Shown here: positions 1-64,000 of the stretch, piece by piece
Layout: the number at the start of each line of letters is the position of its first letter
Position numbering within the stretch: the first letter of the stretch is position 1
Assembly: GCA_021234155.1 (NCBI GenBank)
Contig: JAJEKV010000072.1
Span: forward strand, 1,468,526 to 1,532,525
Source of the DNA: Isoetes taiwanensis
Lineage: Eukaryota > Streptophyta > Lycopodiopsida > Isoetales > Isoetaceae
DNA length: 64,000 nt
Direction: 5' to 3'
Program-made: the position numbers and the translations under genes
The notes under the pieces: generated by a model
What the model saw: the letters and a program-made list of their open reading frames with translations, nothing else
Told to the model about the DNA's origin: nothing
Databases searched by the model: none

Positions 1-250
1 CTTACGCAGGCAGGTTTCCGGCGGACATTCCACCATTGATCATATCTTCACTTTCTGCGACATTAATTGAGGATAGCGGGGAATGGCGGCGGAGAACACA
101 TCGCATGTTGTTTCGTTGATTTTGCAAAAGCATTCGACACGATTGCCCCGCAACAACTCTCGGGGCCGGTGCGGCGGCATACCGGGACCCCCCGACTTGC
201 GAGAATCGCAAATATATAGGTTTGTCGAGGCATGCTCAAAGGCAGATCAC

Positions 251-820
251 CAATGTTGTTAAAAAACCCGTTTTTTATTTTTAAAGTACCTTTATAAAAA
301 TCCTCACGTTTTTTAAAGGATTTTTATGATTTGGTATGGCTAAAAAAAAAAACAAAAATTGCACATTCTTTGCACTGTTTTATTGGATATATATGTGCTA
401 TGGTTAAAATGCATATTTTTACTACAAGTTACAAGATGTAGCATGTCAACAAGTAAATCAAAACTTTATGCTGTTACTAGAAACTATTAAGTTCAAGTAC
501 AAAGATATCATAGTTGTTTTGCTAAGCAACTCTTAAGAAAGTTCAGAAAAACGTTATTATAGAGATTAAGAAATAGAAGAATTTCATATACAATGATAAA
601 TAAGTTGAAGAATATCATATATTTGAATAAACAAAATCACAGTCTAAGGATTTTTAAAGATTTTTAAGGATTTTTAAAGATTTTTAAGGATATAAAGATT
701 TTTAACGTATTTTATATGAAATACGTTTTTAAAGATTTTTTTCAAAATTTTTAAAAATCTTCAAAAAATCTTAAAAAACGATTTTTAAAGGTACGGATTT
801 TGACGTACTTAACAACATTG
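251..820. mobile_element. AT-rich MITE-like element inserted in LINE copy A
   Basis: A 570-bp, very AT-rich block starts CAATGTTGTTAA and ends with its exact inverse complement TTAACAACATTG. It interrupts the LINE reverse transcriptase between motif A and the GVRQGC motif, so it arrived after the LINE. ATCAC occurs at 246-250 and again at 824-828, a possible 5-bp target duplication if the right end includes three further bases. The inside has iterated GGATTTTTAAAGATTTTTAA-like repeats (about 640-780) and no ORF. The superfamily is not assigned. Confidence 0.7.
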
Positions 821-2349
821 CGTATCACATCAGCAGCACAACCGGTAATCAGTAGCATTGGAGTGCGTCAGGGTTGCCCCCTCTCCCCCACACTCTTTGG
901 CCTATACATTGATCGGTTGGAAGATTGGCTCTCCAGCATGGAGGCGGCGCACATCTCATGCATCACATAATCGGCCAGAACTCATATATCTACCGACGAT
1001 GTCAACCTCATGGCCTCATACCTATAAGGAGGACATGCAAATAATAATTGATGCTTTTGACACTTTTGCCACTTCACCGGGCATGAGTGAACTTGGCCAA
1101 AACTAGGGTCTTCGCTTAGTTGCATCATTCCGTCGGCCAAGGCTTCCCACCTTCACTTACGGGGGCAAGAGGTAGAGGCGGCTCCAACCTACAAGTACTT
1201 GGGCATTGAGTTCTCAACTACCACCCATTGGGATGCGGCTATCAGGCTGCGGTCACGGCTGGTTGGAAAGCACTATATGCCATGCGAAAATGGCCACAAG
1301 GCGAGAGTTGTGCGCTGGGGCCACCATCACATTTGTTTGGGGCCTTGGTTGAGCGGTGGGTCCTTTGTATGGGGCAGCGGTGTGGGGTCGGGGTCATCTC
1401 CCTCAACACATGGAATGACCTCGCAAAGGTGCAGAAGGCTTTCTTGGCACGAGCCTTTGGGGGTGAAGTCCACGGGGCCCGCACAGCATCCTACTCGTGA
1501 GACGGGCTTTCTACCCTCCAACGGGCTGCATTGGAACGCCATATCGCTTACTTCAAAAGGTGGTCGCTATGGCGCGATACACGCTGTCCCCATCTTGCTT
1601 TACATGCCGATGGGTCCCCAACGCCTCAAATCTGGCGGGAAAGACAAGCAAGCTCGATGGTTCTCACGGGCGTCGCATTAAAAACAAACGCGCGCCCGTC
1701 GGGACAAAGAAAGATCGCGAGGCACTTAAACAATACCTAGATGCAACTTTCCTTCCAAAGCTCACGGGATGCTGAGGCTCGACGCGACGTTAAAGTCGGG
1801 CACACCATCGCCAGCGACAAGTCAATCCCTAGGCTCACAAGAGGCCCGCGACCAAGATTTGTACACCCAAATGCCCATGAAGAAGCTTGAACTTATAGCT
1901 TCCATTGAACGGGTGCACATAAGCCTCGCATTGAAACGTGGCGTTGGGCTCGGGAAGCACGAGCAAAGGCTTTGGCTGTTGCCACCAGGCGTGATTGAGG
2001 ATGAGTGTCATACCCTCCGATCGCAAGCATTTGCCCATATCCGAGAGAGAGGTATGTTCGACTACTAGTGCCTGGCCAGGCCGTTGCATCGCTTATTGAC
2101 TACGGCGCCGGTGGGTTTCTTTGGGGTCATACCTCAAGAGGTTATGGATGCACTGACGCGTTTTTGTGTCCTACGGACGGTCTTGAACTGTCCTATGCAA
2201 TTGTACAGATTGTGCGGCATGCTTATTCGCTAAGGTTTTCCCTCGAAAACCCTTCGTATGGGGTTTTTAATCCCGCCGCGAATATGCTTGCTGCCTAGCT
2301 TTTTGTTTGGGTCCCATAGGCCAATTGGTCTCCGTGGACGCTAAAAACT

Positions 2350-2376
2350 TATTCTATTCTATTCTATTCTATTCTT
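2350..2376 (+). repeat. (TTCTA)n pentanucleotide tail of LINE copy A
   Basis: About five TATTC units lie directly after GGTCTCCGTGGACGCTAAAA. The same sequence-plus-tail arrangement occurs at 30.62-30.69 kb and 62.37-62.44 kb, which marks it as the LINE 3' terminus rather than a chance microsatellite. Confidence 0.85.
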
Positions 2377-2497
2377 TTGAGTAAACCCTTGAGCCAATAG
2401 TTTGGCCTTAAATTTCTTGCTTCCATCTGCATTAGTTTCGCTTTAAACGACCATTTACTCCTAATATATTATGACGTATGGGATGTTTTATCAGATC

Positions 2498-3140
2498 CTA
2501 AGTTTCAGTTTGGTGAAAAGAGTCTAGCTCTTCTTGCATTGCTCCTAGCCACGTATCTTTATTTCCATAATATAAGGCTTCTTCAAAAGTCTTAGGTATG
2601 ACTAAATCATCCATAATTGCCATAATCTTGTCATTGAATTCACCTAGATGCTCAAGCCTTTTGCTTCTGCCCATTTTAGTTCTTCCATATTCATCAATGT
2701 CTACTTTTGCATCCTCAAGTAACATCTCGACCTGAGTTTTCCTTCTTTCATTTGCATGTGGTGTATCAGGCTACTCATCATCTGTGTTCATTTCCAACAT
2801 CATATTCATCTATCCCATCATTTGAATCTAGATCCACATGAGTTTTGACTTTCTTTTCTATTGCAATAGTTGGCTTTATGTCTTTCTTTGTTTTATTGCA
2901 GTAGTTTGATGAGGAAATTGCTTCATCAAACACAACATCTCTGCTTATTACAATCTTCCTTGTTTGAGGCACAAATATTTTATATCCTTTTGAATCCTCA
3001 TCATAGCCAACCAAGAATCCAATCTCTGCCTTGTTGTCAAGCTTTTGTCTGAGTTCAGAGGGCACATGTGCATATGCCAGATATCCATAAACTTTATATG
3101 TTCTAAAATCTAAACCTCTTTTTGAATTTATCTGAAGCAC
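2498..3140 (-). pseudogene. Ty1/copia polyprotein relic (integrase C-terminal part and start of RT)
   Basis: On the minus strand 3140-2778 reads a copia-type integrase tail with the conserved GFLVGYDEDSKGYKIF and KIVISRDVVFDE motifs. 2725-2498 continues with FEEALYYGNKDTWLGAMQEE, the usual start of the copia reverse-transcriptase domain. The two parts are separated by a frameshift and stops. No LTRs were found next to it, so this is a small internal fragment. Confidence 0.85.
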
Positions 3141-4300
3141 TTAGGGCACATTATCTTAATGACAGTGGGTAGTTTGGTCTGCACTATGATGGTCATTTTG
3201 AGTGCTTCCTCCTAGAGATAATTAAGGACATGCAAGCATGAGATGAAGTCGTCATTGCTATATTTCTAGGACAGTCTTTTTCTTTGGCTAATGATGGTCA
3301 AGAATGAGCAAGGTGAAATTTTGGAGTTTTGAAGGAAAAAGTTTTCAGAAGCTTTAGGCACACAGACCATAAGGAACGCGGATTCAAGCTCCTCAGAATA
3401 TTCACATATGGTCCTATGACAAAGATTTAAGAGGCAAAAGTCGTTTGGTTCAAGGCACATTTAGATTGTACCATCTGTTAGGCCACTGTTCTTGATCATG
3501 GATTTGATAGCATCCATAACAGATCCTATTATTTCTCTATTCCAATCTCAAGGCAAGCAAGGCCGATTGGGACAAAGACGAATGGAAGCAAGGCAAAAGG
3601 CAAGGAAAGCAACGGCATCTGAAGCTTCTAGAAAGCATGAAACCGGATCGCTACAGCCACAGAACTGGAAATGCAAGAAGCACATGGGGAGAGGAGAGAA
3701 GGAATTTTGGCTATTTTCTAATTTCCTAGACCGTTGATTAAAAAATATGTAGATCCAATGGCTTAGGTTCATTTTCATCCAGGTGGCAGTCAACGTGGAT
3801 AGACTATAATTGCATGAAATGTTGTAGCAGGGGTTAGGCAAGCCTGCTAATAAGATGTAAGAAAATATTTTAGTAGTAAAAGCATATAACATGCAGAAGT
3901 ATAGAATGTTTATAGCAGCAAGATGGTTGACGTAACTGGCTATACAAATTTAACTATATAATATAAGAAATTAATATTGGATGTTAAGCTACCACTAACA
4001 TAGCATTATTTAACAAGGTGCTGCGCACAAAGGGTTGCCCTCCAATGGTGCAAGAGTGTGTTTTCATGTTCCTTGTTTGGTCATTTCGTTTGGTCTTTTT
4101 TTCCGTTTTTTGTGTCCATCCTTATTTATGATAGGTGCATTCATTTTTTGTTGTTATGTTTTATTTTGTTTATGGATTGCACACGGACTGAGAAAAGACA
4201 TGCGAAGCTCATTGCGTATGCCAGTTGGGATTGGCGTAATCATGTGAGGCCGCGATAATCCACAACCAATCACAAAGAACTATCCTTCTTGAAAACAAAG
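3141..4300. other. Interval without a recognisable gene
   Basis: Mixed sequence between the copia and gypsy relics. Short open frames exist on both strands, but none resembles a family I know. It may contain decayed upstream copia sequence (gag or protease side), which I could not establish. Confidence 0.4.
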
Positions 4301-4310
4301 ACCAATTCTG

Positions 4311-5613
4311 TTAGCGACAAGCCATAGATAGGGCCAAATAGCGAGGTTGTCCCTGGCTGAAGATCAATGGGACATTATAGGGACACTGCTCCAGAAGCTT
4401 ACTGGCTTTGACCTTATCAAAAACATCACCAAAATCCTTGTACTTATCAGGAAGGACAGGAGCAGACATTTCCGAAGCAGAGCTAGTCGAAGGATGAACT
4501 TGGATTGCAAATGCTGAACTGGGATCTTGCCTACCAGATCTGATAAACTTGTGAAGAGAGATCTTCGAGATACAAAGCTGAGGGAAAAGAGCCTCGAAGC
4601 GAGGAGCAAGAAACGTAAGCGAGAGAGCAGGAACATGAGCGTAAATAAGACAACCTGGAATAGAAACTAGACTAGAACCGGAGATCGAACAAGAACCGAG
4701 TGGGGACACCATCTAGAATATATCGAATCGGAGACATGAACCGGAGAGCAGACAAGAGCGAATCGGGGACGCGGAGCGTAACAAGAATAGCAAGGATGTA
4801 ATTAGGAGTCCACGACACCGACGGATGAAGTAGATATTGGCATAGAGGCCCCGACTTGCGATGAAACTGAACTAGAGCTCGAGCCAAGAAACCGAAAAGG
4901 ATCTAGTATGCCAATCAATCTATGGGTTATGTAGCCGAGCTGGGCAGGCCCTGCACTACTAAGCATGTGGGCTAGCGATGAGATTGAAGGAAATGCTACA
5001 AGAAGCTTCCTCGAACAAAAGCGTGAAGAGGTGCAAGATGCGATACGGATCGCTACCGAAGATATCTCATACCCATCCATCACATTAACAGAGCTAGGAT
5101 GCTCGACCCTGCTTTTAGGAATGGCGTGCTTAGTAGCGAACATACTGTCCATGAAGCAGGCGTTTGCACCACAATCAAGTTGCGCCAGCGCCTCCATCCT
5201 CCCAACCTCCGACTCCAATGAAATAGAGATAAAAATTTCTTTACTGACCTTGTCCGAGGGAGTAAAACCTTGTCACATGTGGAGGAAGTTGGGGGAATGT
5301 CAGGCAGCCGTCTGGAGATTCCTACTACAGGACTCAAACGGTTTGATCACTTAATAGGACATCCACTTGCAACATGGCCAACCCCCTCCACGATAGAGGC
5401 AGAGATTAGCTTCTCTTCGGCATTGCTTCTCAGCTGCAGACAAGGCCCTCGAACCACACCATCAATTTGTATAGGAACTGGGCCAACTGATTTCGGAGAC
5501 GTGGGCAGTACAAAAACTGTTGTGATCATGGGAGCTTGTGGAAGTAAAGAAACATGCTGAATTCGTCTTTCTTGCCTACGCTCCAAAAAAACAGTTATCA
5601 CAACGAACCGCAA
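4311..5613 (-). pseudogene. Ty3/gypsy polyprotein relic (protease to start of RT)
   Basis: Minus-strand blocks match the gypsy order. An aspartic-protease-like piece around 5190-5080 has ALAQLDCGANACFMD, with DCGA in place of the usual DSGA. A linker follows. A pre-RT segment at about 4460-4350 has LPDKYKDFGDVFDKVKAS, the usual gypsy sequence just before the RT palm. The piece upstream (5613-5340) may be gag tail. Several frameshifts and stops make it inactive. No LTR or tRNA primer site was found at its ends. Confidence 0.75.
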
Positions 5614-5835
5614 ACTCTATAGCTTCATCTAAGGTTCTGGGATCCTCCATAGTCAGCAACATATCCTTTATATCCTCGTGTAGCCCTCAAAAACCGGTCA
5701 AGATCCAAGATCTTCCGTGTCAGGTCTATGGCAATCTGTCGGAACTCAGAAGCATAAACTGAAGCCGAACGAGAACATTACCTGAGGCCCTACATATGAG
5801 GTAGATGTGAGGCAATGTCTTCTATAAATGTAACG

Positions 5836-5900
5836 CATTTGGCAAAGGTGCTCGACTCCCAACTAGAAAATTGTAAGTTCAAATCTTGCTCCGTGCAACT
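5836..5900 (+). repeat. Possible tRNA-derived (SINE-like) fragment
   Basis: TTGGCAAAGGTG resembles an internal A box. GTAAGTTCAAATCTTGC forms a complete T-arm (5-bp stem with TTCAAAT loop) and would be a B box about 38 nt later. No acceptor or anticodon stem closes, so it is not a tRNA gene. A SINE remnant is the best guess. Confidence 0.3.
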
Positions 5901-5916
5901 ACTGTTTTGCATTGGT

Positions 5917-5974
5917 GTGACGACCATATACGAGTATAATGCTCGTATGATACGAATACCCATATGGTCGTCAC
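5917..5974. repeat. 58-bp hairpin with perfect 13-bp arms
   Basis: GTGACGACCATAT at 5917-5929 is the exact inverse complement of 5962-5974. The 32-nt interior holds a second small inverted repeat (ACGAG/CTCGT). It could be a tiny MITE or an RNA hairpin. Confidence 0.75.
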
Positions 5975-6045
5975 AGGTACTTTATGCTAGGATAATAATG
6001 ATGTTATTTGTTATTTATGTCATGGCAGCTCCTAGTTCAAACGAC

Positions 6046-6229
6046 GCCTTAAGAAGTTGCAAGTTTTGTTGGCATCATGGCTCTTGGGATTAAATAGTTT
6101 ACTAGATGATTAATCTACAAAGATCATTACGGTTTACAATGCCTTAAGAAGTTGCAAGTTTTGCTGGCATCATGGCTCTTGGGATTAAATAGTTTGCTCG
6201 ATGATTAATCTACAAAGATCATTACAATT
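6046..6229. repeat. 95-bp tandem duplication
   Basis: Unit 1 (6046-6140) and unit 2 (from 6141) both start GCCTTAAGAAGTTGCAAG and are nearly identical through AATCTACAAAGATCATTAC. More diverged pieces of the same unit occur around 6290-6350. Confidence 0.85.
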
Positions 6230-7305
6230 GACACATTGTTTTCAGGTTGTTCAAGTTAGTATAAAAATTCTTGTTGATTGTAATTTATATCATGGCGGCT
6301 TCTAGTTCAAACACCGCCTTATGATGACGTAAACTTTTCATGGTAATATCAAGCTTATGGTTGATAAGTATTTGGCCATCCATCATTGTTAATAAGACGA
6401 AAGGATAATGCGTGATATTCTCTTCCTAGAGATTTAATAGTATGGATCCGTGTATGATATTTATATAATGGACATTTCTATTGCAAGATATCTTAACGAG
6501 TTGTTGCATAGGTTGTTTCTTGTCCTAAGGAATGCAACGTGATGGTTTGCCCCTCCCGCTCTTCTTTTTCTAAAAAAAAAAAGCCCCCAAAACACCAAAA
6601 AAATTTTTTTTTTTTTTTTTTTTTTTTTGAAGGATGAAACTAAATAATATTAATATAGAGTAAGTACAAGAAGAGCGATACTAGGGTACCCCTGCCCAAC
6701 CATGAGCGAGCACCCACACATCACATATACCTACCTACGACTCATGGGATAAATCTGCCAATGCTGTCTACAATGAAAAGGGTCCTTTCCCAAACCGCTG
6801 CCTTAAACCTGGTCCTTCCGAGGAGATGCCGGTGCGAGAGATATAATTTGTACCTTAAGCTGGCGGGGATCAAAACCGGCCGCACCTCCTCATTCCGAAA
6901 ACCTTCATCTTGCCGGCTTCCAAATGAGCCACACTAACCCGCCTTACACAAATGGAAGGCTAGACTCTGCGGGTGAGACCACCCAGGAGGATACACTCCC
7001 AACGAACCTGTTGACTGCGGGCGAGGTGTGAAAGTATTTGGACCCATTGCCATGCCGGGCCGGATATCTGGCTAGAGAAACATGCAATGCTCGGGGTCTC
7101 GCACACGAGGCACCACACATAGGACATCTGTCACCGATCCGCTGGATTGATCCATTGCACCCATGTATTTACCCTCGGGGGCCGGTGCACTATCGCCCAT
7201 AGTAAACCCCGAATCTTGGGGCGAGGGTGGATTCCACACCCACCTCCAAATGTTGCCCCGGTCATCTCCACGGCACTGGAGGCTCCACCATCCCAGGGAG
7301 GCGAC

Positions 7306-7686
7306 TCATCTGAATAGCCAAAAGCTCATAGCATGACTTCCGCGAAATTGAGGGGTCAACTTTTGGATGACAACTCCACACCAGCCTGGGGCGCTGGGAT
7401 TGTGGAGTACATTAGCCACCGTGCCCAAATAGCCTGATCCGTTCACGGAAGTGAACTTGTGGCGAAAAAGCTGCCAGGGTGCAAGCTGGCCATCCATATA
7501 CCACTCCCCCACTGTCAGAACGCCATGCTGTGCCCATCTGCGCTGGATCCGCGGATCAACGGATGCAGCCAGCACCTGAGGTGCAGCACCAGGGCCGAGC
7601 GGGATCCACCATGGCGATGCGTCTAACTGAATACTACCGGCGGCGTCGATGGCAAATAGCGGGCGGACCTGCTCCCATGCGCGCAA
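7306..7686 (-). pseudogene. LINE post-RT C-terminal region fragment
   Basis: A 126-codon open stretch downstream (in element sense) of the reverse transcriptase, in the place where plant LINEs carry the region between RT and the zf-RVT zinc-binding domain. Sequence further down (7300-6700) reads like a Trp/Cys-rich zf-RVT remnant, but the cysteines are too eroded to call. Confidence 0.55.
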
Positions 7687-8098
7687 GAGCCCCTTCAGGA
7701 AGGGAGAAGCGTTAGCATATGGCCTGATATCTGCAAATAACGCCCACGGAAGCTGCCACGTGAGACACGGGCCGACTTACGGACACTGTCGAGTCGCGAT
7801 AGCGGCCCGATGCGATAAGACCATGCGGGAGAATCAAAGCGCATTCTCGGGATTGCAAACACGAACTTGGACAATAGGATCTTGCCATGGGCGAGAGGTC
7901 CAAGAAACCGAAGTCCCCGGCGGCTTTGGGGCACACATTTCCACCCGGGCCACCTTGACAACCGCCCTCTCCTCATTACCGCCCCACACAAAGTTACGAA
8001 CCATAGAGGAAATTTCCCGAACCTTGCTCTCCGGTGCCAGGACAATGGATGCCATATAAATATGCATGGAGCACAAAACGGACTTCGCCACCGTGACC

Positions 8099-9383
8099 CT
8101 ACCAGCCATGGAAAGCTTCCCCCCCTTCCACCCGGTTAAGGTGCAGCTTTGCGGCCCACAGAATGTCCTCCCAAATGCCTGCCGCCGAAATGTCGATGCC
8201 AAACGGGATCCCCAAAAGCTTAGAACATGTGCCCTGCGGCTGCGTCCGCCAAGGAAATTGGGATACGACCACGGGCATGGGATCTGCCGCCGGCCATAAC
8301 GCCGAGCACTTCGACCAATTCATAAGACAGCCCGAGGCGAGGGAGAATGCATCCAGTAACTCTTTCGTGTTCAACAAATTCCTTTCATCCGCCTGTAGGA
8401 AAAGGAAAGAGTCATCAGCATACTGACTCCCAATCTGCTGTGACCCGTCTGCCATCCTCAATCCCTCCACAATACCCGCCTGCACAGCCGAAATCAGGAA
8501 CTGCGACAGGGCCTCTGCCACAATGGTGAATAGGAAGGGCGCCAGCGGGCATCCCTGGCGAACTCCGCGTCCCACACGAAAGACCGGCGACGACTCACCA
8601 TGACAAAGGACAGTGGCCCTGGCCGATGTTAAGAGCTTCAGAGTCACTTCAGTAAAGCTCTCCCCACACCCAAAGGCGAGCATCATCCTCTTCAAAAAGT
8701 CCCACCGAACACTGTCATAGGCCTTTGCAAAATCCAGCTTCAAGTACACTATCCGCTGACCTGTTTTGCGTGCCCAGTGAATGCCCTCAAATGCCGCCGC
8801 GACATTGTTGAGAATATACCGCACGGAATGAAGCGGTGCATGGTATGGGGCAAATCGCCTCCTTCAAGACCACCTGCAACCTAAGCGAGAGGGCCTTTGC
8901 GATAATCTTATATACCGCCGAAAGAAGCGTGATCGGACGCCAATCCGAGATGGCGGAGGGCTCCTTCACCTTCGGTATCAAGGAGATGCAGCCAGTGTTG
9001 AGTCTATAATCCAACGCCTCAGCCTGGAGCAGATCTTGATAAGTGCAAAGCGACTCCCCACCCAATCCCAATATTCTGGAAGAACTCCAGGAATCGGGTC
9101 GGCCCGGGCACTTATGAGGAGCCAGGGCGCGGCAAGCCTCCTCGAGCTCCTGCCTTGTAAACGGACGCTGTAATACCTGCCTTCTATCCGCCGGCACCTT
9201 ACAAGACACCTTGCTGAGCACAATCTCCTCCATCACTTCAGAGAAGGGATATCTCTTCTCCTGAAAGAACTGAGAGAAATGACAGAAAGTAGCCTGTTTA
9301 ATATCGTTCGGCGAATGGAGAATGCGGCCATCGAGGCAATTCCAAGGGCGACATAGAGGCCGCGTACTTCTTACGGCGTGCAT
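8099..9383 (-). pseudogene. LINE reverse transcriptase, frameshifted
   Basis: RNA-templated DNA polymerase of the L1-type element. The upstream half (9383-8787) has LISLIPKVKEPS-like and SDWRPITLLSAVYKIIAKAL motifs. The downstream half (8824-8099) has LKLDFAKAYDSVRW (motif A, catalytic D), GVRQGCPLAPFLF, and QYADDSFLFLQ with the catalytic YADD. A frameshift near 8800 splits them, and one further break lies in the upstream part. Catalytic residues remain but the frame is lost, so it cannot make an active enzyme. Confidence 0.9.
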
Positions 9384-9599
9384 ACGAAGAACATTAGGGA
9401 ATTGGTGTCCCCTTCAGTAGCCAAGTGAGTCCGGCCTTCACCCTGCGCTGCGCCCAACCTTCTTGGATTAGATCCCTTTGCAATGTAGCGGTAACTCCTT
9501 CTCCCGCACCCCCATCGGGCCGTTTGGGACACGAGGGCTTCCAATTAGCGATACCATGCCTCTAACTCCTCCCGGCTCGGCGTATCCTCCGGCTTCCCC

Positions 9600-10480
9600 A
9601 TGACTTGGCAAAAGCCTTGACCTCGGCCAGGGGCCTTCACCATCCCCGACATGCCAAAGTTATCGAAGGTCGCGGAACCAAATCTGGCTGGCAACCCCAC
9701 GAAATCAGCATCCTTGAGGTGCGGTGTTGGCTTGAAGGCCGTGCTGGCGTCGGCTGGCGCACTTTCGAGCCACAGGAAATTAGGCGAGGAAAATGATGGG
9801 AGACCGCGGTGGACAAAATGTTCTTAAAAGCGAGCAAAGGCGCCCGGTCCTTCACGAGGGTGTTAGCATAACATCGTCATGCCGGAGCATCGCCCCGATC
9901 CGCCCGGGCCCGATTACACCAAGTAAGCGTGGAGTCGCCCGGCAACTCCGCCAACTTAGCCAGGAGTCCAAGAGCTTAACCCATTCGCCCGCTCAAAACC
10001 TTGTACCACGTCCGCCACTCTACCACACCTATCACGAAAGTAGTCTCCACCATATTGAAATCATCCAACAACGGCCCAAGCCACACCCGGCTCCCGGGGA
10101 TGCAAGCTTTGCCGGGGATGCCCACAAGCGCCCCCCCTCGCGGGCCGTATTGTGGGCATAGACATTTACAATCCCCATTCATGCGGACCCTCTCGCCACT
10201 TGACAATGACCCCACGCTTGTGATCGACCAAGGTGAGCGTCACCTACACATGCATCTTCCACGCAAGCGGCCGCCCCACCTTTAGAAGCCCCGGAGGTGG
10301 CAAGCTGCGGCCCGACATATTGTGGCCCGAACATGTCAAAGAATGCCCGAAAGTATCCCCACAGCTGACACTTATGTTCACGAAGGCACAAGATGTCGGG
10401 GGTCCATCTTCTTGGGACGATAGCGCCACTCTCGCTCTCTCTTGCAGGCGTGAGCGCACACCTCGAACATTCCAACTTTC
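9600..10480 (-). pseudogene. LINE endonuclease (EEP/APE-like) remnant
   Basis: On the minus strand about 10250-9970 contains LLDDFNMVET, a worn form of the GDFNMVE motif of plant LINE endonucleases, followed by an NGL..W..LAKLAEL stretch and TLTWCN at about 10000-9900 in shifted frames. The cysteine- and GC-rich open frames on the plus strand here are shadows. Function is lost. Confidence 0.65.
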
Positions 10481-11099
10481 GGGATCTTCTTGTCCATAGC
10501 TATTCTTGAGAGGGCCAGTTCTTCTGTTGCTTCTTTTTCGCCCGTCTCACCGTGAAAAAAGCCCACGATCTGAATCATCACGGAACCCGAGGCGGCGGGT
10601 TGTCCGTCGGGGAGACCGATGCATCGGATCTGCCTCATCGGCCCAAAGCGCCGCGCCACCTTGTCAATTCCATCCCCTCAGAAGAGGCTGAGTGGGCCTT
10701 GCCGCGTCGAGTCAGAGGTGAACCGCCGCCCCGGCCGGCCCGGGGGTGCCATTTGCACACTCTCCTGCGTGGCGCTGAATGTGGAGCAACCGTGCCACCA
10801 TCGTGGAACATCGTTGGGGGCTGCCCTTGCTCCACCCGAGGCGGCCAGAGACGCGTTACTACAAGCGATAGGCGGGATGACCTACCGGCCTGACCCCGCT
10901 GATGTCGGGTCCTCTCGGGAGGCGGCTTGCATGCAGAGCATAGGGTGGGCGAGGCCCCCGTCGCCTCGAGAAGAACCTCGTGCCTAGTCTCGGTGAGGCC
11001 CCGGCCCCGGTGTCGTGCTTTCGGGGAGCGAGCTTGCAAAGACACGAAGCGGGGAAACATTCTTGGGATCTCGGCGCCATTCAACAATCTAAGGGGAAA

Positions 11100-12844
11100 C
11101 GAAAGTACCAATCGCCCGGTGTGCAGAGGGTATGTGGACTATCTGGCAGGCGCCCTGCTTACAGATCTTGACTCTGGGAACTATGGAGTGAGCAATATGC
11201 CCTCCAGAGCCCATTGGTAACGCTATCATGAACTCCGTGAAGCATATATCTGCCGGAGGTCCACCACCAGAAACGAGGGGGATCTTCAAGGCCGGCGAGT
11301 CGAGCACTCACACCCGAGGGGTGTAATCTCGTCATCAGATAGTTCCCCACATGAGGTCAACCCCCACGCCACTACCCTCTCCACCAGGTGGGCGATCGAA
11401 CATGAGGAGGAAGAAATTATTCCCCGGGAACCGAGGGGGCTGAAATGGCGATATACCCGGCCGCTTAAAGTGAGCTTGCAGCCACCGCATGACTCTCCTA
11501 GTGTCCTAGTACCCCGTATAGTACACCAACACCGCGGGGGACACCGTTGGAAATAGACTTTTGGGTGTTGGCGATGGTCTTCCACAATGATGTTAGCAAG
11601 AGGGCCGTGAGTCGGCCGCAATTCTCTTCGTTATCTTTGATTCAAAAACGCTAGGGCCTCCTCCATTCGGCGGTATCGGCCCGGTGCCACGGTTGCGAAT
11701 CCACTCGAGAACCGTGGCGTAAAAGCGATGACCGTGTCATTTGTTCGCCCGAGCCGGGCCGTGCCCAAACACTCTGCCCCTCACCCTCTCGCCTCTCAAA
11801 CTTCGGAGTCATGTGCTCACCGCGGCTTCTCCAGGATCTTTGCGGCACTGCTACAACCCTCGCCCAATGCAAGAATTGCTCATAGGTTCCTCGCAGAGCA
11901 AAGGGGTCCTCTCTCGCGTAGCCGTTGCGCCCGCATTTGCATCACAAACCCGAGTTGCCGCTTCCAATGGGGGCATGCCGCTCTAATCTCGGGTCCGGGC
12001 CTCAAGCAGCAAAGACGTACTCACCTCGACCAGGAAGGCTCCTTGCCAGCGCCTACCGCAGATTTACCACCGCTGCTTGCCGCCCCACCTGGCACCAAAA
12101 GATCCTCGCCGCCTCTAGCCGCCCCTGCTCCCGCCCATCCCCTGCTCCCTACAACCCCGCTCCCGGCCCCACTGAGAACCTGGGGCTTGAAGCGTGTTCC
12201 CTACCGCCTAGAAGCTTCCGGGCCAGGCACAAATTAGTCTCGACTGCTGAGCACACAGCCTGAATTTCTACCAGACCATATCTCACAAGTACTGGATTGC
12301 CCCAAGCCCCTCGGGCCGCCTAATTGAAGACCCAAAGAGTGATTCTGGGCCGGGCCGCCTGCTTTTTAGATCCTAAGAAATCAAAAACTCTTGAAGCAAA
12401 GACAACATGACCTTGTTCGGAAGCTGGCGCCCCCACGGATGAAGACCCGCATCGACTGGCTGGGCCACCCTATTCCCATCCCCGGTTGGGAAACCCGGTT
12501 GAATCGAAGTCCCTATCCTCACAGACGCAGCTCCCATCTACGATCGGGAAACCGGATTGAACCATATCCTTTAACCCTTGCACCAAATCGCCCCCCAAGG
12601 GAGCAACAGGCACCCCAGCAGGCCGGACCTGCTGCCCCGAAGCTGCCAGAGAGGTCTCCACATCTACCGCTTCCATACCAAGCTGCCGGATTGAAGACCC
12701 AGCAGTCGATTGGGTGGACGCCTTGCTAATCGGGGATCCGCTTGGCCACCGATTGCTATTGCCTTCCCCCGCCATTTCCCATCCGATTTGCCCAGGAGTT
12801 CCCCTCGGGACAACACCTCGTGCGGTTCTAGATCCCCCGGGCAT
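11100..12844 (-). pseudogene. LINE ORF1-like region, eroded
   Basis: The position upstream of the endonuclease matches ORF1 (RNA-binding, gag-like). 11621-11286 is an open stretch with Cys and Arg residues. 12844-12470 is a low-complexity Gly/Pro/Ser-rich stretch. No intact CCHC knuckle can be read. The call rests on position in the element. Confidence 0.45.
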
Positions 12845-12944
12845 TTGTTGCTTTATCCGTAAACATTTTCATCTCCCGTAAAAAAAAAAAAAATTGAAAA
12901 GAACCCGCTGGCTTTTTTCCCCAGGCCGGCCTTACTACTAGTTA

Positions 12945-13290
12945 GGGTGTGGTCACATGTACATATCAACATGAAGCGATAGACGTCAAAATGTAAAAAA
13001 CTACGGGTCACATGATACTTTTTGACATGGAAGGCTTGATGTCAACATCGATGGATTCAACCGGCTCTCTCTTCGGCTGAAGGAGTTCATGTTGACATGA
13101 ACCCTTTTAATTTTGACACGTTGCAATCTTGAAAAGACTCACCCGTCCAATTTTTAAAAGTTTTTGTTGAACGGTTAATGATGTTTTGACGTGGCATTAC
13201 TTCTTTAAATGAACATGTGACCGCCGTGTTTTAGAAACGTTCATGTCAACATGAACTAGATCATGTCAACATGATCATGTGACCCGGCCC
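12945..13290. mobile_element. Tourist/Harbinger-like MITE with TTA target duplication
   Basis: A 346-bp element with imperfect terminal inverted repeats: left GGGTGTGGTCACATG, right CATGTGACCCGGCCC. It is flanked by TTA on both sides (12942-12944, 13291-13293), the 3-bp target preferred by PIF/Harbinger transposases. Inside are several copies of a palindromic word based on GTTCATGTCAACATGAAC, near both ends. No ORF. Confidence 0.7.
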
Positions 13291-13293
13291 TTA

Positions 13294-14640
13294 TACTTTT
13301 GGCCTAACGGAATTTTTACATTGTAGTAGTTTTTCGATAGCTTCCTTGAGGGATAAAGACCATAAGACTATAATAAAAAGAACCACAAAAAAATCGCACT
13401 ATGTTTGAGAAAAGCACAGCACCAAGGAGCCCACAAGTGAAGAAGCCGAACACATGCAAGTTGCCCATCAAGTTTGTACAAATCCACTGGTTATGGAGTC
13501 TTTTTTCTGTTAGCTATGGAGTTCTATAAATGTCAGTAGCCTATACTCTAGTTCTGTCACTCACTTTTACCATGCATCTGCTTAGAAAATTCTTTAAGAA
13601 ACTAGTTTGTGGATGCGCAATGCTTGGCATTAGCTCTATTTTTAGCAAAGAAACAAGAATTAAAGCGAACAAGCCAAAATCCTGTTCAAATCACATGTTT
13701 AGTCCAAAATGTTTTTGATATCTTTCTTTATATACAGCCGGGTTACAATTCAATTCAAAATGTAATCGTATAATTGGCGACAAAGAACTTGAACGCAACC
13801 GAGACGTCAATACAACAGAGCAAAAATATTCTCGCAAGAGTGATTATTTTGATAAAATCATTGGAATATTTATGTTTGACAGTTATGGATTATAACTTCA
13901 TCTTGATCTAATGGTGGGCAACAGCTGAATCAAATTAATCAGCAAGGACCTACAGTCAAGACCTATAGTCTAGTACCTTAACAACACATGAAGAATGTTG
14001 TAGCTTCGCTCTAGTGGCAAATCTCTTGCTCTACTACAATCTATTAATCTGAATTTGCAAGGGAAGCCACAATGGTACACCTAATGCTTAACATATGCTA
14101 CTCGTCACCAAGCTTGAGGACCAGAATAGCCCAAGAGGAGGCCTACCATCTCGGATTTGACTAACAAAGCAAAGCATTGGCCTCTAGGTTCAGGTTCATT
14201 GGTGGCAAGCAAACCAACAATTGTTCAGGAATTGTCCAAAATATTCCACCCTCACTGAAGAGAAACATAGGCCTTTTGTAATTTACAACGTGTGACCTAC
14301 AACATGGCAACTAGGTCGATGCTTCCATCTCCGGAATGGAAAACGGCTCAAAGATTCCGCTCAAGTGGTCAGCTGCATGTAAGCATCAGGCCATCCTCCC
14401 AGTTGCCATGTTGTGGCGGCATGGAAGTGGGTCCCCAATTCCAGACCCAATTCCAGACCCCTGAAATCAAATCCCATACAAAAGGCCAGATCACGACGTT
14501 TATGAATTCCATTTTAGATGGTGGTGATCACGGATCCGGGGAACATGGAGAAATCTAGGCCGTGCATGCATTGTTACCTTTTTCTTCTCCTTTTCTTCGC
14601 CTCGTCCTCCTCATCTCCCACAGTCCGGCATCTCTGTCTG
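13294..14640. other. Upstream region of the sterol methyltransferase gene, no gene seen
   Basis: AT-rich DNA without a supported coding region. The last few hundred bases must contain the promoter and 5' UTR of the gene starting at 14652. A short CT-rich stretch (about 14577-14612) just before the start would suit a plant 5' leader. Confidence 0.5.
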
Positions 14641-14651
14641 ATCGGTTGATC

Positions 14652-17600
14652 ATGGGATCCAGTGCTGTAGATCTTGCTACAGGCCTTGGAGGCAGCCTCA
14701 CTCGCAAAGAAATGCTTTCCTCTGTCGATCAGTAAGTGCTCTGCTTTCTGTTTGTACTGCTGCTCGCCATTGCCCCCCTTTTTCTGGGCATTATAATTTT
14801 CTTCCTTCCCTAGTTGTATGTACTTAGAATTAAACCGATCCATTCTTTTCTAATACAAAGATACCACATTGTCTTTTGGAAAATTTTGTACTTGATGTGA
14901 CATGTTCTAGCTTCATCCAAACAGTCTATCTCGAATCTGAATGTGGTTGCGCCATTTGAAATGTTTTGGATGTCAGACAGTGCTTGTGTCATTTGGAATA
15001 TTTTGGATGTCAGACAAAGCGTTGTGTAATGCTTCTCGTATTGGCAATTGTTAGGTACGAAAAATATCATTCCTATCACGGTGGTGATGAAGAAGCCAGG
15101 AAAACAAACTACACTGACATGGTATCATTTTCACTTTTTACCAAAGTATCTGCCCATTTGTGTGACTCCCATGCAATTTTTAAATTCATTCTGAATGTAA
15201 TAGGTTAACAAATACTACGATCTTGCCACAAGCTTTTATGAATATGGATGGGGGCAGTCGTTCCATTTTGCTAACAGGTGACCCCTAATATCTTTGGAGT
15301 ATGTTCTGCTTTAGTTTCCATGATTTAATTGCTGTGAATTATTATAGGTTCAAAGATGAAACACTTCAAGAAAGCATCAAAAGGCATGAACATTTTCTTG
15401 CTCTACATCTGGGGCTTAAGCCTGGGATGAAGGTGATGATTTAGTAATTTCATAATCGAAGATGTCGAGCTTAGCCAATGCATTGCCTTTGATTTGCAGG
15501 TCTTGGATGTAGGCTGTGGAATTGGAGGACCACTACGAGAGGTTTCTAGGTTTAGGTGTGCTCTTCTTCCATTTCATTTCTCTTATGATGATCTTTGATA
15601 ACAACTTCAATTTGACCACTGCTGTGTGCATGCCACCTTCTATAATGAAGAGTGTAGTATTTGTGTGGATTTATAGGTTTACACTTATAATCATGCATAG
15701 CAATAAATGGAAGAATTTAAATTAGAACTGAATGCAAGTTACAAAAATGATACATCGGACAAAACTGTTAGTTACGTGTCATTTCTCGAGGTTAACTCAG
15801 CATGTACTTGTAGCTTTAACTAATTAAGTAATACCTTTGTTTCAGTGGGGCGTCAGTTATTGGATTGAACAACAATGCATATCAAATTTCTAGAGGGCGT
15901 GTAAGTGCAAACATGAGAACTTTGCTAAGCTTTGATAACTGTTGTTTTTTCCCATATTATGGTGCTTTTCTGGGTTGATCACATCTTTCTATGTTCGCAG
16001 GAGTTAAATAAAAAGTATGGACTGGATAAGATTTGTGATTTTATCAAGGTAAGCATCACTACATTTACCCTATGTTTAAAGCATGGAAGAACATGTGGCA
16101 ACCAAAAGTATAAAAGGGAGATTTTTCCTGCTTTTGGAAACTGTAGATAGCTGGCACCTATTATAAGCATTGCTAGGAGGAAAGTTGATATTAAGCTTTT
16201 TTATGTAAAGGGCAGTCCTAAAAAGTCAACCACCAAGGTGATTGACTATTAAAATGCTGCAGGATATTTGAGTAACAAAAAGATATTTTAACAGACATCA
16301 TTTCATGTGTTTCCACTAGTAGAAAGAAATAAGAAAGAAAGGGTTTATTCATGTCTACTGAAAAACCATAGGATCTATGAGACCAAATAAATACAGCAAG
16401 TCTTCAACATCCAGGAACATTCTCCTAACTGCAAGTGCTAGTTAAATCTAGCAACAAAAGAGAAGTTAGAACTTATTGATAAAGCTTACCAATGAATAAA
16501 GCTTACCAATGATTCTGTACTCTATGAGTTGATTAACACACCCACTTAAAAGGTCTGAAAAAACTCTGTGATGCTTTCTGCATGCCTATGGACCCTTTTC
16601 TTCTTTTGGTGCTGTTCTTTCTTAACCTTTTTGGCTATTTCTTGAGTGCGGGCAGTGGCGTCTTCCTATTACTGTCGAATGGTGTCGGGTAAAGTATGAG
16701 AAAAGAAGTCAACATGCGAGTGCCATGCTTTTTTGTGACATAATGTAGGTGGTGCTATTGCAGTCTCAAGAGCCTTAAAACAAAAAAAGAAGCATAACAT
16801 GCTAGGGAATATGAACAAAAGCATGGTGCCTAGATATTAAAAGTAATTAGATGTTGATTTACAGTATCCTTCAATATTGGGCTCTTTTGGAATTTCAGAA
16901 TAGGCATTTCCCAGGGGCATTGATAGTACTTTGGGCAATTTTTAACATTAGATAGAATGAGATTTGTGTTTCTGATAGGTGGGCAATATGTTACAGGGAG
17001 ACTTCATGAAGATGCCAATTCCAGATGAAAGCTTTGATGCTGCTTATGCCATTGAAGCAACCTGTCATGCTCCAGATCCTGTGAGTGTCATTGTGGATAA
17101 TCTCATGTAAGCAAAATCTGATTTTTGCATGACAAATGTGGGTGGTTTCCTAGGTAGGATGCTACAAGGAAATCAAGAGAGTTCTGAAACCTGGCCAACT
17201 TTTTGCTGGATATGAATGGTGCATGACTGATGCTTATGACCCCAGTAATGGCATACATCAAAAAATTAAGGTACTAGAGACGCTTTCATTTTTCAAGTGT
17301 CATTCCATTTTTCAAGAATCAGATGTAGATTTTAACAGGACACCTAAAAAGGCTATACTGACTAATTTTACTGTTACAGGCTGAAATTGAACTCGGAGAC
17401 GGATTGCCAGATATCCGTACAACAAAGCAATGCCTAGAGGCATTGAAAGCAGCTGGCTTTGAGGTCTGTATTTAGTTCATTTTGTTGATTCAATTGTATG
17501 TAGTGGGGTTTCAATTTGCAGTATTTTTTTTGTAGGTTCTAATGGAGGAGGATTTAGCTAAATCTTCACCATTGCCGTGGTATTTACCGTTGGATCCAAA

Positions 17601-17996
17601 CCATTTTTCGCTATCCAGCTTCCGATTGACAAGAATAGGACGTTTCATAACCAGAAACATGGTATTTTCCATTCTCGTTAATAGTTGCAATCTACTAGAA
17701 TGCGTGCAACTGCATCATATAACATAATATTCGCGCATATTTGCGTGCAGGTATGGGCCATGGAGACACTAAGGGTTGCTCCTCAAGGTAGTTGTAGAGT
17801 GAGTGCATTCCTGGAGGCGGCTGCAGATGGTCTAGTTGAGGGTGGAAGGTTCTCTTCTCTGCTTATTTTTATTTGTTTCATTAAGCATGTGTTTTTTTTT
17901 TGTACTTGGCACTACAATATTATTATCTTCTTATTGTGCAGGAAGGAGATATTTACACCCATGTATTTCTTTGTGGTGCGAAAGCCAATGGAGTGA
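14652..17996 (+). CDS. SMT1: Sterol C-24 methyltransferase (cycloartenol C-24 methyltransferase type), 13 exons
   Basis: Transfers a methyl group from S-adenosylmethionine to C-24 of the sterol side chain, the first committed step of plant sterol alkylation, at the ER. Exons: 14652-14731, 15055-15121, 15204-15277, 15348-15432, 15500-15555, 15846-15900, 16001-16048, 16997-17080, 17154-17270, 17380-17463, 17536-17661, 17751-17848, 17942-17996. All junctions are GT..AG and the phases join into 342 codons plus TGA, the usual length of plant SMT1. Family signatures are all present: YEYGWGQSFHF (about 61-71), the SAM motif VLDVGCGIGGP (about 103-113), YAIEATCHAPDP (about 172-183) and GDGLPDIRTT. 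The ending GGRKEIFTPMYFFVVRKP is also typical. Intron 7 is the longest (948 bp). Orthology to SMT1 rather than SMT2 is inferred from the overall match and the lack of an N-terminal hydrophobic extension. Confidence 0.96.
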
Positions 17997-19040
17997 ATTA
18001 TTCTTTGGAATCTTGTATTACTACGTTGGTGTTTGTAGCCAGTTTATAAATTATTTTACAAATTTCTTCCTTCAGCGCATGAAGGGATCTGTATTATTTG
18101 AGACTCATTTCCAACTTCCATTGACAAACTAAGATTTTGGCCTTGGTTAGTTGTTTGCACATTACTCCATGAAATAAAATAGTACATAAGTGCTTTGATT
18201 GGTTCCTGGTCTTGGAGTTATTTGATTAGCCTAGTTAAGGATGTTGATTGGTCGAATTTCTCTTTTTTAAAATGTGGCACTTTTTCAGCCAGCACACATG
18301 CTGCTTTGCTTTGCTTTATGTCTTCTTTCTCCAGATGAATAAAAGCGATGCAAGTAGGGATAAAAGCACATTTTGAGTTTAGCAGCATCTGCTCTTGGAC
18401 CTGATTTATGGCAATGGAAGCATGGCTTGGCATGGCTCCTTTTTTCCGTCTTCTTACGGCTTAGTGGTGGCTCTCTGATGTTCTCTTCTGCTGCATTCTA
18501 CATCACTAAGATTATCTGAATCATTTAATTTCCAGTTTTAAAAGCTGCCTTCCAATTCTACTTTCTATGACCATGGCCACAAATATTAGTTAATGGAACT
18601 TCTGGAGCTAACTTCGAACTTGGCAAATCAGAGGAAGAGGAAAGGAAGATTAGAGGAAGACGAGCAAGTTAGTGGTCAAGATTGGCCTATTTTATCTCTG
18701 TCCTGTTTCCGTATTTGTGCTTGCTTCTGTACTCTTTTAACATAACAGAGCCGATTTTTTCAGATTTAGTCATATGGTCACGCATTACATGAACCATGTC
18801 TTTTTTTTAGATTTAAGTCAGTTTATCATTCTCTTGCTTTTCATTTTCTCATCCATAGTGCTGTCAAACGCATTGGATCAATGCTGCCTGCTACTTTTTT
18901 TGCAGTTTCAGTAGCAATCCCTAGATTTGGCATGTACCAATGCCAAAACCTTCTAATGTATAATAAATTAAGATGTTTGCTTTCGTTTGGTAGTTCGGCA
19001 ACTATACTGCAGTTACTAATTCTGCACTAAGCAGTCACAG
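17997..19040. other. 3' flank of SMT1, no gene seen
   Basis: Holds the SMT1 3' UTR. An AATAAA-like word (GAAATAAAATAG) near 18172 could be its poly(A) signal. The rest shows no supported coding region. Confidence 0.45.
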
Positions 19041-19045
19041 TACAT

Positions 19046-21560
19046 GTGGATTTCAAGCTTGTCTGGCAACCACCTGACAGACTTCATCACGACTATGGCT
19101 ATGGCGAAGCCTTCTCCTTTCTTCAGAGATTTGAAGAATGGCTAGTATTCAAGGGATATGAAATTGGACGAGCTTTGAACTGTGCCCTAAATAGGAGCCT
19201 GATTTGGGACAAAAGCAAGGTTAAAGATGAACAATCCTCCCAAATCTGGGTACTAACATAGGTTAGCTGGAATCCTTCATAAGTGAACATTGTTTATTTA
19301 ACTCCATTTTGTTTTCATCTGCAAATTGTTGTGCCTTAGCTAGTAGCCATCAAGCACTGACAAATTAGAGTGGAGTAATATCAGATAATGGCAGACTGCA
19401 CTTGAGAACTTGGCAAAAACAGTTCATGGAATGCAAAAGAGTCATTGCTGGCAAGTTGCATCCGCGCAGATAGAATTTTTGGTCATTCCTATTTACAAGG
19501 TGATTTCTGAAATCAGCCTTGTCATTGAATGTCAATGTATGCATGCACTAAAGCTAAAGTGGGGACTGCTCGCAAGCTCCTGGTTATGAAAATGCCTTTT
19601 GGTAAAAATTATCTTTACTGATCAAGTCCTCTTCTGCAGGTCTTATGTACAATGTTGGAGCACCCAGAACCAGAGCAACGTTTTGGAGCATTACAACAAC
19701 TGGATTTTCTGTTACAGAAAGGGTCTGGAATGGAACAACATCAAATTGCTAATAAGAAAGGGCCATTCATTGGCATATTGAATAGGAGCCTCACATATGA
19801 TGGTTTCATCTATAAACTTGTTGGGATCGGGAAGTTTCATCTGCTTCAGGTGATCCTTTACTTGCACTATGCCGAGAAGCCTTGGAGCTATTACTAAATT
19901 TTATGCCACTAGCCTCCTTCACATTAGCTGCAATCTCTTTTGAGTTCAATTGATGCTATTTGCCCTGTTCTTTCACCATCCATACTCGCCATTAAAACAG
20001 GCCCATTGACGCAACTTTCATTAGCTGTACTTGTGGGGGCCTGCCTGTATTAGTCAGTGGATGGTATTGGTCTTGTCCCAGAGAAGGTGTGGACAAATAT
20101 AGAACATATAGCAAAGTCTAAGCATGGTAAGTATCGGCTATGGTATTCAGCATAACACTTTATTATTTCTTAAACTTCATATGACAGTATTAGGTGGTTT
20201 TCTTTTATCGTATTATTTGCTGCTTGAAAGTCTTTTTCTTGGTAATGCCTTTTTTCTATTCATTACCCAAGATAGATTTCCGGAGGAAGAAGTAAGTTGA
20301 ATCATTTCATTAGGGAAGTAATTTAATCGATTCCGTTGGGTTTGGACAGGTTTGCATATCTTTTTTGTGAGCCTTTAATAACAATAAAACCATTTCTGAG
20401 TATTATCAACTTACATGATGTGCTCGAGTTACCTCTTCTCCACAACTTCTTCATAATGGCAGCTGAGAAGATGGTCATCAATGTTGAATATAATCAGCTC
20501 AATCCTCTACTTTGGGCAACTGGGAATGTCCATGGCGATGTTAATGATGAAACTGGTATTCACCCTATCCTGAAAACATTGAACATTAACCAGGTGCGTT
20601 TTTACTATGTATCTGGCCATTTGGTCAGATTTTGCGAGAGCATTGTTGTAGTGGCAAATACATATGTGCCATATGCTCTGTGCTAAATATTTCATCCAGA
20701 AAAAAAAAAGAACTTTTCCCCGCTGGATAAAGCATAAGAAATCTAGTTGTGGGGTTTATGAGTATATAAGTGAAGATTTAAAAGCTAATTTTAGTTTTTC
20801 CTATGCATGATCTTTGTCCAGTTGATATTGAAGCCCAACACATACATAAATAGAGACTCATGGTGCAATTGTGGAATTTGTAAACCCCAAGTAAGTGAAG
20901 CACCTTGAGTGACTTGTTTGATAATTAGTCAACACTTGGGAGACTTTATTACAGATTGAAATGCTAACTTGTGGACGATTGTGCCATATAATTTAGATGC
21001 TTATGCCTGCAAACATGTGCAGATATAAGGATGCATCCAGATCATCATTTATGTCATCAACAAGGGTGGAATACATGACGCAAGATTTCACCCGCAGTTT
21101 GCCTGCTTCTGCAAATGTTGGATTCACGGTCGCTTCAAGCCATAAAAAAAGGGATAATAATCAGTCAAAATGCATTCTTACTTAACAGATATATTGTTAT
21201 CTTTGTTGTCATAGGTAATGGATGCTTGAGCGATAAAAAAAGGGATAATAATCAGTCAAAATGCATTCTTACTTAACAGAGATATTGTTTTCTTTGTTGT
21301 CATAGGAAATGGATGCTTGGGCTGCTTATGTGCCAGTAAAGAACAACCTTGAAGACTCAGTATGTTGGACGTTGCATAGTTACAGATTGTGGCAAAACAG
21401 GTCCCAGAAGGAAACATCAAACCACAGGGGAGATGGCCATATACAGATGCGACAACCTCATTTTAAGAAAGGGTATTAATACAATTCTGAAGTTGCCTTT
21501 TCTTGACATGCAAGCAAAAAAATTAGGCTGGCGTTCACATAGAAAAACTAAGGTACATTA
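19046..21560 (+). pseudogene. Decayed multi-exon gene, product not recognised (helical-repeat-like)
   Basis: Several exon-like blocks lie on one strand. 19046-19258 is a charged 71-codon stretch. 19640-19849 is bounded by CTGCAG and CAG/GTGATC and is open for 70 codons, reading LEHPEPEQRFGALQQLDFLL, which looks like an amphipathic helix of an ARM/HEAT-type repeat. 20001-20130 reads SVDGIGLVPEKVWTNIEHIA after an in-frame TAG. 21020-21170 and 21306-21400 read Ser- and Asn-rich coding-like sequence. The in-frame stop and the duplication at 21142-21323 argue for a pseudogene. I could not name the family. Confidence 0.45.
21142..21323 (+). repeat. 91-bp tandem duplication spanning an apparent intron/exon border
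   Basis: Copies 21142-21232 and 21233-21323 both start ATAAAAAAAGGGATAATAAT and include a TTGTTGTCATAGG acceptor-like end plus AATGGATGCTTG of the next coding-like block, differing at a few bases. Both potential splice acceptors are kept. Confidence 0.85.
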
Positions 21561-21599
21561 GTTGAATGGGCAAAAAGTAGAATTATGGCCACGGATTGT

Positions 21600-23480
21600 A
21601 TGGAAGCCTGAATGGAGTCTTACATTTTCTGATATAAAGAGGAAACTCTGGGGGCATTGCAAAGGTCAATCCTTATTATTTGGGGTAGAGAGATTCCAAT
21701 TCATGACCTGTCCTTGAATGGCACACTTGTGATGTATTACACAGGCAAAGGTAGTATTTTATGCATGGATTTGATTGGTTTAAGTATGATTGAGCCTGAT
21801 TGGCATGTTTGGTAGCTCGGTTGAGCTTCAGTCCCTGCATGTTGAGAAAGAAGGCTGGCAGTCAAGCCCATTCACTACAAGGATGAATCAATACCTGAAG
21901 AAATTAGAATGGGTTCCCATGAGGGAACATGTGAAACATATGACTCCTTTGATGTTGTTAAGTCATTTCATGTAGAAACATGTGCTTTTTGGATCCTCTT
22001 ATAAGGCAAAGAACATACCATCAATAACATCATTGCCTAATCGTGTTTGCTGTGTACCATTAATACCATCATTAAAAGGTCAATGCAATGCACACTTGTA
22101 TTACGAGCTACAAATTTTCATAGGTTGCTAATTAATCAATAATGAATCTATACTGAAGTAGAAGATTGTAAACAAGCACTCGCTCCAGCCCAAAGTACAC
22201 AACCTTCTTCAACACCATCAAAGTAAGACCACCAACTTAAAGCAAACTTACAAAAACACTAGGAACCCACATCATCAACAAAGAAGAGGCACTTATCAAA
22301 ATTGACACTAACATCACAGTGTTGCGCATGCATCACGAGGATGTGCGACATTTCAACCCAATGGTTATGGTCAAAATGTTTCCCAACAAACATGTTCACA
22401 AAATACCAGTTATACAATGCAACAATAGAAGCACCTCATTCATCTCATACATAGCAAGTATCAAGAAAAAAAACCACTACATAGAAGAAGTAGTAGACCG
22501 ACCTCTGGTTCCATAGACGACCAAACGGTCGCCCTACAAGGCCGACCCGAAATGAACAACTTGATTGAAGACCCGACATTCCACAGGATGCAGAATCAAT
22601 GATTACCAATATGAATATAGTGGGAAAAATAGTAAATAGTCAATGGAACAACAAGCGTAGTCACATACATAGAGACAGATGACCAATCAGAATACACAAT
22701 AGTCTACATTGACAACTCTCTCCAACACATGCACATCAAATGAACACTGGTTGAGTACATCAAATAAACCTCTTCTTAACCATTGTAATTTAACAAATAT
22801 ATCCTAGTTCCCACAATTGATATTGAAACTTGGCTCCTTTCAATTAAACCCATCCGATCCTTCAAAATTCAACTGCTTCAGAAAAAATATACTGCTAAAG
22901 AGAGAAAAAATTGCTGTGATTTACATTTTTGCACCTTGTGAAAATCTTGCTCAATAATCTAGATAACAGGTTCCATGTCTTCTAAATGGTTTTAGATTCT
23001 ATACAGTTGTGTCAAGTTTCCTTGGGCTTTACTAACCTTTTGCATGGATAATAGGGTCTATTTTGTTTTACAAGCCTTGCCAATTTGATTGATGGAAATT
23101 GTTTTATCTTTTACATTTGCCCGTCTTTTTCTTCCTATACTATCCACCCAAGCTGGCATTTTTAATAGTTTTATATTAAGGTTGGAGCTTAAGGAATTTC
23201 ATTATCTAGTAAATATAAGATATCACACTCACTGGTATGTTGATGTGCTAAAGTTCCTTTCATTACATAGACTCATATTTTGTGCGACCTCTAAAAATAT
23301 TGGGTAGTAGCATGATGCAGGAAAATTTGGTGTCCTGCCCATGTCTTTTTTATTCAAACCCATGATTGGATGAAAAATTGGTCTCAACAAATGAGTTGAG
23401 AGCTGTTAGTCAAGACATAAATTCGTCTTAGGATGGATCTTGGTGTTAATGTTTGAGGAATTTGAGCATTTCTTCCAAAG
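21600..23480. other. Interval with no gene seen
   Basis: AT-rich. The plus strand is notably A/C-rich from about 22,140 to 22,800, then T-rich to about 23,300. Open frames are short and unlike known families. Probably old repeat sequence. Confidence 0.4.
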
Positions 23481-23496
23481 GCTTTTATATATATCA

Positions 23497-23700
23497 GTCA
23501 CAGATCTTGATCGTCCATTTGGCCTAGACGATCTCTATTGTTAGCAAAAGCTTCTTGGCGATCCTTCTCGATATATCAACTGTCAGATCTTGGTCGTCCA
23601 TATGTGCCTAGACGATCTTAGTATTCGAATTTAATGGTTGTCAGATCTTGGTCGTCCATTTGCGTTCCAAATGATCTTAGCTGTCAGATTTGATGGCTTT
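23497..23700. repeat. Three diverged tandem copies of a GATCTTGGTCGTCCA unit
   Basis: Units starting near 23,503, 23,586 and 23,644 share CAGATCTTGGTCGTCCAT followed at variable distance by GACGATCTTAG-like sequence. Such units are common in LTRs and other plant dispersed repeats. No function is assigned. Confidence 0.65.
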
Positions 23701-24186
23701 GAAAGCTTCTTGTAGTCTCTCTCGTTCGTTCATCCTTTGCCCACATGTTAGAGATCTTCTAAAATTTTTGTATTGAAGGAAACCCTTACCCCCAACACGG
23801 GACATGGAAAGCCCCTTAACCAACTCTTCACATTCATTATCTTGCGCTATATGGAATACTAATGGCCCATCTGTATAAAAGTATCTTATGTTGTTTTACA
23901 TAACCCAGTAACGTCCATCATAATCTAAGGCTCTTGTTGTTCTCCCTAAAGATGGTCCCAACCTATAGAACCAACGTCATCTTCAACATATATACCAAAA
24001 CAATTCAAAACTAGAAACACATGCCCGACCATGGTGGGCATTAGTCCTTGGCACTTATAAACCAAAAACAATGATATAGCTTTTTGTTATCTATTTGTAA
24101 AGGGCATAGATATAATGGGTATTCATGATGAAGTGTCCCGTATGAGCATGGTAGTACTCATGCTAGACGTCATACATCTTCTTATA

Positions 24187-24440
24187 CTACATGTATTCTG
24201 CCATTTTCTTCTTGGATATCTTGTCAGCATTAAGGATGTACACGTCCTTCGCCTTCTTGCCCCCTATTTTCTTCTGCAAGACTGGCCACTTAGAGGCGGC
24301 AGTGCAAATGGCTCGGACGTGTCCTGCAACTGTGGCATCTTCTTCAACTTCGTTGGCGGCATCCTCTTGATCCAACGGGTCGGTCTCGTCGTTATTTTCA
24401 ACGTTTGGGCCTTTTTTTGCTCGCCCGGCGGGGCTTCTCC
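24187..24440 (-). pseudogene. Unrecognised acidic/lysine-rich coding-like fragment
   Basis: Minus strand reads an acidic stretch (NNDETDPLDQEDAANEVEED) followed by a basic Lys-rich part (KKIGGKKAKDVYILNADKIS). Composition looks protein-coding rather than random. It lies just before LTR-retrotransposon leader sequence but in the opposite sense, so the link is unclear. Confidence 0.3.
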
Positions 24441-24536
24441 AACAAAAGTGTTCTTCAAAAGCCTATGGTCGAAGATCAGGTTCTTAAGCAACTGACTCCT
24501 GAGACCAGCGTTCCAGCCTATTTGATTGTTGACTTG

Positions 24537-25885
24537 TCATAATCCTGAACCCAAGTGTTTCCAAGCCTCTGTTGAGCATACAACATAAAGAATTCTTGTT
24601 TTGATTTGAGCCCAATTGGGTGGATGAACATCTCTAAAGATTGGAGGTGAATTTATTTACTAATTTTTTTGTTTGTTTTCTTACCTGAGAACAGAGATTT
24701 TGATTCATATCAATTTGGATAATCGCAGACGATCTATCTTGAGAAGGGATGGATTGATATGGAGCGAGCATGGGGAAGTGGTTCACATTGAATAAGGTGA
24801 CAAATTATGGCAGATTCTTGTAAACAATATTATTTCCTATGCTGTTAATGAGAAAATGGCCAGGAGTAATAATTGTCCAAAGACAGAGACACTTGCCAAT
24901 ATGAAGTTTATACCACCATTGTAATATTTAAGGAGAGGGTCCAGGCATTAGCACATATTGAGGATGACAGGGCCGTGCATGTTAAAGGGTCATACATCTA
25001 AAATGGAAGATTCTTAATAATAAAAGAATATGCTATTCATAAAGACAAAGGGGAGGACCTTTATTATTTAATACGATAGGTCGTCTACTATTAATATTGA
25101 AGGGCTTAAAAGGGCAATAGTGTTATATAAGGTTAAGGATGGACATCTAAGAGACATACCCACAATCAGGACAAAAGCGGCTGATCAAGTACTTGTACCA
25201 GCGACTATGTGTTGAAGACACCTGCAACAATTAGTTAATACCTGCGACCAACTTTTGGACCAAAAATGGACTGCCTCTTTCTGGCTGCAGATGGATGCTA
25301 CTGCCGTGGTATAGATTTGCTTTGAGTTTGATTGATGCTCAAATTTTGTCAAGAATAGACATAACCTATTATTATCCTATCTTGGTATTCCTATTCGTGT
25401 GCCTATGTACTAATTAACCTTCTGAATGAAGGTGGAGTAGGGAGGCTACGTAGAGTAGCGAGATTATTCTAAAAAGCTAATAAGCCAGAACTAGTGCCTT
25501 GTATGTGCCATAGCCTAGTAGACCTACTTAGGTGGTTAATTGTGCTTCCATATCTATCTTGCTTGAATAAGATCTAATTTATTTCGAGTTCCATTACTCT
25601 CTTGAGTAACTGCTGAGTTCTTGTTGTTAAAAGAGAGCAAGTTCCTTAAAGCATACCAATTGATATCAGAGCCAATGAGACTCATGAGACTCGTGCTCTA
25701 GACTATTTAACTATTGCCTTGCCATAATTTTGAATCCAAGTGTTTCCAAGCCTTTGTTGAGGCATACAAGATAAAGAATTCTTGTTTTGATCTAAGCCCG
25801 GTTGGGTAGATGAGTATTTCCTAAAGATTGGAGCTGAATCTATCTACTATTTCTTTTGTTTGTTTTCTTTAGAACAAGGACTATT
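24537..25885 (+). mobile_element. LTR-retrotransposon debris with duplicated leader and iMet primer site
   Basis: TGATATCAGAGCC at 25661-25673 matches the initiator-tRNA-Met primer-binding site (TGGTATCAGAGCC) of plant LTR elements with one change, so an LTR should end just before it. The following 160 bp (25723-25885) form the untranslated leader. A homologous leader copy lies at 24537-24710 in the same orientation (both contain CCAAGTGTTTCCAAGCCT and TAAAGAATTCTTGTTTTGAT). The 1 kb between them has only broken frames. The LTR start could not be fixed. Confidence 0.6.
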
Positions 25886-26071
25886 TGTGATACATATCAT
25901 CGCACCGTGGCTACGCAACTTAACAATATGCATAGGAATGATCGAAATAACAAATGACTAAGACATAAGATATAGATGTTACATTTATTTATAGCGTAGA
26001 CAGTGACGTTTCTGATACAAAAATATTTTATGCATTTTATAGAAAAGCTTTTATATTAATACAAAAATCTT

Positions 26072-27160
26072 TCAAGTACATTTTCTTTTCTTGGCGTCGC
26101 GGTCTGGAATACTTGAATCAAATGCTTCTAAGTCCTCTTCCTTTACTCCAGCTCCAATTGCATCTAATAGACAATATATCAGGGTCCTGTGCACAGGACA
26201 AGCGAAGTGCTTCCTTGTCCGCTCCATTCAAACCTAGAGCTGCTTTATTTGCAAGCACAGAGCACATTTTTAAGCCTCCAAAGACGTACATAGCTATAGC
26301 CCTATCTACTGCTATAAATCGATCATAGTTCGTGGGTAGGGGAACATGGTTGCCAGCCAAGGATAAAGCTTTAAGCTTCAGGATCTCTTCTACTCCAGAT
26401 GGACTATATTTATTGTGAAACACAATAATTTCTCCCTTGTGAAGGTAGCCCATATAATGTGCAATACTAGCGTCTTGGCCTAGGGTGACTCTTTCATGCC
26501 TTGCACAAAAGTTATCAGTAAATAACTCTTGCATAAAAGGAACATCGGATTCAAGTAAGAAATGAAAAACGAAACGAGATAAATACCTCTCTCTTGTCAT
26601 GTTCGAGAACTGCTGGGTTTGTTATTGAGAAAGAAGACCTCAACAACTCACGTTCTATGAACACAATTTGAAGAGGAGGGAGCTTCAAATATGACATCTT
26701 TCACTGCTTCATACCCTGCTTCAACTTGCTGCGTGACAATGTCAAATGCGTCCATCATTGAGGATCCATCATAAGTCACAATCTCCATCATTTGTCTGAG
26801 AACATCAGACTCAAAGTCTATAAGTCCTCCCAGGCCTACATCATAGGCATATATCTGGCCCAGTATCTCGTCCTCTCTCAGCCCTGTCACTTTAGATATA
26901 TCACGCAACAAGAAGTATGGTTTTCCCACCTATGTGGATGGGATATGCATCTGATAACCCCCAAGTAGACAGTTTCTTCTCGGAGGCCTCCTCTTCCAAT
27001 ACCTCCTCATTTTCCTTATTTTCCAATAGGAACTTCTCTTGGTCGGGATCTATCTGCTCCTCTACTGGTGAGGGGACGTTCTATCTGAGTGAAGGCAAAC
27101 CAGTCATAGGACATGATTTCACGTTAGGTCCAGCTCTAGCCATGAAGCTATGAAGAATGC
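26072..27160 (-). pseudogene. Unrecognised gene, 3' half, frame-disrupted
   Basis: Coding-like blocks on the minus strand, in order. 27145-26940: starts MARAGPNVKSCPMTG and ends in a Glu/Lys-rich stretch; one internal stop. 26929-26648: open, FLLRDISKVTGLREDEILGQ then a helical, acidic part; it joins the previous block by a frameshift. 26600-26118: 160 codons with PTNYDRFIAVDRAIAMYVFG. After another frameshift the frame runs to a TGA at 26074-26072 through an acidic tail ending KKRKCT, a possible nuclear signal. The GT after the second block and the AG before the third suggest an intron, but the phases do not join. I know no family with these motifs. At least three breaks indicate decay. Confidence 0.5.
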
Positions 27161-27230
27161 CCCCATATGCATCGGTAGACCTATTGCACTCTGCCATATG
27201 TCTACTGTCAGGCAAAAATTATTGTATACA

Positions 27231-27690
27231 GTAGTTTTTTTTTTTTGAAGAACTGTGTCATCAATATATTAAAAGAATGATAATGTTACAAAGCAAGTGA
27301 GGAGGAAGGAGAACTGCCCCAAAGAGACAAATATATTCCGACACTCCACAACAAACTCAAAGAAAAATCGCGAATCCCCATCACTGCATTAAACCAACCA
27401 TCACCATCTACAACACCCAAGAAATCCTCGCCAAATGGCAAACTTCCGCTTCTACTAATCCCGGAACACCGTAAAGCTTTGAAATAGCCTCAGACTGAAG
27501 TTGAGAAATCGAGAGGCAGAGGGTCGCTGAATCCCCCGAAAAGATCCACAACCGCCGCCGCCTTCCAAATCAACCACACACCAACCAAGCCACGCGACAG
27601 ATGCAAGGCTTACCGCCACAAGAGCGCCAAACACCGTGATAGCGATGAAGTAAAGAATCGGCCGCTAGTCAATCTCACCAAAACAGCCCC
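27231..27690 (-). mobile_element. 5'-truncated L1-type LINE 3' end
   Basis: A T-run at about 27,233-27,246 followed by GAAGAACTGTGTCATCAATATATT is the complement of a plant LINE 3' end plus poly(A). Minus-strand sequence upstream reads eroded LINE 3' coding/UTR sequence. It separates coding-like blocks of the unrecognised gene on either side, so it probably inserted into it. The upstream boundary is approximate. Confidence 0.65.
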
Positions 27691-27910
27691 TAACCCAATC
27701 CCAGATAGTTGCATCAACTGGCTCCTTAATTTCCTCCTCAAACTCTTCTGGATGCTTCTGACGAAAATCCCGTTCTTTCTCTACTATATTATCGTATCAT
27801 GTGCTAAACAACTCCCATGCCTTATCTGATCTGCTCTTTACCATTTTTGGTGAGCAGCGCCTCGATTTGTGATAGTTGGAAGGTGAGCGCCTTAGTAGCG
27901 GCTTGATATG
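27690..27910 (-). pseudogene. Unrecognised gene, middle block
   Basis: Minus strand reads AYQAATKALTFQLSQIEALL, a break, then EKERDFRQKHPEEFEEEIKE and VDATIWDWVRGCFGEID with one in-frame TGA between. Charged, coiled-coil-like composition. It lies upstream of the 26.07-27.16 kb blocks on the same strand and is probably part of the same decayed gene. Confidence 0.4.
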
Positions 27911-27915
27911 CAAGA

Positions 27916-28168
27916 GCGAGTAACACCGTGGCTACGGTGCGAAAGTAACACGTCCATATTTTATGTTATACACAATTTCGCATCGTGGCTACAGTGCGGA
28001 AACAACACTTCCTTATTTTTATGATATCCACAATTTTGCGCCGTAGCTACGGTGCGAAAACAACACTTCCATATTTTATGTTATACACAATTTCGCACCG
28101 TGCCTGCGGTGCGAAAACAACACTTCCTTATTTTATGATATCCACAATTTCACACCGTAGCTACTTTA
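27916..28168. repeat. Satellite of about 57-bp units, each carrying a perfect hairpin
   Basis: About 4.4 units begin at 27,916, 27,973, 28,031, 28,088 and 28,146. Each has a core such as CGCACCGTAGCTACGGTGCG that folds into a hairpin, followed by AAACAACACTTCC and an AT spacer. Spacers alternate between TATGTTATACA and ATGATATCCA, so the array is a higher-order dimer of about 115 bp. A single related core, CGCACCGTGGCTACG, lies at about 25,904. Confidence 0.85.
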
Positions 28169-28319
28169 ATTTTTTATGTTACACCGAAAGCAAATCTTTC
28201 CAATTAATATACAATAGATCTCCAATTAAACGTCACTTATATTTATATTACATAGATTCATATACAGATAATATTTTTGGTGGCATGCATGACCCCAATT
28301 TATAGCATTCTTCTCTGCG

Positions 28320-28570
28320 CTTTCCCACTTTCTGGCCGTCGAGCATAAAATGGAAGAAAGTTAAGTCTCTCTCAAACTCCAATTGCCGCCGGACATCTAA
28401 TAGAGACCACTCGCTCTCCACTCCGAGACTTTTGAATAACTGATTATCCGTATGAATATTTAAGTATATGACAACGGAATGAGTGCCATCATTGTCGTCT
28501 TGTTCTACTGGAATCCAGACGTACTTTCTTCCTTCACGGACATTTCGTTATCTCCTATACTTAAAAGTGA
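28320..28570 (-). pseudogene. Unrecognised gene, 5' block, possible ubiquitin-like fold
   Basis: The minus-strand frame reads KYVWIPVEQDDNDGTHSVVI and continues through EWSLLDVRRQLEFERDLTFF to HFMLDGQKVGKRREECYK. The order of short strands, a DVRRQL helix start, a FxFMLDG strand-turn and a following GKRREE is what a beta-grasp (ubiquitin-like) domain would show; this is inference. Sequence further upstream to about 28,960 is coding-like but broken by stops. Confidence 0.4.
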
Positions 28571-29019
28571 CATACAAGATAAGAGTGACCCTCCATCAAA
28601 GCAGTACTTACAGCCAGATTAGCGCCTGCGAATTTATAACAGGCTCTTATTATGGAGTTGCAATAAGGAAAGACAATATTAAATTGTTGTAAGAGTCACA
28701 CAAGAGGCATTCAAGAAAAAAGTAGAAACAAGAATACCGAGAGTTAGAACTACTACGATAAACTTCGTCTGCGAGTTTGCAGGACACATTGGAAATAATT
28801 TTGTTTCAAATATCAACAAACTGTCTTGAAACTGCTACAGACTCGTTTCTTGCTTCAATACGATCAAATCTACCAGGCTCATTCAGTAGACAACTTTCAG
28901 ATATTAATTCAATTCTAGCATGTTATAAGCCATATGCTTTGCTTGCAGATATCTCAATATTACAATAATCCCTTAAGCCAATTCTAAAGCTTAAATCCTA
29001 AACTTGGATTGTTGCTAAA

Positions 29020-29840
29020 TTGCCCTTTTCCGAAGCCCCGATTTACTTATTTTGCATCCTTCGTGTTTTAGTTCGATGTGCTCCAATGTTCATGCTCCCT
29101 TTGGTCTTGTTGTCACTAAATATCTTAATATCTAGTTCTATTATTATGTTTATTGCGCTGATCTCATTTGTTCTTTATATTCCATCAATTGCATTAATCA
29201 TGTTTGTCCATATTTCTGGCTTTGTCCTTGGATTTTGTTTGGGCTTTTGCCTTCTTTGCTATGGGTTTCTGCCCTCTTTTCTTTTCTTTTGTCCTTGTCT
29301 TTTCTTTTCTTTTCTTTCTGTCCTCTTTTCTTTTCTTTTCTTTTTCTTTTGCTGTGGGTTTTCGCGGACGACAAAAATCTATCTTTATCTTTATCTTTAT
29401 CTTTATCTTTATCTATTTGGTCATTAGTCTCCTTAGCCTCCACGGTCTAATTGTTCCACCCGTATTTTTTCAGTTATTCTATTTGGCCATTTGCTCGCAT
29501 TTTTTCTGTCTTTTCTTTGGTTTCATACACGAACCATACGATTCATTCAATTTGCTCTCGTGATTATTTTTTGCTTTACGTCTCGTCCAATTTCTTTTTT
29601 TTTTTTTTTTTTTAGTAGCTAGCATCGCTTGTTCTGCTTTAGATAGTTATCTCATTTTCAACTGCCATACCTTGTCCCTTTAATCTAGCCTTCTTCGTGA
29701 TCTCCTGGTTCTTTATCCCATTTGTGTGTTTACTTTTTCAAAGTTTATTGGTTCTGTTTCACTCCTGTCGTCTCTTTCCAAAGTGTCTCCTTCAGTTCCT
29801 TCTTTGACCTTCTTTGCTGGAACGTCACATTATTTACTTC
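29020..29840. repeat. Pyrimidine-rich tract with TTTTC and TTTATC microsatellites
   Basis: The plus strand is almost purine-free over long stretches. 29,275-29,345 is built of CTTTT units and 29,377-29,413 of about six TTTATC units. Runs such as poly(T) at 29,592-29,612 are also present. Open frames here (Phe/Leu/Ser-rich on plus, Lys/Asp-rich on minus) are by-products of composition. Confidence 0.75.
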
Positions 29841-29842
29841 CA

Positions 29843-30690
29843 GAAGGTGGGGGCTATGGATGAAGCCCGGCTGCCCAACCTTGCTTTGGCAAAGGGCGAT
29901 GGGCCCGGCAATGACTCAAAGCCTCGCTGAAAGACAAGCAAGCCCAAGTGGTTCTCGCTATGGAATGTGCAGAGGCACATGATGTGGATCTGCTGCATAC
30001 ACCGGGAACGGGCCGCTTTGAAGCAAGATTTTGGATGCTTGCTTCATGGCCAAGCTTTGGGATGCAGAGGCCCCGCCACATGTCAAGGTGGCAAATTATC
30101 GACAAAGAGGTTAATCCCATGCTCACGAGGGGCCCACACCACTACCTCAGGCACCCATCTACCCATGAAAAAGCCAGGTGATTGCTTCCATTCGCGACAG
30201 TGCACACCACCACCGCATTGAGACAGGGAGATGGATTCGGGAGCCGCGTGAGGACAGAGTCCGCCAATGCCGCCGTAAGCCATTGAGGATGAAAGTCACG
30301 CCTCCGTGCCTCGCTCGTGCAGATTTAGCATATCCGGCTCGGATGTTTCGGTTAGTTGTGCCCCATCGCCTTGCATGAGCTACCGAAAGCACCGCCCTCA
30401 GAGGTTTGTTGGGATCATTACCTCCGTGAGGTAATGGATACGCCGGACTTCGCTTATGCCCCCCGTCCGACATTAACCTCACCTGTGCTTTGTGATTATG
30501 TATATAATCGGCAGTATGTCAGCATCCTTATTGCTACTAAGGTTTTTCCCGAAAACCCTTCTGGGGGGGTTTTTAATCTCGGTAGTAATACGCTAGTTTC
30601 CGCTCTCTCTTTGTACTTGGGTCCCATAGGCCAGTTGGTCTCCGTGGACGATAAAATCATATTCTATTCTATTCTATTCTCTATTGAGAG
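29843..30690 (+). mobile_element. LINE copy B, 5'-truncated
   Basis: Homologous to LINE copy A from about 1560 onward (both read AAAGACAAGCAAGC and TGGTTCTC near the start). The 3' end is shared: a CATTACCTC/GAGGTAATG hairpin at 30,416-30,436, the GAAAACCC..GGGGTTTT hairpin at 30,545-30,575, GGGTCCCATAGGCC, then a TTCTA tail at 30,662-30,688. GC content is much higher than the flanking T-rich DNA, showing it inserted there. The reading frame is broken. Confidence 0.85.
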
Positions 30691-32280
30691 ATATTTAATT
30701 CTGGCTCCTCTTTAACTTCTGTTGATATTATCACTTTATCAGCTGCTTCACTTTTCTCTCCTAATTCCTTTGACTTTCTGCTCATTTTTCCATTTATGTT
30801 ATTTTGGTCTCTTTGTGTCCTTTACTGTTAATGCATTAATTCTGTCGGAGTTGTGCATTGTTATTGTTGTTCTCATTTTGTTATTGTCATATACGTGGAT
30901 TTATTTCTTTTTATCCGAACAATTCCTCTTCCCATCTTTTCCATAGTTCACTTTATGCATTTCGTTGTTACGATACTCTAGTACAATACCTTTATCGTCT
31001 TTCACTGCGTTGTTCCATTTGTTTCTTTTATACACTTCGTTATTCCAATACTCTGGCACTCTTTACTTACCCTTTTGCTTCGTTTGTTTGTTCCCTTATT
31101 CTATTACATTTGTTGTCAAATGACTCCATTATGACTTATGCGCTCTGTCGTTCTGATATTCTGGCACTTCTTACTTGCTCCTCTTTCCTTGTTCTTCCAC
31201 TTGGTCTATGATCCCCATCAGCTCCTTAGCTGGTATTTCGTTTCATTTTGCATTGACCCTTGTAGATTGGTTTCTCTCTTTGGCTTCTTCATTTCATATT
31301 CATCTTCTTATCTTATTTGTGGATTCTGGTTCATCCCATTAGCTTTTATTTCATTTTTCTCTTTCGATTATGGTTACCTCATTTGTCCCTTCAGGAAAGA
31401 TTAGTCATTTTTAGTTGTGGCCTTGATAGGGCCCACATCTCTACTTCACTTCTTTGCTATGTCTATTCTATTAATTCCGACTTGCTCCATTGTGAATTTG
31501 TTGCGCTCCAATTGTTATATGCTCCTCATAATCTCGGTTGCTCTATTTAATATCATTTTTCTATTTTCGTTGTATTTGCATTGTTTCCCTCGTTAAGTTC
31601 CTTTGGCTTATTGTTCCGTCTAACTTTGTTGACGTTATTTTGTATCAGCTCTTTCTCTAGTTTCTTTGTCTTCTTGCTCTTTTACTATTGCTGGTTAAGT
31701 TAGTCAGGTTAGTGTTTTTGTTAGTGTTATATTTACTGGTTCATTAATCTTTTGAGATTTTTACTTTATTAATGTCGTCATCCCATAATTGTTTTTTCCA
31801 TCTCTTTCTTCATTATTCTATCGTGTCCTCTATTTTTTATTCCTTTTCCATCTCTCACTGCGTTATTTCATTGTGTCCTTCCATTTTGCATCTCATTATT
31901 CGAAATTCCTACTTTACTTGCTCATTCTACTTCTTCATTGTTCCATTTTCTTTGTCTTCTCTTTATTTCCTTTTGCTCCATTTTTCTTGGTTTCCTTTTC
32001 CTTCCATTCACTCTGATTGCCTTGGTTGCTCTTTTGCTCTCAATGAGCCATCTCCTCTGGTACCTGGGGATCTCCTTACTTGCCTCTTTTGCTTGTTTGT
32101 CCCATTGCTCTATTATCTTGTTGTCTCATTATTCCCTTTTATCTCTGTTATCTCATCGATTTCGTTGATGTCTTGTATTCTGGCCATCCTATTTGCCATT
32201 TCCTCCCTTCATTTGTTTCGTTCTTTTTCCTCCCATTAGCCTAGTTTTCTCTATTTTTTGGGGGTAGATTCCTCTTCTAT

Positions 32281-32380
32281 CGGCCACTTGGTTGTGTCTT
32301 AGGACCCATCCTAGGAATGACATGGTTCTATTGCTTTCTATTGCTACAATAGCAATAGAACCGACATTCCTTGGATGGGG
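32281..32380. repeat. Inverted-repeat element and one copy of a 37-bp direct repeat
   Basis: CACTTGGTTGTGTCTTAGGA followed by CCCATCCTAGGAAT occurs at 32,281-32,318 and again at 33,230-33,265. In the first copy the sequence from CCCATCC through GGTTCTATTGC is inversely repeated at 32,345-32,380 (GCAATAGAACC..GGATGGG), giving a hairpin with arms of about 32 bp. The second copy lacks the right arm. Confidence 0.7.
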
Positions 32381-32692
32381 ACATCTCATTTCATATCCCC
32401 TATTTGTTCTGCCTCTTTTTCCATTTTCATTCGTCGGCATTCTCTTGAGCTAGATTTCTCCTCTTTTGTCCTACCATCCATCACCCTCCCTTCCTTGATG
32501 GTTTGCTTGCAATGGGTCATGTCTAATTTCCATTTTTTCATTATTTTGTCCCACTGTTGAAGTTGTTCCATTTTGTTTTGATCATTGACCATCTTTAGTC
32601 TCTATCTATTTTCGCTCTGTAGCCTCTAACATCCTCCATATTTTCTTTTCGTTGTTCTTTGCAAGAGCATATGTTCTTATGTTTCTTTTTCT

Positions 32693-32915
32693 TGGCGTGG
32701 CACTATAGCCTCTAAAGTATGCTTATTATTTCATTCTTTCTCGGCATGGCACTGTAGCCTCCGAGGCATTCTTCTTTATCTTTCTCTCTCAGCGTGGCTC
32801 TGTAGCCTCCGAGGTAGCACGGATGTTTATTCCTGTGATGGTCATTCCGTGGGCTTTCTAAATGGTCGGCCGTTGTTTCTTTCTCGGCGTGGCCATGGAG
32901 CCTCCGAGCTTTATT
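32693..32915. repeat. Four diverged CTCGGCGTGGC..TAGCCTCCGAG hairpin units
   Basis: Units at about 32,693, 32,748, 32,798 and 32,882 share CTCGGCGTGGC, a short spacer and AGCCTCCGAG. The ends pair (CTCGG with CCGAG, GGC with GCC), so each unit is a small hairpin. Spacing is 50-85 bp with T-rich linkers. Confidence 0.7.
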
Positions 32916-33849
32916 AGTTATTTGATATTCTAAATGTGCAAGTCGCCTAACTCCCTGATGGGTCATTGTCTCTTTTCAATCTTGACTTTGCAGGTTAATT
33001 TGGAGGGCTAGATTTTCTTCCCGATGAGCAGCCATTGCCAGGTTTTCTCATCTTTGCCTCGCTTAGACAGCGGATAGATCATATTTTATCTTGTTTTCTT
33101 CGTTTCCATCTTGCTCTCAATGATTGTCTAGTTTTGGAGTTACCAATATTTCCAGACATTTTACCCCTAGTAGGGGAATCAATATGTACTCAGTGATTTT
33201 CAAAAGCTCAATGGGAACCACTTCACTTGGCCACTTGGTTGTGTCTTAGGACCCATCCTAGGAATACTGATAAGGTGACCGAAATTAAAAAGCTATTTTT
33301 CTTACATATGATTATATGAGGTTTATATCAGTATTGGCATGTGAATACAGTAATTGCTGACCATGGACCTCGTTTTACGAGACTGAAGAAGTATTTGGAT
33401 TTTATGTTAGGGTTTAGTTGTTTTTGGCACAAGGCAAGAGCAGAATATCGGGTTGCAGGGTAGTGATTTCAAGATCTATTTGCCCCTCCAGGATTTCAAG
33501 ATTTGCAAGGCGGTTGCAGCATTAACGCAGACAAGCTTAGCTGGCTATGAGCTTGCAAGTCCCCTATTTTTGTGATTAACATAAGTTCTCCAGTTTCATG
33601 CTTCTGTAGAGGCTCGAATCCACACAGAAATAGGCAATTGTGAAAAGCCTATACAGAAATAAGTGGTTGCAGAGCTTTAGAGACTGGAACCAAAAGCCTG
33701 AATAGGGATTGAGAGCATAGTTACCGAAAACAGAAACGGAATGAAAATAGCAAGTTGAAATTGAAAATGAAAACGAGAACAAAAATGAAAACGGCCTAAA
33801 AAAGGCAAGTTCTCAAAAAAATTCAAAAAAAAAAGAGATATATACATAT

Positions 33850-35650
33850 GTAAATGCAGTCGAAATTTAATTTAATTTATTAATCAAGCCATTTAGGCCC
33901 CCTGACGTCTATGGCAAGCAAATACAAACGTTATGTATAAGCACTCAATTCAAAGCGCCAGAAATGTCAAAACCCTGCATGAAATTAAATAAGTCTATAA
34001 CATCTGTATGTTCCATCCAAACATCTCTAAGATATACACTCAATTTATGAGCAGGCATTTCTAGGAGTTCTCTTAGAGTCTGACCTTGTACATCGTATTT
34101 AACTCTGATGTTCTCATATGCTGAACATTCTAGGAAAGCATGTTTTTCTGTTTCAATTGCAATATCTAAGCATCCCAAACAAAATCTCTCATTCCGAGGT
34201 GTACCATTTCATCTACCTGTTTCAATGTGTTGTGTGATGATAACCGCAATTGAGAGATCAATATGCGATTCTTCCTACAGATGTTGGAGAGCAAATAAGC
34301 ACGTTCTTCATAGGTGTCTAGATCATTTATCTCATCAAGATAGAATCTTTTCTTAACATCCCTGTCTGGCTCAAGCTTCCACATTTCCTTCAACACACAA
34401 GCTTTTACCTCAACATAAACTTCCTTATATTTAAGTGACTTGGGCCATTTCTCATGTCCAATCCATTTAGCACACTATTCTTTCACTTCATAATACTAGC
34501 CTTTTTCCTTGGATTGCTCAAGGGCTAGGCGAAGAAATCTTCCTTCTTCCATATCAAGCACCCTATTAACATAAGTTATCATTCTGCATAATGCAACCTC
34601 CAATGGCATTAGGCTTGTCTCTGCTAGCAACATACAGTATGGGGTTTGTGGCTTTACACCAAGCTCGCCTAACAAGAAACGCTTCTGTACATTCTCAATA
34701 TCAGTCCAACATTTCCAAGACAAGTACTAGCCTTTTTCCTTGGATTTCTCAAGGGCTAGGCGAAGAAATCTTCCTTCTTCCATTGCAAGCACCCTATTAA
34801 CATAAGTTATCATCTGCATAATGCTTCAACCTCCAATGGCATTAGGCCTGTCTCTGCTAGCAACATATAGTATGGGGTTTGTGGCTTTACACCAAGCTCG
34901 CCTAACAAGAAACGCCAGACATTCTCAATATCACCCAACATTTTCAAGACAAGTACTGGGCCCCATATTGGGCTACCATTTTTCACTTGGACCCAAAAGG
35001 TAATTTCTCAAGGCAATGCAAAAAATTATTAAGCTTGCATTGATACATCCCTATTAAAATAAGTTACAATCCCGTGATAATGTTTCAACCTGCCCACATG
35101 TAATTACATGTTATATCAATCCCAAGATATTTTATGGGGTTTGTGGTTTAAAGGGATATCAGCCCAACAAGAAAGTGTAGTGATATCCTTTCCACCAAAC
35201 ACTAACTTTTGACTCATTCGTATTGATCTCCATTTGCTTAGATGAACAAAAGTTTCACTTGGATCTAAATGTCTCTCAGAATCCACCAGCATCCTTGGAG
35301 TTCAAAATTATTAAACATTGCAATTGAGGCACATATTTCCCAAGTATTGCTCCCATGCTACCTAATCTCGTCATCCAACATTCAAGTTCATCAATAAATA
35401 AGCCAAAAGTGTGGGCGAAAAGGACATCCCTATTTAACACCAATTGTATTTGTTTATTTGGTCAGGTCCCCAAATGGATAAAGCTCAACCAATACTTGAT
35501 TATAGAGATACCGCTTTCCTCAATTCTACCAACTTGTAGCCATTCAAGTCTTTCACCAAGGTTTCATCGACTTGATCTCCATTTGCTTAGATAAATCAAA
35601 AAGAAATTTATCGCTACCTTACATTTCTCTTGCCCAACCTTCAGCGGCAA
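33850..35650 (-). pseudogene. LINE, 3' part (end of RT and C-terminal region), minus strand
   Basis: Minus strand about 35,450-35,400 reads GVK-GCPFRPHFWLIYW, a worn GVKQGCPLSPTLFGLYI motif. 34,723-34,496 has WTDIENVQKRFLLGELGVK and LLAETSLMPLEVALCRM, the usual plant LINE post-RT pattern. 34,396-34,166 and 34,178-33,945 read the tail region with HAFLECSAYENIR, a remnant of the C-terminal zinc-binding module. The element ends near 33,850 in an AAATT-type AT tail. Broken by stops and an internal duplication. Confidence 0.8.
34494..34952 (-). repeat. 231-bp tandem duplication inside the LINE
   Basis: 34,494-34,724 is repeated at 34,725-34,952. Both begin TACTAGCCTTTTTCCTTGGA and contain GGCTAGGCGAAGAAATCTTC. 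The second copy has small deletions. It repeats the ELGVKPQTPY coding block. Confidence 0.9.
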
Positions 35651-38540
35651 AAGTAGATTTTTTGTATCAAAGTCAAAAAGGATATCGGTTATGGGCTTGC
35701 AAAATTGAATTAAATGTAGCAAGTTAGAGAACATATTTCCTTCAAATTATTTCCCTCCCCATCAAAAAGCCATGCTTTTGGCCCGCTGCAACCATTTGTT
35801 TTGTTCTATCCCAACTTGCAAAATGAAAAAAAAAATGACATTACATAAGATATTTTAGATATTACCATCCTTGATATAATAATTGACTTCAACTAGATCA
35901 AAATGGAAAACATGCAAAAGTTGAACCTATATTCTATCATGGGATAAAAGTTGCTTTTAATTATGGGGCATTTAACATAACATCTAACAATGTTTGCATG
36001 CCTTTGAAAGCAAGGGGGCCTTTCTAACAACTAACAATAACATCTAACAATGCCTTATTGAGTTAGGAAACAATGTATTGAGTTAGGCATTCGATTGTTT
36101 ATGTGAAATTGCAATGACTAATGAAATCCATGTTGCATCACTATTTTTTAGCAAATGTCAAAAAGGAGGAAGATGATGGGCTTGAAAAACATTGAAGAGG
36201 AGGTGTCAAAGCAATGGAGGACAAGAAACTTGTGTCTATATGTAATGGTCTTGTCATACCCCACAAAGGCATCCCTTAAAAATAACATAAGATCTTGATT
36301 TCCGGGCTCCTTCATTTCTATCCTCACTTTCGACATTTTGAAAATGGCCATTAAATATGATGATAAAATTCAATAGGGCTAAGACCAGCCAAGAAAGAAC
36401 TTCCAATTAGTCCTTCCTGTTCCTTTATGTTTTTATTGCCTTACCTTCCTATCTGTCATTTAATTGTTTTTCATTTACATGATATGGTTGCTTGCAGGCA
36501 TTGCACCATCATTTCGTGTTCTTTTCGTGGATTTTATGACAAGGTTAGAACTGGAACTTTGGCATCTCTAAAAAATTGTTGTTATTTTATCACTAGAACA
36601 TCCATTAATTCTGGCACTTCTTGAATCCAAAGATATAACTGGACTTTTCTTCAAGAAGCATTGTTCAGAGTCACTTGTCAGTTCATAAGCAAACAGTAAC
36701 CAAGATGAGGCTTCTTCAAACATGTTTGGTTTTGTCTATTTTCTGTCAGTCTTATAAGCAAACAATAACCAACATACACACAGGAATAAATGTAGTTCTA
36801 TTTTTATCCTGCAAGACCTATCCAGCAAGACCATAAGGAAGTTCCAGCAAAGCATTCTCCTTGAACGTTTCATGCCTAAGCACTGAATTCGAGATATGAA
36901 ACTAGATTATCAAATCCATGTTTAGTCAAACCTGATAAGAGGAGCTCCTTTTTTATTATTTGATTCGATTATCCAAACTTCTCCTTAGCCGCTTTCAAGC
37001 TTTATGAGAACAAATGGAATACTTGAAGTATTGAACTGGCCATAGCCACAAAAGGACTCATGCTTTCTTGCATTTTTTTCATAGCTCTTAAACTCATAAG
37101 TAACTCATTCCCAGATTTGCTCAGTGTCCATGCCACGAGAATCATAAAAGATTCAAAGAAAGCTCTTTTTAGTGAAGAATGCAGATATGCACCAAATGCG
37201 AAGCCTGTAGATATTGCACAGATTTATCGCTCAGGAAAAAGCCCTCTAACAACTATTGTAGACTAAAATCCGGCAGCTACCAGCACATTTGGCTAATTTT
37301 ATCTTAGCATCTGGTATATCCAGGTAAGATCACAGTATACCGCTGGCCAAAAACCAAGGAACCCTAAACTTAACCTTTGATATCTTTTCAACAAAGCTTG
37401 CCCTTTGGTTTTGTAAGCTACACATTGAAAAACGCCTTTCTATCGGACTCCATCTCCCCACCAAAAGTTTGCAAAAAAGCCTTCTGCTCGGGTTCGACCA
37501 ACTTCCTTAAAATAAATCGTGAGCGTAAGATTGCGATGATGATGTAGCTTGGCATCCAAGCAAAGCACATATAGCCAAAGAAAACTTTCTCATCTCAAGT
37601 CCATTCGCCAAAACATAAAGGCGCTTAATGCAAAGATTACTTCCTCCAACAGATCAAGAGCTTGATGCAGATGGGCATGATTCCATAGCGGGAGGAGATG
37701 CTTCAACGATTTGGTTGCCACAATTGCCGAACATGCCATAGCAAGAAAAGTTTGCAACGTGTCGAAAAAATTTCCATAGAAGTGTTGCGCACGAAAAAAG
37801 CTGATGTGTCGTGATCATAGAATCGCCCTCCAATAATTATCTAAACTATATAATTGTTGTAGGCAAGATTCGTTAAGAATATATTTTTTGATTCTCTTTC
37901 ATTTAAGCGACACGTCCACAACCCGGGAAAAAATCAAAGAAAAAAGAAATCCAAATAATTTGGATGATCTCTGTCCCGCGGATTTGACATGGAGCTGGAG
38001 AAACGGCAGGTAACAATCCGACTGGCCATTTTTGGATCTTCCTCTTCCAACCATGGCCTCCATCACCATGGGCTTCACCGTAGTCGTCCTTAGGCTATGA
38101 TTGTCAAAATGCCTGGTGAAGCATTTTCATCTCTTCATAATCAAGCCTTAGTTCAAGGGAGTACTTGGCTTACGGAGAAGGTTTCTGAGATTAAGCATCA
38201 CAATCTTATGGGCAAATTTTCTTTGGCAGACACAATTTCGGACTCTCTCTACTCATCCGACAAGGCAATACTTGGCGATGGCAGTTTAGGCTGAGGATTC
38301 CATATAAGCAACTCCGGAGCTTTCTTTTCTTCAATCGCGCTCCATCCCGTCTGCCAATCCAGATTCACGGTAGACATGTGATTCATACTGTATAACTCTA
38401 CAACCAAAGAAAGGAGGTCATTTTTTTTATGTCTCCAATTTCTACCTTGTTAAATGATTGGTTCCAGAAACTTTATGGATCTCTATCCACTTCTTTCATG
38501 ACTCTTTCCTGGTGTTTGCGGTTCCACTCTCTCTTCTTCT
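35650..38540. other. Interval between the two LINE halves; no certain gene
   Basis: Should correspond partly to the missing RT amino-terminal half of the LINE, but I recognise no RT motifs. AT-rich filler dominates to about 37,400. One coding-like patch is described separately (37,440-37,790). Confidence 0.4.
37440..37790 (-). pseudogene. Unrecognised coding-like fragment
   Basis: The minus strand has two coherent stretches in different frames: a hydrophobic helical one reading MACSAIVATKSLKHLLPLWN and ALDLLEEVIFALSAFMFWRM, then SYIIIAILRSRFILRKLVEP ending GGEMESDRK. Composition is that of a real, possibly membrane-associated protein. A frameshift separates them. No family recognised. Confidence 0.35.
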
Positions 38541-38546
38541 GCTTCA

Positions 38547-39640
38547 CTAATTTTTATACTGCTTATGGGCATGAGAATCCATAGATTTCATGCATGTCTT
38601 TTTAGCTTTGAGAGAGTCATAATCAAACCATTTTTTATAACGCCCCCTTCTAGGATGAATGTATCCAAAGATATTACCCGATATGCTAATTATAGCATTA
38701 GATAGCATGCTGCACTTCTCATCTAAAGATTTCTGACTGTGTATCCCCTCGAATTTAGTTGCCAAAGCACTTTCATTGCGTATAAAGATTGGCATTCAAG
38801 TGAAACGTGAAAGGAACATGGTCAGAGTCTGGATTTCTCTCCAAGAACTTAAAATCTGTGATATATCTGATTGCATCTAGATCTCCTACTAGTAAGTCAA
38901 CAGTACTACTTCCATTTGGTTGAATGCAGGTAACACAATCCGTATCTGGAAATCTCGGAAGTCCATTAAATACAATGAAGTTGAAAGACTCACATAAGGT
39001 AAGAACATGTGAATCCATTCTATTCTTCATTGTGTCATGTGAGTGACATGGCCAACAATGCAAACCATCTGAATGCTCATTCAACCATAGAATATTCCAT
39101 TCGCCTGAAAACAACGCTGCTTATTTGTCACCAATTTTTTCGTTCAAATCTCCGGCTATAAAAACTTTTCCAAGTTGTTTGTATATTAATATATCTTCTG
39201 CAAGATGAATAAGAGGGTCTTCTGCACTCAATCCATTAGTCTCATATATAGATGCTGGACATGGATCCAAAGGAGCAAAATACACAATGGCTACATAAAT
39301 CACAGTTTTATCTGAAGATATTTTCAACCAAATGTATTGTGAGAATTTGTCTTTATTTACTACTGTGACTGACTTGCTAATATCCTTTCGAATATAGCAT
39401 GCAACACCGCCCCATCCTCTTCTACTTCCACCTTGGAGATTCCAAACTGAGTCTAACAAGATAAATCCTGGTATAACCAATGTTCTATTGGTCTCATGTT
39501 CCCATGTTTCGATAAAAGCAAGCACATCATGCCCACTAAACATCTGCAAATTGCTAAGAATTGTGTTCTCACTCAAGCCATGAATATTTCAAACTAAAAA
39601 CCGGAGGGCCTCGTATTTCTATGCTCGGTTTCTAATCACC
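38547..39640 (-). pseudogene. LINE endonuclease domain (EEP/APE-like), minus strand
   Basis: 39,600-39,121 reads FSGHDVLAFIETWEHE, GGVACYIRKDIS, WLKISSDKTVIYVAIVYFAP and VFIAGDLNEKIGD; 39,114-38,773 continues DSHVLTLCESFNFIVFNG, SSTVDLLV and SDHVPFTF. These are the successive motifs of LINE endonucleases (ET, GD.N, N....R, T......S.IDL, SDH). A stop near 39,120 and one in NIHG near 39,585 break it. Spacing and strand make it the 5' part of the LINE whose 3' part is at 33.85-35.65 kb. Confidence 0.85.
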
Positions 39641-40601
39641 AACTTATTATTCACAAAATAAGCTTGTTTATCTTCGTCTTTCAATTTTCGTACTTCCTCT
39701 AGAAGTAATTTGCACTCTTTCTTTCTTTTTCTTTTTTTCTTTTTTGGTCAAAAAGGTCGTAAAACCAGAAAGGCTACCTTGCTTTCTAAGGTCTATTTTA
39801 GGCACGGATATATGGCATGCATTTGGGCATATGCTTCTTGCCTGCACATATCGCATGTGCATACAACATGCGCATGGGGCATGCTTTCTGGGATGGCACG
39901 CAGATATCCTGGAAGAACATACTAAATTTCTATTTCACCTGGGCCTTTGGTCTAGTAGCAACACATTAGTCCTAGAACAACTATATCTTAAGTTCAAGAC
40001 TGCCCAAAGTTGCACTATGTATAGTTCTTGTCCAAGGCATCTATTTACCTACCTATTTGTTGAAATATGATTCATATATCATTAACCAATAACCACATAT
40101 CCTACGGCTACAGATTATTGGCTTTTTGGACAACTACAGATCAACAAGGCCAACAAGAATGAAGTCTGGATTCTCAAAATCATAGCTCATATGCTACTTC
40201 ACAAAAATCTTTATGATTGTTAAGGTTGGATGCATCCTTAATAGATTCTTGGCTAACATCAGATGCTGCTAAGAATTGACCAACTAGCCTAAGGAAATCT
40301 TAGCATGTTTCTTGTGTTAGAGGGTCCCTGTATTAAGTTGTAGCTTTCATTAGAGGTATGAGTTGTACAATTTTTCGTATTTTCAATTGTTTTTTCTAGG
40401 CCAAAATCTATGTTATGATGCTAGGAAATTAGGGGCCTTACTCATAGTCAAATTAGATGCGTGCATATAGAAAAAAGACAGGCATCAGAATGCATGACTT
40501 GGTTCCATTTACTTTTCCCTTTCCAAAAGAGCTTTATTTAATATTATATTGCTATGTTCTGTCATGGAACAGATCCACACATGGAGGCTTGCTATACAGT
40601 T

Positions 40602-43600
40602 TCACTTTGCAAATGCTAGTTTTCCTTTTCTCTTCGGTTTCCTTGACCCCTAAAGACACAATTAAAGCATTGTTAGCTCGTTCAGCGCTAGCATATTGTT
40701 TAGCATTAGCATATTGATGAAGATGAAGATACACTGCATACACTTACAAAGGCAATGTAATAGATGAATGTCAAAAAAGATAGGATGATAAACGTGAATT
40801 GGAAGATATTGTACCTAACAAAAAGAAGAACAATAAAGTTACGTAAAAATTCAGTAAGCAATAAGTTTTTTAAAAGTCATTGGTTATAACTTATACTGCA
40901 CTTTATACAAGACTATGCACGTTTGTTTTAGGCAATTATATAAAGGAAGTCATAGGATCCCTAGTACCGGGCCGGGCGCCGGGGGGGTTGCGCTCGTTAC
41001 AAGACTTAACCAAACATCCCACGACGGAACCCGAGTTCTTACCTGAATAGATACTTTAGACCTCGCAAAGACTCTAATGTATGGCCAAAAATCTCCTGAG
41101 CTGCAGTTGCTTCGGCATACAATGAAAATGCCTTCGTACAAAATTGGATAACGCTGCATCCATATGAGTATTGTTAAGTAAAATTAATTTCTCGAATCCA
41201 TTTGTGAGACCAAAGTCCATGAGAGCACACAAGCACCTGATTGAACAGAGAAGAATAACCCCCACATTGAAGAGGAAGGAGCTCATCAGTGTCCCATGGT
41301 ACCTAAGGTGTGTCATTCCACAAATGTTAGCTGTTCGTTTAAACTGTGAATTTTAAACACAAGTTAAGGGAGAACTGCGTACTTCATTGGATGAACGGAC
41401 ATAAACATGATCCTCATCCCAAGATGCACTTCTCCAGAAATGACAGCCAACATAAGATAGAAACAAAAGAAAGCAAATGCTGTTGTTCCTAACAAACCTA
41501 GAATGCCCCACAGTTAAGAATTAGAAATATGTGTATGTTATAAGCATCAAATTCTATGAGCTCTTGCATCTTCTTAATGTTCATGCTAAGCAAATTTATA
41601 TACGTGCTGAATATAGATATTAAAAAGTAATAGTGAAAAATGCGCACCCCAAGCTTTGTCAAGCCGCACGAATATCTGGTTCAGAAAGGGTGCAATTGGT
41701 GGTTGAACCAATAGATATATGATGATGTGAACCAGCCATAAGGCTGATATGCAAAACCTGAAAACCCATTTGTTGCTTCAGCACCAATAGATGGATCGGC
41801 ATTTTTTTATGGCTACCTCTAAGCTACAGAAAAGTTGCTATAACAACTAAATGTCTTGTTGCAATAGAAGCAAGTTTAACCATATGACCTAAACTGTTGA
41901 AGCCTTTTCTTTTTCTTGCTTAATATCTGTAATAAACAGGTTTAAGGCTATGCATTTATAACTCAAAATGCTTAGCTTTTGTTACAGACATTTGCTTACC
42001 CTATGATTCCAAACAAAAGCTTTCCCAAATACCATAGAGTTGTGAGGGCCCAGGACGCTTCTGCCTATCATTTCATAAAGAAAAGTTTAAACCAAATGCT
42101 TGAGGCATCCACCTGAAAAGTGGTAGAGTTACCTGTTCCCCTTGAGGGAAAACTTCCTCTAAAGCTTTTACATCCTCTTCAAGATATTCAAGCTCCTGGA
42201 AAACAAACCAGGCCATTTTTGTTTGTTCAGCCAATTGCTGCTAGAATCAAAAGTTAAAAGCAATCCTTTGATTCTAAGATCATTAAACGATTTGGAATGA
42301 CAATTTTAGATTCTTGCAAACAGACACATGGTATACTGATCGAAAAATTGTGGAGACCTTATTTGATGTCTGTTCCTTCCATAATCATGTTTTCTTTGTT
42401 AAGGATGGTATCTCAATGTCAATTCAGTTTCGAGAATTTAAGGACTACAATTAACAATCTCATATTCCAGCCCGCCCTGCTAGTATTTAAGTTGTATTGT
42501 GTGATCTTTGCCCCAATCAGGATCTCAGCACACTATTTTTCCCATATATATCTACCCTTTGGTTTTATCTGGGCCAAAAAATCATAAATTACAAAAATGC
42601 TCCTAGCCAGTTAACGCCTGCAAAAAGATAGATATCGCCATTATAACGATAATGTTGATCCTGGTGCTTATCTGGCAATTACTATCTCTCACAACATGGA
42701 AAAGAAGTCAAGTCTAACGAAACTTTGGACTCACTTTCTGTACAACTTTGACCTTTGATTTAAATTTCCATCCTTTGCTTCCACTCCTTTCCTCCTGTTG
42801 AAGTGCCTTTGTAGCTGTCTTCAACTCTTTGGCCCGCTTATTCAGGTCAGTGGCTTCCTGTAAAATGCAAGCACAGCTATATATGACACCCAATTTGCAC
42901 TACTTCAATGTTGAAAGAGAAAAGACTGCAGTTGATATACTTCACCTTGATGTATTGTGCACGAGAGATCACACACTTTGGTCTTTTAAGGAAGCCAACT
43001 ATAAGACTCAGAGGGAAGCAAGCTATTCCAATGCCTCCAAAAATCTGTGTTTAAATGGGATTAGCCAAAACCCTAATTCTATAAAACCCTAAGTATTTAT
43101 CTACTGTGTAAAGAACCTTTTATATGGTTTGAATAATAGGTCTACCAGAACAAGACAAGGACTTCAGTAACAGGATATCCAACATTTTTTCTAATTTCAA
43201 AAGAAGGATGTTAAAGAAAATGCTGAAGGGGTAGAAGCACATTAGGAGAACGAATCAGCCAAATGCATTGAGGGTTTGTCGCAGCAGCAGCCATGCATAG
43301 CCTTGTAAATATTCTTGGTCCCCTAAAGGGTTGGAATTATGACCCACATTCTTCTTACATAAAGAATGTGGTTTTACATGGGATCAATAGAAGATCGATT
43401 GAATTACTTACAGTAAATAAAATTGACCCTGCAATTGTTGTCAAAGCAATAATATAAGCAGGGAATGAAGTCCGCAGACTCCAGATGACAGTCCCAGCAG
43501 CACCATTATAGCCAGAACACTGTTTAGAACAAGATAGAACACTGTTTAAACGAAGACACGTTAAATATCATCCATAATTTGTAGCACAAATAAAGAATAA

Positions 43601-45182
43601 GAGTGTGCACGCGTGCATGCAAAGTAACTTGTAAGAAGTCTTTCTATGTACTTTCTAGTTCTCAAAGATGAAGATATATGTCAAAGAGCTCCAGCTGAAA
43701 GCTTCATTCTGCTTTATTCTGTTGCATCCTCTTTCTGCCCATGCTAGACCCTAGTTCCTTATCTTATGTATTTTGTTCCCGATTTACTTATTGTGTCAAA
43801 AAGTTGTGCCATATAAAGACTTACTAGAGCCGACATGTTAGTATTTATCGGGCCAACAGGATGGAAACAAGGAATACTCGAACTGAGGGAACTAAAGTCT
43901 GTTGTAAAGGGAACTGTCACAGAAGAAAGACGCCTGACAGAAAAGTCCACATAGCCCAGAACACCTGCAAACAGAATTGACTTCATTTAACTTGAAAGAT
44001 GATGCATGAACTCTACAACATAAGAAAAATTACCACTGACCATATAAAATACCAAGGACAAGTGCAATCACCACACAAAGAAGTCCAACCCAAATGAGTG
44101 CATTGCAAGCCCTGCTTCCAGGACTCCTGCAGCGCAAACCAAGAATCAGGAATCGTGCATTTTACCATCTAACATTGAATGCATTATAAACCATAAACTG
44201 TAAGTCTCACAATGAATACTAATTTTCTACCTACTAATGAAAATAATCCTATTCTCTGATGCAGATCATTTGTAAACCAAATGTCGTGCAGAGGTGCATT
44301 CATCACTCAATTGCAGTAGAGACAAAATCATCTGCAAAATAACCAGTCTCTTGAATTCTATCAGCAGTTCAACTGGAGACTATCAAAATGGTGGAACTGT
44401 TGCAATTAAATCTTGCTTGACCGTAATTTGGGGATTTGAACCCCAACACTACCAATGGCATAGCAGATGACAAAACAGAAAAGGGTAAATAAAGAAAGAA
44501 CCTCTAGCATTGACTCTGGCTTGAACACTCGAAATGTGCAATCGACAATTTAAATAAGTGGGCAATGCTGCATCATTTTTATGATTCAGAAACTGTCCTA
44601 GCTAGAAAATCTTTGACTGCGTTTTCAACGTCTTTTGTTAATCTATGGCATGAATCACAATATCAAGGATTCTCAAAGTCTAAATGACAGCTGTATCAAA
44701 GGTTGTTTTCAATACGAGTTCGAATTTAAAGCTCTATGAATTATCATTTTCAACTTAAGTTGATCCTTAAGAACAGTATGATGCTCGAAACCAATAGGAC
44801 CAAAACCCAACAGAAGATGGTAAGTGACTTACTTCTCTTGGTCTCCTTCATAATAGAATATCGAGAATGGAATCACGATAAACACAAGAAAGGCATCGAT
44901 GATGTAAATTGCTAACCATAGCTCCTTCATAGGTAAGGTAAGCTTGCATGCCCCGTTGAAAATATTCTGCTTGCAAGACTCCTTATTGGCAACATCAGCA
45001 GGCAACATAAGGATAGAAATCTCTGCAACGGACAGCCCTAATACCACTATCATTTTCGGAAAATAAGCCTGATTAGCATCGTCGGGATGCTGATAATTAA
45101 TAAGAATATAAATGTTCACAAGAAAAACAAGGACGCTAACTATGATCACAATGAGAAGCAAGACAATATTGAAGTCTGCCAT
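40602..45182 (-). CDS. LMBR1-domain (LIMR-type) integral membrane protein, 14 exons
   Basis: Plant member of the LMBR1/LMBD1 multi-pass membrane family; the molecular role in plants is not settled. Exons (high to low): 45182-44833, 44126-44041, 43964-43825, 43519-43412, 43044-42946, 42857-42735, 42195-42133, 42064-42000, 41757-41648, 41497-41383, 41302-41237, 41153-41043, 40814-40748, 40649-40602. All borders are GT..AG and phases join to 516 codons plus TGA, the expected size. Seen: [15 protein letters not shown] near the N-terminus, [38 protein letters not shown], a charged coiled segment ([20 protein letters not shown]), [14 protein letters not shown], and [16 protein letters not shown]. 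It ends in a basic tail [15 protein letters not shown]. Several hydrophobic segments of about 20 residues flank a central soluble part. The gene looks intact. Intron 12 carries an rRNA-like insert. Confidence 0.93.
40984..41024 (-). repeat. 16S-type rRNA-like fragment in intron 12 of the LMBR1 gene
   Basis: The reverse complement reads GGTTAAGTCTTGTAACGAGC GCAACCC preceded by GTCGTGGGATGTTT. This matches the universally conserved SSU rRNA segment around E. coli position 1060-1115 with about five differences in 41. Only this piece is recognisable; the GC-rich flank (40,966-40,983) does not continue the rRNA. It most likely came from organellar DNA. Confidence 0.6.
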
Positions 45183-45329
45183 CGCTAGTTCCTTCAGATA
45201 GCAGAAGCAATTTCGCGATCTCCAAGAACCCTAAATTTCATTCTTGTCAAATAAACAAAATGAGACGCCTCGCCACTTGAAAATAAGGGTGAAATCACAC
45301 CTGCGCCCCGTCCACAAACCATTTTTTCT

Positions 45330-45360
45330 ATCCTGGGCAGGGGCTTCGGACGCCCAGGAT
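45330..45360. repeat. Hairpin ATCCTGGGC / GCCCAGGAT upstream of the LMBR1 gene
   Basis: Perfect 9-bp arms with a 13-nt loop, about 150 bp upstream of the start codon at 45182, hence in the 5' UTR or promoter. Function unknown. Confidence 0.6.
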
Positions 45361-45714
45361 TTTCGTATCAGACTTGTGCCCAATATTACTCTACCATGTG
45401 AAAAATTTTAAGAAGTATAAATTTTCTTCGTCAGCATCCACTGCAAAAGCTCCGATTCTTGATTTGAAACTTGAATCCGGCAGTTTTGCTGAATTTAATG
45501 CTTCAGTGCGGACTGTTCATGCTTCAAAATCCGCTTGTCATTCTTGATTTAATTTAGGTCTTAGGGCTCAGCAAATCCGGTGGAGATCATCCGAAGAATA
45601 GTGTGTACAGGCCGACACAAAGATCACAGACGAACCACCACCGAAGAGCATGAATCTGTGCAGAATCGCCCCTCCGGGACCGGAACTCACGAACCCTAAT
45701 TTTATTTCTTTGAC

Positions 45715-45890
45715 GTGTTGGGTGCTGACTTGGCGATGCCCAGGATCTTGGCCAGGGTGTAGACTAGAGCAGGCTTCGAAATCCCCAATACCTCTATCTA
45801 GAAATCCCCAATACCTCTATCTAGATAATTTGTTACCCAATACCTCTATCTAGAAATCCCCAATACCTCTATCTAGATAATTTGCTGGCG
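45715..45890 (+). repeat. Left copy of a ~100-bp dispersed repeat, with internal expansion
   Basis: Contains ATGCCCAGGATCTTGGCCAG, GGTGTAGACTAGAG and then four copies of AATACCTCTATCTAGA. A 51-bp segment (two AATACCTCTATCTAGA words plus TAATTTG) is duplicated. The single-copy version is at 57,105-57,205 in the same orientation. Confidence 0.85.
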
Positions 45891-46700
45891 TTGCTAACTT
45901 TGTTGTTTTGCAGGGTTGCTTAACCCCATGCACACTTTGGTGCAATTTTAGCTATGCCATGTGTCATGCCACATCAGCTTAATTCCATCTCAACCGTTAG
46001 ATCTAATTTATGAATCCATAGCTAGGAAAAAAAGAAAATCTATGGAAAATCCAGGTAATTCTTTCAGCAGGTCGATGCCGTTCTTGGCCAACATCTCGGG
46101 TCCCTAATCATTCTGACCCACGCAGCTCGCCTTTGAATCCTTTTAGTCTGGCCTGGCAGAGGCCGTCTTCCATCAAATCGGCCCTTTTGGGCCTGGTTCT
46201 GACCATTCTAGGCCAGATTCAAGCAGGTATGGCGCGATCTCAAGGCGCCGATTCCGGCAGCCAAAGTTTCAAATCTGGCTTGTTTGGCCTCCTAATCCCC
46301 CAAACCGGCCATGCTAAGCCAATTTTGGCCCTTTTCCATGCCATTCCAGCCGCTTCCGATCAATTCGAGAAGTTTGCCATGATCCAGCCTCCATCTGTGT
46401 CAATCCTGCATGGCAGATTCCTCCCTTGATGTCGTGTGAATTCCTTCTCATGCATACCTCTGGATTAATTCCAAATCCTTTCATATACTCTTCCACCATC
46501 CCTTCTTATAGGTGGTTCTCTATTTCCCAGGCCATGCCATTCATATGCGGCTAAAATCTAATCTATTCATCCGATTCCATAACTTTAAAGACCTTTTTAT
46601 TATTCCACCTCTGGGCTTAATCGGAATCATTCCATCACACTATAGTATCTCCATGTATTAGCACATGCAATTCAAAACTCTAAATCCCAGTTTAGACTAC
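45891..46700. other. Interval with no gene seen
   Basis: Moderately GC-rich at 46,100-46,440 (repeated GGCC-containing words) but no supported coding region. Could include a terminus of the 46.7-55.6 kb element; no terminal inverted repeat could be established. Confidence 0.35.
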
Positions 46701-46710
46701 TAAGCATGAA

Positions 46711-49700
46711 TTAATTAATTAGAGAAATTTGGAATTCTCGTTTAGCATGAAATAGGTTCGTGGTTAGCCATATAGTGCAGAAACTACTAGCAACTGAGTA
46801 AAAGTTGGTGTTTTTTAGTACACTCTTCTCATTCAGTGCACTTAATTTTTGAAAAGTGGGCTCGAGGGCTTCAATACCTTTTTCCGTCGCTTCCAGCAAG
46901 CGCTTTGTTTCTTGCATTCTCTCCTCGTAGGATTTAGCATCGAGGTTATCCAAAATGGTATTTGCTTAGGAGCCTTGCTGTGTGGAGATAGACGAAGCTC
47001 CAGCTCAGGTTGCACAGGTACTACACGAACATCACTCCTGTTAATGCACATATGACTAATATAGTACTGATATTCTTTCACCCTTCGTTTGCTCTCCCAA
47101 CCCATTTCTTCACACGAACCTAAAGACAGGTGGCCACCTCCCTGAATTTGCTTCTGACTGTACAAGCAATTGGGCAAATTCACAGAGCGCGTGATAATAA
47201 CCAAGTGATAAACTTTGGCAGTAGTCATGGTAGCTATCCTTGTAAATAGGTCTGTGTATTTCTTGCAATCCCATACCTTGTTCATCCCTCGGATGTCAAT
47301 AAATATCAATGTGGCATTCTCTGACACTGGGAGGAAGTAGGGATGCCATCCTTTGTCACTGCTATGACAATATTTTTCTTTTCTTTTCTTTTTCTAGCCT
47401 CTTCCGGCTTTTTAGAATATTTTGATTGGCTCCAGAAAAGGCTACAGGTAGGTTACCTAGTGTATGATCCTTGTTATAGTTACTTCACGCATCAGACGTA
47501 TAAGATTCGATATATCAAGTATTCTGTTAGGTCAAATCGGGGAAAAGCCCGAAGCAATTCATTCCTCGAAGCTATCGAAATCCTTTTGCAGCAAATTTGT
47601 GGCATAAGATAAAATTTACGCCTCATAAAAAGTTAGGGTTCATGTCGGTTGCCCATTGTTTGCAATCAAATCTCCGCTATACCACGACCGCACCTTTAAA
47701 TACGCCTTGCCTTCTATAATCTCATCGAAATTTGTGACACCTCGCATTCGACATACCTCGTAGCAACCGGAGCCGTGTCTTGTTAAAGAAGTCTTTGGAT
47801 GGCTTGTCCGGAAACTCACCATGGTCACATCGAGAAAACTACGGTTTCACCCACATCCCGGCAACTTCCATTAACTTTTGAAAACCTTCTCATCCATAAA
47901 GATGAATTGTTTTTCATCTTTAAGCTCCTCGCACTTTCAAAGTGGTGGTTGCAATTACATGGAAATCCGCAGGTTGCAAAGGTCATCAAGATCGTCAGCG
48001 ATGTTGGCGAGTAGAAAATGAATAAATACCTTCCAAGCCGAACTCAGAGCAGTTCCTATCGGCCCTTGTGGAGGACGAAACCATAAGCCTTTGCTGATGA
48101 CGGTTGTGTTGCAGTTTTTCAATCAGTGGCTCTCTGTAGACGGTGTTTGCAATTACTTCGTTGCATTGAATACTCAACTCTATATATTCCTTGTCTGTAA
48201 GATTTCCGTTGAGCACTCTCGATCTTCTTCTAGCATATACTTTAGCAAATTCTAGTTGCTGCTCCAACTGGCCGACGACCGAACAAAGGAGTTGTGCCGC
48301 AAGAAAAATCGTGGGTTGCCAGAAATAATGTAAAATTTCTTGCCCTTTAAATCCTCTGGATTGCTCCATGTCACCCTCCTCCTGAAAAATAGACAACCAT
48401 CAAGTCAAATCTAAACAACGAGTGTCCAAAAGATAAAGAATCAGTTACCTGGTAATAGGGTCAAATGGCACGACGTCAGCAGGTGTGAGGACCTCTGTTG
48501 GGTATGTCTTGAAGCTTTTAACCAGAGTTTGAACATGGTCATTTGATCGCATTCGGTGTGTCAGGTTTGCTGGTGCAGGTTCACAATCAAAAATAGAAAT
48601 CTTGGTAAACCAATTAACCCCTAAGGGGTAAAACCGTTTAAACTGTTCAAGCTTTTGAGTGGTTTGCTCTGCCATCTTGCGTTCCTCTTCCGGATTGAAC
48701 TTCAACTCGACTGGAATGGCAGGTGGGTGTGGCCATGTCAACAACTTAGTAGAAGAGGCTTCCGTAACAGAAGGGGGGGTTTGAGAACTGCTGGGCTGCG
48801 GGCTATCGTCAGTGTTCAGATTTCTAAGGTTAATTTTGAAAGTAGTAAGTTTTTTTGGAATAAATCCACCAGATGTAGTGCTATCTGGGGCCTTTAAAGC
48901 AAGAGGAAGAGTAGGGTTAATAATACCGGAGGGGTTTATCGTGGATTGTGGTTCTTCAACAATTGTTTTTGATGCTGAAGGGTCTCCCAAAGTAGCAATT
49001 GGCTTCACACTTCTTTTCTTGGCCACGTCTCTTAGCCAATTGGTGTCCATCACCGAGGGCATTTTCTCGTCCCGAACTGCTTTCAAAGCACTGCTCGGAG
49101 GCTTCTTGTCTGTGGACAAACCATTTCTGTATGCCGAGAACCCTATCAAGATGTCTCTGTTTCCCTTTATACCTGACAAAGAGAGAGATTCATAAGATGG
49201 CAACACCCAGCCATAACCCTTATCTGATGTTGGAACGTTTTCCCCGTGGTCGGGCTTGTTCATTTTTCTTTGGTCATCATAGATGGGTCATAATTGCGCC
49301 ATTTCAGAATGTACTCCAGGAACTGCAATTGGTGTGTGTCCTCGATGCTGCATATGATAGCATCTTGCACATTGTTCTTCGTGCCTTCCCACATTGCCAC
49401 CACTATGCCAACTTGTTCAACGCCCTCGTGTTTCTTTCCGGGCGCAGAACAGCACAAGTCCTTTTTTGCCGCCATTTAATGTGTGGTATTGCTTGTGCAA
49501 TCTCTATACACCATTTGCGTTCATTAGAAGGGGTTATAATACGGATGGGTTCGACATCCGGTCCACGAAACAGAGCAAGGGCTGTAAATAAAAGCCTGTG
49601 GTGAGTGCCTGATAGGCTGCATAATGTTGTACAACGAAAAGTATAAACTACTCAAGAGAACTGCGACCGCGATCCTTCCAAGCAATTATAATAGTACTCC

Positions 49701-49966
49701 ACACTATCACGGCCGCGATGTTGTGTAGCAGCTAAGCAGGGCAAGAAAAGAAAACCTATGCTCAAAGAAGCGGTCGTGAGTTGTTAGGTGGCGCTAAGCA
49801 AGGCAAGAAAAGAAAATTTATGTTTAGCAAGATCACGGGCCGCGATCTTGCTGAGGAGCTATAGCAATCAAAACATTATAAAATCTAATAAGCAAGATCG
49901 CGGCGGCGATCTTGCTGAGCTGAAATGTTAGGATTTACCTTCTCTGAGGGAGTCTTTAGGTGCCAT
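46711..49966 (-). pseudogene. Element gene 1: protein with a possible ParB/Srx-like domain, frame-disrupted
   Basis: Exon 1 is 49966-49939 (MAPKDSLREG), with donor GTAAAT. Exon 2 starts at 49581 after ACAG with matching phase and reads ALALFRGPDVEPIRIITPSN; a frameshift follows near 49,400 and another near 49,265. The best stretch (49263-48445) runs through a Ser/Pro-rich linker to NDHVQTLVKSFKTYPTEVLT, then an intron (donor GTAACT, acceptor CAG at about 48,380). It continues as a basic RRVTWSNPEDLKGKKFYIIS plus GNPRF, then NGNLTDKEYIELSIQCNEVI. The order L..S.....dvvpfdp...yiisGn.R recalls ParB/sulfiredoxin-like nuclease folds; this is inference. A last block (47327-46711) reads FIDIRGMNKVWDCKKYTDLF and a Glu-rich coiled end. 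Divergent partner of the gene at 51.1-54.6 kb. Confidence 0.5.
49661..49919. repeat. Five GC-palindromes in intron 1 of element gene 1
   Basis: Sites at 49661-49677, 49706-49719, 49767-49780, 49826-49852 and 49891-49916, all variants of ATCGCGGCCGCGAT. The last two have extended arms: AGCAAGATC..GATCTTGCT and AGCAAGATCGC..GCGATCTTGCT. Sites 2-5 sit in tandem units of about 62 bp that also share GCTAAGCA-GGCAAGAAAAGAAAA. They could be protein-binding sites, since they are evenly spaced and palindromic. Confidence 0.8.
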
Positions 49967-51050
49967 GGGATCGCGGGCGCCGGCTGAATACGAAATTCCG
50001 GTCGTTTTAGGGAGGTTCTCCAAGCCGCTGCAAGCTTGAAGGCGCTAGGCGCTGAAGAAATCGCCGAAAAAAAAAAACTCTCTCGAGATGATATGAGATT
50101 GATGGCCGCGGAATTTATATAGAACGCCGCCGCTGAAAGTAAATGCCCGCCGAAAGCATAATGATGCGTGGATTGTCACCCATAATGACGCCGTGACGTA
50201 TGGGCGAGATAATTACACGCCGGCCAGACATCACCGGCCGGCCGGCTATATTGATTACCGGCCATAAATGCGTCCGTGCGAAAATACCCTACGCAAAAAG
50301 CACGCAATCCGTACAAGACCTCTTTATCGACTTGGACGTCCGCGTTCAAATTTCTCCCGTACAGTCAGTTCATTAAATGAACCTGACATATTAAGCAGCC
50401 ATAAAGGCCAGAAAAAGAAACTAGATTACGGATGGACTGTGACAGGAAAATTTGAATTCGGCAACAAACATTTAGAGTGAAAGCGGGAAAAGCCAATTCA
50501 AATTTGTTTGTTTTGCAAGATCTCGGAGACGCTCGAAGCCGCTTCTAAGCCAAGTTCTCCAAAGGTTTTCTTTGCGAGATCCCGCATCAATTGAAGGCGC
50601 TGACAAGGGCACTGATAATCCGCTTGCACTGCGCCACTATACATTTCGATTTCTTCCACTGCATCGAATTTAGTCTTTCAGGCGAGGTAAAAGGGCTATC
50701 CTGATGCATATCTCTCAGTGAAGTGAACTCAAAGTTAATGTTCCAATGAATTTCAATGATAACTACAACCTGTTAAGAATCTGCTGTTAGTTCATGATCA
50801 ATAAGACATAATTCTTCCTTAAAGAATGTTTCCTTCTGTGGTTCTCGGCATTGAATTGATTCTATCAAACATCGCTATGTATTATATGGATTGATAAGAT
50901 ACCGCCGATATTTTGGATTAGAATATTTAAAAATAGATGTTCTCAAAGAAAACTGTGTGCACTCTCTGGCGTGTTTATTATACAATGTTCACGTGTTTCA
51001 AATATATGCTTTCTTTCTCCTTGTGGATGATACAAAACATGTTTTTATGG
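49967..51050. promoter_or_regulatory. Divergent intergenic region between the two element genes
   Basis: About 1.1 kb with no supported gene, lying between two start regions that point away from each other, so it should hold both promoters. CG-rich near 49,970-50,260 (many GCCGGC words), AT-rich after. A TATATAGAA word at about 50,117-50,125 is placed suitably for the leftward gene. No palindromes of the flanking type occur inside. Confidence 0.4.
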
Positions 51051-51167
51051 CATCGCAGCCTTTCCGACAGGTCATTGGCTACAAAGGAGGCGGTGACGCC
51101 ACCATTTCGGACTGTGAGGTAAGAGTAATGCTTTAGTGATGGAAGTCAATGCTTTAACTTTCTTTCG

Positions 51168-51463
51168 ACAAGATCGCGGTCGCGATATCTTCAACCATCT
51201 ACACTTGCTATTTAAGAACTCCGATATATTTATAAGTATGAGTCGAAACCACATGCTAATCTCGACATGTGTTTTCCACATGAGTTCTTAACTAAACAGC
51301 TAGTGTGAATGCTTATAAAAGCGCTTGACGCGTTTTGCCAATGTTTCGATAAGATCGCGGTGGCGAAAGTCCTTAGCATTTTTTTATTTCCCAGTTGTCG
51401 TTTTGTAGTAGAACTTTTTAAACAGAGTTCTATTTACTTACGAACATCGCGGCCGCGATATTC
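51168..51463. repeat. Three GC-palindromes upstream of the main ORF of element gene 2
   Basis: Sites at 51168-51190 (AAGATCGCGGTCGCGATATC), 51351-51368 and 51446-51459 (perfect ATCGCGGCCGCGAT). They fall between a donor-like GAGGTAAGAG (51,116) and an acceptor-like TTTGTAG (51,475-51,481), so they may lie in intron 1, mirroring the left array. Confidence 0.75.
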
Positions 51464-51482
51464 ACGATCTCTTGTTTGTAGG

Positions 51483-54400
51483 ATGGCGGATGTAATCTCG
51501 CTTTATCTGCTGGGGAAAAAGGTGGCAGAAGGAAGAGTCCACAATTTTGAGCGCCATCACAATTCGATTGTCCCGGAGGGTATGGTGGTTGTTTCGATTG
51601 TGAATGTTTTGGATGGACAGTTGCCACTACCAATTCCCGAACTGGAAATAGAAAAAATCGGTGAAGCTGTGGGGAGTTTTGTGTTGTGGTACAAGAAGGA
51701 CATTGCTGGTCAGCTTGTGAGAGAGGAAGAAGTTTGCACGCCACCAGGACAGATTAAACGCATAAACTGGCAGGTCGGAGGCAATGAGAGATTAGCCAAT
51801 AATGAGACGAATCATGTGCAAGGGCTTTCTAGAGATGAGTTAATTGAGAAGGCATGCACACTCATGCATGAATGCTGCCACATGGCTTACGGGTATGGTG
51901 TTATCATTTTTGCCGATCCAAACCATGTTGTTGCTGACGTGAAGTTAGGGGAAGGCTCGATAGCTGCTACTATCATGAGCCTATTTCCAATGCCCGAAAA
52001 GATCTCTATGCGCTACCAAGCCTGTGCAGAAATGCCCCAACTGCATGACCTTGTAAGATGGCCCATAGCCTTCGTGCTCGTTGATAACATTCCAATTTCT
52101 ACTCTCGTGGTTGCAGTGAAGGAGAAGGATGTGGAGAATGAACCTTACTCCATTAGACCCGAAATTGGTATCACAAAAAAGAGACCTTACCGCATGGTCA
52201 ATCGGAGACCCAGGACACGTCCAGCACAGACCAAATGTGAAAAAACTAGTGCTGAGGCTATTCTAGACTTCAGGTCATCACTGTGCTGCATGAAAAGATG
52301 CTGTGCAAATTTTACATCCAAGGAGATAGCTTGCATGAAAACCCTTTTATCGAACATGAAGTCCCCTGGAGCGACAACCTTTGCATATAACATGCTAGAT
52401 CTTTGCTCGGAAAATGAGGTAGTCCGCAACCCGATGTTGAATAACAAACAGTGTGCGTGAAAGCATGGCATAAAGCCTATGGGCATACCCATTTCCACTT
52501 TTACAAGTGGAAGAAGCTCTTCAATGATGGCCACGTAATTGCCGAAAGCACGGAAATAGTGGTTCTAAGAAGCCAAGGTCTCATACTTTGGTCGGCAATG
52601 CCGCGGCTATCTATGTTCATAGATGAAAATGCAGAGACGATGCCACACCAAAATTTCGAAAATTACGAAAGCGAGGGTAGCGCACAAAATGTTAAGAGGC
52701 TACCTTAGGCCTTGACTAAGAAGGATATACACCAAGAAGTAGATATTACCGTTACAGAGATGACAGGCAAAGCATATTTCTCCTTCGTCCTTTTCTCATG
52801 CGCTTGGAAAGAGAATCATTCAGAGGTAGCAATAGCTAAGAGGATAGTATTTTCTAAGTGTAACACCTGTATTGTCATAAAGGAAAAGCTTGCTAAGACC
52901 AGATATCCAAATGAAAGAAGGGTACTTGCAATGGAGAGAAAGTCACATATGACGGCCCAGATTTCATGTAGGAGCCTTTACTGGTCCTGGAGAGCTTTGT
53001 CTCGTAGACCTTCTGAGCATGCTTTAACCATTATACATGATAAGATGGATCAGAATAAGACCATAGTCCCTCGTCTAGAAAAGCTAGCAAAGTCTGTATG
53101 GAGGGGTGAACACTGAAGGTGAGTGTTACAGGTGCTCTCATGCACGGCCATGGTATAGGTGCCTTGGACCACTTCTCACTGGATCTCTGGCCTGATGATT
53201 CTAATTTTCATGTGGGATCCTTGAATCATACCTTGAAGACACTGGAGAATAAATCTGAGGATAATTTTGGGGCCATTTGAGAGATACAGATCGTCCTGAA
53301 AGCAGCTGGGGTGGAGTAGTTTTAAACACAGATGCCCTTAGGACAAAAATGGTAAATGGCAGTAGAAATGATTTTATGCCTCCTAACAAGGGCCCCATGG
53401 TACCAAACAAGTTGCCTAGGAGGCTTTACTTGCAGCTAGATAATTGCTCAGGTCAAAATAAGAATAGATATCTTTTCTCTTACTTGTCATACTTGGTTTA
53501 GTTAGGTGTCTTTGATCAAGTGCAGCTGGGATTCATGATGGTTGGACACACCCACGATGACATAGATGCCCTCTTTGGAAACTACTCTACTCTAATGAGA
53601 AGATCAGATGCATTGACTATTCCAGAGCTTATGCAACTCTTCAGGCAGTGTAGTTCAAAGTCTCCTTCACCTTACCTTGTGTCAGAGGTTCCTAATTGGA
53701 AGGAATTCGTGAAAGGTTTTATCCCTGAAAAGAAGGACCGTTTATGTGGTCACTTGGAACCTCTACTCTTCAAGTTCTGCATGAAGGATGGATGGCCACT
53801 AATGTTCTACAAGATGAGGCCAGGGCATAGGGAGTGGCTCCCTGAAAAGGGAATCAGAATGTGGAAGGAGGATGCCCAAGGTTTACCTATGATTCCAAGA
53901 GGGTCACCTAAGGTCGTGCAGCCTTGAAAGATATAGGTGCATTGAGAGCTTCTATTGCCAAGTACATGATGCACTGGGCAGCTATTTCTAGAGCTGGCGA
54001 TAACTCATGGTCCAACACATATATGAATGAAGTTATTGACTACTGGTCCACCTTGCTGCGAGTGCTTGGGGACGTGCAGCCCGGTAGAGCTGTCATTCAG
54101 GATTTCTGGCCCAGCACCAGGCAAAGTGCATTGGAAGAACCCGAAAATGTGTTTGTGGATGAGCACATTGAAGCATCTCATTACGTAGGGCCTTTCTCGG
54201 GTAGGCCAAAGAACCCAGTTGAAATATTCGACCACTACCAAGATGTCAAGAAAGGAATGCTCTTGCTAATCAGGCCACATGATAACTGCCCGACGTGGAT
54301 GGCTTTTGCCGAAGAGGACCCAATAGAGGACCCTAATCTCCCACATTACGAAGAGGTGTTTGTCTCTTGGTTTGAGCCTGTTGCCAGAAAGGGAACCTCA

Positions 54401-54559
54401 TATGCAATGCAGTATAGGGATTGCTGGAGCAAGAATTGGAGACCCAATCCTAATGACCCGCCACGCTACCAACATTTGAAAACAATAGACTATGGTTGGG
54501 CCGTAGAGACCAGGCCGTTGTCAGTGGTGATCCCCAGTAGTGTGGGGGCTCAGTTGTAA
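51483..54559 (+). pseudogene. Element gene 2: DUF8039/DUF7869-type transposase-like protein, frame-disrupted
   Basis: Long open block 51483-52460 (326 codons). Its start (MADVISLYLLGKKVAEGRVH, then EIEKIGEAVGSFVLWYKKDI) resembles the DUF8039 module of plant transposase-like proteins. Then, in another frame, 52451-53116 with VCVKAWHKAYGHTHFHFYKW (the helix-turn-helix-like CxxAF..FY pattern of DUF7869 proteins) and one TAG at 52706. 53116-53280 continues in a third frame. 53277-53927 has LYLQLDNCSGQNKNRYLFSY, a TAG at 53499, and LGFMMVGHTHDDIDALFGNY; the two Asp-containing motifs are those of an RNase-H-like DUF7869 core. 53924-54559 is the C-terminal part. I infer a cut-and-paste-type enzyme. 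At least three frameshifts and two stops inactivate it. Confidence 0.7.
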
Positions 54560-54742
54560 GAATTAGTGGCTAAAGAAGCTAACGACGATGATGAGAACTC
54601 TTGAGGTATGCAATGCTCTTTTACATAATTACTATATCATATATAACATGCAAGTTACAATAGACTAGTTATTATTCATTAAGCTCTGCATTTTTCATCT
54701 CAACACAAGAGCTCTTACACTATACAATGCTAAACAGGTGAT

Positions 54743-54877
54743 TCATTCATCATCAACAGCTGTAGTAGTGATCCCTGATATCTCATAGCTATTGCGCTCA
54801 GGAAGCCAGATCAGATGGATCATAATTGAGCACTTGATCGCCTCGATATGGTGAACTGATGAAGGCGAAAAATCCAT
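54743..54877 (-). CDS. Small ORF of 44 codons, shortened paralogue of the ORF at 55.34-55.58 kb
   Basis: Encodes a 44-aa protein that begins MDFSPSS and ends HLIWLPERNSYEISG and VDDE. The end aligns with the 80-aa neighbour (VHIYWLPDQEIYELNNNTSF..VDDE) and the start with its HIRSFKC; about 35 residues between are missing. Its 5' flank is also homologous to the neighbour's. Function unknown. Located just past element gene 2 and convergent with it. Confidence 0.5.
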   Translation of the reverse strand: MDFSPSSVHHIEAIKCSIMIHLIWLPERNSYEISGITTTAVDDE

Positions 54878-55340
54878 GGGAGATGAATGAACTTTAGCCC
54901 CGAAGTGAGAAGCTTTTATGGTGAAGTGGAATTATTGAGGTGAATTATTGGGGTGGACTTTACCGCCATTATTGCACGTGTATAAGACTGTTGTATACAT
55001 ACAAGTATAATACATCTTTCGTATGGATATGTGTATGCTTTTAAAACATGTTTTGTGGATTTTAATATGGTAGAAGTTTTTGTGCTTGAGTAATTCAGGT
55101 GTGATTGAAAATAGGGACTGCTTGCAGATATACTGGAAGTCGAAGAGCACACCCTTACACTACACTCAGGTATGATACATCAAACAATATTCATTGTGCT
55201 ATTACATCCTTACATAGTTTATAGGTGCTCATACCATTATTATATCATAAACAAATACAGTAGTCATCACTGATAACATTGATTGTAATACATAGTTCAT
55301 AGGTACTCATGTCATTATTATATCCTTAGCAGATACAGAT

Positions 55341-55583
55341 TCACTCATCATCAACACCAAAGCTCGTGTTGTTATTCAGCTCATAGATCTCCTGATCAGG
55401 AAGCCAGTAAATGTGGACCACAACACGAGTGAGCTTCTTGCAAGCACTAGCAGGACCATCAGCTTTAGATTGGAGCCATGGATCAAGATTAATACCATTT
55501 CTAGCGCATTCGTTCAGATCGTTGTAGCTCAAGTAGCACTTGAAAGATCGGATGTGCTCTGGACGAGGCATTGAGGAAGCCAT
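55341..55583 (-). CDS. Small ORF of 80 codons, product unknown
   Basis: Open from ATG 55583 to a stop at 55341. Acidic C-terminus (VDDE), WLP and Cys residues (SFKCYLS, NECARNG, ACKK). No signal peptide or membrane segment. Together with about 230 bp of upstream DNA it is a tandem duplicate of the region around 54743-54877. It could be an accessory gene of the adjacent mobile element. Expression is not shown. Confidence 0.5.
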   Translation of the reverse strand: MASSMPRPEHIRSFKCYLSYNDLNECARNGINLDPWLQSKADGPASACKKLTRVVVHIYWLPDQEIYELNNNTSFGVDDE

Positions 55584-55899
55584 GGAAGATGAATGACCTC
55601 TACCCCCGAGTCGAGCTATTTTTATAGTGAAGTAAAATTATTGATGTGAATTATTGGTGTAGAATGTAGGGCCATTATTGGGCTTCTACAAGTATCATGT
55701 ACACGTACAAGTATACCACATAATTTGTATGTATATGTGTGTTAATTACCTCATGTTTCTTGGGCTCGAGAACTAGGTGAAAGTATTTGTGCTTGAGCAA
55801 ATTAGGTGTGCTTAAAATTCTCAAAATTGCGTTATTTTCTCCAATTAATGAAATCATGCTTTACTGTAATATTTTGGCAGAAGATTACTTCCTTATCTT

Positions 55900-57090
55900 A
55901 CAATTTTTAACCAAGTTGTTACTTCAACCTGCGCATGCAACTAGAATGACAATTGCTTGTTTTGCCAAGGATCAATTCTACGCATCCTAGCATCCCCTGT
56001 CAATCCTAATCATCGGTATGATTCACACATTGTATAGACCTCTCTTAAACCCCTTGTCCTAACTTTCACTCCAACCCTGCATTTCCACTAGTAATTTTTT
56101 TTTAAATCATTTCTAACGTTTACTTAACATTCCATTTTACATTCCACTTTCACTTAGCATTCCATTTTACATTCTACATTCAATTACATTCCACTTAACT
56201 TTCTATTTGATATTCTGTTTAAAGCAAATCTAGATCACAATTTGATAGAACAAGATAGTTTCAAATAGAACAATTTCATATAGTCTCAGATCACAATTTC
56301 AGATTGTTCCAATCCATAACTGTTTCATAACTCTATCAAAAGCTTGTTTCATCTTAAAAGTATATTCATCGTCGAAAAACATAAAACTCACTACAAGTCA
56401 TTCAAATCACTGATTCATGTTCATGCCAGGCATAATGCTGCTTCCATGAGTGAGAATAACGCCATAGCCATGAGATTTCTTGCCACAGCTACCATAGCCA
56501 TAAAATTTCCTGCCATAGCCAAGAAAATTCCTGCCAAAAATGCAAGAAAGGTAAAAAAAAGAACAAAGACATGCAACAATAAATGCAAGAAGTAAAGACA
56601 ACTTAGAACAGACCTTATGCAAGAAGACGCCAAAGACTCCCAAAACTCACCAAAATGTTGCACTGCCCTGAAATGTTATTCCAAAAACATAAAACCTTGC
56701 ACTAGCTGGAAATGTTACTCAAAAAACTCGCAAAAAACTCAGAAAAGAAGTCACAAACCATGAAATCTTGCATTTGCACCACTAATCCAAAGCAAAAATC
56801 TGAAAAAACAAGCATGCATGAAAGAAATTAGTAAGAAAACATTTAATCTGACGAAAATGAAACATAAAACTAAAGCTCAACCTTACTAGATTGCAGCGCT
56901 AGCACCTCCGGCACGGAAAAGTATCAGTTATAGCCTGGCACCACAGTAAAACATCCCTGCCATAGCTGGCCAAAGACGAAGAAAGAGGAAGAGAAAGAAA
57001 TTGTTTGTCCCCTTTAACCTATATTGCCACGTGGCGACGTCCATTCGTAGAATGGGACTTAAGTTACTTCCACATTACGGCAATGTTTTC
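55900..57090. other. Interval with no gene; simple repeats
   Basis: 56,100-56,230 consists of irregular CATTCCATTTTACATTC words. 56,450-56,540 has a repeated GCCATAGCCA word, and related TGCCATAGC words recur to 56,970. No supported coding region. Confidence 0.5.
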
Positions 57091-57104
57091 CTGACTAACA
57101 TTCC

Positions 57105-57205
57105 GGACATTGGATACTGACTTGTCAATGCCCAGGATCTTGGCCAGGGTGTAGACTAGAGTAGGCTTCAAAATTCCCATTACCTCTATCTAGATAATTT
57201 GCTGG
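57105..57205 (+). repeat. Right copy of the ~100-bp dispersed repeat
   Basis: ATGCCCAGGATCTTGGCCAG, GGTGTAGACTAGAG, TACCTCTATCTAGATAATTT, same orientation and order as 45,715-45,890 with about 10% difference, without the expansion. Confidence 0.85.
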
Positions 57206-57440
57206 TTGAATGCCATGCTCGATGGGATTTACATATAAGCTAAGGAGTATTTGCAAGATTTTAAACAGAGGCCGTAGAATTCCTGAGTAGAAGCACGAAA
57301 GGGTGCTCTTTTTTTAGACCTTTATTTTTGCATTAAAATGTATAATATGTAGTTTAGAATTCAAATTTTGTATATTTATTTCTTGTCATAATCAGGAAAT
57401 TTTTTTTTAACTTTCCCATATTCTTTGATCACGACCCAAT

Positions 57441-58779
57441 AAAACTAACTGAAACTCGAAGAAGAGCAAAAAGTTTCCAGCTTTCCTGCTTTCAGAAAAT
57501 CTCCAAGACTGAGTGAAAAAATTCTTTCATCCCCACCATCTGCCATTGCAAAGAAGAGATTGTCAACTCCACCATCTGCAAAAACCAAAAGGAGATTGGC
57601 ATCCCCACCTGCTATAAAATCCAAGCACATGAAGGTTTATGATGAACCTGAAGAGATCAGGGCAGATCATATGTGGGGAAAATAGGCCGAACTGTTCTTC
57701 AAAGATTTGGATAAGATTATGGAAACAGTTTGGGAAAAAGTAGAGAAGCTAAGAAGGGGCTATCTAGAGTATCTTGTTCAGCCAAAATTTAAGTCTGAGT
57801 TTATGAATTTGTATAGGTTAATGTTTGATAGGTTGCCAAAGCTTTTGCTTTCCACAAGACTGGGAAGAAGGTGGACTGGGTGGACTTGAGAAACCTTGTC
57901 AAAAAGTTTTCGAAGAAGGATTAGAAGCTAATGAGGATTTAGTGACGACAAGATCTTCCAATGTTCAAGGTATAATAAATGCAGCTTTGCCATATGGAAA
58001 GGACCAACTGCAAAGGATGAAAGACGCAGATCATTGTATATCAAGCAAGAAAAGTGAAGTGCAGAAAATGCTTTTAAAACATGAGCAAAAAAGACTCACA
58101 GCCGAGAAAAAATTCATGAGATGCAATGTAACAAAAGAGTAATAAAAGAACAAGTGCAATCTTTGGAGAAAAATTGGAGGTATGTTCTTCTGATATGTCT
58201 AAGATAAGGGTTGAGCAAGCTTTAGGAAAGGGCTCTTCAAATGATTTGAAAATTTGGGAGGACAAATTTGAATCTTATATTGCTGATAAGAAATCTACAA
58301 TAGAGACTATTCGTAATATGGAAGTTAAATTAACTCAGGCCGAAGGAGAGGTTGAAAAGATTTCATCAGAAATCCATGAGTTGCACGCTGCATTGGCAAA
58401 GAGTGGTGAGAAGATAAAAAGAGTGGATGAATTGCTGCAATTTACGGAACCTCATTCATCTCTATATCTTGTTCCAAGCCCTTCTATTATACATGTTCAT
58501 AAGCATAATATGACTGCCATAATAGCATCAATAGACAGTTGCTTATTTTGTGGACATCATTTTGTTATTGGATTGGATATGGTGCACCTAGCTCCATGTC
58601 TTCATGGATACTATCTTCTTTGTCCCTCCTATATTTTAAAGAATAAATTAGAGTGCATACATGGTTGCAGATGGACTCAGGAATTAAGAAGTGCACTAGG
58701 ACTCCAAGGTAACGTCCTTTTTCACATGCTTTCATTGTACATTTCGTTGTTTAGATTGAATGACATATCTTGCACATAG
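57441..58779 (+). pseudogene. Protein with SPxK-like basic repeats, coiled coil and degenerate RING finger; frame-disrupted
   Basis: 57,441-57,682 reads three basic repeats (LSSPPSAIAKKR, LSTPPSAKTKRR, LASPPAIKSK), like DNA-minor-groove SPKK motifs. A TAG at 57,683 is followed in the same frame by ELFFKDLDKIMETVWEKVEK. Near 57,830 the frame shifts (VFEEGLEANEDLV.., 57,825-58,142) and again near 58,150. 58,174-58,779 has a coiled coil (TIETIRNMEVKLTQAEGEVE) and then CLFC..APCLHGYYLLC..CIHGC. The Cys/His spacing is that of a RING finger with the fifth ligand replaced by Tyr and the last CxxC changed to CxxxC. I infer a nuclear, ubiquitin-ligase-like ancestor. Family not recognised. Confidence 0.5.
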
Positions 58780-59097
58780 TATGAATATGTTGGTAATGCA
58801 TGTTCATTTTGTAATGTTCCAACTTTACATTCATGTCATGAGGTTGCAGTATTAAGCTTCATTTGCAGTGTTGTATATATAATCTATCTTGCATTAGTTG
58901 CTCGTGCTGCTAGTGCATGTTGTACCACGTCTCTCTTTATGTGTTTTTTTCAATGATGTTGCATATTAATATGTAGCATAATAACAGGGGGTTTTCTTTG
59001 TGTTTTTGTACGCTTTTCATTAAGGTTTTCCTATGATTTCGTGATATATTCAAATGGATGTATTAATGCGTACATCTAGAGTGCGCCATTTCTGAGC

Positions 59098-59285
59098 CAT
59101 TGATTAAATAGCCTTTTTTTTTTTCAATGATCAACAACCAATGGCTCACAACAAAAGCCCTTTTTTTTGTGCGTGTGGTGCATAATGGGCACATAGAGGG
59201 CCATTGATTTTAGCCTTTTATGGTCAACAACCAATGGCTCACAACAAAAGCCCTCTTTTTGTGTGTGTGGTGCATAATGGGACAT
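59098..59285. repeat. Tandem duplication, period about 103 bp
   Basis: Units start CCATTGATT at 59,098 and 59,201 and share CAACAACCAATGGCTCACAA and GTGTGGTGCATAATGGG. Confidence 0.85.
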
Positions 59286-59319
59286 GAAGGGCTTGAAGGG
59301 CGCATGTACTGCAGTTTCC

Positions 59320-59880
59320 CCGCTGGCAACACATTTCTTATCATAACTTTTGATCCAGAGCTCTGTTTGAGATGATTTTTATTGCGTTGGAAAGCTCTCT
59401 CCGAGATATTTTTGATAGTGTATGATATGGATATGTTTGATTAAGTTATCTATGCTAAAACAGCAATTTTTCAGCCGGGTTTGGTAGGCTTTCACATCCT
59501 ACCAGCTGATTAATACAGGATTGCGCTATTGGATATTGTTTTATGGCTCATTCCGAATGAAGCTTGCAAAAACTTACCATGCATTTTTAGATTTTGCGGC
59601 AGTTATTAAGCAAATTCCAAGGCTTCTAGATCCTTGTGCTAACAAGCAGAAAAGTTTCCCACTTTGGTTTCTCACCACAAGAATCCATGGAGGCCAAAGG
59701 CTGCTGTTAAATTCCAGTTGAAAAATGTTTGTGTATGGGTGTTGCAAACTTTATGACTTTCAGAATAATGGGATCAATCTGTTCTATCTTTATGGTAACT
59801 TTTACTTATGTTCTATTTATTTTATTTTGATCAAATTCAAAAGCTACAGGTGATGAAAGCCTCAAATGAACATCCAAACC
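59320..59880. other. Interval with no certain gene, LTR-like sequence
   Basis: 59,335-59,470 (TTTTGATCCAGAGCTCTGTT and following) resembles sequence often seen in plant LTRs. A 66-codon open frame at 59,521-59,721 matches nothing I know. Confidence 0.35.
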
Positions 59881-59919
59881 ATTAACATCCAACATATAAA
59901 AATTAAATCCCCCAACACA

Positions 59920-60465
59920 TAACAACCAACACATAACAACCATTGACATTAACAACCAACACATAACTACCATTCACATTAATTAACACAACCATTGGGT
60001 CCAACACATTTAAATTAAAATACCCCTTAAACCCCCTTTGGTTTGAGTGCATATTCACACGGGGGGTGACTCCGGCAACGAGAGCTGTTCGATAAGCATA
60101 TTCACCCCTTATTCCTTAATCTACACCGTACGTAAAGTTCCTCGTTTGTGGGGTATGCAAGTACAAAATTTGCTATACTATATAACAAGATTCGCAAAAT
60201 ACTATAAGATTTCAAGCAGAATACTATATGGTGTTGATTTCGTACGTGCAAAATACAATTATGAGGGCTCTCGCTGCCCTACGTCACCCCCCGTGTGAAT
60301 ATGCACCCAAACCAAAGGGGGTTTAAGGGGGATTTTAATTTAAATGTGTTGGACCCAATGGTTGTGTTAATTAATGTGAATGGTAGTTATGTGTTGGTTG
60401 TTAATGTCAATGGTTGTTATGTGTTGGTTGTTAATGTCAATGGTTGTTATGTGTTGGTTGTGAAT
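59920..60465. mobile_element. Foldback element with ~160-bp arms and internal minisatellite
   Basis: Left arm 59,930-60,085 and right arm about 60,267-60,465 are inverse complements with only a few mismatches (for example CATTGGGTCCAACACATTTA and CCCCCTTTGGTTTG in the left arm). The outer part of the arms is a tandem 30-bp unit (CAACACATAACAACCATTGA CATTAACAAC). The right arm has about one more unit. The 180-bp centre is unrelated and AT-rich. The Val/Asn repeat frames here are shadows of the minisatellite. Confidence 0.85.
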
Positions 60466-60499
60466 TATGCATCTCATACCATTCTCATTTTCCAGTACA

Positions 60500-62125
60500 T
60501 TAAGCATGCACGTGATGTAAATGCAGTTTATGAACAAAATTGCTTCCAATGTACATGATGCAAGCCATGCAGCATCTTGTACATATGCAGGTTTACAAAG
60601 GCCAGCAGCAACTGCACACGAAGGCATCAAATCTACATGCACAACAGGTAATACTTGTAAACATTCACGGTTTGTCAGGTGCATAAAATCTAAACATGTT
60701 TCTTTATTGCAGAGAAAATAACTGATATGACAGCAAGTGATGACGATCTCTGCAATCGTAGTAGAAGCAAACTTCCTCTTAAGCACATTTTAAGCCTAGA
60801 AAATATGGTAGTTTGCCTCTTTCAAAGCTTCTTCATAACATGCAACATCTGAGGCTAATGTGTCAAACTTCTTTTTGATTTGAAAATGTTCCTTATTATC
60901 TCTTACTTGAAATTGCCATGGAGTTGTTTCTGCATATGGATGGAAATGCAGCTCTACTGCCCCTAATTCAACTAGAAGAAAGTTGTCCAATAAATGGATC
61001 ACAAATTAAAAGACAAGAATATTAGTATCGGGTCATGGGACATGGGACCCGATGCTAAGACAACATATCTTTGAAGATGAGATGATGGTGATGTTCCTCG
61101 CCTGTATGTATGAATATGTGTAAGCGGCTCTATCACAGTCATCACACTAAGCCCTAGTCATTCGACATGAGCCCATCTAAGTCATTAAATTAATTTATGG
61201 TTGTAAGGTTAGTATGTAGGATTTTGAACATAGAGACCTAAGGGGCGACTAGCGTATGCTACCCTTGGCAAATGGAGGCCTTCCAACCTTAAGGGTCATG
61301 GTAGACTACCATGAGAGGGATGTAAAATTCACAGGCAAACCCTACAAAAGAGTATATGACTCTTGACTTTCTCAATTGACTGCAGATCTATCAAGTGACA
61401 CGTCGTCTTCCAAAGTCGTCCCCATACCTATTAGAGAAGGATGAAGACCTCTAACTGGGAATTTTTTAAGACCTTCATGGATGGAGAGGATTCAGGAGCA
61501 AATCACTGGTGCTCCTAGGATGCGCTTAAATATCGAAGGGGTGGCTTGTGCGGGAGATATGTGATTGACTTTGAAGCTATGCATAACTACGAATAGTCTC
61601 CTAATATATAATTTTATGCTCCTTTGAGTGGTGTGAGAACTCTTTTACGTACTATGTATTAGATAAACCCATGATTCTATATAGTTTTCTAATAAGGGTG
61701 GTTGAGAAAACTCTAGTAGATAAACATCATTCCTTTATTTTATGATAGATGTAATTTATTCATTATACGTTTGCAAATCATTCTTTGATATAGATGGATG
61801 ATAAACAATTACATGCACTCAATTGCTTTAGGGAGAGGGGTAAATACCTAGCCTATTTAGTAGGTATCATGTTTCGTATTAAAACCGTTAATGCAGCTCA
61901 TGCACAAGAACCAAACTTGGTGCTGGATGATTCTGAGTATTGAGGATAGATAAAGGGTAGTCGCCATTCTATAAAGTTGGCCAACCCAGTTGGGGAGGCC
62001 ATATGTGATCTATAGGCTTAATGGCAGTGGTAACCAGTACTGCAGAAACTTTTAGAGCCTACCATAAAATCTCCTAGTGTTCTTTTGAGCAGACAGATAT
62101 TTCAAGTTTCTTAAAAGGGTTGCCC
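60500..62125. other. Interval with no supported gene
   Basis: Contains inverted repeats ATCGGGTC/GACCCGAT (61,027-61,053) and a 19-bp palindrome at 61,296-61,314. Part of 61,100-62,125 may be older LINE sequence upstream of copy C, but no RT motif is readable. Confidence 0.4.
61296..61314. repeat. 19-bp palindrome TCATGGTAGACTACCATGA
   Basis: Perfect 9-bp arms around a central A. Single occurrence; significance unknown. Confidence 0.7.
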
Positions 62126-62129
62126 CTAC

Positions 62130-62441
62130 ATGAGATGTTGAGCACGGCCTCGGTGCAGATGCTGGGATCATACCATCAAGAGGTCATGGATCACCGGGAT
62201 CACTTCAGTCCTCGGGCACTCGCCTAATATGTGTACATATTTCTTTCCCCTCATGATAGATGTCTATACAGTTTGACATCTCTCTTAATCCTGTCATGGT
62301 TTTTTCCAAGAAACCCTTCGACGCGGGGGTTTCTTAACCCGGACAATAATACGTTTGCTGCACTCCCTTTTTGGGTCCCATAGGCTGATTGGTCTCCTTG
62401 GCGATAAAAACTCTATTCTATTTTATTCTATTCTATTCTTA
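62130..62441 (+). mobile_element. LINE copy C, 3' end only
   Basis: Shares with copies A and B the GGGATCATACC..AGAGGTCATGGAT segment (62,164-62,192), the AAGAAACCC..GGGTTTCTT hairpin (62,307-62,336), GGGTCCCATAGGC, TGGTCTCC, and a TTCTA-type tail (62,412-62,440). It is more diverged than A and B. Confidence 0.8.
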
Positions 62442-62559
62442 TGGAAAAATCCATGAAAGTCTTTTGGAAGACTTTCGTTTTTCAATTAGAAAAACCTTCT
62501 TTAACCCTAGAGTTCTTCCAACGCATGTGATAACTTTGGGATAGAGATACCAACCTAGC

Positions 62560-62805
62560 AGGAATGATATGGGGAGATGCCTATGGACGTGGAGACTAGA
62601 CATGGGTGCAACACCTTTTAGGAGCGACTCCCTCTTGTTCGCCTAAGGTTTTGATGAAATATCGAGCCTCTATATGGCTTTGCCTAAGGTTTTAGAATAT
62701 GAAAATACGGAGACTCAAACCTCTACCAAATAACTCAATGTCCTAATAATAACTCAGTGTCCTAACAAGACTACTTTGACCAATATAACCAGTGAGCTAA
62801 CGTGA
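62560..62805 (-). mobile_element. tRNA-derived SINE
   Basis: On the minus strand GTTAGCTCACTGGTTA (62,801-62,786) is a near-perfect polymerase III A box and GAGGTTTGAGTCTCC (62,723-62,709) a good B box. They are further apart than in a tRNA because a 20-bp CTCAGTGTCCTAA-type word is duplicated between them. The body beyond the B box extends to about 62,560. 3' end and target duplication not determined. Confidence 0.6.
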
Positions 62806-62933
62806 TTATTTTTTATCTTAAATCTATGTTTTTTTTTTGGCAGTGGTTCGCATTTGGCCTTTGTTTAGTAGCTTCTTGCACATCGGTTCCATGGTAATTT
62901 TAACGTTATCTGGTCATTTAAATCCAATTTTAC

Positions 62934-63379
62934 CACTACAAGAGAATGACAGCTAAACGTCAGAAAAATCGTCAGAGGCTCTAAAATAGTTTGTTAAATG
63001 CTTATTTGACTAATAATATGACGCTTGATCTGACTAACAAACTGACATTTGGATCTGACGAAAAATCTGACTAATAAACTGACTAATAAGCATCTGACGA
63101 ATTACCTGACGTTTAAACTAACGTTTACCTTGACTAATTAGTGGTCCAATAATCTGACTAATGAGGTGACGAGTAGTCGGACGAATCATTTTTGACGATT
63201 TTGCTGACTAAGAGTCTGACTAGTAGCCTAACTATCTGTCTGTCCAAATGTTTGACTAAATATCTGATAATTAGATGACTTACAAGTTGACGATTACACT
63301 GATTAATTTTGTGACTATTATGCTGACTATCTTCCTATATTCGTCAGAATAATGGTCATGCATAATATCTATTGTAGTT
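62934..63379. mobile_element. CACTA (En/Spm-type) terminus or small non-autonomous CACTA element
   Basis: Begins CACTACAAGAGAATGAC, the CACTACAAGA terminus of plant CACTA transposons. The next 400 bp hold about 25 CTGAC-containing words (mostly TGACTAAT or TGACGA, some inverted), the subterminal repeats expected for transposase binding. At 63,370-63,379 CTATTGTAGTT is an imperfect inverse of the left end (AACTACAATAGA against CACTACAAGAGA), so the element may be a 446-bp derivative. The 3-bp target duplication does not match there (TAC against GTT), so the real other end may lie outside the window. Confidence 0.7.
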
Positions 63380-64000
63380 GTTGCTATTCCCTAGTTCCTT
63401 TATTAATATAATGATGTAGATGATATATTATTGCCTTGGTGTGCCTTGTTTGGATATTTATTACAAGGCAAGTTATTGGGTAGACAAGTACCAAAATCTC
63501 GGGCTTGAAGATTGAACAACCAATGGTGGTTCGGTATAAAGTGCAATCGTAATCGAGCATTCACTGGTGGCATAATAAAATTATCCTCCAAAACATTCAA
63601 GATTCGTGGAGTAATTTCTGCAAACCATTGCTATTGCAATGAACCACTGTAGTATTGCATGAAGTTATCTCATAAACCACAATTAATTTTACAAACCACT
63701 ACATCATTGATAACCAACATTGATAACCGTATGAGAAACCACTATCAGTTTTATCAAACCACTATGACATGTAGTTTTCTCCTATCGAATAAATTCATGT
63801 ATAAGAAACCACATATACCATGGTTTTTAGATGTGATAATGGTTAAATGCAACGGTTCATTTTTGGAGGCCTTGAAGGTTCTCATCCAGGGTATCAAGAT
63901 TCAGCTGTAAGGCTTGCAATCCACTGTCTATGTTCTCTTTTTCAGTATTTTGGAAGGTGGATTGAACCACATCATAATCAGCATCTGAGGTGAGGCTTAT
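63380..64000. other. Interval to window end, no certain gene
   Basis: AT-rich with repeated AAACCACTA-like words at about 63,640-63,850. A 65-codon minus-strand open frame (63,600-63,403) is not recognised. Could be CACTA interior or flank. Confidence 0.35.

Follow-up and report, generated by a model that had tools for sequence, protein, structure and literature searches.

The window analysed here, a stretch of 64,000 nucleotides from Isoetes taiwanensis, contains a decayed transposon copy that keeps both ends, at positions 46702-55861, delimited by the points at which homologous copies end and by terminal inverted repeats (TIRs) and a target site duplication (TSD). The element runs from AAGCATGAATTAATTAATTAGAG to CTCCAATTAATGAAATCATGCTT, and TACT, the TSD, stands on each side of it (46698-46701 on the left and 55862-55865 on the right). 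The 23-bp left TIR (46702-46724, plus strand) matches the right one (55839-55861, minus strand) at 20 of 23 positions. Two large genes, both decayed, point away from each other, as had been reported in a preliminary description made from the sequence alone: the left gene occupies about 46953-49582 on the minus strand and the right gene about 51483-54601 on the plus strand. Two stretches present in other copies are missing here, one of about 0.8-0.95 kb at 46821/46822 and a second of about 0.43 kb at 46954-46961.

Similarity to the other copies stops at about 46694-46704 and about 55861, so that the limits of 46700-55840 proposed initially were almost exact. The search for other genome copies, which the same description had suggested, revealed this common boundary together with a perfect 4-bp TSD in 12 of the 13 elements with both ends read; the distance between the ends is about 8-17 kb. 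Two features of the cut-and-paste (TIR) class, terminal inverted repeats and a constant TSD length, are present, and the copy belongs, in decayed form, to a large and abundant group of TIR DNA transposons. In a distant family, the ends of three loci (L022, L023 and L024) have been inspected, and L023 has a shared inverted repeat.

The right gene and the right terminal module

The right gene begins with an open frame at 51483-52460 (MADVISLYLLGKK...), which lies within the larger open frame 51309-52460, the start codon being our reading. It continues with a part containing the first conserved aspartate (IIHDKMDQNKT, 52793-53110, 83% to the related locus L018), the DUF7869 core from LYLQLDN to GHTHDDID (53409-53924, PF25273, 86% to L018) and a C-terminal part (53864-54601, 65% to L018), all on the plus strand. 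The decay comprises frame changes and one in-frame TAG, located in the core (53499-53501). PF25273 yields two matches to this gene, 5e-10 and 4e-21, whereas DUF8039, the other half of the original label, is absent among the matches listed. The conserved aspartates of the protein, candidates for those of a DDE/D transposase with an RNase H-like fold, fall into three motifs, (I/H)D.MDQ, LQLDN and GHTHDxID. The DUF7869 profile has no match among solved structures at E up to 5, and a single-sequence structure model of the core reaches a mean pLDDT of 34, too low to be informative about the fold. No named transposase family was matched by the right-gene frames in Pfam or by the L022 relative in NCBIfam. 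The DUF7869 protein is probably the transposase.

Downstream, comparison with a second family of elements defines a right terminal module (54808-55861) that is 93-96% identical in three second-family loci, the coding DNA of which is 64-70% identical, and 84-91% identical in a fourth. A stretch of about 240 bp (54871-55110) is duplicated at 55577-55817 with about 74% identity, according to secondary blastn matches. The duplicated tiny ORFs noticed earlier correspond, in other copies, to two related small minus-strand genes, one of which is whole in the window and the other a remnant. The whole one, small gene a (55344-55583, 80 aa), is an uninterrupted reading frame of 80 residues in 6 of the 10 loci searched, the window included, and its single-sequence structure model has a pLDDT of 51, likewise too low for a fold comparison; the remnant, small gene b (54746-54826), shows 41% to small gene a and is longer in other copies.

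The left gene and its two predicted domains

Four parts of the left gene, all on the minus strand, can be traced. The N-terminal part (49239-49582) was found by tblastn to L018. The longest open exon (48445-49287, 280 aa) carries the first part of a ParB-like region (SNDHVQTLVKSF) and has 138 matches in the genome, at 59-94% apart from the self-match. The remainder of that region, its second half (...CNEVIANTVYREPLIEKL), lies at 47995-48399, where an open frame was read but the gene's frame is broken; its equivalent in L016 reads FYIISGNHS. The C-terminal part (46953-47936, 40% to L018 by tblastn) is methyltransferase-like and, according to a motif scan, has DIRG in place of motif IV; the window copy showed no motif I, the region of which lies in or beside the deletion at 46954-46961.

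The possible ParB assignment made in the preliminary description (ParB/Srx-like) finds support in distant relatives, whose left protein gives P 9e-5 against ParB in profile comparison (three controls, P 0.46-0.89). The window family is connected to it indirectly, through those relatives (P 0.0018), while its direct comparison with bacterial ParB yields P 0.27 (reversed control, 0.13). Named ParB models remain below the cut-off (TIGR03764, E 0.0021; DUF6551, E 0.0051, 3 of 6 members). The profile of the region matches nothing among solved structures at E up to 5 and nothing in the prokaryote genomes scanned, and the best matches of the ParB part in phage and plasmid records have E of 0.6 or more. 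Among these matches at E of at least 0.6, three of the five plasmid records are annotated as ParB. The left gene appears ParB-like in distant relatives, with an indirect link for the family of the window.

The initial description named the ParB-like part and overlooked a second domain, a predicted DNA methyltransferase. In distant relatives, this domain matches PF01555 with E 5.4e-15 and the solved adenine methyltransferases MboIIA, RsrI and CcrM with values down to 1.3e-10, and it keeps the D[IL]PY and FSGSGT motifs. Motif IV is D[IL]PY in all 10 alignable distant loci (L023, L024 and 8 of the 10 loci of one set), including DLPY in four loci. In the window-type families, the motif IV stretch was located in 10 loci and reads DIRG in 8 of them, DMRS in 2 and D-x-P-Y in none. 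We therefore predict that the left protein combines a ParB/Srx-like domain with a beta-class DNA methyltransferase, the latter being clear in distant relatives, and that the methyltransferase of the window family looks catalytically dead, since DIRG or DMRS replaces motif IV.

Recurrence of the gene pair and family-specific palindromes

Pairs of a DUF7869 gene and a methyltransferase gene lying within 15 kb of each other are divergent in 22 of 24 cases among the matches listed (0.4 expected), and 17 of these 22 divergent pairs, again among the matches listed, have a spacing of 4.9-6.2 kb. The divergent pair is present in 7/7 chosen loci of diverged families and in 5/6 and 2/3 of the loci in two random samples, the exceptions being L047, with the methyltransferase only, and L048, in which the right gene's N-terminal part stands alone. 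The early expectation that intact copies would show both genes conserved together is supported by the recurrent divergent pair; 4 of 8 near copies are truncated, keep the left gene and lack the right one. At first look, the genome contains 9907 DUF7869 candidates compared with 1444 methyltransferase candidates, an excess which suggests that some DUF7869 loci may have no partner that can be recognised. Across 11 comparisons, pN/pS or dN/dS ranges from 0.03 to 0.39, indicating purifying selection on both genes; the L023/L051 comparison, made on an out-of-frame slice (21% identity, ratio 0.72), is excluded. Shared ends and the recurrent divergent pair support, overall, the original proposal that a ParB-like partner accompanies a transposase-type gene in one element, a pairing of DUF7869 with a ParB-methyltransferase that was not found in the literature searched.

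Both gene starts are preceded by palindromes of the same type, as had been noted before. One cluster (49660-49916, with sites at 49660, 49706, 49826-49852 and 49891-49916) lies before the left gene and the other (51173-51463, with sites at 51173, 51354 and 51442-51463) before the right gene. With up to 3 mismatches, ATCGCGGCCGCGAT occurs at six sites in the window, all within 49660-51459, against 0.67 expected, and none of 100 shuffles reaches six. A second palindrome array is present at 27.9 kb, with no established tie to these two genes. Family-specific palindromes with a spacing of 42 or 64 bp are found before both genes and in the intron of the left gene. Among 61 sites in 7 elements, 31 are intergenic, 27 lie in the ParB-methyltransferase intron and 3 elsewhere, and neighbouring sites are 40-43 bp apart in 45 of 56 pairs. 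One palindromic 24-mer has 1474 exact copies in the genome, and its reversed control has none.

Interpretation and comparison with known systems

Taken together, these data make it rather likely that the element combines a DUF7869 transposase with a ParB-methyltransferase protein of its own, which would bind the palindromes specific to the element and so regulate or mark it. The putative transposase would cut at the inverted ends and insert with a 4-bp stagger, and the left protein would bind DNA in a sequence-specific manner: its ParB-like part is predicted to recognise the element's own palindromes, those beside the two promoters as well as those in the intron of the left gene. In families keeping D[IL]PY and FSGSGT, the methyltransferase part would methylate element DNA; in the window's family, with DIRG or DMRS at motif IV, the same fold would serve binding alone. 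The likely outcome is that element expression is controlled or protected, by analogy with VANC in VANDAL elements. The ParB-methyltransferase gene and the palindrome arrays hint at an element-coded system for marking its own DNA or escaping silencing. A bolder version, which we regard as speculative, is an epigenetic module resembling a partition system. A clamp of the ParB type would load on the element's own centromere-like palindromic arrays, spread over the element, and write N6-adenine or N4-cytosine methylation through the fused methyltransferase, keeping host silencing off and the transposase expressed. The ParB domain would co-evolve with a new palindrome in each family, some families having lost methylation and kept binding.

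Two alternatives retain a real, if lesser, chance. The element may belong to a superfamily that is catalogued already, Sola or another one with long proteins being the most likely candidates, the ParB-methyltransferase having been captured in one host lineage. The 4-bp duplications fit this, and the cited accounts give 23 superfamilies in Repbase (PMC4455052, PMC10045372); the lack of named transposase matches described above argues against it, as does the partner's presence in diverged families, which excludes a single recent capture. About equally plausible is a role of the left protein as autorepressor or transposition cofactor, a TnpA-like binder of ends or operators, with the methyltransferase fold a relic devoid of an epigenetic role. 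The loss of motif IV in 10/10 window-type loci, the continued constraint on the exon (pN/pS 0.31) and the palindromes at both promoters favour such a role, but D[IL]PY and FSGSGT are retained in distant families, with dN/dS 0.04 in one pair.

An integrated virus or phage-like element is very improbable. ParB-methyltransferase proteins are characteristic of phages and conjugative elements, and the cited text (PMC5512222) describes bacterial fusions of ParB to adenine methylase as well as ParB-like domains of phage or conjugative elements; against this stand the short TIRs, the 4-bp TSDs, the 8-17 kb between ends, and the absence of a further viral-type gene among the scanned frames and of any scan result in its favour. 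In the scanned viral contigs, neither the ParB part nor the DUF7869 protein has a relative; the three loci of these contigs that are matched by the methyltransferase profile include two with examined open frames, both with a methyltransferase frame and, in frame listings inspected by eye, no ParB or DUF7869 neighbour. Two independent elements adjacent through nesting, a scenario suggested by the left half standing alone in some near copies (C1084 and three tandem units on C1054), are hardly credible given that both genes lie between a single pair of ends and that diverged families show the two genes together again at the spacing given above.

If the preferred reading, a DUF7869 transposase with a palindrome-binding ParB-methyltransferase partner, is true, this abundant group of DNA transposons carries an accessory protein assembled from ParB and an amino-methyltransferase, both of bacterial type, and the large DUF7869 family gains a name and a partner. 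Each element would have defined sites, the exact palindromes making binding and methylation testable together, and transposons would have a second way, unrelated to the first, of reaching sequence-specific control of the VANC kind. It would also offer a direct test of whether selfish DNA writes non-5mC DNA methylation in a eukaryote.

Among known systems, the Sola superfamily has a 4-bp TSD, the same length as that of the window element; Sola is not known to have a ParB-methyltransferase partner. TSDs are 3 bp long in CACTA and PIF/Harbinger, 8 bp in hAT and 8-10 bp in MULE elements. The 4-bp TSD and the absence of such Pfam families among the matches of the right-gene frames scanned speak against these four groups.

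Bacterial ParB-methylases such as Bce_0392 likewise join a ParB-like domain to an amino-methyltransferase, according to the cited text (PMC5512222), whereas here the predicted fusion is a multi-exon transposon gene beside DUF7869 in a 1.66-Gb genome. Its ParB part has no close relative in the prokaryote, phage, plasmid and viral sets scanned, and motifs IV and I are present in distant families while D-x-P-Y is absent in the window's family. Retrotransposons of dinoflagellates and charophytes are described as having acquired cytosine methyltransferases (PMC5890265), which are also carried by transposable elements but are of the C5 type, in contrast to the N6/N4-type fold in a TIR element found here. 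KolobokP, a DNA transposon, also couples a transposase to a second enzyme gene, but its partner is a homing endonuclease and its ends, as described, are long terminal direct repeats (PMC9587614). In the Mutator-like VANDAL elements of Arabidopsis, the cited account pairs the transposase gene VANA with the anti-silencing protein VANC, which binds family-specific short motifs that differ between related elements; these motifs form tandem arrays, some upstream of the transposase gene and others within the intron of the VANC gene (PMC5735166). The likeness to our elements, with their family-specific motif arrays upstream of the right gene and in the partner's intron, is one of site layout; here the motifs are palindromic, the TSD has 4 bp, and the partner's predicted domains are a ParB-like one and a methyltransferase.

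Copies, ends and target duplications

The element at window 46702-55861 is a TIR transposon that also carries an accessory module, of which no description was found in the open-licence literature. In the genome (1.658 Gb in 1110 contigs, the window lying on contig C1081), an intergenic 1-kb probe (50000-51000) gave at least 41 match rows, 80-91% identical once the self-match and one short second piece are set aside, and a right-end probe gave at least 42, 87-98% identical excluding itself and two second pieces; both counts are lower bounds, with 40 of 320 and 40 of 1631 first-look candidates scored, respectively. Among five near copies and a stretch of contig C1054 holding three tandem copies, resemblance to the window ceases at about 46694-46704 and at 55861, and both limits carry a 23-bp inverted repeat with 20 of 23 positions matching. 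The sequence of both ends was read for the window, for the copies on C1025 and C930 and for 10 of 13 further candidate pairs among those listed. Perfect 4-bp target duplications flank 12 of these 13 elements (TACT, AACT, GAAA, ATAT, GTAA, ATTC, AACT, ACAA, GTAT, TAGC, AAAA and CATA), the sole exception being C1067:7194810-7205299; they are A+T-rich and follow no single fixed sequence. Other copies thus have the common boundary and target duplication expected from the preliminary description. At L023:1459-9418 lies a distant DUF7869 element whose inverted repeat, GCATTTGAAACGGGAG, differs from that of the window copy and whose left end carries a stem-loop. Elsewhere in the window, a 254-aa open frame (8099-8863, minus strand) resembles, as judged by eye, a reverse transcriptase (QYADDS).

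The two genes and their pairing

The right gene (plus strand, about 51483-54601) matches DUF7869 (PF25273) at 5e-10 and 4e-21. The genome yielded 9907 first-look DUF7869 candidates, the best 150 of which were scored, all 150 above the cut-off; none of 14 control genomes gave a match. The motifs (I/H)D.MDQ, LQLDN and GHTHDxID contain three aspartates that are shared between families, a pattern that is, at the level of sequence, the one expected of a DDD/E enzyme; no fold was demonstrable from a profile compared with solved structures or from a predicted model.

The left gene (minus strand, about 46953-49582) has ParB-like and methyltransferase-like parts. In distant families the first half of its protein reads LKDRIR ... 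YVLGGNHSFKARRQL ... THNADNEYKLKMSF, and hhalign paired this region with eight plasmid ParB-family proteins (P 9.4e-5, probability 59%; controls P 0.89 for reversed ParB, 0.46 and 0.48), placing GGNHS on GGNTR and DNEYKLKMSF on ENEVRGDLSF; curated models gave sub-threshold matches only (TIGR03764, 0.0021; DUF6551, 0.0051). Two stretches of the window-type left gene align collinearly with the distant one, the ParB region with P 0.0018 and the motif I region with P 1.7e-4, and direct comparison of the window-type gene with bacterial ParB gave no match (P 0.27; reversed control, 0.13).

The C-terminal part of the left gene at the distant locus L024 matches N6_N4_Mtase (PF01555) at 5.4e-15, and a profile of eight methyltransferase pieces matches the solved adenine methyltransferases MboIIA (1.3e-10), RsrI (1.4e-10) and CcrM (3.7e-8). 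PF01555 has 1444 candidates in the genome (best 150 scored) and, as expected for this family, 11 of those 14 control genomes also contain it. Distant families have FSGSGT as motif I (eight loci) and DIPY or DLPY as motif IV (L023, L024 and 8 of 10 further loci); L022 and L047 have no aligned stretch, and L066 carries stop codons immediately ahead of motif IV. Loci of the window's kind have DIRG (8, counting the window) or DMRS (2) as motif IV, and FSAGT or FSGGT as motif I wherever the latter was located; judging from these motifs, the methyltransferase of window-type families is probably catalytically dead. Exons of both genes fall in the purifying range, with dN/dS or, at saturated synonymous sites, pN/pS of 0.03-0.39 in eleven usable pairwise comparisons.

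The preliminary description expected intact copies to keep the two genes together, and this is upheld with exceptions. Both are present in 4 of 8 near copies (C907, C1025, C1033 and C930), but the left gene stands alone in the other four, all cut (C1084 and three tandem units on C1054). These units (L001-L003, C1054:9550000-9580000) follow one another at intervals of about 9.3 kb, and every one holds a truncated element matching window 46954-51314 and 46821-46961; they are a broken copy duplicated in tandem, and the three truncations probably share one event. Both genes occur in 7 of 7 further loci picked for left-gene or right-end matches (L014, L016-L021), of which L017-L021, whose coding DNA shares just 64-70% identity with the window's, form a second family. 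A divergent left gene, shortened in L022, also lies beside the distant DUF7869 loci L022-L024, which were selected for long frames and have no blastn match to the window.

Among the best 150 matches each of DUF7869 and PF01555, 24 pairs lie at most 15 kb apart, against a chance expectation of about 0.4; 22 of the 24 are divergent, 17 of these at 4.9-6.2 kb separation. Of six loci drawn at random from 128 methyltransferase matches outside divergent pairs, five combine a ParB part and a methyltransferase with a divergent right gene (in L048 only its N-terminal part), and one, L047, has the methyltransferase only. Of three loci taken randomly from 126 unpaired DUF7869 matches, two carry both the ParB and the methyltransferase part, and the third no more than the opening residues of the ParB gene.

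Palindrome arrays and the right terminal module

Palindromes of the window kind read ATCGCGGCCGCGAT, L023-type families have GTGTATTCCGGAATACAC inside palindromes up to 28 bp, and L024 and L064 have GGTATGAATTCATACC and GGTATAAATTTATACC. Counted up to 140 bp, neighbour spacing is 62-66 bp in 25 of 39 window-kind pairs (46 bp in 7) and 40-43 bp in 45 of 56 L023-type pairs. The 61 L023-type sites in seven elements are intergenic (31), between ParB and methyltransferase exons (27) or elsewhere (3). Both motifs are absent from the 54,836 bases of the window that lie outside the element. The exact 24-mer AAAGTGTATTCCGGAATACACTTT has 1474 genome copies (reversed control, 0) and lies within 1.7 kb of 6 of 7 methyltransferase matches among those listed (contigs C1-C135). 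A further array in the style of the element's, made up of four 18-bp palindromes like GCACCGTAGCTACGGTGC spaced 57-58 bp, lies at window 27923-28164 and has neither a DUF7869 nor a ParB match in its vicinity.

The right terminal module of about 1 kb (54808-55861) was located in 4 of the 5 second-family loci, being 93-96% identical to the window's in L017, L018 and L021 and 84-91% in the fourth. Given that left-gene synonymous sites between the two families are saturated (pS about 0.8), the module looks as if it had been exchanged or homogenised between them. The duplicated tiny ORFs noticed earlier behind the right gene proved to be two related minus-strand genes (55344-55583 and a remnant at 54746-54826) with 41% identical proteins, the former keeping all 80 residues uninterrupted in 6 of 10 loci searched. 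Small genes of about 71-80 aa at window 54746-55583, L007, L013, L014 and L017 each adjoin a copy of a repeated stretch of about 240 bp.

Proposed mechanism and known systems

The ends, duplications, gene pairing, constraint and array positions are observed features. The DUF7869 protein would be the transposase, the palindromes would serve as sites of the left protein, and families with D[IL]PY may carry out methylation. The open-licence literature gave no account of DUF7869 or the GHTH..D motif, nor, among the entries listed, of such an element in lycophytes, ferns or Selaginella; for ParB, methyltransferase and transposon together it gave unrelated or prokaryotic conflict-system papers only. 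A ParB-adenine methylase fusion is already known in bacteria, according to PMC5512222. In Arabidopsis VANDAL21, as described in PMC5735166, the targets of the anti-silencing protein VANC are motif arrays that precede the transposase gene and also occupy the intron of the partner gene, and they differ between families; the palindromes of the present elements share this layout, being placed upstream of the putative transposase gene and in the partner intron and varying between families.
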